Assembly (NCBI GenBank): GCA_004213835.1
Contig: SHAE01000001.1
Span: 1-64,000 of the forward strand
Direction: 5' to 3'
Source of the DNA: OM182 bacterium
Lineage (GTDB): Bacteria > Pseudomonadota > Gammaproteobacteria > Pseudomonadales > Azotimanducaceae
DNA length: 64,000 nucleotides
The position numbers and the translations under genes are program-made. Below, piece by piece: positions 1 to 64,000 of this stretch. The notes beneath the pieces were generated by a model that saw nothing but the letters and a program-made list of their open reading frames with translations, was not told the origin of the DNA and did no database searches. Every line of letters begins with the position of its first letter. Position 1 is the stretch's first letter.

Positions 1-388
1 CGCGCTTGCCCCGTAGCGGCGTATGGCCGCTGGCACAGACCAGTCGATCAGGGTTGTCCGCCCACAGCAATTCAACCAACTCTGCGGGCCACTTGGCCGC
101 CATGAGTTTGGCGGCATTGAACACCATGATATGCCACGCCGCCGCGGTATCGCTGCCGGCAACCTCCTCGCAAACCGCAGCACAGGTCATGGGCGTCACT
201 TCATCGCCGCCCAAGCCGCTGGGCAAAAACAATCGCGGAATACGCGCCTCGACAATGGCTGCAAAGCTGTCGTCGTGCAGGCGGCTTGCTTGCTCAGACC
301 AGCTCGAATGCGCGGTCAGGCGCCCTTGTACCGACGCGACGCGCGCTAACGCTTCTTGTTGTTCTGTGAACGTTTGTTGTGCCGTCAT
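1..388 (-). CDS. Acyl-CoA dehydrogenase-fold flavoenzyme (HsaA-like monooxygenase type), C-terminus cut by window edge
   Basis: The first 129 codons are visible, starting at an ATG at 388 preceded by an AAGGGGG ribosome binding site; the frame is still open at base 1. The N-terminal helical segment contains ARIPRLFLPSGLGG, a CEEVAGSDTAAAW block and a WADNPD segment. This is the pattern of the acyl-CoA dehydrogenase superfamily branch that includes flavin-dependent hydroxylases such as HsaA/HpaB-like enzymes, rather than classical fatty acyl-CoA dehydrogenases. The FAD-binding middle and C-terminal domains lie outside the window, so substrate and reaction cannot be assigned. It is transcribed away from the 497-base gap at 389-885. 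The family is fairly secure; the subfamily is inference. Confidence 0.6.
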   Translation of the reverse strand, partial: MTAQQTFTEQQEALARVASVQGRLTAHSSWSEQASRLHDDSFAAIVEARIPRLFLPSGLGGDEVTPMTCAAVCEEVAGSDTAAAWHIMVFNAAKLMAAKWPAELVELLWADNPDRLVCASGHTPLRGKR

Positions 389-885
389 TGTGCCCCCTTA
401 CATGGCCCCACGGTTATGGCCGTCGATAAGATCTGCGTTGTCAATCATGTCACACAAACCCCTTGGGCTCAGCCCGAAACCGCTTGACCCAAACATCCCC
501 GCCGCGACCGACGAACCCATTTACCATCAAGCCGCATACGCCAGCCAAACAGCTCGACAATTATTTGCGCGTTTTGCGTATCGCTAAGATATTGAGATTT
601 ATGAACTTTCACATATTGAAACAAATTAAATCTCAGCGACGGCTTTTCATCCAAAGAAAGTTCTGTATCCTGTCAATCCTCACCAGCTGTAGCTGTACAT
701 GCATACAGTAATTTTCCTCGGCAGGGCAATTGCATTGATGTAGCGTCGGCTCGGCTGGTTGAGACCACCCCACCAGCATCTCGCCCGTTCATCTTTTTCT
801 GCAGTCCTGAGTTGACCACTCAGTCGACCATATTTTCTTGGCCACTTTTTTGCGGCCACAAACACCATTGCACCAGGCTTTGACT
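389..885. other. Intergenic gap, AT-rich core, no gene supported
   Basis: This stretch separates the truncated flavoenzyme gene from cysQ. Bases 550-670 are clearly richer in A+T than the surroundings and probably hold the promoter region of the flavoenzyme gene on the minus strand, but I could not pick a convincing -35/-10 pair. Short open frames here (for example 463-711 plus, 469-654 minus) have no recognisable product. Confidence 0.4.
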
Positions 886-1740
886 CTATAACGCAGGAAA
901 AGCTGGCAGCCGCGCTCGCCAAGGATAGGTCGCATCACCGACCGCAAGAAATTCTGGGTTGAGCAAACTTTCCTTAGTGTTGTAGGCCAGCGGCTCGCCG
1001 TCTGGCTGATATACACCGCCACCCGCCGCGGTGAGGACGGCTTGGGCTGCACCGATATCCCACTCGCTGGTGGGGCCAAGGCGGGGATAGATGTCTGCAC
1101 CACCCTCAGCCAATACACATAGCTTCAGCGAGCTACCGACAGGCCGTCGCTCGCATTCGTCGAACTGCGATGCCAACTCGGCAAGATAATTTTCCAAACG
1201 CTCGCCACCATGGTTGCGGCTTGCCACCACGCGAACCGCTTTTGCATCCTCGTCATAGGGCGTTGCGGGCAGCGTATGTTTGGCGCCGTTGATTTCAACG
1301 TAGGCGCGCAGACCGGGATCGCTTTGATGCACGTCGCCCACGTAAACTTTGTTCTGCACCGGCACACCAACAACGCCAAAGACCGCCTCATGGCCATCGA
1401 TCAAGGCAATGTTCACGGTGAATTCGCCGTTGCGATTGACGAATTCCTTTGTGCCATCCAGTGGATCCACAAGCCAGTAGCGCGCCCACTGAGACCGCTC
1501 AGCAAATGGCGGCGGCGCAGATTCTTCAGAAATAATCGGTATCTGCGGGGTGAGGGCTTGCAGGCCTGCTACGATGACCTGATGTGCCGCCAGATCCGCT
1601 TGGGTCAACGGCGATTCATCACTCTTGGTCTCAATCTCAAAGTCTGTCTCGTACACCTTCAAGATCGCTGCGCCAGCGTCCTCGACGATCTGCGTAACGC
1701 GATTAACCCACTCTTGGGGGATAGCCTCGGCCATATTCAT
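886..1740 (-). CDS. cysQ: 3'(2'),5'-bisphosphate nucleotidase CysQ
   Basis: This 284-residue protein of the inositol monophosphatase superfamily hydrolyses 3'-phosphoadenosine 5'-phosphate to AMP and phosphate, recycling the by-product of sulfate assimilation. The metal-binding signatures are visible: SEES at 71-74, DPLDGTKEF at 92-100 and WDIGAAQAV at 227-235, which supply the acidic ligands for Mg2+. The start is ambiguous by two codons (ATG at 1740 or 1734). It lies 18 bases downstream of nudE on the same strand, an arrangement also found in Pseudomonas, and is probably cotranscribed with it. Length matches the family. Confidence 0.93.
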   Translation of the reverse strand: MNMAEAIPQEWVNRVTQIVEDAGAAILKVYETDFEIETKSDESPLTQADLAAHQVIVAGLQALTPQIPIISEESAPPPFAERSQWARYWLVDPLDGTKEFVNRNGEFTVNIALIDGHEAVFGVVGVPVQNKVYVGDVHQSDPGLRAYVEINGAKHTLPATPYDEDAKAVRVVASRNHGGERLENYLAELASQFDECERRPVGSSLKLCVLAEGGADIYPRLGPTSEWDIGAAQAVLTAAGGGVYQPDGEPLAYNTKESLLNPEFLAVGDATYPWRARLPAFPAL

Positions 1741-1758
1741 TCCTCGAAGTCTTCTTGG

Positions 1759-2310
1759 TTAGCAAACGGTACTTGGCCGCAGCTGCGGCAGACAGAGCAT
1801 CAGCGCGGCAATCGCGCGAGCCTCATAAAACTCTTCGTGATCGAGTAGCTCGTCGATCTTTGCCAGCGGCCAAAGCACCAGTTCAGGGGGTTCAGGCTCG
1901 TCACCGGGTAAGTCGTGGACGTACAGATCCTTTGCCATCACAACATTGATGGTGAATCCCATATGCCCCGGGGCAATACTTAAACGCTTCACAAAACGCA
2001 CATCTTTGGCGCCAAAACCTGCTTCCTCAGCCAGCTCTCTGGCAGCCGCCGCTTCTAGGCTCTCACCCGGTTCCGCCGCTCCCTTGGGTAACGTTAACTG
2101 AAATTCGTGAAAGCCCGCCGCATACTCCCGTATGAGCAACAGTTCGTCGTTATCGTTGATGGCCACGACGATCACACCTGGCTCACCCACCGCGGGCAGC
2201 CGCTCATACACCCGCTCAACACCATTGCTGAACGTTAAGTGCAGGGCTTCAATTGTGAAAAACCGGCTCTGCGCCATGGTTTGGATTTTACGAATTAGCG
2301 GTAGTGGCAT
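1759..2310 (-). CDS. nudE: ADP compounds hydrolase NudE (Nudix)
   Basis: This 183-residue Nudix hydrolase is expected to cleave ADP-ribose, Ap3A and NADH into nucleoside monophosphates. The Nudix box spans about residues 77-99 and reads G-x5-E-x7-REL-x-EE-x-G, with all catalytic residues present. The N-terminal block (ARSRLFTVE-like, here MAQSRFFTIE) matches NudE rather than other Nudix families. It is divergent from yrfG and probably forms an operon with cysQ downstream; both act on adenine nucleotide by-products. Confidence 0.92.
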   Translation of the reverse strand: MPLPLIRKIQTMAQSRFFTIEALHLTFSNGVERVYERLPAVGEPGVIVVAINDNDELLLIREYAAGFHEFQLTLPKGAAEPGESLEAAAARELAEEAGFGAKDVRFVKRLSIAPGHMGFTINVVMAKDLYVHDLPGDEPEPPELVLWPLAKIDELLDHEEFYEARAIAALMLCLPQLRPSTVC

Positions 2311-2437
2311 GGGAATTCACACTTCTGTGGATGCATAGCGGTTAATATGATCGGCATTCGTGACGCAAATCGGGTCTGTTGCCATAACCCGCCATTGCCA
2401 GCCTACAACGAACGCATCAAAGGGGTGCTGTCCATCT

Positions 2438-3121
2438 ATGAATGTCAGTCGAGATCATACCCCAGTACCTTGGGATGCCATCGATACCGTTCTGTTGGAT
2501 ATGGACGGCACGCTTCTCGACCTGAATTACGACAATCAGATTTTTTCGCATCTATTACCCAACGCATTCGCAAAACACCATGAGCTCACCCTCGCGGCGG
2601 CGAGCCAGCAGCTAGGCGATCATATGGCGAAAGTTAGCGGCACCATGGACTTTTATCGGCTGGATTACTGGCGTGATCTGACCGGGCTCGACATTTTGGC
2701 CCTGCACGAGCAGGCCGCCAACTTAATCTGCTTTCTGCCCAGCGCAGAGGGGTTTTTGCGGACTCTATCCGAGCATGGCAAGCGCACCCTCATTGTTACC
2801 AATGCAGACCGGCAATCCTTCGCCATTAAAGATCGAGTGCTGCGGTTATCACCGCGCGTCAACCATGTGATCTCCAGTCACGACCTTGGCATACCGAAAG
2901 AGGACAACGCGTTTTGGGTGTGGCTGACCGAGCAATATGACCTAAACCCATCCACCACCTTGTTTGTTGATGACACGCCGAGAGTGCTCAGGGCCGCCGA
3001 GACTTTCGGTATTGCGCATACTCTGGCCGTGGCGCAGCCAGACCAGCAGCGCCCACCAAGGGATATGCAGGGTCGACCCAGCTTCGATCACTACGCTCAA
3101 TTGATCGCGGAGCTAGCGTGA
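2438..3121 (+). CDS. yrfG: GMP/IMP nucleotidase YrfG (HAD hydrolase)
   Basis: This 227-residue HAD-superfamily phosphatase carries motif I DMDGT at 21-25, motif II around IVTNAD (119-124), Lys154 and motif IV FVDDT at 176-180. The YrfG family dephosphorylates purine mononucleotides such as GMP and IMP. I chose the ATG at 2438 because the family homology begins shortly after it and a GGGGT-like ribosome site precedes it; an upstream in-frame ATG at 2360 adds 26 unlikely residues. It overlaps hslR by four bases (GTGA), so the two are translationally coupled. Divergent neighbour: nudE. Confidence 0.85.
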   Translation: MNVSRDHTPVPWDAIDTVLLDMDGTLLDLNYDNQIFSHLLPNAFAKHHELTLAAASQQLGDHMAKVSGTMDFYRLDYWRDLTGLDILALHEQAANLICFLPSAEGFLRTLSEHGKRTLIVTNADRQSFAIKDRVLRLSPRVNHVISSHDLGIPKEDNAFWVWLTEQYDLNPSTTLFVDDTPRVLRAAETFGIAHTLAVAQPDQQRPPRDMQGRPSFDHYAQLIAELA

Positions 3122-3525
3122 CTGCGGTGCGGATAGATCGATGGCTGTGGGCGGCACGTTTTTTCAAGACCCGCTCCATGGCTAAATCTGCAGTGGAAGG
3201 TGGCAAAGTGCACCTAGACGGCAACCGTGTGAAACCGTCCAAGGAGCTACGGCCCGGGCAAACGCTGCAGATTCGCCGCGGCGACTTGGTGCAAACCGTC
3301 GTCATTCAAGCGCTGTCCCAACAACGCGGCCCAGCGACGGTCGCGCAGACACTTTACGAGGAAACGCCAGAGAGCATTGAGCTGCGCGAACTGCGCAAAA
3401 GCACCCAACGGATGGAGCGGGCTGGCCTGAGAGTACCCAGCTCTCGGCCGGACAAAAAGGATCGCCGTGCGCTGGCTCAGCTGCGCGATCTGGATCAAGG
3501 CTGGCAACAAACCCCGGATCCTTAG
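3118..3525 (+). CDS. hslR: Ribosome-associated heat shock protein Hsp15
   Basis: This 135-residue basic RNA-binding protein has an S4 domain over roughly residues 1-65 (RIDRWLWAARFFKTRS, then VHLDGNRVKPS). Hsp15 binds the 50S subunit carrying a stalled peptidyl-tRNA and frees the A site so that recycling can occur. Translation starts at a GTG that overlaps the yrfG stop codon, giving tight coupling. The hslO chaperone gene starts 19 bases downstream, as in E. coli and Pseudomonas. The C-terminal third is rich in Arg and Lys, as usual for the family. Confidence 0.92.
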   Translation: MTAVRIDRWLWAARFFKTRSMAKSAVEGGKVHLDGNRVKPSKELRPGQTLQIRRGDLVQTVVIQALSQQRGPATVAQTLYEETPESIELRELRKSTQRMERAGLRVPSSRPDKKDRRALAQLRDLDQGWQQTPDP

Positions 3526-3544
3526 CGCGACCTGCTAGGAACCT

Positions 3545-4495
3545 ATGAATCTGCTGGACACCCCTATGGACGTACTTTTTCGTTTTAGTTTCGCCGACTT
3601 ACCGATCCGCGGTCAGTGGGTTCGGCTGCAATCGTCGTTGCACGCTGCCGGGCAATTCCGGGCCTATCCCCCCCAAGCCAGCAACTTGCTCGGACAAATG
3701 CTCGCAAGCGTTGCCATGATCGCTGACAACCTGAAATTCTCCGGCGCTGTCGCGTTACAGTCTCAGGGAAACGGCGCGTTACGCCGCTCCTTGGCGGAGT
3801 GTCGTGACCACACCAACCTGCGCGGCATCATGCATTTGACCGATGACGCGAGTTTTCCGTCAAGCTACCAAGATATCGGCGCTTGGCTCGGTCAAGGACA
3901 ACTCGCCATTACGCTACTGCCAGACGAGGAAACCGGCATGCAGCCGTATCAAGGCCTAGTCGCCTTGGACCAAGCAGATTTGGCAAAGTGTCTGGAAGAC
4001 TACTTTGAGCGTTCTGAACAATTGGCTACCCGTCTGTTTTTCGCCGGCGGCACCGAGCAGGGCGCGGATCAACGTGTGACGGGGTTATTGCTACAACGCT
4101 TGCCCAATCACCCGGATGCATCTGACGCTGAGCGTGATGCAGCCCAAGATGCTTGGGAGACGCTCACTGCGTTGGCTGCGACCGTGACGGATGCAGAGCT
4201 GGCAACCCTCGACGCGCCAACCCTGCTGCATCGCCTCTTTCACGAATATCCCTGTACGTTGCAGCCAGCCAAAGCCCTGCACTATCAGTGCACCTGCACC
4301 CTAGATCGAACAGACAGCACCTTGAGGATGCTTGGCGAGGATGATTTGCAAGCATTGCTCATCGAGCGCGGCGAGATAACCGTAGATTGCGAATTCTGCG
4401 GCAAACGCTATCGCTACGCACAGGCTGATGTTGATCGGGTTATTGGTAGCACCGAGGCGCCTTGGCAGCCATCTGGACGGGGGCCGCTGCACTAG
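3545..4495 (+). CDS. hslO: Redox-regulated chaperone Hsp33
   Basis: This 316-residue cytoplasmic holdase is switched on by oxidation. Its zinc centre is visible in the C-terminus as CTC at 249-251 and CEFC at 282-285; in reduced cells these four cysteines bind Zn2+, and disulfide formation unfolds the linker and exposes the substrate site. An AGGA ribosome binding site lies just before the ATG. It is the third gene of the yrfG-hslR-hslO run. The protein is slightly longer than E. coli Hsp33 because of an insert before the zinc domain (about residues 190-225). Confidence 0.94.
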   Translation: MNLLDTPMDVLFRFSFADLPIRGQWVRLQSSLHAAGQFRAYPPQASNLLGQMLASVAMIADNLKFSGAVALQSQGNGALRRSLAECRDHTNLRGIMHLTDDASFPSSYQDIGAWLGQGQLAITLLPDEETGMQPYQGLVALDQADLAKCLEDYFERSEQLATRLFFAGGTEQGADQRVTGLLLQRLPNHPDASDAERDAAQDAWETLTALAATVTDAELATLDAPTLLHRLFHEYPCTLQPAKALHYQCTCTLDRTDSTLRMLGEDDLQALLIERGEITVDCEFCGKRYRYAQADVDRVIGSTEAPWQPSGRGPLH

Positions 4496-4561
4496 GCCGA
4501 GGGCTGAAAATCGTTTTACGTCGAGGCAAGCAACATATGCCCAGAATTCGTGCATTCTCGG

Positions 4562-4582
4562 TATGCCAATCTCTGGCATAAT
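4562..4582 (+). promoter_or_regulatory. pckA promoter -10 overlapping a perfect 7-bp inverted repeat
   Basis: TGGCATAAT (CATAAT at 4577-4582 with a TG extension) is an extended -10 element 40 bases before the pckA ATG; the -35 region is poor. TATGCCA (4562-4568) and TGGCATA (4574-4580) form a perfect inverted repeat with a 5-base spacer that overlaps this -10. It could be an operator for a dimeric repressor. The promoter call is moderate and the operator role is inference. Confidence 0.45.
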
Positions 4583-4621
4583 CGCCGGCCGCCGAACAGT
4601 TACCCTTTTGCAAAAAATAAT

Positions 4622-6154
4622 ATGACTACTAACACTCTGATCGACCTACCCACCGCCGACCTTGCTGAGCAAGCTGTGACGCGGGGCGAAGGCAAATTTG
4701 CCAGCAACGGCGCGATTGTCGTCGAAACTGGCGCTCGAACCGGTCGCTCTCCCAAAGACCGCTTTATTGTCGACGAACCTTCCACATCAGAGTCCATCGA
4801 CTGGGGCGATATCAACCAGCCCATCGCAGCAGATGTCTTCGATCAACTGTGGGATCGAGTGCAGGTTCACGTCACCGAGCGCGAAACCTTTTTGTCCCAT
4901 CTGCATGTGGGCGCGGACCCCGAGCATTATCTGCCGATCGAGGTCACGACCGAATACGCGTGGCACGGGCTCTTTGGCCGATCACTCTTTATTACCCCAG
5001 ATCACTACAACCCCCACAACAAAGAAGTGTGGCGGGTGGTCAATGCACCAACATTCCAGTGCGACCCCGAGCGCGATGGCACCAACAGTGACGGCACGGT
5101 GATGATCAACTTTGCCCAGCGCAAAGTACTGATTGCCGGTATGCGCTATGCAGGGGAAATGAAAAAGTCGATGTTCTCCGTGCTGAACTTTCTGCTGCCG
5201 GAGAAAGATGTCTTACCCATGCACTGTTCTGCCAATGCCGGGCCAAACGAGGATGTGACGCTATTCTTCGGGCTGTCCGGTACCGGCAAGACAACGTTGT
5301 CGGCTGATCCTGATCGTTTGCTGATTGGCGACGACGAACATGGTTGGGGCAAGGGCACGGTCTTCAACTTCGAAGGCGGCTGCTATGCCAAGTGCATTGA
5401 TCTAACGCGCAAGAACGAACCGGTGATTTATGACGCCATTCGCTTTGGCGCCATCGTTGAGAATGTGGTCATCGACGAGGGGCGCAATCCGGACTATGCA
5501 GACAGCTCACTGACGGAAAATACACGAGCCTGTTACCCGCGCAGCAACATCGACGCCAAGGTGCCAGAAAACCGCGGCGGTGAACCCAACAACATTATCT
5601 TTCTCACCTGCGATGTCAGCGGGGTATTGCCACCGGTTTCCGTGCTATCAAAAGAAGCAGCGGCCTATCACTTTTTGTCCGGTTATACCGCGGCGGTAGG
5701 CTCCACCGAAATCGGTTCGACCGAAGCTTACAAAGCAACCTTCTCAACCTGCTTTGGCGCACCATTCTTTCCGCGCCCTGCAGGCGTCTACGCCGATCTA
5801 CTCATCAAGCGAATAGAAGAGTTCGGTTCTCGGGTCTACTTGGTCAACACCGGCTGGACCGGCGGCGGCTACGGTGTTGGTGAACGTTTCAACATTCCAA
5901 CCACCCGAGCAATCATCGCCGCCGTACAAAGCGGTGCTCTAGCCGACGCGGCGACGACTCGTATTGCTGGCTTGAATCTGGATATCCCGGTTGCGGTGCC
6001 GGGTGTTGATGCAAATTTGTTAAACCCTCGAGATACATGGTCGGACAAAGAAGCGTACGATACGGCTGCGGCGAGCTTGATAAGCAAGTTCCAAGAGAAC
6101 TTCCAGCGTTTTGATGTCGAGCCAAGCATTGTTGCCGCTGGGCCAGCCGCCTAG
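4622..6154 (+). CDS. pckA: Phosphoenolpyruvate carboxykinase (ATP)
   Basis: This 510-residue enzyme converts oxaloacetate and ATP to phosphoenolpyruvate, ADP and CO2, the entry to gluconeogenesis. The kinase-1a P-loop GLSGTGKTT lies at 217-225, followed by GDDEHGWG (236-243) and the FEGGCYAK block (250-257) of the active site. I chose the ATG at 4622, where family homology begins ([10 protein letters not shown]); the open frame extends 24 codons further upstream, through the promoter region. No strong Shine-Dalgarno is visible. It stands alone after hslO, with its own promoter, as in pseudomonads. Expected use: growth on organic and amino acids. Confidence 0.96.
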
Positions 6155-6243
6155 CCTGCTTTTTTGCATCACCGCCTGACCGGGCCGCCATATTTGCTCG
6201 GTTTCGGTGGTGTTACACGCTTTGGGGGAAGCATGATCTAGCC

Positions 6244-7824
6244 ATGCAGTTGGATAACGCCACAATTCATGCGCTGGGGCAGCCCAATGTCGGACTGGAT
6301 CGCCTCATTCGAGGCATCGAGAAAGAAAGCCTGAGAGTGCATGCAGATGGCTCGCTATCCCAGTCTGCGCATCCACCAAGCTTAGGCTCTGCGCTTACCC
6401 ACCGGGCGATCACCACAGATTTCTCTGAAGCACAGCTAGAGCTCATCACCGGTACTCACCCGAGCCCTGAAGACGTGCTACAGGAGCTATCGGATATTCA
6501 CGTCTTCGTGCAACAAAACATCGGCCAAGAATTGCTTTGGCCCAGCAGCATGCCCTGCATCTTGGCCGCCGATCAGGACAAGATTCCCCTAGGACAGTAT
6601 GGCTCCTCAAACATTGCCCAAGCGAAAACCGTCTACCGACGCGGTCTCGGCAACCGCTATGGGCGTTTGATGCAGACCATCTCAGGCATTCACTACAATT
6701 TTTCTGTGCCCGAGGAACTGTGGAGCGCGCTGGGGAAATCGGATCAGCAAAGCCAAACCGACGCCTACTTTGGCATGATCCGTAATTTTCGTCGGTGGTC
6801 TTGGTTGCTACTGTACTTATTTGGCGCAGCGCCCGCGGTCTGCCGATCCTTCGTACAAAACATGGATCACGGCCTAGAGCAATTTAACGAGGGAACTTAT
6901 TACCTGCCCCACGCCACCAGCCTGCGCATGGGACGTTTGGGCTACCAAAGCGAGGCGCAAAGTGCGCTGGATGTGTCCTACAACTCGGTAGCAGATTACT
7001 CACGCTCGATGCGCATCGGTCTGACGGAGAGCTTTCCCGATTACGCGGCCATTCGCCCGGCCAAGGACCAAAAGCACCCCCAGCTCAACGACGCCGTCCT
7101 GCAAATTGAAAACGAGTTCTACGGCACCATTCGCCCCAAGCGCACCACCCGCAGCGGCGAACGGCCCTTGGCCGCGCTGAATGAGCGGGGTGTTGAATAT
7201 GTAGAGGTGCGATGCGTCGACTTAAATCCATTCGAACCCTTGGGCATCAATGCCGAGCAGATTCGATTTCTGGACACCTTTTTGCTGCTCTGCATGCTGG
7301 CGCCTTCGCCTCCAGATTCCGCCGAGTCGAGAGCCAGTTTAGGTCGAAATCAAACCCGTGTGGTCGAACGCGGCCGAGAACCTGGGCTGCAACTTGAAAC
7401 CGAAAATGGCCTCGTCGCCCTGTCTGCTTGGGCGACGCAATTGTTGGCGGCGTGCGAACCCATCGCTCATGCCCTCGATCAAGCCCGCGATAGCAACGCC
7501 AGCAACCACAACGATACGCTAGCTGATTCAGCAACAGCGTATGAGGCCAGTTTGCAGGCGCAAAAAGACAAAGTCGCTCGCCCGTCTCTCACGCCATCGG
7601 CCCAAGTGATTGCCGCCATGGCGACCCACGGCTCTTTCTACAAGTTCACCATGCATCAAGCGCAGAAGATTCAGCAACATTTGCAGGCTGCACCCATCGC
7701 GCCTGCAACCCTCACCGCATTGCAGGAGGAGTCCGCAGACTCGTTGTGGCGCCAAGCAGAGGTCGAGGCGGCGGATACCCAGACATTTGAGGAATTTCTG
7801 GAAGACTATCTTGCGCTGCCATAG
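6244..7824 (+). CDS. gshA: Glutamate-cysteine ligase (proteobacterial GshA)
   Basis: This 526-residue enzyme makes gamma-glutamylcysteine from glutamate, cysteine and ATP, the first and rate-limiting step of glutathione synthesis. The N-terminal active-site blocks are clear: GIEKESLRV at 24-32 and the ITTDFSEAQLELIT segment at 56-69, both typical of the E. coli-type family; the usual length is about 520 residues. The ATG at 6244 lies 89 bases after pckA. Its product helps set the thiol pool on which Hsp33, DsbB and thioredoxin, encoded nearby, depend, but there is no sign of a shared operon. Confidence 0.95.
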   Translation: MQLDNATIHALGQPNVGLDRLIRGIEKESLRVHADGSLSQSAHPPSLGSALTHRAITTDFSEAQLELITGTHPSPEDVLQELSDIHVFVQQNIGQELLWPSSMPCILAADQDKIPLGQYGSSNIAQAKTVYRRGLGNRYGRLMQTISGIHYNFSVPEELWSALGKSDQQSQTDAYFGMIRNFRRWSWLLLYLFGAAPAVCRSFVQNMDHGLEQFNEGTYYLPHATSLRMGRLGYQSEAQSALDVSYNSVADYSRSMRIGLTESFPDYAAIRPAKDQKHPQLNDAVLQIENEFYGTIRPKRTTRSGERPLAALNERGVEYVEVRCVDLNPFEPLGINAEQIRFLDTFLLLCMLAPSPPDSAESRASLGRNQTRVVERGREPGLQLETENGLVALSAWATQLLAACEPIAHALDQARDSNASNHNDTLADSATAYEASLQAQKDKVARPSLTPSAQVIAAMATHGSFYKFTMHQAQKIQQHLQAAPIAPATLTALQEESADSLWRQAEVEAADTQTFEEFLEDYLALP

Positions 7825-7856
7825 GCCATGACCCTTGGACCGGGCCTAGCGGGAAC

Positions 7857-8534
7857 ATGAATTTTCTCGCCCACTGCGCACTCGCACTAGAGGCAAGCCA
7901 GCGCTGGCCCCAAGGCCATACGCTGCGCCAAGGGCTACTCGCCGGCGCCATTTTTGCGGATTTCGGCAAGGGCCCTATCGACAACGGCCTGCCCCTCGAT
8001 TTGCAGACGGGTATCCGGCTGCACCGACGTATTGATGCCTTCTCGAACCAGCATCAGGCAATTCGTGATAGCTGCGCCACCTTTCCGCCTGAGCTGCGTC
8101 GCTACGCGCCGATATTCCTCGATATTCTTGGCGACTATTACCTGTCGCAGAACTGGGCGCAGTATTATGCGCATTCTCGAGCCACTCTAAGCCAGCAGTG
8201 TTACGAGGCTTGCGATATGTATTCGGTGCATCTCAGTGCTGAGCAAGCGGCACAGATGACGCAATTTCTGACCTATATGCGCAGCGCCGATCTGTTGGCC
8301 AATTACCATGATTGGCATCATATCGAGCGCGCCACGCATTCAGTATTGCGCCGACTCGACAAACTGCCCTTGCTAGATCAGGCCAACGTGGCACTGCATG
8401 ACCAGCGCGATTCAGGTGCGGCGGCTTTCAGCATATACTTTCAGGATATGCGCCACGCTCTGCCCGAATGGGTATCGCTTGTCGCAGGTGTTCGCCAGAG
8501 CACGCCATCCAACCGTCAGCGAGAAACGACTTGA
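7857..8534 (+). CDS. acpH: Acyl carrier protein phosphodiesterase
   Basis: This 225-residue protein matches AcpH (YajB), an HD-like metal-dependent hydrolase that removes 4'-phosphopantetheine from acyl carrier protein. The start MNFLAHC, the GAIFADFGKG block, the HRRID segment and the ILGDYYLSQNW block are characteristic, with His and Asp residues placed to bind metal. Its stop codon overlaps the TTG start of the following quinone reductase gene, so the two are coupled. The C-terminal 15 residues are not conserved in pattern. Confidence 0.88.
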   Translation: MNFLAHCALALEASQRWPQGHTLRQGLLAGAIFADFGKGPIDNGLPLDLQTGIRLHRRIDAFSNQHQAIRDSCATFPPELRRYAPIFLDILGDYYLSQNWAQYYAHSRATLSQQCYEACDMYSVHLSAEQAAQMTQFLTYMRSADLLANYHDWHHIERATHSVLRRLDKLPLLDQANVALHDQRDSGAAAFSIYFQDMRHALPEWVSLVAGVRQSTPSNRQRETT

Positions 8535-9505
8535 AAGCCGTACTTTGTGAATCATTTGGTCCAGCCGAAAACCTAACCTTGGCCGATATCGCTCCGCCAC
8601 AGCTATTGCCCGGACACGTCATTGTCGACATCCGCTCCTGTGCACTGAACTTTCCTGACGTGCTCATGGTCGAGGGCAAGTACCAGTCGCTACCACCCTT
8701 TCCATTTACACCCGGGGGCGAGTTTGCCGGTGTGGTCAGCGAGATCGCCGATGACGTCACCAGCTGGCAGGTTGGCGATGCTGTATTCGGTGCCTGCGGC
8801 CACGGCGCCATGGCGGAGAAAATCAGTGTGGCGGCCAAAGCCCTGCGACCCAAGCCAGAGGCCATGAGCTTTGCACAAGCCTCTGGTATCAGTACCACCT
8901 ACGGCACCTCATACTACGCGCTGAAACAACGCGCCAACCTCCGGCCCGCAGAGACCTTATTGGTTCTGGGCGCTGCTGGCGGGGTTGGGCTCGCAGCCGT
9001 CGAACTCGGCAAGGCCATGGGCGCAAGGGTTATTGCCGCTGCATCAAGTGCTGAGAAACTGCGCGTGGCACAGCAAGCGGGCGCCGACGAGTTGATTGAC
9101 TACAGCGACGGCGAGCTTAAAGACAAGGTTAAGGCATTGACCGACGGCAAGGGCGCCGACGTCATATACGATCCGGTGGGTGGACCGATGTTCGACCAAT
9201 GTATGCGATGCGTTAATTGGGAAGGGCGCGTGCTTATCGTCGGTTTTGTCGGTGGCGACATCCCCAAGGTACCCACCAATTTAATTTTGCTCAAAAGCTG
9301 CCAAGTGGTTGGTGTCTTTTACGGTGCGTTCTCTGGTCGCTTCCCCGCTGAGAACCAACAAAACTTCGCCGAGCTTATCGACATGTTCAGCCGAGGCGAT
9401 CTCAAAGCCTTGGTGGGCGGCGAGTATGCGCTGGCAGACTATGTGGAAGCGTTGAATTGCCTGTCGCAGCGACGGGCCGTTGGCAAAATCGTGGTGAATA
9501 TCTGA
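8531..9505 (+). CDS. NADPH:quinone oxidoreductase family protein (medium-chain reductase)
   Basis: This 324-residue zinc-independent medium-chain dehydrogenase/reductase resembles quinone oxidoreductases. The GroES-like N-terminal half contains the NFPDVLMVEGKYQ block, and the Rossmann half has the nucleotide motif GAAGGVG at 147-153. Cysteine ligands for structural zinc are missing, as expected for QOR-type enzymes. I chose TTG at 8531 because homology begins exactly there (KAVLCESFG) and it overlaps the acpH stop; an upstream ATG at 8468 would add residues with no family match. The gene ends overlapping the dsbB start. The true substrate is unknown. Confidence 0.82.
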   Translation: MKAVLCESFGPAENLTLADIAPPQLLPGHVIVDIRSCALNFPDVLMVEGKYQSLPPFPFTPGGEFAGVVSEIADDVTSWQVGDAVFGACGHGAMAEKISVAAKALRPKPEAMSFAQASGISTTYGTSYYALKQRANLRPAETLLVLGAAGGVGLAAVELGKAMGARVIAAASSAEKLRVAQQAGADELIDYSDGELKDKVKALTDGKGADVIYDPVGGPMFDQCMRCVNWEGRVLIVGFVGGDIPKVPTNLILLKSCQVVGVFYGAFSGRFPAENQQNFAELIDMFSRGDLKALVGGEYALADYVEALNCLSQRRAVGKIVVNI

Positions 9506-9993
9506 TGCGGAATATGCGAGAAACGGAACAGTGGGGCGCCCTAGTTTGCTTGGGCGCCGGCGGTATTTTGTGCGTGGGTTTGGTGGTGGAGTTCGCTTTG
9601 GGATTGGCACCTTGCCCGCTGTGCATGATGCAGCGCATATGGTTTGCGCTGGCTGGCGTCGTCGCGTTGATCGGCCTAACGCACAATCCAAGGTGGGGAA
9701 TCTACCCCTTGCTTAGCGCACTTTGCGCAGGCATTGGCGGCGGCTTTGCTATTCGACAGCTTTGGTTACAGAGCCTTCCAGCCGACCAAGTGCCAAGCTG
9801 TGGACCGGATCTGTCCTATATGATTGATGCCTTCCCACTCGGCGAACTACTGACCGCCATGACGTCGGGCACGGGTGACTGCGCTGCCGTTTACGACGTA
9901 ATTCCGCTCATGAGTATTGCCGGATGGGCCTTATTAGGCTTCGTCATTCTCTTTGCCGCCAGCGTCATGCAACTGCGTCAGGGACTGCGCTAG
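9505..9993 (+). CDS. dsbB: Disulfide bond formation protein DsbB
   Basis: This 162-residue inner-membrane protein with four predicted membrane helices reoxidises DsbA and passes electrons to ubiquinone. Both cysteine pairs are present: CPLC at 37-40 in the first periplasmic loop and Cys99/Cys126 in the second. The ATG at 9505 overlaps the stop of the upstream reductase gene (TGATG). A DsbA-type partner with an unusual CVHC active site is encoded at 53161-53814. Upstream coupling to a quinone oxidoreductase is suggestive, since DsbB needs quinone, but a functional link is inference. Confidence 0.92.
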   Translation: MRNMRETEQWGALVCLGAGGILCVGLVVEFALGLAPCPLCMMQRIWFALAGVVALIGLTHNPRWGIYPLLSALCAGIGGGFAIRQLWLQSLPADQVPSCGPDLSYMIDAFPLGELLTAMTSGTGDCAAVYDVIPLMSIAGWALLGFVILFAASVMQLRQGLR

Positions 9994-10192
9994 ACCTATC
10001 CCGCGCGCCCCTAGCTTAGAGCGTCGTGCAGCGTGCCAGAACGTTTCAGCAAGGCCCAGAAACGTAGATTTGGGGGAGCGCTAAAACTGCCACTGGTCTC
10101 GCTGGGCCTGACGCTGCTATATTTCCCGCCCTTTTTCGTGGTGGGTGCCAAGTATTCATCGCCTCGGGTTTTGTTTTGGTTTTGGAAGTCAT

Positions 10193-10951
10193 ATGGCGCA
10201 GTCAGTCGTTAACATTTTGGTCGTCAACAGCAAGGGTGGCTGCGGTAAAACGACGGTGGCCACTAACCTTGCTGCTGCCTATGCCAACGACGGCAAGAAG
10301 GTCGCGCTATTTGACTGTGATCGTCAGGCCAGCGCCCAACATTGGGTCGGCGCTCGGGGCTTGGATTTGCCGAGCATAGATCTTTATCAGCGGCCTGAGC
10401 CCACGCAAATCGACCAAGGCGCCATGGGTCAGTACGACACTTGCGTATTCGATTCGGGTCCCGGCATCTCGACGCAGCCAAGCCTGCATGCGGAATTTGA
10501 AAGCCTGCTGAGGCTTAGCGACGTCATCGTCGTGCCCATGCTGTCTTCGGCTTGGGACATACAGGCAGGCGAGCATTTTGTTACCCAACTGATGACTCAG
10601 CGCGTCTGGCGCGCAGCACCGAAGCCCATCGCGGTTGTTGGAAATCGCGTCAATGGCAATCTCGCCGGCCAACAAAAGCTGCAGCATTTTTTGAGCTGCC
10701 TTGATGTGCCCGCGGTGTCACAATTTCGCGAATCACCTGTCTACGCCGAGGCCGGAGATAGCGGCCAGGGCATTGTGGAGATGAAGCGCAATCGGGCCGC
10801 TCGAAAGGAATTCAAAGCGTGGCATACCCTACTCGGCTGGATCGATGAACAAACGCTTACGGCAACATCGAAACGCCTCCCTGCGATGCCCTTGGCAGCC
10901 TCACGCGCAGACCGGCGCACAAACGACGATGCCACTACGGAGCGCGCCTAA
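10193..10951 (+). CDS. Orphan ParA-family ATPase
   Basis: This 252-residue P-loop ATPase has the deviant Walker A KGGCGKTT at 14-21, including the signature lysine needed for dimerisation, the A' motif DCDRQASAQHW (41-51) and a modified Walker B, VFDSGP (85-90), where chromosomal ParA proteins normally have a D-x-PP pattern. I chose the ATG at 10193, just before the first strand of the fold. No parB, parS-like array or plasmid gene is nearby, so this is not a canonical partition locus. Such orphans position other cargo (chemosensory arrays, carboxysomes, flagella or division factors), but the cargo here is unknown. The C-terminal 30 residues are rich in Arg and Ala and look disordered. Confidence 0.85.
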   Translation: MAQSVVNILVVNSKGGCGKTTVATNLAAAYANDGKKVALFDCDRQASAQHWVGARGLDLPSIDLYQRPEPTQIDQGAMGQYDTCVFDSGPGISTQPSLHAEFESLLRLSDVIVVPMLSSAWDIQAGEHFVTQLMTQRVWRAAPKPIAVVGNRVNGNLAGQQKLQHFLSCLDVPAVSQFRESPVYAEAGDSGQGIVEMKRNRAARKEFKAWHTLLGWIDEQTLTATSKRLPAMPLAASRADRRTNDDATTERA

Positions 10952-11040
10952 GCGCCCCGAACTTGCGACAAGCACCTGCGTCAAGTACTCGCGTCTCGAC
11001 GGGTGACAACCCTTTCCCTGACAACATAGTTTGCTAATCC

Positions 11041-13954
<2,914 letters not shown>

Positions 13955-14024
13955 AATCCCGCCAATTGACGCAAACCTAGGGCGGTTCCACATCCACTAT
14001 TGCGGGACAGCCAGCAAATAACGG

Positions 14025-14033
14025 TGCTACAAT
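14025..14033 (+). promoter_or_regulatory. trxA promoter, extended -10
   Basis: TG-C-TACAAT (TACAAT at 14028-14033 with TG at 14025-14026) is an extended -10 element 45 bases before the trxA ATG, with a weak -35. A run of seven T follows it. A GGAG ribosome binding site precedes the ATG. Confidence 0.5.
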
Positions 14034-14078
14034 TTTTTTACGGGTGCGAAACCATTTGATCAATTCTGGAGAATTTTC

Positions 14079-14405
14079 ATGAGCGATAACATCGTGTACA
14101 CAAGCGATGACGGCTTCGACGCCGATGTACTGGGCGCTGATAAGCCGGTGTTGGTTGATTATTGGGCGGAGTGGTGTGGTCCCTGCAAGATGATCGCACC
14201 CATTTTGGACGAGATCGCGGACGAATATTCTGATCGTCTGAAAATCTGCAAGTTGGACATCGATGCCAATCAGGCGACCCCACCCAAGTATGGAATTCGC
14301 GGTATTCCTACTTTGATGCTATTCAAGAATGGCGAGGTCGAGGCCACCAAGGTTGGCGCGCTGAGTAAGTCACAGCTGCAGGCCTTTTTAGACAGCAACA
14401 TTTAA
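14079..14405 (+). CDS. trxA: Thioredoxin 1
   Basis: This 108-residue thioredoxin has the canonical active site WCGPC at 32-36 and the cis-proline loop RGIPTLMLF near residue 75. It reduces disulfides in cytoplasmic proteins such as ribonucleotide reductase and methionine sulfoxide reductase, and is itself reduced by thioredoxin reductase. It has its own extended -10 promoter and a clear terminator, so it is probably monocistronic. The trxA-rho order is conserved in gammaproteobacteria. Confidence 0.97.
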
Positions 14406-14422
14406 GGCAACTATCAGGCAAC

Positions 14423-14445
14423 GGCATCCAGCCCTATGCCTTTTT
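14423..14445 (+). terminator. Intrinsic terminator of trxA
   Basis: GGCAT (14423-14427) pairs with ATGCC (14436-14440) and is followed by TTTTT. An outer pair CAGGCA/TGCCTG can extend the structure. It lies 18 bases after the trxA stop. Confidence 0.6.
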
Positions 14446-14483
14446 GCCTGCAGCACAGCGGTTTTTTAATTACAGATTGCGTC

Positions 14484-14511
14484 TTGACCCAAGGCGCAAA
14501 AACCATACACT
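14484..14511 (+). promoter_or_regulatory. rho promoter
   Basis: TTGACC (14484-14489) and TACACT (14506-14511), with a 16-base spacer, form a reasonable sigma-70 promoter downstream of the trxA terminator. It would give a leader of about 125 bases before the rho ATG. Confidence 0.5.
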
Positions 14512-14521
14512 GCATTTCGTT

Positions 14522-14561
14522 GGCTCTAGAGAGGAGCCGGGATCCACGCCCGGACTGAGCC
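14522..14561 (+). promoter_or_regulatory. Competing hairpins in the rho leader
   Basis: GGCTC (14522-14526) can pair with GAGCC at 14534-14538 or with GAGCC at 14557-14561; the second fold encloses a hairpin CCGGG/CCCGG (14537-14541 with 14549-14553). The first fold and the inner hairpin share bases 14537-14538 and exclude each other. Rho of E. coli is autoregulated by attenuation in its leader, so this may be a related device; that is inference. Confidence 0.35.
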
Positions 14562-14640
14562 AAGCTTTCTATTCTTTTTCAAATCACATCGCCTAACACC
14601 TGTTGGCGCGTAAAAACCTAACCACCGGTTCTCATCTCCT

Positions 14641-15903
14641 ATGGCTATGCACCTATCTGACTTAAAAATTAAACCTATTACAGAACTCATCGATACCGCC
14701 CGGGAAATGGGCCTAGAAAATGTCGGGCGATCTCGTAAACAAGAAGTGATCGCCGCAATTGTGCGAAAACTGGCAAAAAACGGTGAGGACATATACGGCG
14801 AAGGTACCCTGGAAATTCTGCAGGATGGGTTTGGCTTTTTGCGCTCCGCCGACAGTTCCTACTTGGCTGGACCTGATGACATCTACGTATCACCGAGTCA
14901 GGTCAGGCGCTTTAACCTACGCACTGGCGACAGCATCGCCGGAAAAATCAGGCCACCCAAGGATGGCGAACGATACTTTGCGCTACTGAAGGTCGATGAA
15001 ATCAACTTCAGCGAAGTGAACAACAAAACGCACAAGGTGCTGTTTGAAAACCTCACCCCCTTGTTTCCCGATGATCGCCTGCAGCTGGAGCGCGGCAACG
15101 GCAGCACCGAAGACCTCACCGCACGTATCGTCGATCTGGTTGCTCCCATCGGCAAAGGCCAACGCGCCCTAGTCGTATCGCCGCCAAAGGCCGGTAAAAC
15201 CTTGGTGCTGCAAAATATCGCGCAATCCATTACGTCTAAAAATCCAGAAGTAGTGCTGATCGTTCTGCTGATTGATGAACGTCCGGAAGAAGTCACCGAG
15301 ATGCAGCGCTCCGTGCGCGGCGAGGTCGTAGCCTCCACCTTCGATGAACCGCCCTCGCGCCATGTGCAGGTTGCCGAGATGGTGATCGAAAAAGCCAAAC
15401 GCTTGGTAGAGCACAAAAAAGACGTGGTGATCCTATTGGATTCCATTACCCGCCTAGCGCGCGCCTACAACACCATCGTGCCGTCATCCGGCAAAGTCCT
15501 GACCGGGGGTGTCGATGCCCACGCGCTAGAGCGGCCCAAACGATTTTTTGGCGCGGCGCGAAACGTTGAAGAAGGCGGTAGCTTGACCATCGTTGCAACG
15601 GCGCTGGTCGATACCGGCTCGAAGATGGACGAAGTCATTTACGAGGAATTCAAAGGCACGGGTAACCAAGAGCTTCACTTGGAGCGCAAGATCGCCGAGA
15701 AACGAGTCTATCCAGCCATCAATATCCGGCGCTCGGCGACACGCCGAGAAGAGCTGCTGATGTCCGAGGAAGAGCTCCAGCGGGTCTGGATTCTGCGCAA
15801 GCTGCTTCACGATATGGATGACATCGCAGCGATTGAATTCATCCTCGATAAGCTCAAAGACACCAAGACGAATGACGAGTTCTTTAGCTCGATGCGCCGC
15901 TAG
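14641..15903 (+). CDS. rho: Transcription termination factor Rho
   Basis: This 420-residue hexameric RNA helicase ends transcription at C-rich unstructured sites. The N-terminal helical and cold-shock-like RNA-binding domain ([25 protein letters not shown]) is followed by the ATPase core with P-loop PPKAGKT at 181-187, [13 protein letters not shown], the Q-loop region near [11 protein letters not shown], and the R-loop. Translation could begin at 14641 or two codons later (14647). The 3' end overlaps the convergent hemY gene by 20 bases. No unusual insertion domain is present. Confidence 0.97.
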
Positions 15904-17086
15904 CATTCATCGATACAGAGCTGGTCAAGTTGAGCTTGCCCAGTTCCAGCGTGATCAGCTGCAACAACTCATTCCCCTCAGACGATTCGCTGCCCGCCTG
16001 TTGCACTGCGCTACCCACGGCTTTCGCCGCTAACACCAAGTGCTTGTGCGCCTGAGTATGCTGTCCGTTGGCACGTGACAATCGTCCAAGCGCCAACAGC
16101 AACTCAGGATCATCGGCCTTTTTTGCCAACCAGCCATGCAGTTGCTCGATAGCAGCAGCCAATTGCGCGGCAGTATTGATTTCTCCATAGGCTCTTACCA
16201 GACTAGAAAGCCATCGCTTACTCAGTACCTGCTGAATCAGTTCTCTGGCCGCCTGTGGTTTGCCCTGTGTTGCCAACATCTCGGCGAATAACCCAATGGT
16301 GGTCGCATCTGCTTGCCACTGTTTCGGCAATCCTCTCAACCCAATGCGCCAAGCTGGCTTATCCTGCTGCATGGCAGCGATAGAATCTGCCATGGCCTTG
16401 CCTGCTCGCAGCAGCGGCATTTGCCCGCGGAAGGTTTCGGCCTTGAGTACGCCTTGCCTCTCCGCGACCGGCCAATGGGAACTCACGTCAGACCACTTGG
16501 CGTTTTGAATATGACTCCACAGCAACAGACCCGCCTGTTCTGTGGAGCGTGGTAATTTGGCCAAGGGTATTGCAGCGCCGTCAAACACGCCGGCTTGTAG
16601 TTGCCACCGCGCCACGCCCAGCTCGAGAGACTCACTGTGCTGCGGTTGGTTTGCTGACACGCTTTGCTGCAATTGCTGCAATGCACTGTCTTCCCCTGCC
16701 TGAACAAAATGCCATGCCTGTATCAGCAAGGCTTCAAGCTGTCGGTCACTCTCAACGCGAGCACTTTTAACAGCCATTGCCGCACCTCGCAGATCACCTC
16801 GCGCAAAGGCGAGGACGCCTTGCTGCCAGCTATCGCTAGCCTTGCTGTGCTGGCGCTCGGCTCGCCACTTGGCAAATACACCAGCACTTAACAGCAAGTG
16901 ACGAACACCGGCATAGAGGACAAAGACTATGAACACCAGCATGAGCAGGGTAAGGACGCCAGCTGCGATGCTGCTTTCAAATACCAGATCGCCAGCACGA
17001 ATGAGTACATAACCCGGGTCGTTGAGTAGCGTAGCGCCGGCCAAGGCGCCCAATACCACGGTGCTGAGCACCCAAAACCATTTCAT
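15884..17086 (-). CDS. hemY: HemY: haem-biosynthesis-associated membrane TPR protein
   Basis: This 400-residue protein has two N-terminal membrane helices (about 1-22 and 39-65) followed by a long Ala/Leu/Gln-rich helical region with the look of tetratricopeptide repeats (for example [22 protein letters not shown]). It is the proteobacterial HemY that follows hemX; its role is linked to late porphyrin synthesis but it is not protoporphyrinogen oxidase. It starts in an ATGA overlap with the hemX stop and ends overlapping rho by 20 bases tail to tail. Confidence 0.85.
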
Positions 17087-18177
17087 CGGTAGGCTTCCAT
17101 CAATCGCGTCAGCTCGCCCAGGGATCCGGATATGCTGGGCACCGGAGCAGTCAGTGGCTCATCGAGCATGGCCGATAGAGACGCCATGTACTGCTGCAGC
17201 CGCGGATCTGAGGGTGGCGCCAGACGCTGAGCGGCGGCTACCGCATCATTTATGCTGGCCTGATAGGCGTCGCTTTGTCGTCTTAATGCAGCGACCTGGG
17301 CTCGTTCCAGTGCCGCCATAACCGACCGCCGCGCCGCCATGGTTTCCTCAGGTCCTAGGGTACTTGCAGCGATAGCACTCGGTTCGGTCACGAGTTCCGA
17401 TAGGTCGGTGATACGCACAAATTTTTCCAGTTCCCGCGCAACGGCGGCGAGCGATGTGATGGGCTGCTCGCTGGCAGGCGTACTTGACGCGGTCTTGAGC
17501 TGCAGCGCCTCACGCACCGTAGGCACGCTATCAGCCAGTGCCTGCAAGCGCAGGAAAATACCTTGCACATCGACCGGCCTCACTTGCTGCAGTGCCAGTA
17601 TTTCTTGAGCGAGGGCTGAGCGCACGGGCAGTAAATCGTACTCGTCCTGCTTGGCCGAACTTTGTACAGCCTGCAATACCTCATCGGCACGCACTAGCGT
17701 TTGTCGGGCAACCTGCACATCGCCTTCAAACTGCAGCCAGTAGTTGGCCATACGCAGCAAAAATGCCGCCTCGGATAAACGCCATTGGCGGGGTGTGGTC
17801 GGTTTGTTGGCCTCGGCCATGGCCAGGCTCTCGGCAACAGCGCCGCGCAAATCCTCTTGCACGCTCAAGTTTTGCTCCTTGAGATCCTCACCAAGGTTAA
17901 CTACCGAGCGCTCGGCAGCCGTCATGGCGGCGTCCAGCTCCTGCCGCATCTGCTGTTCAAGATCAGACAGCGCTGCCTGAGTTTGCGCGGTTTGACTGAC
18001 AAATGGCTGCAGATAAATCAGCTGATAGCCCAAATACCCGGCTGTGCCCAAGGCGACGACAGCGATCATTAATGAGATTCGAGCCGTCCAATTGCGTGCG
18101 GGCTTGGTTGGAGCTTTAGCAACCTCACTTGGCTTAGCGGCTTCGCTCGAGGGGTCAGAAGCGGGCTTATCGGTCAT
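17083..18177 (-). CDS. hemX: HemX-like membrane protein
   Basis: This 364-residue protein has a short cytoplasmic Pro/Ala/Ser-rich N-terminus, one membrane helix (about 32-54) and a periplasmic helical region with coiled-coil character. The WRLSEAAFLLRMANYWLQF block is typical of proteobacterial HemX, annotated in the past as uroporphyrinogen-III C-methyltransferase without good evidence; no methyltransferase motif is visible here. It overlaps hemD by 11 bases and hemY by four, so hemC-D-X-Y form one operon. It may organise haem enzymes at the membrane (inference). Confidence 0.85.
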   Translation of the reverse strand: MTDKPASDPSSEAAKPSEVAKAPTKPARNWTARISLMIAVVALGTAGYLGYQLIYLQPFVSQTAQTQAALSDLEQQMRQELDAAMTAAERSVVNLGEDLKEQNLSVQEDLRGAVAESLAMAEANKPTTPRQWRLSEAAFLLRMANYWLQFEGDVQVARQTLVRADEVLQAVQSSAKQDEYDLLPVRSALAQEILALQQVRPVDVQGIFLRLQALADSVPTVREALQLKTASSTPASEQPITSLAAVARELEKFVRITDLSELVTEPSAIAASTLGPEETMAARRSVMAALERAQVAALRRQSDAYQASINDAVAAAQRLAPPSDPRLQQYMASLSAMLDEPLTAPVPSISGSLGELTRLMEAYR

Positions 18178-18874
18178 GATCTATCCTTGCGCAGGCATCT
18201 TTGACAGCCTCGGTATCTGAGGCTTCGCATATCAAAACCTTGGTCCACTTGCGTTCACGGGCATAGTCAGCGACGCGTTCTGATGCGGCCACTAGCATTG
18301 TCGTTTGCCGAGGGATTTTCAACGGCTCTAGCGCCGCATCTACCTGCTGAAGTCCATGGATGGAGCCGACCCAGATCGCCTTGGGCAGGAAGCCACTTGG
18401 CAATGCCAACTGCTTTTTCTGTCGTCGATACAGACTAAAGCGCTGCAACTGGCAGCGCTGGGCCAAAGTATTGGCGACCAGATCACGTCCGCCCTCGCCG
18501 GTCAGCAGCCAGACCCTCTGCGACGGCTGCAGCGCCCGCACGTGTGACATTGCCAACAAACCTTCCGAATTCGCTACTTGCGGCGTGTGCACCTGCAGCG
18601 CGCCGTGTTCGATCAGGCGAGCCGCTGTCGTCTTGCCAATCGCGAGCGCCACGGCACCCCGATGGGTGGGTTGGAAGTAGTGGTCTAGGTAGGCGGCCAC
18701 CGCATGCTGAGACAACGCAATGATGAGATCGGGCTTGTCTTCAGGAAAGGGTTGCGAAGGGGTCAGGCGTTCGATCAGCGTCACACTCTCGCAGATCGCC
18801 GACTGCCCATGTCGCTGCAGCTGCGCTGCCAGCCTGCTGGCGCTGGGTTCGCTATAGGTAATCCAATGCGTCAT
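18167..18874 (-). CDS. hemD: Uroporphyrinogen-III synthase
   Basis: This 235-residue enzyme cyclises hydroxymethylbilane to uroporphyrinogen III with inversion of ring D. Sequence conservation in HemD is always low; the PDLIIALSQHAV segment, the IGKTTAARL motif, the LTGEGGRD block and the C-terminal LVAASERVADYA pattern fit the two-domain fold. Its position directly after hemC (nine-base gap) and before hemX makes the call secure. It overlaps hemX by 11 bases. Confidence 0.88.
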   Translation of the reverse strand: MTHWITYSEPSASRLAAQLQRHGQSAICESVTLIERLTPSQPFPEDKPDLIIALSQHAVAAYLDHYFQPTHRGAVALAIGKTTAARLIEHGALQVHTPQVANSEGLLAMSHVRALQPSQRVWLLTGEGGRDLVANTLAQRCQLQRFSLYRRQKKQLALPSGFLPKAIWVGSIHGLQQVDAALEPLKIPRQTTMLVAASERVADYARERKWTKVLICEASDTEAVKDACARIDHDR

Positions 18875-18883
18875 GTAAGAGGC

Positions 18884-19798
18884 TTAGACGTGTCGCGCAT
18901 TAGCCAGAATGCTGTCGGCACCTTGGGAGAGCAGTTGTTCAACTAGCCTTTGCGCCAGCGGGCCCGGCTCGGCGCCATGACCCTCTGCACGTAAAACGCG
19001 GGAGCCATCGGCCTGGGCAACCAGTGCGCGCAAATGTATCTCACCGTTTGTCGTCAATTCGGCATGGGCCGCGACAGGCAATGCACAATCGGCGCCAAGA
19101 CCAGCACTAATACCTCTCTCTGCTTCCACACAACGCGCCACATCCTTATCAATCAACGTTTCCAATAGTGCCTGCACAGGACTATCGGTGACGATTTCGA
19201 TACCTAGCGCTCCCTGTCCCGGTGCGGGTAAACACTGGGCAACAGAGAACGGATATGCATCCGACCGAGCCAAACCAAGTCTCGACAAACCCGCTTGTGC
19301 CAGAACGATGGCATCGAATTCGCCACCATCCAGTTTGCTCAAGCGTGTTTGGACATTGCCTCGAATGCTGTCGACGCGGAGATCTGGGCGCATGGCCAGC
19401 AGTTGCGCCTGACGGCGTGGGCTAGACGAGCCGACTCTTGCATTTGGTGGCAGCGCGGCCACACCCTCGGGCTCGCCAAGGAGCACATCACGCACATCGT
19501 CTCGATACCCAATAAGGGGCAGACTAAAACCTTCAGGTAGGTGTGCTGGCAGGTCCTTAACCGAGTGCACGGCGAGGTCAGCGCGTCCTTCCAACATGGC
19601 AACTTCGAGCTCTTTGATGAACAGACCCTTGCCGCCAATTTCTTTAAGTGGGGCGTTGAGCCAACGATCGCCTTGGGTGGTCATACCCAGCAGGTGTACC
19701 GTGAGGTTTGGGTGTGCCTCGATCAGTCTGTCGCGGATGAAGTTCGCTTGCCAAAGTGCCAGGGCACTCTCGCGTGTCGCAATGGTGATTTCTTTCAT
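18884..19798 (-). CDS. hemC: Hydroxymethylbilane synthase (porphobilinogen deaminase)
   Basis: This 304-residue enzyme polymerises four porphobilinogens to hydroxymethylbilane on a covalent dipyrromethane cofactor. The cofactor cysteine is Cys238 in LGADCALPVAAHA. Other family blocks are ATRESALALWQA (7-18), GGKGLFIKELE (55-65), HSVKDLP (78-84), GSSSPRRQAQL (123-133) and PAPGQGALGIE (191-201). It begins eight bases after the algR stop on the same strand, as in Pseudomonas, where hemCD expression can be linked to algR transcription. Confidence 0.96.
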   Translation of the reverse strand: MKEITIATRESALALWQANFIRDRLIEAHPNLTVHLLGMTTQGDRWLNAPLKEIGGKGLFIKELEVAMLEGRADLAVHSVKDLPAHLPEGFSLPLIGYRDDVRDVLLGEPEGVAALPPNARVGSSSPRRQAQLLAMRPDLRVDSIRGNVQTRLSKLDGGEFDAIVLAQAGLSRLGLARSDAYPFSVAQCLPAPGQGALGIEIVTDSPVQALLETLIDKDVARCVEAERGISAGLGADCALPVAAHAELTTNGEIHLRALVAQADGSRVLRAEGHGAEPGPLAQRLVEQLLSQGADSILANARHV

Positions 19799-19805
19799 CG
19801 CCTAA

Positions 19806-20534
19806 TTATAGACGACGAATCACCTTACGGATTGTCGGCAAATGCCTTCGGCTTACGTCAACGAGTTCATCGACGTCGTGCATTCGTACACCCAGTTGGC
19901 CTTGCACGTCTTTTTCTAAACCGATGATGTGGTTGGTTGACACCAATGCATTGCGATGGACTCTAGAAAAGAGGTCGGGAAATTCTTCCTCCAGCTCGCG
20001 CAGCGTTTCATCAATGATCACCTCGCCCTTCACATGACGCACTGAAACGTATTTTTGATCGGCTTTGAGATAGCGGATGTCGCTGATGTTCACCAGCTCA
20101 ACGCCCTTATACGTTCGCGCACAAACATGGGTTCGCCGATTGGCATCGATGTTTTTCACCGCCGCCATTTGCATACGGTTGAGCCGCACGCTGTTGTTAA
20201 AGGCGCGGAACAAATCGGCGCGACGCACCGGTTTCAGCGAATATCCGACCGCCTGTAGTTCGAAAGCCTGAATTGCATGCTCTTCATAGGCGGTACAAAA
20301 AATCACCGCCGGGGGCTCTTCCAGCGTCAAAAAATGTTGCGCTGTTTCGATCCCGTCCATGCCAGGCATACGGATATCAAGTAAGCATACATCCGGACGC
20401 AGTTTTTCACTTTGTTTGATTGCTTCCTGTCCAGAAGCGACGTCTGCTACGACCTCGTGCTGCCCGTCGGTCTCGATCATCCGTCTCAAGCGATCACGGG
20501 CCAATGTTTCATCGTCTACGATCAATATACGCAT
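19806..20534 (-). CDS. algR: LytTR-type response regulator AlgR
   Basis: This 242-residue regulator has a CheY-like receiver (DDE at 7-9, phosphoacceptor Asp53 in LLDIRMPGMDG) and a C-terminal LytTR DNA-binding domain (ISDIRYLKADQKYVSVRH, then FSRVHRNALVSTNHI). In Pseudomonas AlgR controls alginate, type IV pili and virulence genes with the kinase AlgZ (FimS); here its targets are unknown. I chose the ATG at 20534, exactly at the receiver start, with GAGGGGG upstream. Unlike a tight operon, it lies 231 bases after algZ. It is followed within eight bases by hemC. Confidence 0.92.
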   Translation of the reverse strand: MRILIVDDETLARDRLRRMIETDGQHEVVADVASGQEAIKQSEKLRPDVCLLDIRMPGMDGIETAQHFLTLEEPPAVIFCTAYEEHAIQAFELQAVGYSLKPVRRADLFRAFNNSVRLNRMQMAAVKNIDANRRTHVCARTYKGVELVNISDIRYLKADQKYVSVRHVKGEVIIDETLRELEEEFPDLFSRVHRNALVSTNHIIGLEKDVQGQLGVRMHDVDELVDVSRRHLPTIRKVIRRL

Positions 20535-20765
20535 GAGTTTGATCGCCCCCTCTCTCGTTCTCCCATCGCCCTTGATCGTGTATCGCCCACCGTTCCATGA
20601 GCGTATCGCCATAGGCGCCTTGCCATTCCCCTGACATGGCAGCGAGCGTCGAAGCAGTCGCCATGCCGTCTGTCTTGTTGTCGCTGCCTTCGATCATACC
20701 AATCGGAGCGACATTTCAGTGCTCATATTGGCACCTAATACCGTTGATCCTCTTTTTTATGCACC
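20535..20765 (-). other. Gap between algZ and algR
   Basis: This 231-base gap has no convincing gene. Just after the algZ stop, the octamer CAACGGTA occurs twice within about 45 bases, near copies of GGTGC. The length suggests that algR may have its own promoter here, but I could not identify a good -35/-10 pair. Confidence 0.3.
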
Positions 20766-21857
20766 CTATATGATTTTTGGTACCGTTGGGCACCTTAGCT
20801 CGGCTTGGAAGCGGTCGGAGCCTTGCTTTGTGACCAGCTTCGCACTTTCACCGTAAACCATATCCAATCGCTGTCGAATGTTATCGATCGCAATGTGATT
20901 TCCCTTGGTAGGCGGCCTGGGTCGGCCTGGACTACCGTCGCCATCGACCAGCTTGGCGGGCGCCTCCTGCATCAGCGGGTTGGTGATTCGAGCAATCATG
21001 GTGTCGTCGGTGAAATAGACCTCTACCCGAATGGTGCCCCCTTCTGGCAAAGGCTGAATGCCATGATAGATGGCGTTTTCGAGCAAAGGCTGCAAGATCA
21101 ATAGCGGCATTTCGGCTGCCGCCGGAGCCGTCTCAACCTGCCACTGCACCCGCAATCTTTCACCCAGTCGCAGCGACTCAATATGCAAATATCGCTGGCA
21201 TAGGTCGAGCTCTTCCGAAATTCGAACGAATGTGCCAGCACGCTGCAAACTGGCTCGAAAGAGTTCAGATAAGTCTTCAACGACTTGCTCCGCCTTGTCT
21301 GGGTTCACCGGAATTAAGCTGGCAATCACATTCATGCTGTTGAACAAAAAATGGGGTCGTATACGCGACTGCAGCGCCTGTATCTTGGCAGTTTGCTCGG
21401 CAGCCTTTCGTACGCGCAATCGATGCCGCATGGTCGATTGCCTGAGCATAAAAGCCACCAAAAAATTGGCGAAAAGCATGCGCCTGATCAAGAGATCCTG
21501 AGGATTTTGCAGCTCGCCAAACAGGTGAAGCTGCACGAGGTGCGCAAAAATCACTACGCCGTTGATCGCAGAAAAAACCAAGATGACGCCACCGACAAAA
21601 CTCAGTCGGTGAAACAATCGCCCGCAAAGTAGAACAGCCACCACGCACCCTGGAACCACAATAGCAGCAAACTCCGCAGCGCTTAAAACGCTCAGGCCAG
21701 TCGCTGGGCGGCCAGCGAAAATGAAGACCAACGAAACGGCAATCGACGCGGCGAATATGCCTGCCTCACCGTCCGGTGAGAACGTTGGCGCGATCAGTCG
21801 TCTAGTGTGTTCAGTTGTGCCGCTCTGTGCGGTTCTTGGTTCGCGCATCACCGTCAT
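20766..21857 (-). CDS. algZ: LytS-family sensor histidine kinase AlgZ
   Basis: This 363-residue kinase has an N-terminal membrane domain with four hydrophobic helices (about 32-140), a short helical linker, the His_kinase phosphoacceptor block with His169 in [12 protein letters not shown], and a C-terminal ATPase region ([17 protein letters not shown] as the N box). This is the short LytS/YehU-type kinase paired with LytTR regulators and matches AlgZ/FimS. A GGGGGG ribosome site precedes the ATG at 21857. It is divergent from argH across 83 bases and sits upstream of algR. Confidence 0.9.
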
Positions 21858-21891
21858 CCCCCCAAATGAACCGCCAGCAACTGACGGACAT

Positions 21892-21900
21892 TGCTATACT
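21892..21900 (+). promoter_or_regulatory. argH promoter, extended -10
   Basis: TGCTATACT (TATACT at 21895-21900) is a good extended -10 element 41 bases before the argH ATG. No clear -35 is present, as is usual for extended -10 promoters. Confidence 0.45.
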
Positions 21901-21940
21901 TTGTCTACACGACAATCAGCCATGGACAAGGCCGACTATA

Positions 21941-23350
21941 ATGGAAAACCCTAGCAGCCCAAGCCCCGAAGCCAGTCAAGGCGGGTCGTTACGCGGACGC
22001 TTTAGTGAGGCGACGGACGAATTTGTACAGGTATTTACCGCCTCCATCGACTTTGACCGACGCCTCTACCGGGAGGATATTGCAGGCTCTATTGCCCATG
22101 CCACCATGCTCGAAACCATTGGCGTACTCACGTTGGCCGAACAAGAACAGATCGTCAGCGGGCTCAACACGATCCTTAGGGAAATTGAAGACGGCGAGAT
22201 GCAGTGGCGAGTCGAGCTCGAAGACGTGCATATGAATATTGAGCATCGGCTCATCGAACTGGTCGGCGATACCGGCAAAAAACTCCATACCGGACGCTCG
22301 CGCAATGATCAGGTCGCCACAGACATTCGGCTTTATCTGCGAACGGCCATAGACCACTTGGTCGCACAACAAAGCGACCTCCTGCGTGCTCTGGCCGATC
22401 TCGCTGACGCCAACGCAGACACCATCATGCCTGGGTTCACTCACCTGCAGGCCGCTCAACCCATCACCCTTGGTCACCACCTTATGGCCTGGTTCGAGAT
22501 GCTCAAGCGCGACCGAGATCGCCTGTTGGATTGCCGCAAGCGCGTGAACCATCTGCCCTTGGGGGCTGCTGCCTTAGCTGGCACACCGTATTTGCCCGAT
22601 CGCAACTTGGTGGCGCAGCTGCTGGGTTTCGATGATGTTTGCGAAAATTCCTTGGATGCTGTGAGCGATCGGGATTTCGCCATCGAGTTTTGTGCCGCCG
22701 CGGCGCTATGTCTGACACATATGTCCCGCTGGTGCGAAGAGATGGTGCTTTGGTCCTCCCAACAGTTTGACTTTATTACCCTACCGGACCGCTTTTGTAC
22801 CGGCTCTAGCATCATGCCGCAGAAGAAGAACCCCGATGTGCCGGAATTGATTCGCGGCAAAACCGGACGGGTCAACGGACACCTCATCTCGCTGCTCACG
22901 CTGATGAAAAGCCAACCGCTGGCGTACAACAAAGACAACCAAGAAGATAAGGAGCCTTTGTTTGACGCCGTGGATACCCTCGATCACTGCCTAACGGCGC
23001 TCATTGGCATGGTGCCCAACATCGAGGCCAATACAGAGGTCATGCTGCAGGCAACGCTGCGCGGCTTTACCACCGCAACAGATCTTGCCGACTACCTTGT
23101 GCGCAAAAATGTGCCGTTTCGCGATGCACATGACATGGTTGGCCAAGCGGTGCAGTTGGCGCTCAAACAAGGCAAGTCCTTAGAGGAAATGAGCCTTGCA
23201 GAGCTCAATGGCAATGCAACGAGCGTTATCGAGCAAGACATCTACGAGGTTTTGACGCCCCAAGGCTCGATTGCCTCACGCGATCATATCGGCGGTACTG
23301 CGCCGCAACAGGTTCGCGCGGCCATCACTCGGGCCCGCGCCCAGATTTGA
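21941..23350 (+). CDS. argH: Argininosuccinate lyase
   Basis: This 469-residue enzyme of the fumarase/aspartase superfamily splits argininosuccinate into arginine and fumarate, the last step of arginine synthesis. The superfamily signature [12 protein letters not shown] is at 288-299; THLQAAQP near 167-174 and [12 protein letters not shown] near 117-128 are further active-site blocks. I chose the ATG at 21941 because homology begins soon after it; longer frames run back into the promoter. It is divergent from algZ and ends 49 bases before lysA. Confidence 0.96.
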
Positions 23351-23399
23351 TCGATACCCAAGCCCGCGCTTTCATTCGACAACCAGTAAGGAATCTTCG

Positions 23400-24701
23400 G
23401 TGACAGTAAACCCAGAGTTATTGCGGGCCAGTGCCGCCCACTACGCCGATGGTGAGCTATCCATTGAGGCCGTGGCACTGGCTGAGGTTGCCGACGCCGT
23501 GGGCACCCCGGTCTATGTCTATTCGTCCGCCATGTTCGCCACCCAATACCATCTGCTCACAACGGCGCTTCGTGGGTTGCCGCATCGCCTGCACTACGCA
23601 GTCAAAGCAAATTCCACCCTCGCGGTTATGAAGCAGTTTGCCGACCTCGGCGCAGGTTTTGACATCGTCTCGGGTGGTGAGCTGAGCCGCGTCTTGGCCG
23701 TCGGCGGTGATCCTGCCCAAGTCGTATTCTCTGGCGTTGGTAAGTCAATTGAAGAAATCGACTTTGCGCTCAAAACGGGGATCGAATGCTTCAACGTCGA
23801 AAGCGCTGATGAGTTAGCCCGCATCAGTGACCGAGCCAACATTTTGGGCAAGGTAGCGCCGATTGCGCTGCGCATTAACCCCAATGTGGATGCTCAAACC
23901 CACCCCTATATCTCCACGGGGTTAAAGGAAAACAAGTTTGGTATCGCGCAGGAAAATGCGCTGGCCCTATACCAGCGCGCCCAAGCCGACCCTTGCATTC
24001 AAGTGCGCGGCATCGCCTGTCATATCGGCTCGCAAATTGGCGACCCGCAGCCCCTCTTTGATGCGCTGGAACAGTTACTCACGCTGATCGACGCGCTGAA
24101 AGACGAGGGCATCGTGTTAACGGATATCGATCTAGGCGGCGGTTTCGGTGTGACCTATGACGATGAGCCAGCCTTCGATGTCAGTGCCTGGGGCGCAAGG
24201 CTAAAGCAACGCTTAGCAGATCGTGACCTGCAGTTATCCATTGAACCGGGTCGCTTCTTAACGGCTAACGCTGGTGTTTTGCTGACCCGGGTTGAGTACC
24301 TCAAGCCAGGTGAAGAAAGCTCGCCATCATCTGCAGCGCATGTATCGAGCAAGCATTTTGCCGTCGTAGACGCGGCCATGAACGACCTACTGCGCCCATC
24401 GCTGTATCAAGCGTGGCATGGCGTGTTGCCGGTCAGCCAAGGTAGCGAAGGCGAGACCAAGTCTTGGGATATCGTGGGCCCAATCTGCGAGTCAGGCGAT
24501 TGGCTCGCGAAAGATCGCCAGTTGTCGCTGAGTGCCGGCGACCTGCTGTGTGTGTTGAGCGCTGGAGCCTATGGTTCAACCCTATCGTCGAATTACAACA
24601 CCCGGCCGCGTGCCGCTGAGGTGCTCGTAGACGGCGCAGCCTTTCGTCTTGTCAGGCGCCGCGAGAGCCTCCAAGATCTATTAAACACAGAGATGCTTTG
24701 A
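23400..24701 (+). CDS. lysA: Diaminopimelate decarboxylase
   Basis: This 433-residue PLP enzyme of the alanine racemase-like fold III family converts meso-diaminopimelate to lysine. PLP binds Lys69 in YAVKANS; other marks are HIGSQI, the GGGFGV loop and CESGDWLAKDR near the dimer active site. I chose the GTG at 23400 because AGTAAGGA precedes it and homology starts here; an upstream ATG overlaps argH and is unlikely. The stop overlaps the possible TTG start of dapF. It heads a coupled run with dapF, DUF484, xerC and yigB. Confidence 0.95.
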   Translation: MTVNPELLRASAAHYADGELSIEAVALAEVADAVGTPVYVYSSAMFATQYHLLTTALRGLPHRLHYAVKANSTLAVMKQFADLGAGFDIVSGGELSRVLAVGGDPAQVVFSGVGKSIEEIDFALKTGIECFNVESADELARISDRANILGKVAPIALRINPNVDAQTHPYISTGLKENKFGIAQENALALYQRAQADPCIQVRGIACHIGSQIGDPQPLFDALEQLLTLIDALKDEGIVLTDIDLGGGFGVTYDDEPAFDVSAWGARLKQRLADRDLQLSIEPGRFLTANAGVLLTRVEYLKPGEESSPSSAAHVSSKHFAVVDAAMNDLLRPSLYQAWHGVLPVSQGSEGETKSWDIVGPICESGDWLAKDRQLSLSAGDLLCVLSAGAYGSTLSSNYNTRPRAAEVLVDGAAFRLVRRRESLQDLLNTEML

Positions 24702-24712
24702 GCGCCGACGCT

Positions 24713-25555
24713 ATGCTCAATTTCAGCAAAATGCACAGTCTGGGTAACGACTTTATGGTGGTCGACGGCGTGACAACGTCAGTGCAGATCGACCCCGAAC
24801 AAGTCGCTGCCTGGGGCAACCGTCAGCGCGGTATTGGCTTCGATCAACTGCTGCTGGTAGCACCCCCGAGCGCACCTGCCTGCGACTTCGACTACGTCAT
24901 CTTCAACGCCGACGGCAGCGAAGCGCAGCAGTGTGGCAATGGTACGCGCTGTGTTACCGACTTTGTGCACCGCCTCGGCCTTACCCAACAACGTCATCTG
25001 AGCTGGCACTCCAAGGGTGGCATTGTGCATACGGCCAAGCAAAGTGATGGCAGTATCGAGACTTGGATGCCAGCTCCCAGCCTCGAACATACGGCGGTGC
25101 CGTTTATTCATCCTCAACCCGGCGCAGATATCACACTGACCACCGAGCATGGCGATTTCAGCATCGTGCCAGTCTCCGTGGGAAATCCGCACGGCGTGGT
25201 CTTTGTCGACGATGTCATCAATCTCGATGTGGCTCAGATTGGTCAGGCACTTTCGCATCACGAAGCGTTCCCAGCACGGGCCAACATCGGTTTTTGCCAA
25301 GTCGTCAACGAAGGCTTTGTGCGTTTGAGGGTTTTTGAGCGCGGCGCCGCTGAGACACTCGCCTGCGGTAGCGGCGCCTGTGCTGCTGTGGTCGCAGGCA
25401 GACAGACAGGCCGGTTGAGCAACCGAGTGAAAGTATCTCTGCCTGGGGGCAAACTGCGGGTGGAATGGCCCAACGGCAGCGGCCCAATCAAACTGACCGG
25501 CGATTCTACATTTGTCTACGAAGGGCAGCTTAGCGGGGTAGGTTCAAGCACATGA
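24713..25555 (+). CDS. dapF: Diaminopimelate epimerase
   Basis: This 280-residue cofactor-independent epimerase converts LL- to meso-diaminopimelate for lysine and peptidoglycan. The two catalytic cysteines are Cys74 in CGNGTRC and Cys218 in ACGSGACA. I chose the ATG at 24713 (MLNFSKMHSLGND), the usual family start; a TTG at 24698 overlapping the lysA stop would add five residues. The stop overlaps the start of the DUF484 gene by four bases. It supplies the substrate for LysA encoded just before. Confidence 0.96.
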   Translation: MLNFSKMHSLGNDFMVVDGVTTSVQIDPEQVAAWGNRQRGIGFDQLLLVAPPSAPACDFDYVIFNADGSEAQQCGNGTRCVTDFVHRLGLTQQRHLSWHSKGGIVHTAKQSDGSIETWMPAPSLEHTAVPFIHPQPGADITLTTEHGDFSIVPVSVGNPHGVVFVDDVINLDVAQIGQALSHHEAFPARANIGFCQVVNEGFVRLRVFERGAAETLACGSGACAAVVAGRQTGRLSNRVKVSLPGGKLRVEWPNGSGPIKLTGDSTFVYEGQLSGVGSST

Positions 25556-26247
25556 CCATTGAGAAATTTACCGGCGGGAAAGATCTGCCGCCACTGAGCG
25601 ATCAAGCCGTCCTAAACTTCTTGCGACAATCGCCGGATTTTTTCCTGCGCCATCCCAGCGCGCTTTCAGACTTAAGCCTGCCCCATGAATCCGGGCAGGC
25701 GGTCTCCTTGATTGAACGCCAAATCGATATTCTGCGGGAGCGCAATGTGACCATGCGTCGACGCATGAATGAGTTGCTGCAGGCTGCTCGCTCGAACGAT
25801 GAAATTTTTGCCAAAACTCGATCATTAAACTTAGCGCTACTCGAGGTAAATAGCTGGCCGGAACTCAATGAAGTGCTGGCGACCCACGTCTTGGTCGACT
25901 TTGAGGCGGACTTCGTTTGCGCCCATCTATGCGAGGCCGAGTTGGCCCTTGCACTAGATCACATCCAACATCACAACGAGCATATGCCGCTGCAACACCT
26001 ACACAGCAACACCAGCGCGCTATGCACGACACTGCGGCGAGAGGAGCTCACCCAAATGTTTCCGCTTTCCGATCACGAGGACAGCGGTAGCGCTGCTATT
26101 TTGAATCTCTCGCTGCTCAACGGCAGCGGCGCGCTATGTATTGGCAGCCGTGATCCAGGGCGATTTGCAAAGGATATGGACACCTTATTCGTCACCTACA
26201 TTGCCGACATTGTCGCCAAGGTGATGAACCGCCTCGCCGCGTCATGA
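25552..26247 (+). CDS. DUF484 family protein
   Basis: This 231-residue protein has the DUF484 pattern: an N-terminal block with FLRQSPDFFLRHP and SLIERQIDILRERN, a helical linker with MRRRMNELLQAAR, and a GAF-like C-terminal half ending in FVTYIADIVAKVMNRL. The family is almost always found between dapF and xerC in gammaproteobacteria, as here, with four-base overlaps at both ends. Its biochemical role is unknown; the GAF-like fold suggests small-molecule or protein binding (inference). Confidence 0.88.
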   Translation: MTIEKFTGGKDLPPLSDQAVLNFLRQSPDFFLRHPSALSDLSLPHESGQAVSLIERQIDILRERNVTMRRRMNELLQAARSNDEIFAKTRSLNLALLEVNSWPELNEVLATHVLVDFEADFVCAHLCEAELALALDHIQHHNEHMPLQHLHSNTSALCTTLRREELTQMFPLSDHEDSGSAAILNLSLLNGSGALCIGSRDPGRFAKDMDTLFVTYIADIVAKVMNRLAAS

Positions 26248-27164
26248 AGCAACCCTACGACAGCGCCCAGCCGTGGCTTGAGCGGTTTTTATTAACCCTT
26301 AAGCAGCAGCGTAACTATTCGCCTCGCACCTTGGTGGCCTATCGCCATGATGTTGAGCGATTTGTCGTTTTTATTAGCGACGACCCAGCAAGCGCCAATA
26401 CCCAAGACATCGCGCGATTTACCGTTCACCTCAAGCAGCAAGGCTTGAGCAATAGCAGCATTTCGCGCTGTCTCTCGGCGGTTCGAAGTTTCTACCATTT
26501 TTTGCTCAGCCAAGGCCAAGTAACAACGAATCCCGCCGCGGTTAACACCGGGCCCAAGATCAAGCGGCGCCTGCCCAAGGTGCTGGATACGGATCAGGCG
26601 GCGCAGCTTTTGAACGTCAGCGCCGATGACTCCCAGTCGTTGCGCGATAAAGTGCTGCTCGAACTCTTCTACGGCAGCGGTCTGCGGCTGAGTGAGCTTG
26701 CGAACTTAAGACTGAGCGATGTTGATTTAGCCCAAGGCATGGTTCAGGTGCTGGGTAAGGGCAGTAAGGAACGGCGCGTACCCTTGGGCCGTCTGTGCAT
26801 GGCAGCACTGCGTCAATGGATGCAAAACTTGGGCGCAGACACCAGTGGCTGGCTCTTTCCCGGTCGCGGCGGCAACAGTATTTCGACGCGCACGATACAA
26901 AATCGCCTGAAAAAAATTGCCGCAGTTCAGCTCGGCGATGACAGCCTGCATCCGCATATGCTGCGCCATACCTACGCCACCCACATGCTGGAATCCTCCG
27001 GCGACTTGCGCGGCATTCAAGAGCTGCTGGGTCATAGCGACATAGCGACCACACAAATCTATACGCACCTCGACTTCCAGCACCTTGCCCGGGTGTACGA
27101 CAACGCTCATCCGCGCGCGCATAAGCCTCGCAATAAGGGAAGCAGCACGTCAGAGACGTCGTGA
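26244..27164 (+). CDS. xerC: Site-specific tyrosine recombinase XerC
   Basis: This 306-residue recombinase acts with XerD at dif sites to resolve chromosome dimers. The N-terminal SAM-like core-binding domain (about 8-92) is followed by the catalytic domain with the full set of residues: Arg148, Lys172, His238, Arg241, His264 and nucleophile Tyr273 (QIYTH). The chromosomal context after dapF-DUF484 identifies it as XerC rather than a phage or integron integrase. It overlaps yigB through a GTGA junction. Confidence 0.95.
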   Translation: MKQPYDSAQPWLERFLLTLKQQRNYSPRTLVAYRHDVERFVVFISDDPASANTQDIARFTVHLKQQGLSNSSISRCLSAVRSFYHFLLSQGQVTTNPAAVNTGPKIKRRLPKVLDTDQAAQLLNVSADDSQSLRDKVLLELFYGSGLRLSELANLRLSDVDLAQGMVQVLGKGSKERRVPLGRLCMAALRQWMQNLGADTSGWLFPGRGGNSISTRTIQNRLKKIAAVQLGDDSLHPHMLRHTYATHMLESSGDLRGIQELLGHSDIATTQIYTHLDFQHLARVYDNAHPRAHKPRNKGSSTSETS

Positions 27165-27901
27165 ATAAACTGCAAAAGCCAAATCCCAGTATCGACCTCG
27201 TGACCTTTGATCTCGACAACACGCTATGGGATGTGATGCAAACCATCACCGCCGCCGAAAAACTATTGCGCGGTTGGATGGCCGAACATACCCCAGCGGC
27301 ACTGGGAATCTATGCCTCCGAGCGAGTTGGTGACATTCGCGAGCAGGTGCTTAAAACGCATGACGACAAGCGTCATGACCTATCCTTTCTGCGTATCGCA
27401 GTACTGCGTCAGTGCATGCTCGCAGCAGACATGTCGCCCGCGGATGCTGACGAAAACGCCAAGCAAGCGTTTGCTGTGTTCTTTGCTGGGCGCAATGACG
27501 TTGCTTTCTATCCAAATGCCATTACGACACTGGAAACCCTTAGTCAGCAATACGCGCTGTATGCATTGACTAATGGCAATGCCGATGTCGAGCGCGTGGG
27601 TATTGGCCGCTTTTTTTCCGGTGCGGTGAGTAGCGCAGACGTCGGTGCCAGCAAGCCCGATCAACAAATGTTCACCACGGTACTCGCGAAGGCCGGCGTG
27701 TCAGCAGACCGCGCCGTCCATATTGGCGATCACCTATCGGATGACGTGTTCGGCGCAAACCGGGCTGGCATGCGCTCTATTTGGTTTAACTATGAAGGCC
27801 AAGCCACCAACGATACCGACCATAAGCCCACGGCTCAGGCATATGCACTGGCCGAATTGCCCGCGGTCCTCGCGAGTTTGGACGCGGCCAGAACGCGTTA
27901 G
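27161..27901 (+). CDS. yigB: HAD family hydrolase YigB
   Basis: This 246-residue HAD phosphatase has motif I FDLDNTLWD near 17-25, motif II ALTNGNAD, a conserved lysine in GASKPDQQMF and motif IV HIGDHLSDDVFGA. YigB of E. coli dephosphorylates FMN and other small phosphates. Translation starts at GTG 27161 overlapping the xerC stop. It ends the lysA-dapF-DUF484-xerC-yigB run and converges with thrC with only two bases between the stop codons. Confidence 0.87.
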   Translation: MNKLQKPNPSIDLVTFDLDNTLWDVMQTITAAEKLLRGWMAEHTPAALGIYASERVGDIREQVLKTHDDKRHDLSFLRIAVLRQCMLAADMSPADADENAKQAFAVFFAGRNDVAFYPNAITTLETLSQQYALYALTNGNADVERVGIGRFFSGAVSSADVGASKPDQQMFTTVLAKAGVSADRAVHIGDHLSDDVFGANRAGMRSIWFNYEGQATNDTDHKPTAQAYALAELPAVLASLDAARTR

Positions 27902-27903
27902 CG

Positions 27904-29295
27904 CTAAGCCCGTGGCTCGCTGCGCAGCTGCTCTACTAGGTACGTTTTAACCGCGTCTATGTCGCAAGGCAGCGCTTGGCGATGCATGGTCAAACCTTTC
28001 AATGCTTCAAGGGTAGGGTGCGTGGGTTCACTGCCCGTGGCCTCCTCGACAGCCTCTGGAAACTTCGCTGGGTGCGCAGTCGCGACCACGACAATATCCG
28101 TCGGGGTCTCTCGGTGATCTGGGTGATCTAGATGATTTCGGGCTGCGTGATAACCCACCGCCGTATGTGGATCGAGCACGTAGCCAAACTGCGTATTTAC
28201 TTCGTGCATCGCTGCGAGCGTTTGCTCTCGGTTCACCGCCACACTCGACATCAGCTGAGTGTCTGGAGGCGCGCCAATGCTGGCGGCGCCGTTGGCAGCA
28301 AACTCCTGCATAAACGCCACCAGCCGGTCACTGTCTTGTTCAAAGTGGTAGTACAAAAAGCGCTCAAAGTTGCTGGCGACCTGAATGTCCATGGCCGGCG
28401 ATAAGGTTTGGTGCACTTCGCCTCGGGCATAGGTGCCGGTCGCAAAGAAGCGCGCCAAAATATCGTTATCGTTAGTGGCCACCAACAGATGTGCAATGGG
28501 AAAGCCCATGCGTTGGGCTAAATAGGCGGCAAATACATTGCCAAAGTTGCCCGTCGGCACACAAAAAGCGGCGCCAGCGGAGCTGCGTAAGCTGGCGTAA
28601 CCGTAGTAGACAATTTGCGCCAGCACGCGAGCCCAATTGACCGAATTGACCGCGCCGAGCTGATAGGTTGACTTGTACTGTGCGTCGGCGAAAACGGTTT
28701 TCATGATGTTCTGGCAGTCGTCAAAACTGCCTTCGAGTTCGATGCAGTGCACGTTGTCGTCGTCGACGGTGGTCATTTGCATTTCTTGCAGGGGGCTCAC
28801 ACGACCCTTGGGATACATGATGAAGATGTCGATATTTTTCTGGCCGCGCACGCCGTCAATCGCAGCGCTTCCCGTATCGCCGCTGGTCGCGCCGAGAATG
28901 TTTAGGCGTTGGCCGCGCTCACCGAGCACATGTTCAAACAGCTTGCCCAGCAGCTGCAGCGCCACATCCTTGAATGCCAGCGTCGGTCCATGAAAGAGCT
29001 CCAGCACAGTAATGCCATCGAGTTGTTGTAAGGCGACCACATCATCGTGGTTAAAGGTGGCATAAGAATCTGCAATCAAGCCGTGCAGCGTCGTGGGGTC
29101 GATGTCGTCGATAAATTTGGGTATCAGTGCTTGGGCAAGCTCGACAAAGGTCAGGTCTCGCCAACGGTCAAGGTCCGGCCGAATATCGGGAATGGTTTCG
29201 GGTACGAGAAGGCCCTCATCTGAGGCAAGCCCCATGAGTAGGGCATCGCTGAAGCTGAGGCCAGCGACCTGGCCACGGGTGCTTTTGTATTTCAT
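27904..29295 (-). CDS. thrC: Threonine synthase
   Basis: This 463-residue PLP enzyme converts O-phosphohomoserine to threonine. The N-terminus MKYKSTRGQV is typical, PLP binds Lys109 in PTLAFKDVALQ, and the phosphate-binding loop TSGDTGSAAIDG follows. Length fits the longer, yeast-like class common in gammaproteobacteria. In Pseudomonas thrC follows hom; here no hom lies next to it. It is separated from the upstream amtB gene by an intrinsic terminator and so is probably transcribed from its own promoter in 29296-29373. Confidence 0.95.
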   Translation of the reverse strand: MKYKSTRGQVAGLSFSDALLMGLASDEGLLVPETIPDIRPDLDRWRDLTFVELAQALIPKFIDDIDPTTLHGLIADSYATFNHDDVVALQQLDGITVLELFHGPTLAFKDVALQLLGKLFEHVLGERGQRLNILGATSGDTGSAAIDGVRGQKNIDIFIMYPKGRVSPLQEMQMTTVDDDNVHCIELEGSFDDCQNIMKTVFADAQYKSTYQLGAVNSVNWARVLAQIVYYGYASLRSSAGAAFCVPTGNFGNVFAAYLAQRMGFPIAHLLVATNDNDILARFFATGTYARGEVHQTLSPAMDIQVASNFERFLYYHFEQDSDRLVAFMQEFAANGAASIGAPPDTQLMSSVAVNREQTLAAMHEVNTQFGYVLDPHTAVGYHAARNHLDHPDHRETPTDIVVVATAHPAKFPEAVEEATGSEPTHPTLEALKGLTMHRQALPCDIDAVKTYLVEQLRSEPRA

Positions 29296-29373
29296 GAAGT
29301 TCCGAAAAACCGATGGAGGCGGGCAGTTTAAACCGTCAAGAAAATCAATGAAGCAAAAGTTTTAACCGAACAC

Positions 29374-29395
29374 AAAAAAGCCGCCTCGCGGCGGC
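29374..29395 (-). terminator. Intrinsic terminator after the second amtB gene
   Basis: Read on the minus strand, GCCGCC-GCGA-GGCGGC (29395-29380) forms a strong 6-bp GC stem followed by TTTTTT (29379-29374). It separates the glnK-amtB-amtB unit from thrC. Confidence 0.85.
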
Positions 29396-29448
29396 TATTT
29401 CGTTACCGGGCGAGACCTGCGTCTCGCCGAGCAGCTATCTAACTGAGC

Positions 29449-30663
29449 CTACTTTGAGAACTCAGGGTAGGCAGCGATGCCAATCTCAGCGCTGTCTGCA
29501 CCGACCATTTGGTCCTCGTCGGACAGGCGGATACCGAACAGCATCTTGATGATGAACCAGACAACCAAGGCCGCAGCAAAGGTGAAGCCCAAGATCGCGC
29601 CCAGTCCAGTGAGCTGACCCGCCAACGTTGCATCATCGTTGGTGATGAGCACCGCCAGCAGACCCCAGATGCCACAGGTACCGTGAACCGAGATCGCACC
29701 AACGGGATCGTCAATGCGCATTTTGTCTAGGCCGACAATGGACAGCACGACAATTAGACCACCAACCGCGCCGATCAGCATGGATTCGACGTTGGTACCA
29801 GACAGCGGTTCTGCGGTAATGGATACCAATCCCGCCAACGCGCCATTCAGCGCCATGGTGAGGTCGGCCTTGCCAAACATGGCTCGGGCCAGAACCAAGG
29901 CGGCGATCAAGCCACCTGCCGCAGCCATATTCGTGTTGACGAATACCTGTGCAACTGCATTAGCTTCATCGATGTTGCTGAGCATTAACTCAGAGCCACC
30001 GTTAAATCCGAACCAGCCAAACCAGAGAATGAACATGCCCAGTGTCGCCAAGGGCATATTCGACCCTGGAATTGGGTTGATCTCGCCATTGGGGCCATAC
30101 TTGCCATTGCGAGGTCCGAGTAAGAGCACGCCGGCGAGCGCTGCGGCAGCACCACACATATGTACGATACCGGAGCCGGCAAAATCGATGAATCCGGCGT
30201 CTGACAAGAATCCACCGCCCCAGCTCCAACTTCCTTGGAATGGATAGATAAAGCCCGTCATAACGACGGCGAATAACAGAAATGACCAGAGCTTCATGCG
30301 CTCGGCAACCGCACCGGAAATAATTGACATGGCTGTCGCTACGAAGACCACTTGGAAAAAGAAGTCAGAGCGGGCTGAGTAGTAGACGTCACCACCGGAG
30401 GCCAGTACATCGTCAACGGTATTTTCAGAACCGATGAGCATGCCGCCGCCACCGTACATAATCGCGTAACCAATCAGCAGATACATGACGCTAGCGATGG
30501 CAAAAAGCGCCACGTTCTTCGTCAAAATCTCCGAGGTATTTTTGCTTTGCACCATGCCCGCCTCGAGCATTGCAAAACCTGGCGCCATGAACATCACGAG
30601 GACCCCCATGACCAGAAAGTAGAATGTATCTACCGCGTAACTTAATTGAACAAGATCTTCCAC
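29449..30663 (-). CDS. amtB: Ammonium transporter AmtB, second tandem copy
   Basis: This 404-residue trimeric channel protein with eleven predicted membrane helices conducts ammonia/ammonium into the cell. The pore twin histidines are His168 (GIVHMCGAA) and His327 (SVHGTCGIWG). It lacks the extra N-terminal signal segment of E. coli AmtB. It is a close paralogue of the gene at 30826-32037: most membrane segments are identical in sequence, with differences clustered near residues 45-85 and at the C-terminus. It lies 162 bases behind that copy, with a hairpin between, and ends at an intrinsic terminator. The C-terminal tail, where PII proteins bind, differs between copies. Confidence 0.93.
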   Translation of the reverse strand: MEDLVQLSYAVDTFYFLVMGVLVMFMAPGFAMLEAGMVQSKNTSEILTKNVALFAIASVMYLLIGYAIMYGGGGMLIGSENTVDDVLASGGDVYYSARSDFFFQVVFVATAMSIISGAVAERMKLWSFLLFAVVMTGFIYPFQGSWSWGGGFLSDAGFIDFAGSGIVHMCGAAAALAGVLLLGPRNGKYGPNGEINPIPGSNMPLATLGMFILWFGWFGFNGGSELMLSNIDEANAVAQVFVNTNMAAAGGLIAALVLARAMFGKADLTMALNGALAGLVSITAEPLSGTNVESMLIGAVGGLIVVLSIVGLDKMRIDDPVGAISVHGTCGIWGLLAVLITNDDATLAGQLTGLGAILGFTFAAALVVWFIIKMLFGIRLSDEDQMVGADSAEIGIAAYPEFSK

Positions 30664-30778
30664 CGAATCTCTCCATTTGTTTTGTTGGCTTCAACCCGCC
30701 CCGCAGGCTCGCTGCTAAGGGCTGCTTCACTCAATGACTGATCGCATTGCAAGGGTTGAAGGGTTTGGCCTGTGAACA

Positions 30779-30807
30779 GAGGATGGCGGTCCGACACCGC
30801 CACCCTC
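30779..30807 (-). other. Stable hairpin between the two amtB genes, no T tract
   Basis: On the minus strand GAGGGTGGCGGT pairs with ACCGCCATCCTC across the loop GTCGG: a 12-bp stem with one G-U pair. No T run follows, so it is not a classical terminator. It may protect or process the mRNA between the two copies (inference). Confidence 0.5.
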
Positions 30808-30825
30808 GTGTTCGAAACGAATCGA

Positions 30826-32037
30826 CTAGTTGTCGAATTCTGGGTAAGCGCTGATACCCACTTCGGAAGAGTCCAAACCAGCAAGCTCTTCTTCTTCTGA
30901 GACTCGGATACCCATGATCATCTTGATGATGAACCAGACGATCAGAGAAGCGACGAAGGTGAAGCCGAAGATCGCACCTAGGCCTGTGAGCTGACCGGTT
31001 AGGGTTGCGTCATCACTGGTGATGAGTACTGCCAACAGACCCCAGATACCGCAAGTACCGTGTACGGAGATTGCACCGACTGGATCGTCGATCTTGACCT
31101 TGTCCAGAGCGACGAGGGAGAGCACGACGATGATGCCGCCGATGGCGCCGATCAGCATGGATTCAGCGTGCGTGCCCGACAGCGGCTCAGCGGTAATGGA
31201 TACCAATCCAGCAAGTGCACCGTTGAGTGCCATGGTGATATCTGCCTTACCAAACATGATTTGCGACATGATCAGGGCAGCGACAGCGCCGCAGGCTGCT
31301 GCCATGTTGGTGTTAACGAACACCTGAGCGACGGCGTTGGCTTCGTCTACATTACTGAGCTTAAGCTCTGATCCGCCGTTAAATCCGAACCAGCCGAACC
31401 AAAGGATGAACATGCCTAGCGTTGCCAGCGGCATGTTACAGCCAGGAATCGGCGTGATTGTACCGTCATCGTTGTACTTACCCGATCGTGGTCCGAGTAA
31501 CAAAACCCCCGCTAGCGCTGCAGCAGCACCGCACATGTGAACGATGCCTGATCCCGCAAAGTCGACAAAGCCTGCGTCGGAAAGGAAACCGCCACCCCAG
31601 CTCCAGCTGCCTTGAATCGGGTAGATAACACCAGTCATGACGACGGCGAACAAAAGGAATGCCCAGACCTTCATGCGCTCAGCAACAGCGCCGGAGATGA
31701 TCGACATCGCTGTGGCGACGAAAACCACTTGGAAGAAGAAGTCCGACTTACCGGAGTAGTAGACATCGCCTCCGGAGGCCAACACATCTTCGACGGTGTT
31801 GTCAGGGGTGAGCAGCATACCGCCCGCGTACATCAAATCGTAACCAATCACGATGTACATAATGCAGGCGATCGAAAACAAACCGATATTCTTCACCAGA
31901 ATGCCTGAGGTGTTTTTCGACCGCACCATGCCTGCTTCGAGCATTGCAAAGCCAGGCGCCATGAACATGACCATGGCCCCCATGACGAGGAAGTAGAACG
32001 TGTCTACTGCGTACGCTAGTTGAATTAGATCTTCCAC
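30826..32037 (-). CDS. amtB: Ammonium transporter AmtB, copy next to glnK
   Basis: This 403-residue ammonium channel has eleven predicted helices, twin pore histidines His167 and His326, and the gating-region aromatic residues (for example WFGWFGFNGGSEL). It starts 24 bases after glnK on the same strand, the classical glnK-amtB pair in which GlnK plugs the channel when nitrogen is sufficient. A near-identical copy follows. The C-terminal tail ends EVGISAYPEFDN. Expression is probably driven by the sigma-54-type promoter upstream of glnK. Confidence 0.95.
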   Translation of the reverse strand: MEDLIQLAYAVDTFYFLVMGAMVMFMAPGFAMLEAGMVRSKNTSGILVKNIGLFSIACIMYIVIGYDLMYAGGMLLTPDNTVEDVLASGGDVYYSGKSDFFFQVVFVATAMSIISGAVAERMKVWAFLLFAVVMTGVIYPIQGSWSWGGGFLSDAGFVDFAGSGIVHMCGAAAALAGVLLLGPRSGKYNDDGTITPIPGCNMPLATLGMFILWFGWFGFNGGSELKLSNVDEANAVAQVFVNTNMAAACGAVAALIMSQIMFGKADITMALNGALAGLVSITAEPLSGTHAESMLIGAIGGIIVVLSLVALDKVKIDDPVGAISVHGTCGIWGLLAVLITSDDATLTGQLTGLGAIFGFTFVASLIVWFIIKMIMGIRVSEEEELAGLDSSEVGISAYPEFDN

Positions 32038-32061
32038 AATCTTTACTCCAAATGTTTCGGG

Positions 32062-32409
<348 letters not shown>

Positions 32410-32584
32410 CTAAACGTTAGGGACATCCAGACCGCCTAAACGCTCCGGTATCGATTTGATGTGGAAGATCAAATGCGTAAAGCAACGAAATTCTCTACGA
32501 ATCGAGTGTCGTTGGATAGCATTTAGACTAAATCCCATGCTTTTCCGGACTCGATCTTCCAATCAAGGATCCCGACCTTTGAAA

Positions 32585-32600
32585 AGCAATATGTGTGCCT
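32585..32600 (-). promoter_or_regulatory. Sigma-54 (RpoN) promoter of glnK-amtB
   Basis: On the minus strand the sequence AGGCACACATATTGCT matches the -24/-12 consensus TGGCACG-N4-TTGCW, with GG and GC exactly 12 bases apart. The predicted start near 32574 gives a leader of about 174 bases. RpoN control of glnK-amtB is established in enteric bacteria and pseudomonads. Confidence 0.65.
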
Positions 32601-32708
32601 ACTTTTTGTCGAAGTCTGAAAGAAGCACAAAATCAGGGCAAAACCCGCACTGCAGGGGGCTGGGCCAACGATGGCCCCGGCCATAACGCACTTTTTCAAG
32701 CCAAAAAG

Positions 32709-32787
32709 CGCACCGAAATACCGCCTAGCCAGGTCGCCATGCCCCAAAATGACACAATGTCGTCCGCTCGTGCTTCGCCTTGGTGCG
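32709..32787. promoter_or_regulatory. Possible NtrC enhancer sites for glnK
   Basis: Two imperfect matches to TGCACCA-N3-TGGTGCA are seen: 32709-32725 (left half strong, 8 of 14 positions) and 32771-32787 (right half strong, 10 of 14). They lie about 140 and 205 bases upstream of the predicted start, a usual distance for NtrC enhancers. Confidence 0.3.
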
Positions 32788-32926
32788 CCTAAACTTCCAC
32801 GTTAGTCGGCGAAAGCGCACACGTGCATGGGAAGGGCACCCTTGGTATTTGGCGGCAGCAGGTCAAACTCGCACTATCTCTCTGCCCAATGTCCATGGGT
32901 ATGTGTCTCAAGCCATGGTTGTTGAG

Positions 32927-32954
32927 GTTTATGTAACTGGGTTTATGTAACTGG
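32927..32954. repeat. Perfect tandem 14-bp repeat
   Basis: GTTTATGTAACTGG occurs twice head to tail in the gap upstream of ubiK. Function unknown. Confidence 0.8.
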
Positions 32955-33028
32955 GCTTGTGTGACATGACTCATGTGACGAAGCATGCGCGGGTAGGGAA
33001 TGAGGAGAAAAGTGCGGTGACGGTGTTC

Positions 33029-33058
33029 TTACAAGGATTTAAGCACGCGCTGTAGAAT
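33029..33058 (+). promoter_or_regulatory. Possible ubiK promoter
   Basis: TTACAA (33029-33034) and TAGAAT (33053-33058), with an 18-base spacer, lie 35 bases before the ubiK ATG. Confidence 0.4.
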
Positions 33059-33092
33059 GACTTTCACCTTTAACTTGTTGCCAAGGAAGAAC

Positions 33093-33347
33093 ATGCAGAT
33101 AGATCCGCTTACCGCACTGCTTCAGTCAATAAAATCAGTGCTTGATCAGGCGTTGCCAACAGACCTCGCACACTCCGTGGGTAAGGATATCGAATCACGG
33201 TTACAGAACGCGCTAAAGAGCCTGTCCTTGGTGCCAAAACATGAGTTCGAAGCTCAGCAGACGCTCTTGGTGACCCTTGAAGCACAAATTGAGACTCTGG
33301 AACAACGTCTGGCGAAATTGGAGGACACAGGTGCCGCTGATCGCTAA
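33093..33347 (+). CDS. ubiK: Ubiquinone biosynthesis accessory factor UbiK
   Basis: This 84-residue protein of the BMFP/YqiC family has an amphipathic N-terminal helix (DPLTALLQSIKSVLDQALP) and a C-terminal trimeric coiled coil (EAQIETLEQRLAKLE). UbiK binds UbiJ and lipid and assists aerobic ubiquinone synthesis in the Ubi complex. I chose the ATG at 33093, preceded by AAGGA; an ATG 36 bases upstream adds unsupported residues. It is followed after 15 bases by comM, an arrangement also found in Pseudomonas. Confidence 0.85.
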   Translation: MQIDPLTALLQSIKSVLDQALPTDLAHSVGKDIESRLQNALKSLSLVPKHEFEAQQTLLVTLEAQIETLEQRLAKLEDTGAADR

Positions 33348-33362
33348 AAGGCAGGCGAGCCC

Positions 33363-34922
33363 GTGAAGCGCAGAGCTTCTGTACTTACCCGGGCCGCCTT
33401 TGGCTTGGACGCGCACCCGGTACACGTGGAGTGCCATCTGGCCGGCGGGTTGCCCGGTACGACGGTTGTTGGCCTTGCTGAAGGCGCCGTGAAAGAGGCC
33501 AGAGATCGTGTAAAAAGTGCCATTCGCAACAGCGGTTTTCATTATCCAACCAGTCATATCACACTCAATTTGGCACCCAGCCACCTCACCAAATCTGGCA
33601 CCGCATTCGATTTACCGATTGCCATTGCCATTCTCGCGGCCAGCGAACAAATCCCCACTGACGCATTAGTGGATACAGAATTCGTCGGTGAGCTAAGCCT
33701 TTTTGGCGATCTGCGCGAAACCTCGAATCTATTAGCAAGCGCCATTGCCTGCGACAGCGCAAACCACCGTTTGTTTCTGCCACTGGCCAATGACACGGAA
33801 ATCGCACTTGTCGGTAGCGACAAATCTTGGCCCGCCACGAGCCTGTATGGGGTTGCACAAATGCTCTGTGGACGCCGCGAGCAGCCGCCCATGGTCAAAG
33901 CAATAGCACCCGATGCAGCAACCACCACCGGTCGCTTCAACGAAATCATTGGGCAATACCAAGCGAAACGTGCCCTCACAATAGCCGCAGCTGGCGGTCA
34001 TCACATGCTCATAGTCGGCCCGCCGGGAACCGGCAAAACCATGCTCGCGGAGTGTTTAATTGACTTGCTCCCCGATCTGGACAAACCCGACGCACTCTCA
34101 GTGGCCAGTATTTATTCGGCGTTTGGGGTGCGCCGATCCAACGTGATGCGGCCTCCTTTACGGCGCCCCCACCACTCAGCCAGCAACGCCTCAATCAGTG
34201 GTGGCGGGCATACGCCAACACCCGGTGAGGTTAGCCTTGCCCACCGAGGCGTGTTGTTTCTTGATGAGCTACCGCACTTCAAGCCATCAACTTTGGATCT
34301 TTTACGAGAGCCCATAGAAACCGGCGAAATTGCCATCGTGCGCGCACGCTATCGCACCGTGCTACCCAGCCGTTTCCAACTGATCGCCGCCATGAACCCC
34401 TGCCCTGCGGGGCGGTCTTGCAAAGAACAAACATGTCGCTGCACGTCGAGCCAAGTACAGCGTTATCAAAGCAGAGTCTCGGGGCCTTTGTTAGATCGGA
34501 TCGATTTACATGTGCCGGTACCCGAGCTCGATGAGGCACTGATGCAACGTCACCAAAACAAGGTTGAGTCTGATCAAGGTGAGCTGCAGCGCACGCGTAC
34601 CAACGTACGCCTCGCCCAACGCCGTCAGCGCCAGCAGCAAGGCTGCTTGAACGCAAATCTCTCCAGCGAAGCGCTCGCGCGCAGAATTAACGAAGCGGAC
34701 TTCGCACCCACCTTCTTGGCCGATGTATGCAAAAAATTGGAGTTGTCTATGCGCAGCTACCACAAGGTATGGCGCGTGGCGCTAACGATTGCCGACCTTG
34801 AGCAAGCGGCTTCGCCGCCAGCGCCGGGCTCACAACCTGAAGGCGTATCCCCAGCTGTGACCGAGCAACACTTTATGGAGGCGCTAAGCTACCGAACCAT
34901 GACTTGGGGCGGCGATGGTTAA
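33363..34922 (+). CDS. comM: YifB/ComM-type AAA+ helicase (Mg-chelatase-like)
   Basis: This 519-residue protein has an N-terminal Lon-protease-like domain (about 1-170: GLPGTTVVGLAEGAVKEAR, LAPSHLTKSGTAFDLP), an AAA+ module with Walker A GPPGTGKTM and Walker B VLFLDELPHF, a zinc-like cluster of cysteines (CPAGRSCKEQTCRC) and a C-terminal Mg_chelatase domain (SMRSYHKVWRVALTIADLE). ComM is a hexameric helicase that promotes branch migration during natural transformation. It starts with GTG shortly after ubiK. No other competence gene is in the window, so a role in DNA uptake here is inference. Confidence 0.9.
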   Translation: MKRRASVLTRAAFGLDAHPVHVECHLAGGLPGTTVVGLAEGAVKEARDRVKSAIRNSGFHYPTSHITLNLAPSHLTKSGTAFDLPIAIAILAASEQIPTDALVDTEFVGELSLFGDLRETSNLLASAIACDSANHRLFLPLANDTEIALVGSDKSWPATSLYGVAQMLCGRREQPPMVKAIAPDAATTTGRFNEIIGQYQAKRALTIAAAGGHHMLIVGPPGTGKTMLAECLIDLLPDLDKPDALSVASIYSAFGVRRSNVMRPPLRRPHHSASNASISGGGHTPTPGEVSLAHRGVLFLDELPHFKPSTLDLLREPIETGEIAIVRARYRTVLPSRFQLIAAMNPCPAGRSCKEQTCRCTSSQVQRYQSRVSGPLLDRIDLHVPVPELDEALMQRHQNKVESDQGELQRTRTNVRLAQRRQRQQQGCLNANLSSEALARRINEADFAPTFLADVCKKLELSMRSYHKVWRVALTIADLEQAASPPAPGSQPEGVSPAVTEQHFMEALSYRTMTWGGDG

Positions 34923-34950
34923 ACCGGCGAGAAAGCGCTCAGCCGAATAC

Positions 34951-34976
34951 AAAAAAGGGCTCCAAAAGGAGCCCTA
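34951..34976 (-). terminator. Intrinsic terminator of the TorF-type gene
   Basis: On the minus strand GGGCTCC-TTTT-GGAGCCC (34975-34958) is followed by TTTTTT. It ends the gene at 35000-35635 and also faces the 3' end of comM. Confidence 0.8.
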
Positions 34977-34999
34977 GAGGGAGGAGTCTTCGCCTCGGC

Positions 35000-35635
35000 T
35001 TAGAAAGATTTGCCGATTGATAGCACGACTGCTTCGCCTTCTGCGTCACTTGATGGATCGCCTTCAAGCTCGTCGCTTGGGAAGATGATCGCTACGCCAA
35101 GGTCGATATCAGATACGGTGGTACCGTACCCTAGTTCGAAATAGTCGCCATCGAATTCATCACCAAAGGTGCCATAGGTACCGTAGAAGCCAGCGCCCAG
35201 ATCAATAGAGATGTCGAGGAAATCATAATCTGTACCGCCATCGCCGTCCCATTCACCGACAGAGTAGCCAATAGAGACGGGACCGTAACCAACGCTTAGA
35301 TTGACTTCTTCATATGTCTCATCCCAATCATCGGTGTAGTAGTAGCCAGTGAAGCCGACGCCGACAGAGAGATCGCCGATATCCATGCCATAGCCTGCGT
35401 ACAGGTCATATTCTAGACCGTCGCCTACGTCTGCGGTCCAAGCACCAGCGTAAAAGCCGCCTTCTTCGTAGTCGATACCCGCGCTTGCGGAAGAGTTCTT
35501 TTGATAGATGCCGCGGTAGTAATACTCAGACACATAGCCGATGTTGTAGGAAACATCCGCGCTGGCGACGGATGATACGCCCAACGAGCCTGCAGCTATC
35601 GCAGCGGCGGATATAAATTTAGTGAGTGTTTTCAT
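35000..35635 (-). CDS. TorF family putative porin (Gcw_chp beta-barrel)
   Basis: This 211-residue outer-membrane protein has a clear signal peptide (about 1-26, ending VASA) and then alternating Tyr/Gly/Asp-rich strands such as YNIGYVSEYYYRGIYQ and LYAGYGMDIGDLSVGVGF, ending in a C-terminal Phe (IGKSF), the usual barrel insertion signal. It matches the Gcw_chp/TIGR02001 family. I chose the ATG at 35635, preceded by AGGAGAG. It is very acidic. The promoter upstream fits sigma-54, and the gene lies near glnK-amtB, so a role in uptake of a nitrogen compound is likely but unproven. Confidence 0.8.
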   Translation of the reverse strand: MKTLTKFISAAAIAAGSLGVSSVASADVSYNIGYVSEYYYRGIYQKNSSASAGIDYEEGGFYAGAWTADVGDGLEYDLYAGYGMDIGDLSVGVGFTGYYYTDDWDETYEEVNLSVGYGPVSIGYSVGEWDGDGGTDYDFLDISIDLGAGFYGTYGTFGDEFDGDYFELGYGTTVSDIDLGVAIIFPSDELEGDPSSDAEGEAVVLSIGKSF

Positions 35636-35736
35636 TGTCTCTCCTGACATATTGAATAAATTGCGGGAACCTTCGTTCACCTGCTTTAAGCGTCAATCGA
35701 GTTACAACAATCGGCGCTTTATCGCACTTCAGACAA

Positions 35737-35752
35737 AGCAACAAACGGGCCA
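35737..35752 (-). promoter_or_regulatory. Sigma-54 (RpoN) promoter of the TorF-type gene
   Basis: On the minus strand TGGCCCGTTTGTTGCT matches TGGCACG-N4-TTGCW with one mismatch and exact 12-base GG-GC spacing. The predicted start is near 35726, about 90 bases before the ATG. Confidence 0.6.
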
Positions 35753-36018
35753 ACTTTTGACCAAGAACGCTCGTGCGCACCAATAAAGGGCTTAGCGCCT
35801 GTTTTTATTGAGTATTTTTCCGCCAATGCGGGGCAAATGGGGTTTTTGAACGCACAAAAAAAGCACAAAACTGTCGCGTCGCGGATAAATTGGTTTAAGC
35901 AGGTGCAGCAGGGTGGCGATTTCGCACTGATATAGTGCGCAAATGCCGGACATTATGGTTTATATGTGGCAGGTGATAGGTAACAGATGGCAGGTGGCGG
36001 GGTTTTAGGATGAATCAC

Positions 36019-36043
36019 GCACCTTGGCAGGCTGCCAAGGTGC
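36019..36043. other. Perfect 11-bp hairpin downstream of cytochrome c5
   Basis: GCACCTTGGCA and TGCCAAGGTGC flank a GGC loop, 33 bases past the end of the cytochrome c5 gene. It has no T tract; it may be a factor-independent pause, an mRNA stabiliser, or a bidirectional barrier. Confidence 0.5.
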
Positions 36044-36075
36044 TCACTGCAGTCTATCAAGCGGGCCTTAATCGA

Positions 36076-36483
36076 TTACTGAGCAGCATCGACCATGTAG
36101 GTCACTGCATCAGCCAGTTCGTCGTCCGAACAAGACATGCACAAGCCCTTCGCTGGCATCGCACCAATGCCGTTCAACGTACTTACCATTAACGCATCCA
36201 TACCCTTGGCAATGCGTGGCGCCCAGGCACCTACATCGGCGAACGTTGGTGCGCCACCTACGCCCATGGCATGGCAAGTCGCGCAATAGGTGTCATACAC
36301 CTCAGCACCACCTAGCGGTGCTGCAGGCACCGCAGCAACAGCAACCTCTTCGACCACAACTCGGTTCACAGTACCGTAGGGAGCCAGGCGCGCGTCAATT
36401 TCGTCATCAGTGCCCGGCGGGAGCGCGTTGGCAGCCAATGCCAGTAACGCAGTAAAAGCAATTGCGATGAATCTCAGTCTCAA
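36076..36483 (-). CDS. Cytochrome c5 family protein
   Basis: This 135-residue secreted monohaem cytochrome has a signal peptide (about 1-20), a Val/Ala/Pro-rich linker (40-58) and the haem site CATCH at 67-71. The likely axial Met is in GAMPAKG, and the two cysteines of CMSC just after it form the disulfide typical of the c5 family. It is a periplasmic electron carrier, probably donating to a terminal oxidase. It stands alone between the TorF-type gene and ivd. Confidence 0.85.
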   Translation of the reverse strand: MRLRFIAIAFTALLALAANALPPGTDDEIDARLAPYGTVNRVVVEEVAVAAVPAAPLGGAEVYDTYCATCHAMGVGGAPTFADVGAWAPRIAKGMDALMVSTLNGIGAMPAKGLCMSCSDDELADAVTYMVDAAQ

Positions 36484-36630
36484 GAGATTTCTCCTTTATT
36501 GAGCCGTGTGTATTGAGCAGTCAGTATGAATCGGTCTCGGTCTCGCAACCGTGCGTCGTGTCGTCGCGAGCATCATGAGTATACGGTGATGTTTACTCTT
36601 AACCGGAGCCGTTGGCGCCGGATTATAGCC

Positions 36631-37800
36631 TCACCCACGAGTTGCGTCGAATAACTCTCGGCCAATCAACATTCGCCGAATTTCGCTCGTACCCGCACCA
36701 ATTTCATACAGCTTCGCGTCGCGTAATAACCGCGCCGCTGGGTAGTCATTGATGTAGCCATTGCCGCCCAGCGCCTGGACCGCCTGCAGGGCGTGTTGAG
36801 TCGCCCGCTCAGCCGCATACAAAATGCAGCCGGCGGCATCGATGCGCGTGGTGCGATTAGCGTCACACGCCGCTGCCACAGCGTAAACATAGGCTCGTGC
36901 CGCATTGGTTTCGGTGTACATGTCAGCAATTTTTGCCTGCATCAGCTGAAACTCACCGATGGGTTGGCCAAATTGCTTGCGCTCATGCACATAGGGCATG
37001 GCAACGTCGAGGGCGGCCCGGCTTAGCCCCAGCGCACCACCCGCCAAGACCACCCGCTCATAGTCGAGGCCACTCATTAAAATGCTCACGCCTTGACCCA
37101 CCTTGCCGAGAATCTGACGTTTAGGCACGCGACAGTCTGCGAAAATCAGTTCGGCGGTGTCTGAGCCACGCATACCCATTTTGTCGAGCTTGTTGCCGGT
37201 GCTGAATCCCACCATGTCTTTTTCAATCAAAAAGGCTGTGATGCCCTTGGATCCCAACGCCGGATCAACGGTGGCATATACCACCAGCACATCTGCTCCT
37301 GGACCGTTGGTGATCCACATTTTATTACCGTTGAGCACGTAGTCATCGCCATCGTCCGTGGCACGCAGGCTGAGACTGACCACGTCGGATCCAGAGCTTG
37401 GCTCACTCATGGCGAGTGCTCCCAGATATTCGCCGGACACCAGCTTGGGTAAATAGTTCTGGCGTTGCTCCTGTGTGCCGAAACGCACAATCTGATTCAC
37501 GCAGAGGTTTGAATGTGCGCCATAAGACAATCCAACAGAGCCAGACGCTCGACTGATTTCCTCTAACACAATCGTATGCGCCAAATAGCCCATGTCGACG
37601 CCGCCGTATTCTGCCGGTACCGTCATGCCGAGCACGCCGAGGTCACCTAACTGAGGCCATAGGTCTCGCGGAAACTCGTTGTCGCGGTCTATATCCGCCG
37701 CCCTCGGGGCGAGTTCTTTGGCGCAGAAATTCGCCACGCTGTCGCGCAGCTGACCAATCGTCTCGCCATGTCCAAAATCAAAATCTGGTACTGAGTGCAT
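36631..37800 (-). CDS. ivd: Isovaleryl-CoA dehydrogenase
   Basis: This 389-residue FAD enzyme oxidises isovaleryl-CoA to 3-methylcrotonyl-CoA in leucine breakdown. The catalytic base of this subfamily is Glu248 in [11 protein letters not shown], a position different from that of medium-chain enzymes, which identifies it. Other blocks are [11 protein letters not shown] (130-140), the FAD motif QALGGNGYI and the C-terminal [19 protein letters not shown]. In many gammaproteobacteria ivd heads the liu operon; here methylcrotonyl-CoA carboxylase genes are not adjacent. It is divergent from the carbonic anhydrase gene. Confidence 0.9.
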
Positions 37801-37966
37801 TGTGTGTTTCCGTTCACTTTTCCCGGCGCATGTTAACCGATATCACCCAGCGCACTGGTGAGAATTTACAGTCGCTGAGAGGCGCGATGATCGACGCAGC
37901 ACTGGTATTCGCTGCCACTCTTGGACAAGCTATGCCGCGCCTTTGTCTGTGGCTTGAGGAAACCCA

Positions 37967-38626
37967 ATGAGCGAGCAAATCTCCAAAGATAACCAGATCA
38001 AGGACGGCCCAACGCTCAGCGAAATTCTTCGCAACAACCAACGGTGGGCCAGCGAGACTAAGGAGCGTGATCCTGCTTTCTTCGAGCGCTCAGCCACCCA
38101 GCAACATCCCAAGTATCTTTGGATCGGCTGCTCCGACAGCCGCGTGCCGGTAAGTCAAATTACTGGCACCGCGCCCGGCGAAGTCTTCGTCCACAGAAAC
38201 GTCGCCAATATCGTGCAAGCCGAAGATCCTAGCTGCCAGAGTGTGCTCGAATTTGCGGTACTTGGCCTGCAAGTGGAGCACATTGTCATTTGCGGCCACT
38301 ACAAATGCGGCGGTGTTCATGCCGCCATACAGGGCACTGCCACAGGCAAGGTGGCCAGTTGGATCAAGGGCATTGCGCAACTTTATGCGTCAAAGCGCAA
38401 ATCCCTCGAGAAGCTGCCTGATGAGGCGCGACTCAAAGCGCTTTGTGAGCTTAACGTGGGTATGCAGCTGGCTTCATTGGCATCGAGCCCATCCGTTCAA
38501 CAAGTTTGGTCCCAGGGCCGCGCGCTGGATCTGCATGGCCTCATCTATGACCTAGAAACAGGATTGCTCAAAGACCTTGGCATGTCCTTGCGTGGGCCGC
38601 AGGATCTCGCGGCCGACCTCTTGTAG
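37967..38626 (+). CDS. can: Carbonic anhydrase, beta class
   Basis: This 219-residue zinc enzyme interconverts CO2 and bicarbonate. Zinc ligands are Cys55, His111 and Cys114 (CGHYKCGG), with the Asp57-Arg59 dyad in CSDSRVP. HRNVANIV (76-83) is another family block. GAGGA lies before the ATG. It faces the omega-aminotransferase gene tail to tail. Length and motifs fit the E. coli Can type, which provides bicarbonate to carboxylases. Confidence 0.94.
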   Translation: MSEQISKDNQIKDGPTLSEILRNNQRWASETKERDPAFFERSATQQHPKYLWIGCSDSRVPVSQITGTAPGEVFVHRNVANIVQAEDPSCQSVLEFAVLGLQVEHIVICGHYKCGGVHAAIQGTATGKVASWIKGIAQLYASKRKSLEKLPDEARLKALCELNVGMQLASLASSPSVQQVWSQGRALDLHGLIYDLETGLLKDLGMSLRGPQDLAADLL

Positions 38627-38658
38627 CGCGGCGTCAGTACTCGCCTTCTCGCCAGAGG

Positions 38659-40071
38659 TTATAGCAACCCCTGTTTTTGCGCCCAATCCAAAGTTTGATC
38701 TAGCGCCTTACCGAGCTTGGTGATCAGTTCATCAACTTGGGTTTCGGTGATGATAAGCGGCGGACAAATGGCAACCGCATCGCCGAGATTGCGCAGCACC
38801 AGCCCGGCTTCGTGACAGGCATTTGAGCAATAAGCACCAACACCATCGCTGGCATGAAAAGGTGTGCGGGGTTCACGGCAGCGCACCAGCTCTAGCGCCG
38901 CAATCAGACCCTTGCCCCGCACTTCACCTACCAGTGGGTGACTAACAAAGGCTTGCAAGCGCTGCTGCAGAAGATCGCCCATTTTTTCCGCGTGTTCAAA
39001 CAGCGCTAGTTCTTCCATGATTTCTAAATTACGCAGCGCTACCGCCGCGCAAACCGGGTGGCCGGAGTAGGTAAAACCGTGGGAGAAGTTACCCAACTCG
39101 CCAGAACGATCTGCGAATGCTTCGTACATATTCTCGGGAATCAATACGGCGCTGATCGGCAAATAAGCAGAGGAGAGCGCCTTGGCGATGCTCATGGTCG
39201 TTGGCCGAATGTCCATAGACTGCGCGCCAAAAGGCTTGCCCGTACGCCCGAACCCGCAAATGACTTCATCATCAATAAAGGCAATATCGTGCTTGTCGAG
39301 TACCGCCTGCATGCGCGGGTAGTAATTTTCTGGTGGCACAATGACGCCACCCGCGCCCATGATCGGCTCGGCGATAAAGGCCGCCACCGTCTCGGGTCCT
39401 TCGGCCTCGATCATCTTTTCCAAGTCGTCGACCAGACGCTGCACAAATGCGCTCTGGGTTTCTCCGGGCAACCCTTCACTGTAGTAATGCGGCGAGGTGG
39501 TATGCAAAACCCCGGGCATGGGTAGGTCAAAGGCCGCATGGAAAGGGGGTAGTCCGGTTAAGGAGCCGCTGGCAATCGTAACGCCGTGGTACCCGCGTTT
39601 ACGGGAGATGATTTTTTTCTTCTCAGGCCGGCCAATGGCGTTGTTGTAATACCAGATCAGCTTGATCTGGGTGTCGTTGGCATCGCTGCCGGAGAGTCCG
39701 AAGAACACCCTACCGGCATCGAATGGCGCCATCTTTTTGAGCTTGTCGGCCAACAGCACGGAAGGTTCATTGGTGCGTCCAGCGAACAGCTGGGAGTAGT
39801 TGAGCTTACGCATCTGCTCATAGGCCACCTTGGCCAGTTCTTCTTGGCCGTAGCCAATCGCCGTGCACCACAGCCCCGACATACCCTCAAGATACTGCTT
39901 GCCTTGATTGTCTGTGATGTACACCCCGTCGGCGCTTTCCAGCACCATGGGCCCGTGTTGCTGATGTTGCGCAAGGTTTGTAGAAGGGTGCAACAAGTGC
40001 CTAAGGTCCATACCTTCTACGGAGTGATCAGGGTATTCGTTGTGGGTTGCAAACCTCGAAATTTCAGCCAT
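38659..40071 (-). CDS. Class III omega-aminotransferase (beta-alanine/amine:pyruvate type)
   Basis: This 470-residue PLP enzyme has the class III fold: the aromatic-phosphate loop [12 protein letters not shown] (127-138), YHG at 161-163, the Asp in [14 protein letters not shown] and the PLP lysine Lys297 in [10 protein letters not shown]. Such enzymes move the amino group of beta-alanine, amines or other omega-amino acids to pyruvate, making L-alanine. The substrate cannot be read from sequence. It is last in a run with an SDR, alanine racemase and a dihaem cytochrome, gaps of 27-45 bases, so probably one operon. Confidence 0.85.
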
Positions 40072-40116
40072 ATCTTTTCTCCCGATCAGCGTTCTCCTAG
40101 TGCTTAAGAACGCTCA

Positions 40117-40926
40117 TCAAATCAGTGACTTTGCACTGAGTGAAAACTCTGCCATTACCGCATCGGCGTAGTCGATGCGTCCGGTCAGCGCTTGCGGATC
40201 ACCATGACATAGGTGCAAACACGCCTCTGCCATGTGTTCGACCGGTGTTACCCGGTCTTCGTTGCTCTCATTGATAAGCTTGTGGTGCATTACCCCTGGG
40301 GTTGCCACCAAGCCCGGTGATATCACGTTAACACCGATGCCCTCGTCATAGACTTCCTGTGCAAGACCTGTGGTAAATCGTTCAAGTGCGGCCTTACACA
40401 TGCCGTAAACGGTGCCGCCGCGGCCCGGCATGGTTTTTTCCGGGTGCAGGGCTGCGTGGGAGGAGACATTGAGTATCCAGCCTGATCCGCGTTCGCGCAT
40501 GCCGGGCAAGACCAATTGCGCCAGCTCGAATGGCGCCCATACCTGCACATCCATCATCAAGCGAAAGCGTTTTTCCGGAAAATCCGTTACCGGAATAAAG
40601 TAGGTAATGGCCGCGTTGTTGACCAAAATATCAACGGCGCCATAGGCATCGATGGCGGCATCGACCAAGCCCTGTCGATCTTCAGCCAACGCAAGGTCTG
40701 CCTTCACCGCGATGGCCTCACCGCCAGCTGCGACAATGTCTGCCACGGTCTCGTTAATCGACCCCGGCAAGTAGTGATCGCCACCCTGTACCGTTCTTGC
40801 CGATACCACGACCCTCGCGCCCTCCATGGCGAAACGCCGCGCCAAGGCGTCGCCAATACCGCGACTGGCCCCAGTAATCACTGCCACCTTGCCGGCGAGC
40901 ACACCATTTGTATTTATTGCTGACAT
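40117..40926 (-). CDS. Short-chain dehydrogenase/reductase
   Basis: This 269-residue Rossmann enzyme has the cofactor motif TGASRGIG (18-25), NNAA at 103-106, catalytic Ser155 and the Tyr174-x3-Lys178 pair (YGMCK). An arginine after the first glycine motif hints at NADP(H). A tail of about 30 residues after the substrate loop is extended. I chose the ATG at 40926, preceded by GGGGAAAG; the frame runs further upstream into alr without support. Substrate unknown; context with an omega-aminotransferase suggests an aldehyde, semialdehyde or alcohol. Confidence 0.8.
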   Translation of the reverse strand: MSAINTNGVLAGKVAVITGASRGIGDALARRFAMEGARVVVSARTVQGGDHYLPGSINETVADIVAAGGEAIAVKADLALAEDRQGLVDAAIDAYGAVDILVNNAAITYFIPVTDFPEKRFRLMMDVQVWAPFELAQLVLPGMRERGSGWILNVSSHAALHPEKTMPGRGGTVYGMCKAALERFTTGLAQEVYDEGIGVNVISPGLVATPGVMHHKLINESNEDRVTPVEHMAEACLHLCHGDPQALTGRIDYADAVMAEFSLSAKSLI

Positions 40927-40957
40927 CTCGCTTTCCCCATTTCCGCTCTTGCCCAGA

Positions 40958-42076
40958 TTATGACAGTCGTTGTAGTCGAGATCCCAGCCCGGTGAACACC
41001 TCATAGGCGATGGTTTGCGCCTGCTGTGCAACCTCTTCAACGGGCAAATTCGGGCCAAAGATCTCGACCCAATCACCCTCGTCAATGTCACACGCCGATG
41101 CCGTTTCATCAGTCAGCTCGACCACTAAGGAATCCATGCTGATACGACCAACCATGGGTAGTCGGCGACCTCGAAAGAAAACATGACCTTGATTCGACAG
41201 CAGTCGAGGTACGCCGTCGGCATAGCCTGCGCCAATGGTCACTAAGCGACCCGGGGCGCGGACACAATAGGTGCTGCCGTAACCTACGGTGGCACCGGCC
41301 TTTACGTGACGCACCTGCAGCACCTGACCTTCCAACGTCGCGACATTGGCAAGCGCCTGTTTCGCGGTCGCTCCTTCGCGCTCCGTATGCGGGTTCACCC
41401 CATAAAGCCCGATGCCTAACCGATCAAGACGCGGCCCGTCACTGGCGTCGAGGAGAGATTCCGGCGTCACTTGGTCCGTTAACACCGCAGCACTGTTATT
41501 CAAGCTCACCAAAACATCGTGATGTCCGTCGCGCAAAGCCGCCACGCTGTCTGCAAAACGCTGGGTTTGCAGACAGCGAAGGGTGTCACGACCCTCGTCT
41601 GCCCGAGCAAAATGCGTCATCAGCAAATCGAGCTGAAGGGCCGGCAACTGAGAGAGGTCGTCTTCCCAAGACAGGCCAAGACGATGCATGCCGGTATCGA
41701 TGTGCAGGGCGGCAGGCCCTGCCTGAGGCGTCGTCGACCAAAGTTCACATTGCTGTAGCGTGTTTAACACCGGCGTCAGTCGCTGGGCAACAAGATCACC
41801 GAGGGTTTGTCTGGCGGCTCCAGCAAGTACATAAATGTGCACATCGGGCAGAAGACCCCGTAGTTGCCCGCCCTCGGTGGCACTAGCCACGAAGAAGCGC
41901 CGACACCCCTCTTGGTACAAACGCCGCGCCACCGTGTGCATACCGAGGCCATAGCCATTGGCTTTGACCACGACGGCCACACAGTCTGCTGGCAGGCTTT
42001 GCGCGCCTCGTTGGCGCAGCCGATGAAAGTTTTGTGCTAACGCATCCAGATTAACCTGCAGGCGTGCGGTGCTCAT
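40958..42076 (-). CDS. alr: Alanine racemase
   Basis: This 372-residue fold-III PLP enzyme interconverts L- and D-alanine. PLP binds Lys38 in VVKANGYGLG; the catalytic tyrosine lies in the VGYGSTYCV segment of the C-terminal domain; GRISMDSLVVELT is a further signature. D-alanine is needed for peptidoglycan, but its position upstream of a pyruvate-type aminotransferase also fits a catabolic (DadX-like) role. No D-amino acid dehydrogenase gene (dadA) is in the window. Confidence 0.93.
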   Translation of the reverse strand: MSTARLQVNLDALAQNFHRLRQRGAQSLPADCVAVVVKANGYGLGMHTVARRLYQEGCRRFFVASATEGGQLRGLLPDVHIYVLAGAARQTLGDLVAQRLTPVLNTLQQCELWSTTPQAGPAALHIDTGMHRLGLSWEDDLSQLPALQLDLLMTHFARADEGRDTLRCLQTQRFADSVAALRDGHHDVLVSLNNSAAVLTDQVTPESLLDASDGPRLDRLGIGLYGVNPHTEREGATAKQALANVATLEGQVLQVRHVKAGATVGYGSTYCVRAPGRLVTIGAGYADGVPRLLSNQGHVFFRGRRLPMVGRISMDSLVVELTDETASACDIDEGDWVEIFGPNLPVEEVAQQAQTIAYEVFTGLGSRLQRLS

Positions 42077-42103
42077 CGGTGCTTCAGCTTACGCAAGGGC
42101 ATG

Positions 42104-42739
42104 TTATGGCGACAGGGTGTTGATGTAGGCGACCACGTCGCGGTATTCGCTCTGCCTTGGCAGGGTGGCCATCATTGCTTTCATTTGGCGACCGCCATGA
42201 TCGCTCGGTGCATACCCGCGCTTACCCAGCGCGAAGTTCTGCAGCTGGTTCACTAGGTACCAATCGCTTTGTCCCGCAAGCCTGGGCGCGGCCATGATTT
42301 CAAGGCCTTGCGCGGCCTCACCATGACAACTGACGCAGGTGGCGTAGAGATTTTTCCCGCGCGCCACGTCGCCCTCGACGGTGGGTGTTGATGATTTATC
42401 CGGCAGGGTCTCTAGGTAGGCGACCAAGTTCTCTAACGCCGCCGCTGACGACAGTGCAGGCCCCTTGGACATTGCCGCCATTTGCCGACCCTTGGCATCA
42501 CCCGGCGCCATACCGCGAGCACCAGATTGAAAATTTTGCAGTTGCTTGAGCAAGTAGAATCCCTGTTGACCCGCCAGTTTCGGCCCACCCATGCCTCGAT
42601 TACCCTGGCCAGCGGCGCCATGGCATGCGGTGCAGACGGGATACAGGCGCTTGCCCGCGACGGCGTCAGCCGCTTGGCAAACCGATGTGGCAAAGAGCGC
42701 GCCGAGCAACGACGCGAGAATGACGAGTCGTTGAACCAT
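42104..42739 (-). CDS. Dihaem cytochrome c (c4/c553 type)
   Basis: This 211-residue periplasmic protein has a signal peptide (about 1-24) and two similar class I cytochrome domains with haem sites CTACH (36-40) and CVSCH (135-139). The repeated pattern LAGQ..FYL..QLQNFQ.G.RG...RQM...M, with an axial Met in each half, is typical of cytochrome c4-like proteins. I chose the ATG at 42739 just before the signal peptide; a longer frame upstream has no support. It is the first gene of the alr-SDR-aminotransferase run. A second c4 protein is encoded at 53840-54487. Confidence 0.87.
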   Translation of the reverse strand: MVQRLVILASLLGALFATSVCQAADAVAGKRLYPVCTACHGAAGQGNRGMGGPKLAGQQGFYLLKQLQNFQSGARGMAPGDAKGRQMAAMSKGPALSSAAALENLVAYLETLPDKSSTPTVEGDVARGKNLYATCVSCHGEAAQGLEIMAAPRLAGQSDWYLVNQLQNFALGKRGYAPSDHGGRQMKAMMATLPRQSEYRDVVAYINTLSP

Positions 42740-42882
42740 GTGCACATTAGGCACCCATGCCAACTGCCGGTCGGTTTTCGTTCCCAGTGATACCACGCCT
42801 ATCACGCATTTTCCCCATCGTTTCGATTTGCAGGCGCTTGCGCCCTCTCCCAAACTATAGTCTCACGCTGTTAGCACTGCAC

Positions 42883-42950
42883 CCTGATTACATGACACCT
42901 GATTACGTGAAAAGGTGTTGCTTACATGCAACGGTGTTGCTCACTTGAAA
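42883..42950. repeat. Two short imperfect tandem duplications
   Basis: CCTGATTAC recurs with a 15-base period (42883 and 42898), and GGTGTTGCT recurs with a 19-base period (42914 and 42933) in the gap between the cytochrome and esterase genes. Confidence 0.6.
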
Positions 42951-42971
42951 TTGGACTATCCGAGTAAGGCT

Positions 42972-44081
42972 ATGACACAGGTTTCTCGTTCTACCGCTAG
43001 CGGTCGCATCGTCACGCTGATGCATGACTCAGCGATACTTAAGGACAACCCGCTCGGTGACCCGACCCGCCGACGTGTCTCTGTCTATTTGCCAGCCGCC
43101 TACGACAGTGCGCGTCACCGGGGGCGTCGTTATGTAACACTTTACGATCTCGCGGGTTTTACCGGCAGCGGTCTGAGCCATCTCAATTGGCGCAATTTCG
43201 ATGAAAATCTTCCAGAAAAATTAGACCGCCTAATTGCCAGTAAGCGCATGCCGCCTGTAATCGTCGTATTTCCTGACTGCTTCACCCAGCTTGGTGGCAC
43301 CCAATACATCAATTCCTCTGCCATCGGCGATTACGCAGATTATCTGAACCAAGAGATTGTCCCATTCGTCGACGGTGAATTTCGCACCTTGGCCAGTGCC
43401 GCCCACCGAGGCTGTTTTGGAAAATCGTCCGGCGGCTACGGTGCCATGCGGATGGGCATGGCCTACCCCGATACTTGGGGCGCCATCGCCAATCATTCTG
43501 GGGATGCCAATTTTGACTTTGTTTACGGCGCCGAATGGCCGGCGGTACTCACGCACCTGCAGAACTTCGCAAAACCCCTACTCAAAACAGGCAAGCAATC
43601 TGTCACGCCCCAATCTGTACCCGGAGAGGACGATGGCAGAGTGAAAGAATTTCTCACCTATGTCGCCGAAACTCCCCCCAATGGTGAGAAGCCGCTGTCC
43701 AATAGCGACGTCATGACACTGATGCTGCTAGCAATGGCGGCAACCTATGACGCAGATCCGGCCGCGCCTAACGGTTTTTATCTGCCATACGATCTGCACA
43801 CCGGCGAGCGCATTCAGGCGCGCTGGCGGCAGTGGTTAAAGCATGACCCCGTTAATATGGTGAGGGCGAACAAACGCCGGTTGGCGAAGCTTCAAGGGAT
43901 TTTCATCGATTGCGGCTGGCGGGATCAGTTCCATATCCACTTTGGCTCAAGGCAGCTTTCCATGCAGCTGACGCGACATGGGCTTGGGCACCGCTACGAG
44001 GAGTTTTCCGGCACACATTCAGGCATCGATTATCGTATGGATGTCAGCTTGCCGTTTTTGGCTAAGGCACTAGCGCCCTAA
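42972..44081 (+). CDS. Alpha/beta hydrolase, esterase D-like family
   Basis: This 369-residue hydrolase has the nucleophile elbow GKSSG at 150-154 (Ser152) and a C-terminal histidine in GTHSGIDYR; an acidic residue in CGWRDQF is a plausible third member. The fold block VSVYLPAAYD and the VVFPDCFTQLGGTQY region match the PF00756 esterase family (enterochelin esterase, S-formylglutathione hydrolase, antigen 85 relatives). There is no signal peptide, so it is cytoplasmic. The start at 42972 is preceded by GAGTAAGG. The substrate is unknown. It stands alone, convergent with the NmrA-like gene. Confidence 0.78.
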   Translation: MTQVSRSTASGRIVTLMHDSAILKDNPLGDPTRRRVSVYLPAAYDSARHRGRRYVTLYDLAGFTGSGLSHLNWRNFDENLPEKLDRLIASKRMPPVIVVFPDCFTQLGGTQYINSSAIGDYADYLNQEIVPFVDGEFRTLASAAHRGCFGKSSGGYGAMRMGMAYPDTWGAIANHSGDANFDFVYGAEWPAVLTHLQNFAKPLLKTGKQSVTPQSVPGEDDGRVKEFLTYVAETPPNGEKPLSNSDVMTLMLLAMAATYDADPAAPNGFYLPYDLHTGERIQARWRQWLKHDPVNMVRANKRRLAKLQGIFIDCGWRDQFHIHFGSRQLSMQLTRHGLGHRYEEFSGTHSGIDYRMDVSLPFLAKALAP

Positions 44082-44105
44082 CGCCCACACCCCAACGCAG
44101 CGCGC

Positions 44106-45125
44106 TTATTTTGGCGGTAGCGCTTTGCGCAACATGACATCCAGCGGTGTGAGCTTGTCGATTTCCAGCAGTCTCAGCGCCTTATCGACGTTGATGTTGT
44201 CGTCATGATCGAGCACACCCAACATGGCCCGCGTTACTGGAGGGTCCGCCATGAATAGCTCCAGTAACCAGGCCATGGTGTAACCTAGAAACATCGGAAT
44301 CGACCGCACCTTGGTGCTGGTTCCCAGCACCTGAGCTGCCCGACCATAGAGTTCCGCGCGGGTTAGGCTTTCAGGACCCGCCAAATTTAACCCCCCCTCG
44401 AGCCCTAAACGGGCAGCACTACAGATCGCGTCGATCACATCATCGGCAAAAATAGGCTGCTCCATACTGCTGGATCGAAACGTAAATGAACTCGAAAGGT
44501 TAGCCCGTTTCGCCAACATCTTGGTGGTGTAATCACGCTCGCCAATAACCATGGGTATGCGCAGCGTGCAGGCAGGTGTTGGGCTGCGGTACAAAATCCG
44601 CTCGGCACGCCCCTTAGAAGCAAGGCAGGGGTTTGCAGACGAGGGCTTGGCGCCCAAGATCGACACATAGGTAACGTGTTCTACCGAGGTGCCTGTGAGG
44701 GCGCGAGATAGGGCGGTGCAGCTGGCTTCATGGGCCATCGCGTAGGTCGCATCCTTCGTTGCCTTCAAAATCCCGACAAGGTGTACTGCATATTGCGCAC
44801 CGTAGGCCGCTTGACCGAGCAGCATCGTTTCGGCGTAGTCGATAACCTCAATGCGTAGCTTACTGCTGGCGTTTATCGCCCGAGAGAGCTCGCGCTCCGC
44901 GCGCGAGCTGCGCACAACGGCTGTCACATCCGCGCCCTCGGACAACAGTTGGCGAATCAAACGCTGGCCAAGATTGCCATTGGCTCCGGTGATTAACCAG
45001 CTCTCTGGCAGTTGCTCCTCTTCTTCTGCGGTTTCGTCCTCGGTGCCAGCCGTTGGCTCATCGCTGGCCTCTTCGATGACCTCCTCAAGGGAATTTTCGG
45101 GTGATGTCGTCGGGTCTTCTGCCAT
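44106..45125 (-). CDS. NmrA-like NAD(P)-binding protein with acidic N-terminal extension
   Basis: This 339-residue protein begins with about 40 residues that are nearly half Asp/Glu (SLEEVIEEASDEPT, then EDETAEEEEQ), followed by an atypical SDR fold: ITGANGNLGQRL (45-56), VVRSS, HLVGILKA and a YVSILGAKPSS strand. The active-site Tyr-x3-Lys is not obvious, so it may be a binding or regulatory member such as NmrA or a complex I assembly-like protein. The C-terminal part has a hydrophobic stretch (MFLGYTMAWLLELFM). There is no later start that would remove the acidic tail and keep a ribosome site. Function unknown. Confidence 0.7.
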   Translation of the reverse strand: MAEDPTTSPENSLEEVIEEASDEPTAGTEDETAEEEEQLPESWLITGANGNLGQRLIRQLLSEGADVTAVVRSSRAERELSRAINASSKLRIEVIDYAETMLLGQAAYGAQYAVHLVGILKATKDATYAMAHEASCTALSRALTGTSVEHVTYVSILGAKPSSANPCLASKGRAERILYRSPTPACTLRIPMVIGERDYTTKMLAKRANLSSSFTFRSSSMEQPIFADDVIDAICSAARLGLEGGLNLAGPESLTRAELYGRAAQVLGTSTKVRSIPMFLGYTMAWLLELFMADPPVTRAMLGVLDHDDNINVDKALRLLEIDKLTPLDVMLRKALPPK

Positions 45126-45226
45126 CTTTTCTCACCAGGGCTTGGACGCCCATCGTCCAATTGTCTATGAGAGATGATACATTGAAAGCATCCCCCTGCT
45201 CGAAAGGCCGCTTAGGAATTTTGTCG

Positions 45227-45694
45227 ATGCAAAATCTTCTCTCTATGTCGCTTAGCCCGTTGCCAATTTGGGTAGCCGGTGCCATGTTGCTCAGTTCTTG
45301 CGGAGCTCCGCTAGGCCCGATTCCTGGGGGCAAACTGCAAGGCAATATCGAGGCATGGCCGAAAGATTGGAGCCACGCCGAGGATGTCGAGAACATACTG
45401 CTTGAGACGAACCCCGACGACCCTTACTCCGTCACCATTTGGGGGCTCGGTATCGAAGACGCATTTTTTGTCGGCGCATCAAAACGCTCAAACCAATGGG
45501 CAGAAAATTTAGAAACCAATCCCAAGGCGATCATCGACGTGGACGGCACACTGTATAAAGCCGTCGCAGTTCGCGTAACAGATGCCCAGGTGAATAACGC
45601 AGTCGCGCAACAATTCATGGCCAAGTATGATCTCGACCCAGACGTGCTAGAAGGAGACGGTGCGTTTTATCAACTGACTGCCGCGCCTGACTGA
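45227..45694 (+). CDS. Small lipoprotein, possible PNPOx-like/DUF385 split barrel
   Basis: This 155-residue protein has a signal peptide with the lipobox LLSSC (Cys25), so it should be lipid-anchored. The mature part (DPYSVTIWGLGIEDAFFVGA, ETNPKAIIDVDGTLYKAVAVRV) resembles the flavin-binding split barrel of pyridoxamine-phosphate-oxidase-like and deazaflavin-dependent nitroreductase families, although a lipoprotein location is unusual for those. AGGA precedes the ATG at 45227. It is divergent from the NmrA-like gene across 101 bases. Fold assignment is tentative and no function is claimed. Confidence 0.6.
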   Translation: MQNLLSMSLSPLPIWVAGAMLLSSCGAPLGPIPGGKLQGNIEAWPKDWSHAEDVENILLETNPDDPYSVTIWGLGIEDAFFVGASKRSNQWAENLETNPKAIIDVDGTLYKAVAVRVTDAQVNNAVAQQFMAKYDLDPDVLEGDGAFYQLTAAPD

Positions 45695-45749
45695 CCAAGC
45701 ATCCAGACCATGCGCGCAGCTGACATCCCTATAGGGAAACGCTCGCACC

Positions 45750-46382
45750 ATGAATCCGCAAGACCGCCGCTCTAGCCACCACCCAACCGCAACCCACCCG
45801 TCTTTTTTCAACGCCGCCAATAGCCTAACCATGGCGAGGCTACTATCTGCGCCACTGCTCGGCTGGAGTATCACTACGGGGTATTGGTGGCTGGCCGTAG
45901 TCACCATGTGCGCTGCCATTGCCTCGGATGTGTTTGACGGCAAGCTCGCCAGACGACAGAACACCGCCTCGGCCTTTGGTGGCTTTTTTGATCACGCCAC
46001 CGACGCCATTTTCGTCAGCACCGGCGCTTGGGCCTTGGCCGCGACGCAACTCATCAACCCGTGGCTATGGCCGTTGATTGCTCTGGCTTTTATACAGTAC
46101 ACGCTGGACTCCAACTCGCTGCGCGGCATGCAGCTGCGCACCAGCAAACTGGGAAAGTACAACGGCATTGGTTATTACGCTTTGATCAGCACGGCGATCG
46201 GCAGCCAGGCGTTAGCGAGCCTGTACACGTTCAGCCAGACCAACGTACCGCCTCTGGATCAGCTGCTGACTCTTTTGCACAGTGCAGTCAAGGTGGCCGC
46301 TTGGTGTCTGCTAGCGAGTACTGTGCTCTCCATGCTAGACCGGTTGCGGCACTTCGTTACTTACCGCGCGAAAAGGCCCTAG
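45750..46382 (+). CDS. CDP-alcohol phosphatidyltransferase family protein
   Basis: This 210-residue membrane enzyme carries the complete family motif D-x2-DG-x2-AR-x8-G-x3-D-x3-D at 60-85 (DVFDGKLAR ... GGFFDHATD), which binds the CDP-lipid and metal. About six membrane helices are predicted, preceded by a soluble N-terminus of about 25 residues. It joins an alcohol (such as glycerol phosphate, inositol, serine or another lipid head group) to CDP-diacylglycerol; sequence does not tell which. It ends three bases from the convergent membrane protein gene. Confidence 0.82.
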   Translation: MNPQDRRSSHHPTATHPSFFNAANSLTMARLLSAPLLGWSITTGYWWLAVVTMCAAIASDVFDGKLARRQNTASAFGGFFDHATDAIFVSTGAWALAATQLINPWLWPLIALAFIQYTLDSNSLRGMQLRTSKLGKYNGIGYYALISTAIGSQALASLYTFSQTNVPPLDQLLTLLHSAVKVAAWCLLASTVLSMLDRLRHFVTYRAKRP

Positions 46383-46385
46383 CGA

Positions 46386-47390
46386 TTATTTGGCGTTGGC
46401 TTGATCAAACAGCTCGGCATTGGCCTTGGGCAGAAAAACTACGCCAATCGCTGCGTTAAACAGCACAAAGAAGGTGTGCATGATGAGGCTGAATACACCA
46501 ACCTCGGGAAACTCTGGGAAGAGTACTGTCCACAGCAGCAGCGCCCCGGCGTGAAATGGCAGCGGCAGCGCTGCGGCAAGAAAGATCACTGGCAGAAAGG
46601 CGAGCATCTGTCCGAAGCCAACATCGACGTTAAACAGCTGCAGTGCAAAGGTATAAACCATTACCGCCCCAAGCAAGTTCGGCGCCTTAAACAGCAGCAG
46701 CAGCAAGTAATGAATGGGCCGGGCTTCACGGAACGCGCGAAAGATCTGTGCATCGCGGATTTTTGAAAACTCGCCAAATACCCCCTTAAAAAACAAAATG
46801 TGCATCGGCAGGTAACATAGGGCCACAGCGAACACCGTGGGCAGAATTAGGTCTAAGCGAATTTGCGAAGACGCCTCCTGAACCAACTCGTAATAAATCA
46901 GCACACCGATGCCGGAAAAAAACAGCAGCTGATAGATCTCCATCAGCCCGAGCATCACCATGGTCGATAACGCCTGCCATCCAGGTACGTCATGGCGCCT
47001 AGCCAGATACAGCGACATAGCGCCCTTACCCACTTGTTCGTTGACCAAGGACAAAATGTAGGCGCTGGCACGAATTGGCAGCACCTGCACCAGCCGCAGC
47101 TGCGGTGCGTTAAACCAACGAATCGCTCGCCAACTGGCATGGGAATCGACGCTAAAGAAGAACAGCGAGTAGGGGATCATCACCATCAACCAAACCGTCC
47201 AATCTGCATCTTGGAAAAAGCGCAGCAAATACTCCGCCACGGTCAAACCTTCGCGCGCGGCGGTGGTTTCGGTACGGGTAAAGACCAGATAGAAACACAG
47301 CAGTGTCAGCATCCAAGTGCCTACTTTAAACAGCCAGCTCAAACCGGTCTTGGATTTCTGCTCCGCTGGATGCTCAGTGCTGTCGGCCAT
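46386..47390 (-). CDS. Polytopic membrane protein of unknown function (UPF0104-like)
   Basis: This 334-residue protein has about eight hydrophobic segments and short loops with conserved-looking Arg, Glu and Gln (for example VNEQVGKGAMSLYLARR in a helix start). The layout recalls the UPF0104/lysylphosphatidylglycerol synthase membrane domain, but I could not confirm this. It is the last of three minus-strand genes after an M20 peptidase and a serine hydrolase (gaps 39 and 94 bases). Its 3' end abuts a phospholipid synthase gene, so a lipid-related role is a reasonable guess only. Confidence 0.6.
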   Translation of the reverse strand: MADSTEHPAEQKSKTGLSWLFKVGTWMLTLLCFYLVFTRTETTAAREGLTVAEYLLRFFQDADWTVWLMVMIPYSLFFFSVDSHASWRAIRWFNAPQLRLVQVLPIRASAYILSLVNEQVGKGAMSLYLARRHDVPGWQALSTMVMLGLMEIYQLLFFSGIGVLIYYELVQEASSQIRLDLILPTVFAVALCYLPMHILFFKGVFGEFSKIRDAQIFRAFREARPIHYLLLLLFKAPNLLGAVMVYTFALQLFNVDVGFGQMLAFLPVIFLAAALPLPFHAGALLLWTVLFPEFPEVGVFSLIMHTFFVLFNAAIGVVFLPKANAELFDQANAK

Positions 47391-47484
47391 GGGTACTCCC
47401 GAAATTTTTGCTTCGCCTCGATGTGGCGCTAACTCTTTTAATCGATGCCGAGAAACGGTGGCTGCTAGCCACCCAAGCTGAGAT

Positions 47485-48687
47485 TCAGGCGGCTGCCGCG
47501 TAAGTCAGCGCTTTAAAGTCCGAGCTAAACGGATGCCAAAACCCCGGCATGCGCTGGGTTAGGCAGAATCCAGTGAGGTTCGCCTCTGGCGCCATCCAAC
47601 TGTGCGTGCCTGCCAGACCGCCCCAATGATACTCGCCTAGCGCAGCGGCATGATCTTTAGGTTGCAGCTGATTCTTAACGGCGAAGCCCAGTCCAAAAAC
47701 GGTCCCCGGCATCGCCCACATGGGAAACGCAACCTGCACCCCAGCGGCTAGGTGATTACTGCGCATCGATTGCAGGGTCTCGGGTTTGAGCAGGCGAACC
47801 CCGGCCCATTCCCCTGCGTTGACGATCATGCGTAAAAAAGCCGAGTAATCGGCAACGGTGGAGACGAGCCCACCGCCGCCACTTAACATGGTTGGCTTAG
47901 CCGTATAAGGACCTGTGATCACGTCCCCAGCCTCATTCAAGCCCGGTTTCATCGGATCGAACAGATCTTGTGGTGAATACATGGTGATCAATCGATGCGC
48001 TTTTTCTTCTGGCACCCAGAAATCTGTATCGACCATGCCCAACGGCTCAAATATACGCTGCCGAAGAAATACGTCGAAAGACAGCCCAGAGAGCACCTCC
48101 ACCAATCGTGCGCACACGTCTGTTGCGAAGGAATAGCGCCAACTGGTGCCGGGTTCGAAGGCCAGCGGCAGCTTTGCAATGCGCAGGCAAAGCTCCTCCA
48201 AGTCGATCTCTTGCTCGCCAAGACCATTCACACCATTGTTCAAGTAGGCTTGGTCAATTACCGAATCAGGTTCGACAAAGCCATAACTAAGGCCCGCGCT
48301 GTGGCTGAGTAGATGTCGCACGCTAATCAAGTTCTCGGCGGGGCTGACATCAGCGGCGGCGCTGGCGTTTGGCTGCAGCACCTGCATGTCAGAAAATTCA
48401 GGCATGAACTTGGCTAGCGGATCGTCCAGATCAAACAAGCCCGCTTCCTGCAACATCATTAATGCAACCGAAGTGACGATCTTGGTATTCGACGCCATGC
48501 GATAGATCCCGTCGTCGCGCAGCGGCTGACGTGTCTCCAGATCCATGTAGCCAAAGGTTTGATGATCGACAAGATCTGTACCTTTAAACACAGCAGTCGC
48601 ACAGCAGGACAAGATATCTTGGTCGACATAAAACTGCATGCGCTGATGCATCTCAGAAAAATCATAGTCTGATTCGATGGTTTTCAT
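47485..48687 (-). CDS. Serine hydrolase, class C beta-lactamase-related (family VIII esterase-like)
   Basis: This 400-residue protein has the S-x-x-K motif SNTK at 66-69 after YRMA, a candidate Tyr185 in WRYSFATD, and a GGGLVSTVADYSAF block and HWGG near the C-terminus, as in family VIII carboxylesterases and EstB. There is no signal peptide, which argues against a periplasmic beta-lactamase. I chose the ATG at 48687 because GAGGGG sits right before it; the ATG four codons upstream overlaps that site. It follows the M20 peptidase gene after 39 bases. Confidence 0.8.
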   Translation of the reverse strand: MKTIESDYDFSEMHQRMQFYVDQDILSCCATAVFKGTDLVDHQTFGYMDLETRQPLRDDGIYRMASNTKIVTSVALMMLQEAGLFDLDDPLAKFMPEFSDMQVLQPNASAAADVSPAENLISVRHLLSHSAGLSYGFVEPDSVIDQAYLNNGVNGLGEQEIDLEELCLRIAKLPLAFEPGTSWRYSFATDVCARLVEVLSGLSFDVFLRQRIFEPLGMVDTDFWVPEEKAHRLITMYSPQDLFDPMKPGLNEAGDVITGPYTAKPTMLSGGGGLVSTVADYSAFLRMIVNAGEWAGVRLLKPETLQSMRSNHLAAGVQVAFPMWAMPGTVFGLGFAVKNQLQPKDHAAALGEYHWGGLAGTHSWMAPEANLTGFCLTQRMPGFWHPFSSDFKALTYAAAA

Positions 48688-48726
48688 GGATCCCCTCATT
48701 CTCCGTGGAGTAAATCTACGCCTAGG

Positions 48727-50136
48727 CTACTGCCTAACGGTAAATTCCGTCAGCAGCTGATAAAACGTGGCCACACCCTGAGTGACATTGTCCACACTGA
48801 TGCGCTCGTCGTTGCCATGTACGCCAGTAAACTCAGATGGCGCAAAGACGAAGGGCGAGTAGCCGTAGCTGGTGATACCCAAGTCCCGAAAGAAATGCGA
48901 ATCAGTGAAGCCGCCCGCCACGGTAGGTATCAGCTCTGCACCATACTGTTCCTCCGCGACCTTTGCGATGACGCGAAAGAGCGGGGTGTCTGTACGACTG
49001 GTTGCCGGTGTGAAACCCATAATCTTCTCGATGACGATTTGGTCATCGTTGATGATTTGGCTGAGTTCGGCGAGAAACTGCTCCGGGTTTTGATCTGGCA
49101 GCAGTCGGCAGTCTAGCTCCGCCGATGCTTCAGCAGGCACCACGTTGATTTTACTGCTACCGGTCAGCCGAGTAATCGAGCAGGTATTACGTAGCAACGC
49201 ATGGGCACCAGGATTGCGTAAGCGCAGGCCCAGCAGATAACTTGAATCGTTCGCCGCTTGCGCTATGCCTGCGTATTGGCTGCGATTGCCGGCATCTTGG
49301 TAGGGCGCAAGGCCTTCAAACATCGCAGCAACCGCAGGCACCACGTTGACAGGAAATTCTGTTTGCCGCACACGTTCCAGTCCGCGGACCAGCCGGGTAA
49401 CAGAGGTCGTAACCTGAGGTGCTGACCCATGCCCCGGTCGGCCCGAGGCATTCAATCGCAACCACAAAGGTACTTTCTGGGTTACCTCTACCATGACCGC
49501 GACGCCCTGCTCGAAGCGCCTGCCTGAACCACCCTCATTTAGTAAATAGCCCACATTGGCAAACAGGTTCGGACGATTTTCTACCAACCAGCCGGCGCCG
49601 AAAAAGCCACCGGCCTCCTCATCTGCTGTGGCCATATACCACACGTCCCGGTTCAGTGGTTGCTGACTTGCAGCCAAGGCCAAGAACGCTTGCAGTTGCA
49701 CGATGCCAAGGCCCTTGGTGTCGATGGCTCCGCGACCGTATATGTAGCCATCGACCTGCTCACCGCTCAGTGGGTCTACGGACCAGTGAGCCGCGTTAGC
49801 AGGTACTACGTCGATATGATGCAGCAGTACTAGGGCGGGTAAGGTGTTGCCTTCGGCGTCTGGGGTACCAGGTAGCTTGGCCCACAAGTTACCGCGACCC
49901 GGCGCAGACTCAACGCTTTCGTAAGCGATGCCTGCTTGATCCAGCAACGAACTCAAATAAGCGACCCCCCGAGATTCATTGCCCGGTGGGTTGATGGTAT
50001 CCACCTGTAGATAGCCGACCAGATTGGGCACCGCCTGCTGCACATAGGGCTCAATATCCATCGCCCGCGAAGACATCGACGCCATAAGTAGTAATAGTAC
50101 GCCGCAGGGTAAAAACCATGGTTTGCGCCTCGTCAT
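48727..50136 (-). CDS. M20 family metallopeptidase, exported
   Basis: This 469-residue zinc peptidase has a signal peptide (about 1-25) and the M20 ligands: His107-x-Asp109 (HHIDVVPA), Asp139 in GRGAIDTKG, the Glu173-Glu174 pair in TADEEAGG, Glu in LLNEGGSG and a late His in TDSHFFRD. The middle insertion is the lid/dimerisation domain. The overall pattern resembles PM20D1/carboxypeptidase Yscs-type enzymes that act on N-acyl amino acids or dipeptides. Being exported, it likely works in the periplasm. It is first in a run with a serine hydrolase and a membrane protein. Confidence 0.83.
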   Translation of the reverse strand: MTRRKPWFLPCGVLLLLMASMSSRAMDIEPYVQQAVPNLVGYLQVDTINPPGNESRGVAYLSSLLDQAGIAYESVESAPGRGNLWAKLPGTPDAEGNTLPALVLLHHIDVVPANAAHWSVDPLSGEQVDGYIYGRGAIDTKGLGIVQLQAFLALAASQQPLNRDVWYMATADEEAGGFFGAGWLVENRPNLFANVGYLLNEGGSGRRFEQGVAVMVEVTQKVPLWLRLNASGRPGHGSAPQVTTSVTRLVRGLERVRQTEFPVNVVPAVAAMFEGLAPYQDAGNRSQYAGIAQAANDSSYLLGLRLRNPGAHALLRNTCSITRLTGSSKINVVPAEASAELDCRLLPDQNPEQFLAELSQIINDDQIVIEKIMGFTPATSRTDTPLFRVIAKVAEEQYGAELIPTVAGGFTDSHFFRDLGITSYGYSPFVFAPSEFTGVHGNDERISVDNVTQGVATFYQLLTEFTVRQ

Positions 50137-50253
50137 GTCAAAGCTTCTGCATTGCAAAAAGAAATCCTCGGTGTTGAGTCAAGCGGGGAAAGGACTATCG
50201 CAGACGATGCCGAAGTCGCCATAATCTAGCAACCCAAACAGTTGGAGCGTTCA

Positions 50254-51300
50254 TTGAAGATTTCTACTTTGATCAATTATGCGGGCGGTTTCAAAGAAGC
50301 CGTGGCGGAGGTAAAGGAACTCGAGCAGGCGGGTTTGGACGTGGTCTGGGTGCCAGAAGCGTATTCCTTTGATGCTCCGTCGGCCATGGGCTATCTGGCG
50401 GCGCAAACTCAGCGCGTCATCATCGCGTCCGGTATTTTGCCGATTTACAGCCGCACCCCAAGTCTATTGGCCATGACAGCAGCCGGTGTTGACTACCTGT
50501 CCGACGGCCGTGCCATGCTAGGCCTTGGTGCATCGGGGCCCCAAGTTATTGAGGGTTTTCATGGCGTGCCCTATATCGCTCCCGTGGCCCGTACCCGGGA
50601 GGTGATCGAAATTTGTCGACAGGTTTGGCGCCGCGAAAAAGTCCAGCATATGGGCGAGCACTATCAGATTCCGTTACCACAAGACCGCGGCACTGGTTTG
50701 GGCAAGCCGCTAAAACTGATCAATCACCCGGTGCGCAGCGATATCCCCATTGCCATCGCCTCACTAGGACCGGCGAGCGTGGCGGCAACGGCTGAGCTTG
50801 CCGATGCTTGGCTACCAGCGTTCTATACCGCCGAAGCGGCAGATGCGGTTTGGGGTGATTCGCTACGCAAAGGCGCGCAGTTGCGAGACAGCGATCGTAC
50901 GCCACTGGACGTCTATGCCGGCGGCAGCGTCGCCATTGGTGACGACATGGAAGCTCTGCGTGATCGTGGCCGGCCCGGCGCAGCGCTCTACATCGGCGGC
51001 ATGGGCGCGCGCTCTAAAAACTTTTATAACGACATTTTCGCCAAGAGTGGCTACGAAGCAGAAGCGAAGATCATCCAAGATTTGTATTTGGCCGGTGACA
51101 AGAAGGCAGCTGAAGCAGCCATACCCGACGACTATCTCGCCAAGAGTTCTCTTATCGGCCCTGAGGGCTTTGTGAAGGAGCGTCTTTACGCGCTGCGTGA
51201 ATCTGGTGTGACCTCGCTGAATGTGAGTTTTGCCGGCGCCGACGCAGCCCAGCGCACAGCCCAATGCGAGAAGCTACGCAACTTGGTGGATTCGCTCTAA
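50254..51300 (+). CDS. Luciferase-like (LLM class) oxidoreductase, F420-type family
   Basis: This 348-residue TIM-barrel flavoprotein matches the LLM family often labelled F420-dependent: VWVPEAYSFDAPS (about 32-44), GILPIYSRTP, MLGLGASGPQVIEGFHG and IAIASLGPASVAATAELADAWLP. I chose TTG at 50254, where the strand ISTLINYAGG begins and GGAG lies 7 bases upstream; the earlier TTG at 50242 is less likely. No F420 biosynthesis gene is visible, so FMN use is equally possible. It is divergent from the M20 peptidase gene and convergent with tesB. Confidence 0.8.
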   Translation: MKISTLINYAGGFKEAVAEVKELEQAGLDVVWVPEAYSFDAPSAMGYLAAQTQRVIIASGILPIYSRTPSLLAMTAAGVDYLSDGRAMLGLGASGPQVIEGFHGVPYIAPVARTREVIEICRQVWRREKVQHMGEHYQIPLPQDRGTGLGKPLKLINHPVRSDIPIAIASLGPASVAATAELADAWLPAFYTAEAADAVWGDSLRKGAQLRDSDRTPLDVYAGGSVAIGDDMEALRDRGRPGAALYIGGMGARSKNFYNDIFAKSGYEAEAKIIQDLYLAGDKKAAEAAIPDDYLAKSSLIGPEGFVKERLYALRESGVTSLNVSFAGADAAQRTAQCEKLRNLVDSL

Positions 51301-51342
51301 CGCGAGCTAAGGTGCCTAGGCTAACCTGCCAGTCAACAATAC

Positions 51343-52161
51343 CTAGGTGTCACGCACGCGGATTAGCCCTTCCTGCACGGTAGATGCCAGCAGTTCGCCG
51401 GACTGGGAAAAAATGTTGCCGCGAGCAAAACCCCGAGCTTGCGATGCACTAGGGGAATCAATGGCGTACAGCAGCCATTGATTCAATTCGATAGGCCGAT
51501 GAAACCACATCGCATGATCGAGGCTGGCCACCTGCATTTGCTCGCGTTTGAAACGTCCGCGATGGGGCAGGCGAGCGGTGCCGATAAGCACGTTGTCAGA
51601 TTCAAATACCAGCAGGCTTGCGGCAACAAGATGTTCTGGCGGTACGCGACCGGTGGGCTTAAACCAGACAAACTGCTCCGGCGGCTGAGGCGTTTCAGAC
51701 TGCAGGCGACGGAATTCGTGGCGCCACGTGACGAAGGGCGCATCAAAGAGCGCGGGGGGGATCTTCTCTTCCGACGGAGGCTTTAGGTCGGGCATCGTCG
51801 CTTGATGATCCAGCCCAGATTCCACGATCTGAAACGATGCGTCCATGTTGAAAATGGCTTCGCCGCGCTGGGTCACCAAAATTCGACGCGTGGCAAAAGA
51901 CCTGCCGTCTCTGGCTCGTTCAACGCGAATAACCGCCGGTACCCTAGGATCACCCGGACGCAGAAAATAGCCGTGCAGCGAGTGCACGCGCAGCTCTGGC
52001 GAAACCGTGCGCCCACCGGCCATCAGGGCCTGGGCCATAATCTGGCCCCCATAGAGCCGCCCCTGTCGGCCTTCTGGGTGCTGGGCGCGAAAGATGTTTT
52101 CTTCGATTTGCTCCAGCGCTAGCAACCCCAGCAGCTCCTGCAGCTTCTCCCCAGACCTCAT
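51343..52161 (-). CDS. tesB: Acyl-CoA thioesterase II
   Basis: This 272-residue double hotdog enzyme hydrolyses acyl-CoA to fatty acid and CoA. The N-terminal hotdog contains RLYGGQIMAQAL and SLHGYFLRPGD; the C-terminal hotdog contains the LDHAMWFHRP block with the active-site Asp, and SQSGELLASTVQEGLIR. Length and motifs match TesB. A 113-residue unknown gene lies 27 bases upstream on the same strand. It converges with the LLM gene. Confidence 0.93.
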   Translation of the reverse strand: MRSGEKLQELLGLLALEQIEENIFRAQHPEGRQGRLYGGQIMAQALMAGGRTVSPELRVHSLHGYFLRPGDPRVPAVIRVERARDGRSFATRRILVTQRGEAIFNMDASFQIVESGLDHQATMPDLKPPSEEKIPPALFDAPFVTWRHEFRRLQSETPQPPEQFVWFKPTGRVPPEHLVAASLLVFESDNVLIGTARLPHRGRFKREQMQVASLDHAMWFHRPIELNQWLLYAIDSPSASQARGFARGNIFSQSGELLASTVQEGLIRVRDT

Positions 52162-52188
52162 GACGTGCCTGAGCCTGTCCGTATCCGA

Positions 52189-52530
52189 TTAATCGACACA
52201 GTAAGGACCATAGAGTGGGTGGTCGTGCAGTGCACGTCGACGACCGGCGAGATCAACAATATCTGGATAGTTCCACAGAAGATTGACCGACAAATCACTC
52301 TGATCTGCCGGATTGGATAGCGCGTCGATCATCACCTGTGCATCTTCCTCAATCCAAAGATCTTCGGGAATGCCGCAGAGCATCTCCATCACCGCCTTGA
52401 TGACCTCGTCATCGGTTGCGCGGTCCGCCGCGGTTTGCAGTGCCCACTGCCACACTTCCTGGCTTTCGAGGGTCTGCTGGTGCCAAGCCTGTAACTTGGT
52501 GATAACTTCATCGCGCTGCAATGTACTCAT
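52189..52530 (-). CDS. Small acidic protein of unknown function
   Basis: This 113-residue protein is not recognised. It is acidic and largely helical by composition (TKLQAWHQQTLESQEVWQWALQ, DDEVIKAVMEMLCGIPEDLW), rich in Trp, with no signal or membrane segment. It ends with HDHPLYGPYCVD. The ATG at 52530 is preferred; an upstream in-frame ATG adds ten residues. It is followed by tesB after 27 bases, so the two may be cotranscribed; divergent neighbour: arfB. Confidence 0.6.
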   Translation of the reverse strand: MSTLQRDEVITKLQAWHQQTLESQEVWQWALQTAADRATDDEVIKAVMEMLCGIPEDLWIEEDAQVMIDALSNPADQSDLSVNLLWNYPDIVDLAGRRRALHDHPLYGPYCVD

Positions 52531-52663
52531 GTCTGATGGATCCCTAAAAGACTCGCCCATATATTGGTGGCGGATTCTACCGACAATGGACAGCAGATAC
52601 CTCGCTCGGTGGTAACGACTGGGCAGAAACTCCTTCTATCGGACAGCCAACGAGACAGCCGAC

Positions 52664-53074
52664 ATGTTGAATTTTAAGTCTGTACCGAGTTCGGCCTGCG
52701 AATTCCGGTTTATTCACAGCTCCGGGCCGGGCGGACAACATGTGAATAAAACTGCTACCGCTGTTGAGTTACGGGTCGACATCGCATTGTTGTCCTTGAG
52801 CGCCAATGCCTGGCACCGACTACACAAACAGCAGGCCAAGCGCATCAGCAAGGAAGGCATACTCGTGGTACAGGCCAGCAGTCACCGCTCCCAACTGAAG
52901 AATCGTCAAGAGGCCCTCGATCGCGTCAACGACTTCATCAAGGAGGCGAAGGCTCGCGCCAAAACGCGCATCGCCACCCAGCCAACGCTGTCGTCAAAGC
53001 GCAAAAGGGTCGACCAAAAAAAGAAACACGCCTCCACTAAGAGGCAGCGCCAGCGGCCTGACTGGGAGCGATAG
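52664..53074 (+). CDS. arfB: Alternative ribosome-rescue factor ArfB (peptidyl-tRNA hydrolase)
   Basis: This 136-residue protein has the GGQ catalytic motif in SGPGGQHVNKT (about 20-31) and a Lys/Arg-rich C-terminal tail (KRKRVDQKKKHASTKRQRQR) that enters the empty mRNA channel. It frees ribosomes stalled without a stop codon by hydrolysing peptidyl-tRNA. The very end of the gene (DWER plus stop) is contained in a 25-bp sequence repeated 44 bases downstream. Hsp15 and the ABC-F protein encoded elsewhere here act in related rescue. Confidence 0.92.
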   Translation: MLNFKSVPSSACEFRFIHSSGPGGQHVNKTATAVELRVDIALLSLSANAWHRLHKQQAKRISKEGILVVQASSHRSQLKNRQEALDRVNDFIKEAKARAKTRIATQPTLSSKRKRVDQKKKHASTKRQRQRPDWER

Positions 53075-53120
53075 CGATCAGTCAATCCAAGAAGAAGCGG
53101 CCTGACTGGGAGCGATAGCG
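53052..53120. repeat. 25-bp direct repeat at the 3' end of arfB
   Basis: The 25 bases at 53052-53076, covering the last codons and stop of arfB, recur exactly at 53096-53120; a third partial start (GCGGCCTGA) follows at 53118. Period 44 bases. Confidence 0.9.
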
Positions 53121-53135
53121 GCCTGATAGGAAGAT

Positions 53136-53159
53136 CACCGGAACCAAAGCCAGCCGGTG
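53136..53159. other. Hairpin between arfB and dsbA
   Basis: CACCGG (53136-53141) and CCGGTG (53154-53159) form a 6-bp stem between convergent genes. There is no clear T tract, so a terminator role is only possible. Confidence 0.3.
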
Positions 53160-53160
53160 G

Positions 53161-53814
53161 TTATTCTGCTGCCAGTTCCCTTTGAACTAAGAAGTCCACC
53201 ACGTCGAGCATGCCTTGGTTGGAGCCAGCCATACGAGCCCCGACCCGGTACTTGCCGTTGACGATCATCATCGGTACCCCGGTAATGCCGTAGGCGCGGC
53301 CCTTGGCTTGAGCCTGCATGACCCGGCTTCGAACAAAGAAGGAGTTATACGATTTGCCGAATTCTTCCGTCGATATGCCCGCGTTGTCCTCGAACAATGC
53401 GGCCATGATGTCTTCGTCGCGAAGGTTCTTCGGTTGCGTGTGAATGGCCGCGAAGAGGGGTTCGTGCATTTGCTCGGTGACGCCCAGTATTTCAGCGGTA
53501 TAAAACGCCTGAGCCATCAGCGCCCAGTCGGATGAAAAGACGGCGGGCAAACGATTGAATACCGCCTGCTCAGATTTGTCTTGTTCCCAGCGCTCTAACA
53601 ATGGGTCGAAGCTGTAGCAGTGAACACACATATAGGAGAATACTTCCACCACCTCGACTTTGCGCGGCAGCTCCGCCTCAAGACCCGTTTCTACCGGAAT
53701 GTCGATGACTTCGTAGTGGGTGCCCTCTACATAGGTGCCCTCGGCGACCGCTAGGGCCATGGTCGTGGAAGCGATCAATCCCATGAGACTGTTGAGCAAT
53801 ATTCGAATCAGCAT
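53161..53814 (-). CDS. dsbA: Thiol:disulfide interchange protein DsbA with CVHC active site
   Basis: This 217-residue periplasmic oxidase has a signal peptide (about 1-24), the thioredoxin active site CVHC at 63-66 in place of the usual CPHC, and cis-proline Pro181 in TGVPMMIV. It introduces disulfides into exported proteins and is recharged by DsbB (gene at 9505-9993). It follows cytochrome c4 on the same strand after 25 bases, an arrangement also found in Pseudomonas. Confidence 0.92.
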   Translation of the reverse strand: MLIRILLNSLMGLIASTTMALAVAEGTYVEGTHYEVIDIPVETGLEAELPRKVEVVEVFSYMCVHCYSFDPLLERWEQDKSEQAVFNRLPAVFSSDWALMAQAFYTAEILGVTEQMHEPLFAAIHTQPKNLRDEDIMAALFEDNAGISTEEFGKSYNSFFVRSRVMQAQAKGRAYGITGVPMMIVNGKYRVGARMAGSNQGMLDVVDFLVQRELAAE

Positions 53815-53839
53815 GTCAGCGACCCTGTCGTGTTGCGGA

Positions 53840-54487
53840 CTAGTTTAGACCGCTGATGTAATCAGACAAGGCGGCTATTTCACGGTCTGACAAACCTTTG
53901 GAAACGCCGCGCATCATACCGCCGAAGATTTCATCGGATTTACGATTGCCTTCGCGATAAGCAATCAACTGAGCCGCGGTGTAAGCGGAGGATTGGCCGC
54001 TGACACGCGGGAAACCTGCCTGTGCATTCCCCGCGCCATTGGGGCCATGGCAAGAACTGCAGGCAGCCACGCCTTTCTCGGCAATACCGCCCTTATAAAT
54101 ACGTTGTGCCAGCGCAATTTCTGCGTCGCTGCCCGTGGCCTCTGCGGCCTTCGCCGGCAGGCTCGCGTAGTAGGCTGCAAGGTCGTCAAGGTCTTGCTCA
54201 CTTTTGCCGATCAGCTGGGCAGTCATCAGTGCCACATCACGCTCACCAGACTGGAACATTTTCAGTTGACGGGCAAGGTAGCGTTCGTTTTGCCCAGCCA
54301 ACTGGGGGTAGGAAGGATCGATGGCGGAGGCCCCGTCCTGACCATGACATGATGCACACACCATGGACTGGGCTTTGCCTGCTTGGGCATCACCAGCAGC
54401 GAGAACCTGTACTGAGGACAAGCCTAAGAGCACGGCCACTCCTAACATGCCAATCCGTAATTTTGCAGCAGCTTTACGAACACTCAT
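53840..54487 (-). CDS. Cytochrome c4
   Basis: This 215-residue dihaem periplasmic cytochrome has a signal peptide (about 1-31) and haem sites CASCH (44-48) and CSSCH (143-147), with axial Met residues in LMTAQLIG-like and GGMMRG segments. Cytochrome c4 passes electrons from the bc1 complex to terminal oxidases. I chose the ATG at 54487, directly before the signal peptide; the frame extends upstream without homology. It is upstream of dsbA and divergent from engB. Confidence 0.92.
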   Translation of the reverse strand: MSVRKAAAKLRIGMLGVAVLLGLSSVQVLAAGDAQAGKAQSMVCASCHGQDGASAIDPSYPQLAGQNERYLARQLKMFQSGERDVALMTAQLIGKSEQDLDDLAAYYASLPAKAAEATGSDAEIALAQRIYKGGIAEKGVAACSSCHGPNGAGNAQAGFPRVSGQSSAYTAAQLIAYREGNRKSDEIFGGMMRGVSKGLSDREIAALSDYISGLN

Positions 54488-54622
54488 TTTCGTTTTCCCT
54501 AATTCTTTGGCGTTGAATCTGCGTTGCTTCGACCTCGTAACGCGGTCAACCACTGAAACAAAAGCTTGCCACCGAGATTGTGATCCACCCCGGCTGCGCC
54601 ATTTCGATATATCCCCACGAGC

Positions 54623-54679
54623 GTTAACGGCTGTTTGCAGTTCGTTAACGGTATTTCGCAGCGCTGTTGACGCGCTGCG
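54623..54679. promoter_or_regulatory. GTTAACGG direct repeats and hairpin between cytochrome c4 and engB
   Basis: GTTAACGG occurs at 54623-54630 and 54644-54651, exactly 21 bases (two helical turns) apart, each followed by a similar TTT-GCAG segment. An 8-bp hairpin CGCAGCGC/GCGCTGCG (54657-54679) lies next to it. A paired operator is possible; the factor is unknown. Confidence 0.35.
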
Positions 54680-54760
54680 GCAGGTTTGTCCGCCAGCGGT
54701 GATACACTTGCCAAATCCTGCACGTATCTGCACCAACGAAGCGGAGAGATTATATACAAG

Positions 54761-55411
54761 ATGACTGAGAATGTGTCTTTGCCAGAACGATTGGACGCGA
54801 CCTTTTTGACCAGTGCACCGGATTTGAAGCGTTGTCCACCAATCGTCTCAGCAGAAGTAGCGTTTGCAGGCCGGTCCAATGCCGGCAAGTCCTCGGTGCT
54901 CAACCAGCTAACGGGCAATCGTCGCACCGCCAAGGTCAGTAAAACCCCAGGCCGAACCCAGCTTATGAACTTTTTCGATGTGCGCAGCGGTGGCCGCTTG
55001 GTGGACTTACCAGGATATGGCTACGCCAAAGCTGGCAAGGAGGCGCAAAAAAACTGGCAGAACGCGGTCAATCACTACCTCTCTTATCGCGACGCCTTGG
55101 TCGGCATCGTCTTAGTGATGGACATCAGACACCCGTGTCAGGCCTTTGATGAGCAAATGCTGGATTGGGCGGGCGCGAGCGAGCTTCCCATCCGCATACT
55201 GTTGAACAAGGCGGACAAGCTCAGCTTTGGGGCGCAAAAGCAAACCCTGTCGCGCGTGCAGCAGCGCTATGCCAAGCATCCTACCGCCTCATTCCAAACC
55301 TTTTCCGCGGCCCGGGGCGAAGGCAAAGCCGCGCTGATGGAGCAACTACTCGACTGGCTCAGCATCCCCCTAGACGACCTGGCTCCCCAAAGCAACGAGC
55401 CCGAGGGTTGA
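54761..55411 (+). CDS. engB: Ribosome biogenesis GTPase EngB/YsxC
   Basis: This 216-residue GTPase has G1 GRSNAGKS (37-44), the G2 region with TPGRTQ, G3 DLPGYGYAK and G4 NKADK. It is needed for large-subunit assembly. I chose the ATG at 54761 because family homology begins there. It converges with polA with 43 bases between; in Pseudomonas the engB-polA gap holds a small RNA, but this one is too short for that. Confidence 0.94.
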   Translation: MTENVSLPERLDATFLTSAPDLKRCPPIVSAEVAFAGRSNAGKSSVLNQLTGNRRTAKVSKTPGRTQLMNFFDVRSGGRLVDLPGYGYAKAGKEAQKNWQNAVNHYLSYRDALVGIVLVMDIRHPCQAFDEQMLDWAGASELPIRILLNKADKLSFGAQKQTLSRVQQRYAKHPTASFQTFSAARGEGKAALMEQLLDWLSIPLDDLAPQSNEPEG

Positions 55412-55454
55412 TGTCAGCGTTTCTCGCGTGCCCACATCCGTATGGGCCCGCAAC

Positions 55455-58196
55455 TTAGTGCGCCTGATCCCAGTTTTCACCCACACCCGTATCGACAACC
55501 AAGGGCACACTGAGTGAGGCCGCCCCGGCCATGCGTTCCACCACACCGGTATTGAGCGCCTCAACGTCGCTTTGCGCCACCTCAAACACCAGTTCATCGT
55601 GCACCTGCATGATCATTTGCGCCTCGAGACCACTTTCCGGCAACCAGTCTTGCACCGCCATCATCGCCAACTTGATGATATCCGCCGCCGTCCCCTGCAT
55701 GGGCGCGTTGATGGCTGTGCGCTCTGCAGCCTGGCGCCTGGGTACCGCCTTGGCATTGATTTCGGGTAGATACAAACGACGGCCGAACACGGTTTCCACA
55801 TAGCCTTGGTCTGCGGCCAAGGCCTTGGTTTCGTCCATGTAACGCAGCACACCAGGGTAACGATCAAAATAGCGGTCAATGTAATCGGCTGCTAAACCTC
55901 GCGAAATATTCAGCTGTTTGGCTAAACCGAACGCGGACATACCGTAGATCAGGCCAAAGTTAATCGCCTTGGCACTGCGCCGCTGCTCATCGGCAACAGC
56001 ATCCGGCGCGAGCCCAAATACCTCTGCCGCCGTAGCGCGGTGTATGTCTTGGTTCTCTGCAAAAGCCTGGGTTAAGCCCGCGTCACCTGAGAGATGCGCC
56101 ATGATGCGCAGCTCAATCTGTGAGTAGTCGGCGGCCAATATCGAGCGCCCCGGGGGTGCAACGAAGGCTTGGCGTATGCGCCGACCTTCCGCATTGCGAA
56201 TCGGGATGTTCTGCAGGTTTGGATCGGAGGAAGACAGCCGACCGGTGGCGGCCACCGCCTGATGATAGGACGTGTGGATACGCCCGGTCGCCGGCTGAAT
56301 ATCGAGGGGTAACTTGTCTGCATAGGTCGACTTCAGTTTGGCCAGACTGCGATAACTGAGGATCATTTGCGGCAGTTCGTAGTCTTGGGCCAAATCCACT
56401 AGCACCGCCTCAGCAGTGGAAGGCTGCCCGCCGGGTGTTTTCTTCAGCACCGGTAGCGCCATCTTGTCGTAAAGAATTGTCTGTAGTTGTTTCGGGCTAT
56501 CGAGATTGAAATTCTCTCCGGCCAATTGCCAAACCTGCTGGCTGAGTTCGTTCAGGCGATCCGCCAGTTCAGCGCCGTGCTGTTTGAGCATTCGGCCATC
56601 TACCAGCGTGCCCTGACGCTCGATCAGCGAGAGTATGCGCACTAACGGCATATCAATATCGTTGTAGACGCTGAGCAGGCTCGGCGCAGCCTGCAGCTGT
56701 GGATACAGGTGGTGATGTAGAGCCAACGTCACGTCGGCGTCTTCGGCGGCATAGTCGCCAGCGGTTTCCAAGGGCACCTCGTTAAACGTGAGCTGTTTCG
56801 CGCCCTTGCCGGCGACATCTTCAAAATGAATGGTCTTGCGATCGAGGTAGAAACCCGCCAGCGCGTCCATGTTGTGCCGGGTCGCCACACTGTTGAGGAC
56901 ATAGGACTGCAGCATGGTGTCATGTAGCGGCCCGTTAATGACCACCCCATAGCGCGCCAGCACACTCATGTCGTATTTGAGATTTTGACCCACCTTGGCA
57001 ATCGCGGTGTTCGCCAGCACCGGTTTCAGCGCTGCCAGCGCTTCCTCCAAGCTCACCTGCTCCGGGGCACCGGGATAATCGTGAGCAACCGGCAAATACG
57101 CTGCCTCACCGGGGCTCACCGCGAAGGAAAATCCCACCAGCTCTGCTTTCATGTAGTCAACGCTGGTGGTTTCCGTATCAACGGCGATGAGCTCAGCACC
57201 CGCAAGTCTTTCGATCCACCGCTGTAAGTGGGCGCTATCGAGAATGAGTTCGTAGTTGGTGGCGGGGGCGTGCTTGGCCGCTTCTGGAAGCTCCTCCACG
57301 CCACTGGGTATCGGCGCTGCAGCCAATTCTTCTAACCAAGATTTGAATTCAAACTCTCGATAAAACGTTGCCAGCACCTCCTCGTTAGGTGCGCTCGGGA
57401 TGAGATCGGCAAACGTCATCGGCAATTCCAGATCGCACTTGATCTGGGTAAGCGCTCGCGACAGCGGCAGTTGTTCTAGGCTCTCGCGCAAGTTGTCGCC
57501 AACCTTGCCTTTCACCTCTTCTGCTGAGGCCATCAGGGCATCTAGAGAGCCGAATTCGTTCAACCACTTGGCCGCCGTTTTCGGCCCAACCTTCGGCACG
57601 CCGGGTATGTTGTCAACGGTATCTCCCATCAGCGCCAGATAATCGACGATGAGTTCTGGGCCTACCCCGAACTTATCCTTGACGCCCTGCGCATCCATGG
57701 TGGTTTCCGTCATGGTGTTCACCAAGGTCACATAGGGTGTCACCAGCTGGGCCATATCTTTGTCGCCGGTGGAAATCACCGTTTCTCGCTGCAGGGCTGT
57801 CGCTTGAGCCGCGTAGGTACCAATGACGTCGTCTGCCTCCACACCCGCAACGCTGATCAGCGGCAGGCCCATGGCCTTGATCATCTCGCGGATAGGCGCG
57901 ATTTGTTCGCGTAGGTCGTCGGGCATCGCACTGCGATTGGCCTTGTATTCGCTGTACATATCATCGCGAAAGGTTTTACCCGGGGCGTCGAACACCACGG
58001 CTAACGGACTGTCGGGGTAGTCCTTGGCGAGACGCCGCAGCATGCTGATCACGCCGCGTATCGCACCCGTTGGGTGTCCCGTCGTGCTGCGTAGATCCGG
58101 TAGGGCGTAAAAAGCGCGAAACAAATACGAGGAACCGTCAACCAGTACCACGGGCCCTTGGTGTTCTGGCAACTTGGGGGTTACATTATCTGCCAC
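55455..58196 (-). CDS. polA: DNA polymerase I
   Basis: This 913-residue enzyme fills gaps and removes primers. The 5'-3' exonuclease (about 1-290) contains VDGSSYLFRAFYA and YKANR; the 3'-5' exonuclease has the acidic pair in IAVDTETTSVD (around 340), indicating active proofreading; the polymerase has motif A AADYSQIELRI, motif B with KAINFGLIYG and motif C with HDEL at about 866. All are intact. It is divergent from the DUF2782 gene across 39 bases. Confidence 0.97.
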   Translation of the reverse strand: MADNVTPKLPEHQGPVVLVDGSSYLFRAFYALPDLRSTTGHPTGAIRGVISMLRRLAKDYPDSPLAVVFDAPGKTFRDDMYSEYKANRSAMPDDLREQIAPIREMIKAMGLPLISVAGVEADDVIGTYAAQATALQRETVISTGDKDMAQLVTPYVTLVNTMTETTMDAQGVKDKFGVGPELIVDYLALMGDTVDNIPGVPKVGPKTAAKWLNEFGSLDALMASAEEVKGKVGDNLRESLEQLPLSRALTQIKCDLELPMTFADLIPSAPNEEVLATFYREFEFKSWLEELAAAPIPSGVEELPEAAKHAPATNYELILDSAHLQRWIERLAGAELIAVDTETTSVDYMKAELVGFSFAVSPGEAAYLPVAHDYPGAPEQVSLEEALAALKPVLANTAIAKVGQNLKYDMSVLARYGVVINGPLHDTMLQSYVLNSVATRHNMDALAGFYLDRKTIHFEDVAGKGAKQLTFNEVPLETAGDYAAEDADVTLALHHHLYPQLQAAPSLLSVYNDIDMPLVRILSLIERQGTLVDGRMLKQHGAELADRLNELSQQVWQLAGENFNLDSPKQLQTILYDKMALPVLKKTPGGQPSTAEAVLVDLAQDYELPQMILSYRSLAKLKSTYADKLPLDIQPATGRIHTSYHQAVAATGRLSSSDPNLQNIPIRNAEGRRIRQAFVAPPGRSILAADYSQIELRIMAHLSGDAGLTQAFAENQDIHRATAAEVFGLAPDAVADEQRRSAKAINFGLIYGMSAFGLAKQLNISRGLAADYIDRYFDRYPGVLRYMDETKALAADQGYVETVFGRRLYLPEINAKAVPRRQAAERTAINAPMQGTAADIIKLAMMAVQDWLPESGLEAQMIMQVHDELVFEVAQSDVEALNTGVVERMAGAASLSVPLVVDTGVGENWDQAH

Positions 58197-58235
58197 TTTT
58201 GGCTCCCTATATCTCGCAATCTAAACGGTGTGATT

Positions 58236-58553
58236 ATGGCCTTACTTTCCCTGCTATCACCACAAACGCGGCGCGTTGTAACGAACACATTGGTGGTTCT
58301 TTTAATCGCACTTGCCATGGCGGCATTGCCGCAATTCGCGTTCGCCCAGCGCGGACCTGATGTCGTGATCATCGCGGAAGAAGACAAGATGATTTACGAG
58401 TTTCGGCAGAACGGCGAGCTGCGGATGATTCGCATCGTGCCAAACGTGGGCAGACCGTATTACTTGGTACCCCTAGACCCCACCCAGGGTTTTGGCGACC
58501 TGCAGCGGGTTGATGCCTTGGTACCCAGTTGGGTGCTATGGGAATTTGACTGA
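58236..58553 (+). CDS. DUF2782 family exported protein
   Basis: This 105-residue protein has a signal peptide (about 1-37) and a short mature domain with DKMIYEFRQNGELRMIRIVPNVG and a conserved YYLVPLD segment, matching DUF2782, a small family usually encoded beside polA in gammaproteobacteria. Its function is unknown. I chose the ATG at 58236, at the start of the signal peptide. It converges with egtD. Confidence 0.82.
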   Translation: MALLSLLSPQTRRVVTNTLVVLLIALAMAALPQFAFAQRGPDVVIIAEEDKMIYEFRQNGELRMIRIVPNVGRPYYLVPLDPTQGFGDLQRVDALVPSWVLWEFD

Positions 58554-58556
58554 GGC

Positions 58557-59558
58557 TTAACGCGCCCGCAACAAGTACAGGCCGAAGTAGGCCTTCTCAT
58601 CGAGCCACTGCTGCTGACAGTCAAAACCCGCCGATCCAGCCAACTGCGCGAATTCTGCTGGGGCATATTTATACGAGTTCTCAGTGTGCAGACACTCGCC
58701 CGCGGCAAAGTGAAAATGCTCGTCGCAAATGTCCACACGCTGCTCCACTAAACTGCGTAAAAACATCTGAATACAGCCTAAGTCTTCGTTGTAGTGTGCC
58801 TCGTGGGCAAAGGCCCGCAGGTTAAAATCTGCATCCAGCACACGATTCAGGTGGGCCAATGCATTCAAGTTGAACTGCGCCGTCACGCCGTCCGGATCGT
58901 TATAGGCCAATTCCAGCGTCTTTGTCTCTTTCTTGCAGTCAACGCCAATGAGTAAATGACCCCCACGGCCAAGGGTACCGGCAACCCGTGTTAGGAAGGT
59001 TCGCGCCTGTTCGGGCTCAAAATTTCCAATGCTCGAGCCGGGGAAAAATCCCACTCGGTGCATGCCATTGGTCTGTGGAGGCAGGGCAATGGCTTGGGAA
59101 AAGTCAGCGCAGACCGGAAACACATGAAGCGAGGGAAAATCTTTCGCCAGCGTTTGCGCATTGCTCAGTAGGAAATCTTTGGAAATATCGATGGGCACAT
59201 AGGCGCTAGGCGCCAAGGCTTGCAGCAACTTACGAATTTTTAGCGATGAGCCGCTACCGTATTCAACCACGCAGCTGTCTTGACCAATCAATGCCGCAAT
59301 TTGCTGCAGGTGCGCATCAAACAAACCCAGCTCCGTCCGCGTTGGGTAATAGGCCTCCAATCGCGTAATCGCCTCAAACAACCGCGAACCACGCTCGTCG
59401 TAGAAAAACTTAGGCGAGAGCTTTTTCGGTGATTCCTGCAGTCCTCTTTGCACTTCCGCAGTCATGTCATCCACCGGGGGGTGCAGATCAAAAAACGCAA
59501 ATTGTTGGCCTGCGGCGTTCACGGATTTCTCGCCAAACGAATGCCGCTGAACTGCCAT
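58557..59558 (-). CDS. egtD: L-histidine N-alpha-methyltransferase EgtD
   Basis: This 333-residue SAM-dependent enzyme trimethylates histidine to hercynine, the first step of ergothioneine synthesis. The family block SPKFFYDERGSRLFEAITRLEAYYPTR is unmistakable, and the SAM motif VVEYGSGSS lies at 98-105. The ATG at 59558 overlaps egtB by 40 bases; a later ATG at 59465 would trim 31 residues, but the longer form fits the family's N-terminus. It is coupled to egtB and forms the last gene of a long minus-strand run. Confidence 0.93.
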   Translation of the reverse strand: MAVQRHSFGEKSVNAAGQQFAFFDLHPPVDDMTAEVQRGLQESPKKLSPKFFYDERGSRLFEAITRLEAYYPTRTELGLFDAHLQQIAALIGQDSCVVEYGSGSSLKIRKLLQALAPSAYVPIDISKDFLLSNAQTLAKDFPSLHVFPVCADFSQAIALPPQTNGMHRVGFFPGSSIGNFEPEQARTFLTRVAGTLGRGGHLLIGVDCKKETKTLELAYNDPDGVTAQFNLNALAHLNRVLDADFNLRAFAHEAHYNEDLGCIQMFLRSLVEQRVDICDEHFHFAAGECLHTENSYKYAPAEFAQLAGSAGFDCQQQWLDEKAYFGLYLLRAR

Positions 59559-60820
59559 GTATCCTTTGGGTAGAAAAAATTACGGTAGCTGGCGCGGATA
59601 TGGTTTTGTGGTGTGGCGCAGGAGCCGCCACGCAGCACCCATTGGCTACTCATGAATTTACCGTTGTATTCACCGAGCACGCCGGGCAAAGATTGATAGC
59701 CCGGATACGGTCCATAGTGGCTGCTGGTCCATTCCCAAACATCGCCAAACATCTGCGCATGCCCGTCGCGTTGTGGCTGCGGATGCAGCAGGTTTTGTTC
59801 CGCAAAATTTCCGCCTAGATTTTGCTCAAAACTCGCCGCGAACTCCCACTCGAACTCCGTGGGAAGTCGCGCGTTGGACCATGCCGCAAAGGCGGCGCTC
59901 TCATAACCGCTGACATGGACGACTGGTGCATTGGCAACAAGTGGGTACAAACCGTCCAGTCGATACTCAAACCAAACACCGTCTTGCTGGCGCCAGTAAA
60001 GCGGATGGTCTCGACCTTGCTGGTGGCGCTGTGACCAGCCCTCGGACAACCACAGTTCCGGGCGGTGATACCCGCCGTCCTCCATAAATGCCTGAAACTC
60101 CGCGTTAGTCACCAATCGATTCGCTAACGAAAATGCGGTCAGATATACCTTGTGGCGAGGCATTTCGTTGTCAAAACAAAAGCCCGGCATAGCACCGATC
60201 TCTACCAAACCAGGATCATAGTCAATGAAACTCAGCGCGGATTGTGGGGGGGCATGACTGCAGCTAAGCGCCGTTGTATCGACGAATGGTGGATAGAGCG
60301 GGTTGTGGCCAAAGTTGTACTTGATGTCGGTTAACAATAGCTCTTGGTGTTGCTGCTCGTGATGCCGGCCCAGCTGCATGATCTGCCGGATAGATTGCTC
60401 GTCTTCGTCAGATACAGACATCGCGGCCAGTGCGTGCATCGCTTCATCGACATGGGCGCGGTACGCCATAACCTCAGATACCGTGGGCCTTGAGAGAGTG
60501 CCGCGCTTGTCGCGCGGGAAGGGCTCACCAACGCCGTTGTAATAAGAGTTAAACAGCTGCTCAAAATGTGGATGAAAAACCGGTGTCGACGGCAAAAAAC
60601 GTTTGATGAGGAATGTTTCAAAGAACCAAGTGGTGTGCGCGAGATGCCACTTCGGCGGGCTCGCGTCCGGCATTGGCTGAACCCCGTAGTCCTCGGTTTC
60701 AAGGTGCGTGCATAGCCATTGGGTGCGCTCGCGTACTGTTTGAACATCGGCCAGCAAACTTTGCAGACAGTGTGTCCCTTGGGCAGGCATGGTGCTTGAA
60801 GAGTCGCCAACTACGGTCAT
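59519..60820 (-). CDS. egtB: Hercynine oxygenase/sulfoxide synthase EgtB
   Basis: This 433-residue iron enzyme joins hercynine to a thiol (gamma-glutamylcysteine or cysteine) with O2. The DinB-like N-terminal domain carries iron ligands in WHLAHTTWFFETF (His59/His62) and the H-x3-H pair His154/His158 in HHEQQHQE; the C-terminal formylglycine-synthase-like domain contains YPVTNAEFxxF-like (NRLVTNAEFQAF) and WEWTSS. I chose the ATG at 60820, preceded by AAGGG. No egtA, egtC or egtE is nearby, so later steps may use other enzymes. Confidence 0.93.
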   Translation of the reverse strand: MTVVGDSSSTMPAQGTHCLQSLLADVQTVRERTQWLCTHLETEDYGVQPMPDASPPKWHLAHTTWFFETFLIKRFLPSTPVFHPHFEQLFNSYYNGVGEPFPRDKRGTLSRPTVSEVMAYRAHVDEAMHALAAMSVSDEDEQSIRQIMQLGRHHEQQHQELLLTDIKYNFGHNPLYPPFVDTTALSCSHAPPQSALSFIDYDPGLVEIGAMPGFCFDNEMPRHKVYLTAFSLANRLVTNAEFQAFMEDGGYHRPELWLSEGWSQRHQQGRDHPLYWRQQDGVWFEYRLDGLYPLVANAPVVHVSGYESAAFAAWSNARLPTEFEWEFAASFEQNLGGNFAEQNLLHPQPQRDGHAQMFGDVWEWTSSHYGPYPGYQSLPGVLGEYNGKFMSSQWVLRGGSCATPQNHIRASYRNFFYPKDTWQFSGIRLARNP

Positions 60821-60890
60821 AGTTGCCCTTATCGGGGGTACCGAGTTTTGCTGCAATGGCCCAACAAACGCATGCCGAGCTGCCAGAACG

Positions 60891-61580
60891 CTAGAATTGA
60901 GAGGCTAGCGTTTGGAATGTGAGCCTAATGGTCTCTGGATCATGTGGCAACTTGATGAAGCCGTGGTAGTGACCCTTGGGGTTGATGATCACGATGTTGC
61001 CGGTGTGATCAACAGTATATGCATCTGCCGCAACCTCTGAGGTGGCAGCGTCAGAGGGCACAAGGTCTGCCGCTGGCACACTCAGCGGTACCTTGGCAAA
61101 TGCGACATTGACTTGTGTAGTCAGCCCGACCAAATCTTCTCGCGGACCCGTTACCCCCAGGAAACGTGGAGAAAAGGCCGTTGCGTATCTGGCGAGGGTT
61201 TCGGTGCTGTCGCGATCAGGGTCCACGGAGACCAGGATGCCTTGGAATTGTTCCGCCAGCTCTGGCTCACTGGTCTGCAGTTGCCGATCTACGGTGCCGA
61301 GCACAGACATACTGGTCGGACAGACGTCTGGGCAGCTCACAAAGCCAAAAAATACGAAGCTCCACTGTCCTTCAAGGCGCGATCGGTCGAAACGTTCGCC
61401 ATTATGATCGGTTAGCTCAAAGGCCGCGATATCTCTCGGTGTCGGCAGCAGAAAAACACCCTTGCTGCGCATTTCTTCCACGGAAAGCTGAGGTACGCGC
61501 AGCACGCTGATGACAAACATGACCAGCACGATGGAAATAAAAACCAGGCAAAGAAGAACCGTGCTTTTGATAGTGCTCAT
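60891..61580 (-). CDS. SCO1/SenC family copper chaperone
   Basis: This 229-residue membrane-anchored thioredoxin-fold protein has an N-terminal helix (about 7-27), the copper site Cys83-x3-Cys87 (CPDVC) and His192 in VDHTG. It delivers copper to the CuA centre of cytochrome c oxidase. It follows cyoE after three bases and precedes egtB by 70 bases. A 20-residue insert rich in Ala/Ser/Val lies before the His (about 165-187). Confidence 0.92.
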   Translation of the reverse strand: MSTIKSTVLLCLVFISIVLVMFVISVLRVPQLSVEEMRSKGVFLLPTPRDIAAFELTDHNGERFDRSRLEGQWSFVFFGFVSCPDVCPTSMSVLGTVDRQLQTSEPELAEQFQGILVSVDPDRDSTETLARYATAFSPRFLGVTGPREDLVGLTTQVNVAFAKVPLSVPAADLVPSDAATSEVAADAYTVDHTGNIVIINPKGHYHGFIKLPHDPETIRLTFQTLASQF

Positions 61581-61583
61581 AAA

Positions 61584-62510
61584 TTAGGCCGATAGAGGGG
61601 TCATTTGAATCGGAGCCGTACTACTCACACCAAGAAACAAATAGTGATCAATCAGCATGACTAGAAAGAGCGCACCGAGGTAGACAATCGAATAGCGGAA
61701 GGTCTCCATCGGCGCTCTGTCGTTGTTATTGCGCATCAACACAATCGCCCAATACAGAAAACCTGCACCCAAGGCCAAGGCACCGGCCAAATACAGTGGC
61801 CCAGACATGGCGATCACAAAGGGCAGCACAGAAGCCACCACCAACAATATCGTGTAGAGCAGAATGTGCAGTCGGGTATACGCCTCGCCGTGGGTCACCG
61901 GTAGCATCGGCATGCCTACATCGGCGTACTCGTCTTTGCGTTCCAACGCCAGTGCCCAAAAGTGTGGCGGCGTCCAAGCAAAAATAATCAACACCAGCAG
62001 CAACCCACCTGGGTCAATGCTGTTGGTCACAGCAGTCCAGCCGAAGAGCGGTGGTGCCGCGCCGAAGAGCCCACCAATGACGATGTTCTGCGGCGTCGCG
62101 CGTTTGAGATAGAGGGTATAGATCAGGCCATAGCCCACCCAAGACGCAAGGTTTAACCATGCTGTTAGTGGGTTCACCAAAAACCAGAGCAGTGCCATGC
62201 CCAACACACCGGTGACGGCGGCAAACATAATCGCTTGGCTGTTCGTGACACGGCCTGTAGCGACTGGGCGACTCTCTGTGCGCGCCATTTTCGCGTCAAT
62301 GTGTTGATCCGCCACGTGATTGACGACCGCTGCAGACCCCGCCACCAAGGCGATGCCAAGGCTGGCGTATAACACCAAGTCTAGGGGTACTGTGCCGGGC
62401 GTCGCCAGAAACATGCCCACCACCGCGCAGAGCAACATCAGCACCACGACGCGGGGTTTACACATTTCCAGATAATCGCGCCACGTCGCACGCAAGGCTA
62501 GTTCACTCAT
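61584..62510 (-). CDS. cyoE: Protoheme IX farnesyltransferase (haem O synthase)
   Basis: This 308-residue UbiA-family membrane enzyme adds a farnesyl group to haem B to give haem O. The prenyl-diphosphate motif N-x3-D-x3-D is in NHVADQHID, and ARTESRPVATG follows; a second polar loop is ALERKDEYADVGMPMLP. About nine membrane helices are predicted. It lies between ctaA and sco, 17 and 3 bases away, so this is the cytochrome oxidase assembly cluster (ctaB position). Confidence 0.94.
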   Translation of the reverse strand: MSELALRATWRDYLEMCKPRVVVLMLLCAVVGMFLATPGTVPLDLVLYASLGIALVAGSAAVVNHVADQHIDAKMARTESRPVATGRVTNSQAIMFAAVTGVLGMALLWFLVNPLTAWLNLASWVGYGLIYTLYLKRATPQNIVIGGLFGAAPPLFGWTAVTNSIDPGGLLLVLIIFAWTPPHFWALALERKDEYADVGMPMLPVTHGEAYTRLHILLYTILLVVASVLPFVIAMSGPLYLAGALALGAGFLYWAIVLMRNNNDRAPMETFRYSIVYLGALFLVMLIDHYLFLGVSSTAPIQMTPLSA

Positions 62511-62527
62511 AGTGGGGCGTAACAGTG

Positions 62528-63517
62528 TTAAGACTGGACGGTTCGTAATCGAGGCGCGAAGTTTATCGTAACCAGTACCAGCAGCAAGAGCGCACCCACG
62601 GTGTTATGCGCCGTCGCATTGAGCAGCGGCAACACCCAAACCACGTTGAGTATGCCCAGCGTGATTTGTGTCAACAGAGCTGCAAGCAACGCATAGCCAA
62701 CCACGGCCACCTGCCGAACCATCTGCAGCACGAGGCCACCCACCACAAAGAGCACGACAATCGCGCCGATTCGGTGCACCCAATGAATGGCCGTGCGGGC
62801 CTCACTGGTCATGATGCCGCCCAAGTAGTTGGGACCAACACTCTGAAAAATATTGAATCCCTGTTGCATATCCATGGGGGGTGAGTAGGTGCCGTCACAG
62901 CTGGGGAAGTCGTAGCAGGCAAGGGCCGCATAGTTGGATGACACCCAGCCTCCCAGCACGATTTGCAGTACGACCACCGCGAAAGCCAACCTCGCTAGCA
63001 GGGTCGGCGCCGGCAGCGCCGATACGATCTGCGCAAAGCCGCCTTGGCGTAAATACAAAAGCCATATCAGACTGAGGGTAGTGAACCCGCCCAATAGGTG
63101 GCCAGTAACCACCTGGGGCCACAGTTTTAGGGTCACCGTCCAAGCCCCAAATGCCGCCTGACAGAGGATGATCACCATCAGCACGCTGGCCAGCGTAAGT
63201 GGGGTATCCTCCCGCTCACGCCCGCGATAGGCCATGACCAACATGGAAAACACCAGCACCAACAAAGCACCAGCAATATACCGATGGCCCATTTCCCACC
63301 AAGCCTTAACAAACTCCACCGGTGCGTCGGGGTAGCGTGTTTCAGCTAAGCTAATGTCTTCTGCCTGTTCAGGGACGGTTAAAAAGCCATAGCAGCCCGG
63401 CCAGTCCGGGCAACCCAGTCCAGCGTCTGCCAATCGAGTGTAGGCTCCGACAGATACCACAAGCAGCGCGAACAAGACCCCAAAGCCTGCGAGTCTTTTG
63501 ATTTGTGTGTTAACCAA
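62528..63517 (-). CDS. ctaA: Haem A synthase (COX15/CtaA)
   Basis: This 329-residue eight-helix membrane enzyme oxidises haem O to haem A. The first loop GLGCPDWPGCYG, the haem-ligand histidines (WEMGHRYIAG, VVTGHLLGG, AIHWVHRIG, NATAHNTVG) and the ACYDFPSCDG cysteine pair in the middle are all present, as in the COX15 type. It overlaps the upstream assembly-like gene by eight bases. Confidence 0.94.
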   Translation of the reverse strand: MVNTQIKRLAGFGVLFALLVVSVGAYTRLADAGLGCPDWPGCYGFLTVPEQAEDISLAETRYPDAPVEFVKAWWEMGHRYIAGALLVLVFSMLVMAYRGREREDTPLTLASVLMVIILCQAAFGAWTVTLKLWPQVVTGHLLGGFTTLSLIWLLYLRQGGFAQIVSALPAPTLLARLAFAVVVLQIVLGGWVSSNYAALACYDFPSCDGTYSPPMDMQQGFNIFQSVGPNYLGGIMTSEARTAIHWVHRIGAIVVLFVVGGLVLQMVRQVAVVGYALLAALLTQITLGILNVVWVLPLLNATAHNTVGALLLLVLVTINFAPRLRTVQS

Positions 63518-64000
63518 TTTGAGAAACCTTCAATAAACGTTTGAGATCCGCGAGCAGCAACTTTGGATTGATGTCGAGTGGATAAAAGAACACCAGATTG
63601 CCATTGGGATCGACAATATAGATGCCTTCGTCCATTCGTCCGCCGCTGGCGGCGATACGAACCAAGTCCGGCTGATCTTCTGGCGTTACAAAGGCAGAAC
63701 CGGTAGTAACGCCACGGCGCACACGTTTTGCCTCTCGATTGAGCAATATGTGGGCGGCCCTAAGCTTCTGCAATGCCTGTCGGCAGCTATCGCGGCACTG
63801 GTCACTTACTGTCCAAAGCCACCATTGCCCAGACGTACCCAGGGGTACATTTTCAATCGATCGCCAATCGAGCTGCTGCACGGTGACAGGCGGCTGCACA
63901 AACGCGCCATTGTTTGTCGTGCCCCAGCTGGAGCCGCTCTTAGCTGAAAAGAACAGCAGGTAGGACCCACCAAGCGAAAACAGCGCCATGACCAGAATGA
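63510..64000 (-). CDS. Unknown membrane-anchored protein, cox assembly neighbourhood; possibly partial at window edge
   Basis: The visible part (159 residues from an ATG at 63989) has an N-terminal hydrophobic stretch (ALFSLGGSYLLFFSA) and a soluble domain with a cysteine pair in SDQCRDSCRQAL and IYIVDPNGNLVFFYPL, a thioredoxin-like pattern close to that of Sco proteins. The frame stays open to base 64000 (Ile-Leu-Val before the Met), so the true start may be outside. This type of gene commonly sits before ctaA in pseudomonads, after surf1. It is probably an oxidase assembly factor (inference). Confidence 0.65.
   Translation of the reverse strand, partial: ILVMALFSLGGSYLLFFSAKSGSSWGTTNNGAFVQPPVTVQQLDWRSIENVPLGTSGQWWLWTVSDQCRDSCRQALQKLRAAHILLNREAKRVRRGVTTGSAFVTPEDQPDLVRIAASGGRMDEGIYIVDPNGNLVFFYPLDINPKLLLADLKRLLKVSQIG

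Follow-up and report, generated by a model that had tools for sequence, protein, structure and literature searches.

A TorF-type outer-membrane barrel gene near glnK-amtB: predicted sigma-54/NtrC control and a probable role in the entry of nitrogen solutes

Introduction

Textbook accounts of ammonium and urea uptake start at AmtB or Urt, and to our knowledge the crossing of the outer membrane by these solutes at very low concentration is rarely considered. The locus studied here raises this question. The window, that is, the whole 64,000-nucleotide stretch of DNA that was analysed (OM182 bacterium, contig SHAE01000001.1), carries a TorF-type barrel gene which an original prediction, made from the DNA letters, placed under sigma-54 control beside glnK-amtB and proposed as the way by which a nitrogen source enters through the outer membrane. 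Is this gene controlled by nitrogen, and what would its product admit?

The family name presumably comes from TorF of Shewanella oneidensis (SO4694). That protein is described, in the passages concerned, as a 'TMAO reductase system outer membrane porin' (PMC5955497); it has the family name in common with the window TorF, but is tied to TMAO respiration. TCDB family 1.B.71 (PVP, Gcw-chp), for which the relevant passage gives 12 predicted strands, about 247 aa and '?' as substrate, bears the same Pfam domain name as the window TorF, and no nitrogen-control link is mentioned there (PMC4827864). A search of the open literature, with subscription papers mostly outside its scope, found no statement of a class-wide torF link or of a urea link. 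In the sections retrieved, work on nitrogen control in Burkholderia and in P. stutzeri mentions porins or outer-membrane proteins, none of which we could tie to TorF (PMC5491218, PMC2820453), the Comamonas (PMC8674442) and P. putida (PMC11014904) papers hold nothing informative on TorF, and an excerpt of PMC13303613 names a TorF porin and nothing more; the OMPdb article (PMC9581022) does not give the family names in its main text. Two further hits (PMC8264665 and PMC5382811) were discarded, 'TorF' being in both a piece of an author name and not the protein.

Results

The gene and its terminator lie as follows.

35000-35635, minus strand: torF-type gene; 211 aa, with a predicted signal peptide, a predicted 12-strand barrel and a C-terminal Phe
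34956-34975, minus strand: intrinsic terminator after torF; 8-pair stem, loop of 4, T run

The product belongs to the TorF family, scoring 63.8 bits against the TIGR02001 HMM (cut-off 47.15) and, in a Pfam scan, 40.9 bits against PF09694 (cut-off 24), the sole family matched. Immediately 5' of the ATG (35635) stands GGAGAGACA. Since torF has its own terminator and no sigma-70-like site turned up in a simple consensus scan of 34900-36100, it is probably a single-gene, monocistronic unit. A small cytochrome c gene (PF13442) stands upstream of it at 36076-36483, and a match to such a gene adjoins torF in all 12 of the loci L032-L043. No plasmid match to the window TorF protein was found by search.

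By prediction only, the window TorF is an outer-membrane barrel with a signal peptide. The AlphaFold2 model, computed from this protein and 60 relatives taken from the named set of loci (the best 80 of 577 confirmed loci), has 12 strands and an N-terminal helix at residues 5-17 (pLDDT 82.2, pTM 0.73). The model has the 12-strand fold of the KdgM porins: the nearest solved structures are KdgM (4fqe, Z 17.4, rmsd 2.3 over 159 residues), VhGalP (8xua, Z 17.0) and NanC (2wjq, Z 16.0), at identities of 7-11%, and a TorF profile run against PDB sequences, KdgM included, gave no match. We dropped the idea of reading a substrate off the KdgM-type fold, as a common fold shows no function. The KdgM family is described, in the text retrieved, as specific for acidic sugars (PMC4849052), yet the lumen of the window TorF is predicted to be acidic, with a net charge of -12 on the lumen side, the sides being assigned by strand alternation and hydrophobicity rather than by coordinates. 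Among the lumen-side acids, D55, E75, D77 and E110 are present in 61 of 61 TorF rows. Of these, E75, D77 and E110 hardly vary even in TorFs encoded away from glnK; we thus rejected an acidic lumen as exclusive to a nitrogen role, and these residues argue for a cation-friendly pore generally rather than for ammonium.

The sites upstream of torF are the following.

35737-35752, minus strand: -24/-12 (sigma-54) element of torF, TGGCCCGTTTGTTGCT; one mismatch, kept in relatives
35923-35939, minus strand: NtrC-like dyad CGCACTATATCAGTGCG; 3 mismatches, shuffle p ~0.03, 187 nt before the -24
35776-35791, minus strand: second, weaker NtrC-like site GCCCTTTATTGGTGCG (tentative); similar in L034 and L035

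The element stands where it was originally described, with the same single mismatch and the exact GG-N10-GC spacing. No other site of the window comes within one mismatch of TGGCACG-N4-TTGCW, which we took as the -24/-12 consensus for scoring. The 16-mer begins 117 nt 5' of the ATG; the transcription start predicted from it falls at about 35726, some 90 nt 5' of the ATG, in keeping with the distance of 90 bases given earlier. The match alone proves little, since 1.1 such sites are expected by chance in a shuffled 64 kb for the one found (within two mismatches there are 11 for 17.9 expected, no excess over chance). The significance of the single match was accordingly rejected as evidence by itself, and the weight rests on position and conservation.

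Two findings had been named beforehand as ones that would overturn the proposal, a sigma-70 start elsewhere and lack of conservation in orthologues; the consensus scan showed no sigma-70-like start, and the element proved to be conserved. When the window and seven close relatives are aligned, the only long conserved blocks upstream of torF are AAAGTTGGCCC-N3-TGTTGCTTT, in which one letter differs in one of the eight rows, and TCAGGAGAGAC, the ribosome-binding site; the remaining upstream DNA is mostly scrambled. The window torF carries a GG-N10-GC element in TGGC/TGC context, and this element is conserved. Among 40 genes with enough upstream DNA (the window and 39 relatives, L053 being left out), an element within two mismatches lies 5' of torF in 31, and within three in 37; in 31 of the 40 it is better than in dinucleotide shuffles at p<0.05. 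Six genes have a 3-mismatch match only, which shuffles equal in 13-22% of cases, and the torF genes of L043, L067 and L071 have no element within three mismatches. A chance match, with torF driven from a sigma-70 promoter, would account for a site of which about one of like quality is expected in the window, but we give this next to no credence: it would explain neither the near-invariant block in the relatives and the 31 genes within two mismatches, nor the failure of the simple scan to find a sigma-70-like site around torF.

The dyads point to NtrC as the probable activator. For the 37 torF genes with an element within three mismatches, the dyad consensus used in scoring, which we take to describe an NtrC-type site, is matched within four mismatches upstream of the -24 in all 37, and in 32 the shuffle p is below 0.05. 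In the torF dyad of the window the GCAC and the closing GCG are identical in 8 of 8 aligned rows; no counterpart of GCCCTTTATTGGTGCG was found in the five aligned relatives other than L034 and L035. The genome encodes RpoN and also NtrC (706.8 bits, cut-off 558.6), and activation of torF by NtrC would be consistent with all of these features.

The neighbourhood towards glnK comprises the following features.

33363-34922, plus strand: yifB/comM-type gene between torF and glnK (PF01078, PF13541, PF13335)
33057-33347, plus strand: ubiK-type gene between torF and glnK (PF04380)
32585-32600, minus strand: glnK's own -24/-12 element, AGGCACACATATTGCT; 2 mismatches, starting 200 nt before the ATG
32062-32400, minus strand: glnK (PF00543)
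30826-32037, minus strand: amtB (PF00909)
29449-30663, minus strand: second amtB (PF00909)

The description of torF as beside glnK-amtB holds in that the genes are within 2.6 kb of each other; they do not adjoin, as ubiK and yifB intervene on the other strand. With these two genes and the torF terminator between them, torF is not, in the window, a gene directly ahead of glnK and cotranscribed with it. The two amtB genes form a tandem pair after glnK (29449-32037), and in L032, L037, L039 and L040 a single amtB match was retained at the corresponding place.

Three gene orders were found among the relatives of the window. In order (a), torF lies directly before glnK (L050, L055, L056, L058, L059, L061, L062, L066, L069 and L070), and an element within two mismatches stands 5' of torF in all ten loci; L046 has this order too, with a diverged first P-II gene and a torF element at 3 mismatches. 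Order (b) is that of the window, with ubiK between torF and glnK and, in 8 of 10 loci, yifB as well. Here glnK has its own element within two mismatches in 10 of 10 loci, versus 0 of 18 other glnK genes; a dyad before glnK beats chance in 6 of the 10, those of the window, L032, L036 and L038 not doing so. In order (c), found in eight loci, torF is followed, often after yifB, by amtB and then glnK (the contig of L051 ends after amtB). As the first gene, amtB has an element within two mismatches in 6 of 8 loci (other amtB genes: 1 of 20); in 7 of 8, an NtrC-like dyad lies 77-78 nt before its -24. Together with the conservation of the torF element, the NtrC-like dyads and the presence of rpoN and ntrC, these separate elements in rearranged loci give good support to the proposed sigma-54 control. 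In our judgement the sigma-54/NtrC reading of torF, drawn from sequence comparison, is very likely correct.

A counter-case also occurs. In six loci of Cycloclasticus and Methylococcaceae (L184, L185, L186, L190, L191, L194) the element (1-3 mismatches) and the dyad (2-3 mismatches) are found in the torF-glnK gap, which would put torF outside the nitrogen-controlled unit there.

How widespread is the link to glnK? Of 204 genomes sampled from the class, counting that of the window, 107 carry PF09694. The class set comprised 84 torF genes in 80 regions (83 of the 89 best places plus one weaker). Taking 'ahead of glnK' as on the same strand and within 1.5 kb, 47 of the 84 precede glnK (45 within 330 nt), 4 have glnK or amtB nearby in some other arrangement, and the remaining 33 are unlinked. 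L126 and L175 have tandem torF pairs before glnK, whose first copies are the two counted genes beyond 330 nt. An element within two mismatches was found in 37 of 46 glnK-linked genes (1.3 expected; L112 was left out of the promoter count, its upstream DNA being short) versus 9 of 33 unlinked ones (0.63 expected), an excess with a Fisher p of 2.8e-6, uncorrected for kinship, in the class set. Because related torF genes are not independent, the association was also counted on independent tree pairs over supported branches: the 7 pairs gave on average 4.2 for, 0 against and 2.7 equal, which is the right direction, at a median p of only 0.125. In the named set, 58 of 80 loci are torF-glnK loci, Thauera, Azoarcus, Aromatoleum, Methylophaga and Gallionella among them, and 44 of the 57 tested (L224 left out) have an element within two mismatches. 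The element is missing from most unlinked torF genes, many of which have neighbours without a nitrogen connection; the plasmid-borne relatives L262, L264 and L263 (Cupriavidus, Azoarcus) show neither a GlnK/AmtB match in the stretch examined nor an element within two mismatches.

Some of the unlinked genes have another nitrogen importer as neighbour. In 6 of the 33, urt genes adjoin torF, without glnK in the stretch examined: the order is ureF-ureG-torF-urtA-urtB-urtC in L179, torF is followed by urtA-urtB-urtC in L169 and L171 and is divergent from them in L176 and L181, and in L162 urtA lies 1.8 kb downstream (the neighbours were identified with family models for L169, L171, L176 and L179, and placed by tblastn). 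An element within two mismatches precedes torF in five of the six, and L162 has one with 3 mismatches. All six fall in a single supported clade with seven members; the seventh, L156, has no urtA in the stretch examined. The linkage also occurs outside this clade: in L069 urt genes lie about 3 kb upstream of torF with glnK-amtB downstream, and in L247 torF-glnK-amtB is followed by urtA. Among 106 of the 107 torF-bearing genomes (G000 left out), 26 have an above-cut-off urtA, and in 11 of these torF is within 3 kb of it as compared by eye, where by our own estimate chance would give about 0.1. When the urt-linked genes are counted as linked, the element is found in 41 of 51 linked genes versus 4 of 26 others.

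The remaining neighbours of unlinked torF genes are mixed and for the most part unrelated to nitrogen, the few exceptions being genes for an Amt, a glutamine synthetase, an amino-acid permease and a binding protein for glycine betaine; these scans covered 23 of 33 genes downstream and 23 of 32 upstream, and eight of the rest were scanned singly. On a plasmid of Aquabacterium olei (L265, pTB101, 4905-7158) torF is followed by an ammonium transporter gene, next to which are a gene for a sigma-54-dependent regulator and aminomethyltransferase, purU and DUF3445 genes. We take the aminomethyltransferase/purU/DUF3445 cluster to be, possibly, a methylated-amine locus; this torF has no element within two mismatches.

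Quite apart from the promoter, the composition of the protein agrees with expression when nitrogen is scarce. The mature window TorF has 0.064 side-chain nitrogen atoms per residue; for the 40 TorFs compared, the window's and those of its relatives, the value spans 0.062-0.200 with a median of 0.085, versus a median of 0.252 (0.164-0.397) for 44 control barrels. The controls were PF13609 and PF13505 barrel segments from the same relatives (44 distinct, from 60 loci, after short and weak matches had been removed by hand), and the 18 from the same genus have a median of 0.269. All TorFs but one (39 of 40) fall below the lowest control. In the wider class the median is 0.168 for glnK-linked TorFs and 0.197 for unlinked ones outside the urt clade; linked and urt-clade genes taken together differ from the remaining unlinked ones at p 0.002, uncorrected for kinship.

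Such figures could also mean that TorF is a cheap general small-solute barrel, made in place of costlier porins and with no particular nitrogen substrate, all the more as a protein with few K, R, N and Q would come out acidic for that reason alone. We consider this chief rival reading unlikely. The saving is smaller in the glnK-linked genes of the wider class, the near-invariance of E75, D77 and E110 extends to unlinked members, and the switch of partner between the importers Amt and Urt suggests a link to substrate. The proposed entry route for a nitrogen source is strengthened by the urt linkage, the predicted acidic-lumen 12-strand barrel and the nitrogen-poor composition. We think it probable that TorF is an outer-membrane entry route for small nitrogen solutes, a pore function and substrate that we infer from the model and from gene context.

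Discussion

A likely precedent for torF is NlmA of Herbaspirillum seropedicae. In the sections dealing with it, the nlmA-glnK-amtB operon is NtrC-dependent, with amtB::lacZ 21 times higher in nitrogen limitation, and NlmA is membrane-associated, being found in membrane extracts, with its function given as unknown (PMC3023670). Like the torF of torF-glnK-amtB operons, nlmA lies directly before glnK-amtB; its expression is raised in nitrogen limitation. NlmA (orf1) would probably be Hsero_0083, a gene that is reported, in the portion of the study concerned, as jointly induced with glnK, amtB and urtA in rice roots, and that ends (98251-99039) 12 nt before glnK (99052-99390) (PMC6646362). Its size and place resemble those of torF in Rhodocyclales, and NlmA may accordingly belong to PF09694, an assignment made from position and size and not by comparing sequences. 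The window torF differs from nlmA in lying apart from glnK, with its own element and terminator.

The authors of the H. seropedicae study placed NlmA 'most probably in the periplasm' in the section retrieved (PMC3023670), and torF occurs in a tight operon with glnK-amtB, so that TorF might serve AmtB-GlnK as an envelope or signalling partner instead of forming a pore. This we find very improbable in view of the predicted barrel fold, which has the KdgM and NanC channels among its nearest solved folds, and of the torF genes that stand with urt and without glnK in the stretch examined.

With TorF taken as an entry route, events would run as follows. When nitrogen is short, phosphorylated NtrC and sigma-54 RNA polymerase would switch on the single-gene torF unit, and glnK-amtB would be switched on alongside through its own sigma-54 element. 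The barrel would admit small nitrogen solutes to the periplasm, ammonium or methylammonium in this organism and urea in the urt-linked relatives, where AmtB or Urt would take over. The window torF may descend from, or parallel, the widespread torF-glnK-amtB operon, ubiK (usually with yifB) having come to separate torF from glnK-amtB in its lineage.

A broader reading is quite possible, and we put it forward tentatively: TorF/NlmA barrels could be a general nitrogen-starvation outer-membrane gate through which small nitrogen solutes pass in Proteobacteria, paired with whatever inner-membrane importer has to be supplied, moving between the operons of ammonium (Amt), urea (Urt) and perhaps methylated-amine importers and, in the present lineage, made nearly without side-chain nitrogen for synthesis during starvation. 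The predicted NtrC/sigma-54 control, the linkage to both importers and the nitrogen poverty make the question of the TorF substrate directly testable, and TorF an unusually clear candidate for elemental-cost selection on a starvation-made protein.

The barrel may also come in a larger form. Open frames of about 470 aa were seen in L121, L187 and L193, and one of 480 in the genome of L134; in L121 and L134 two PF09694 matches share one frame, and double-barrel fusions may exist.
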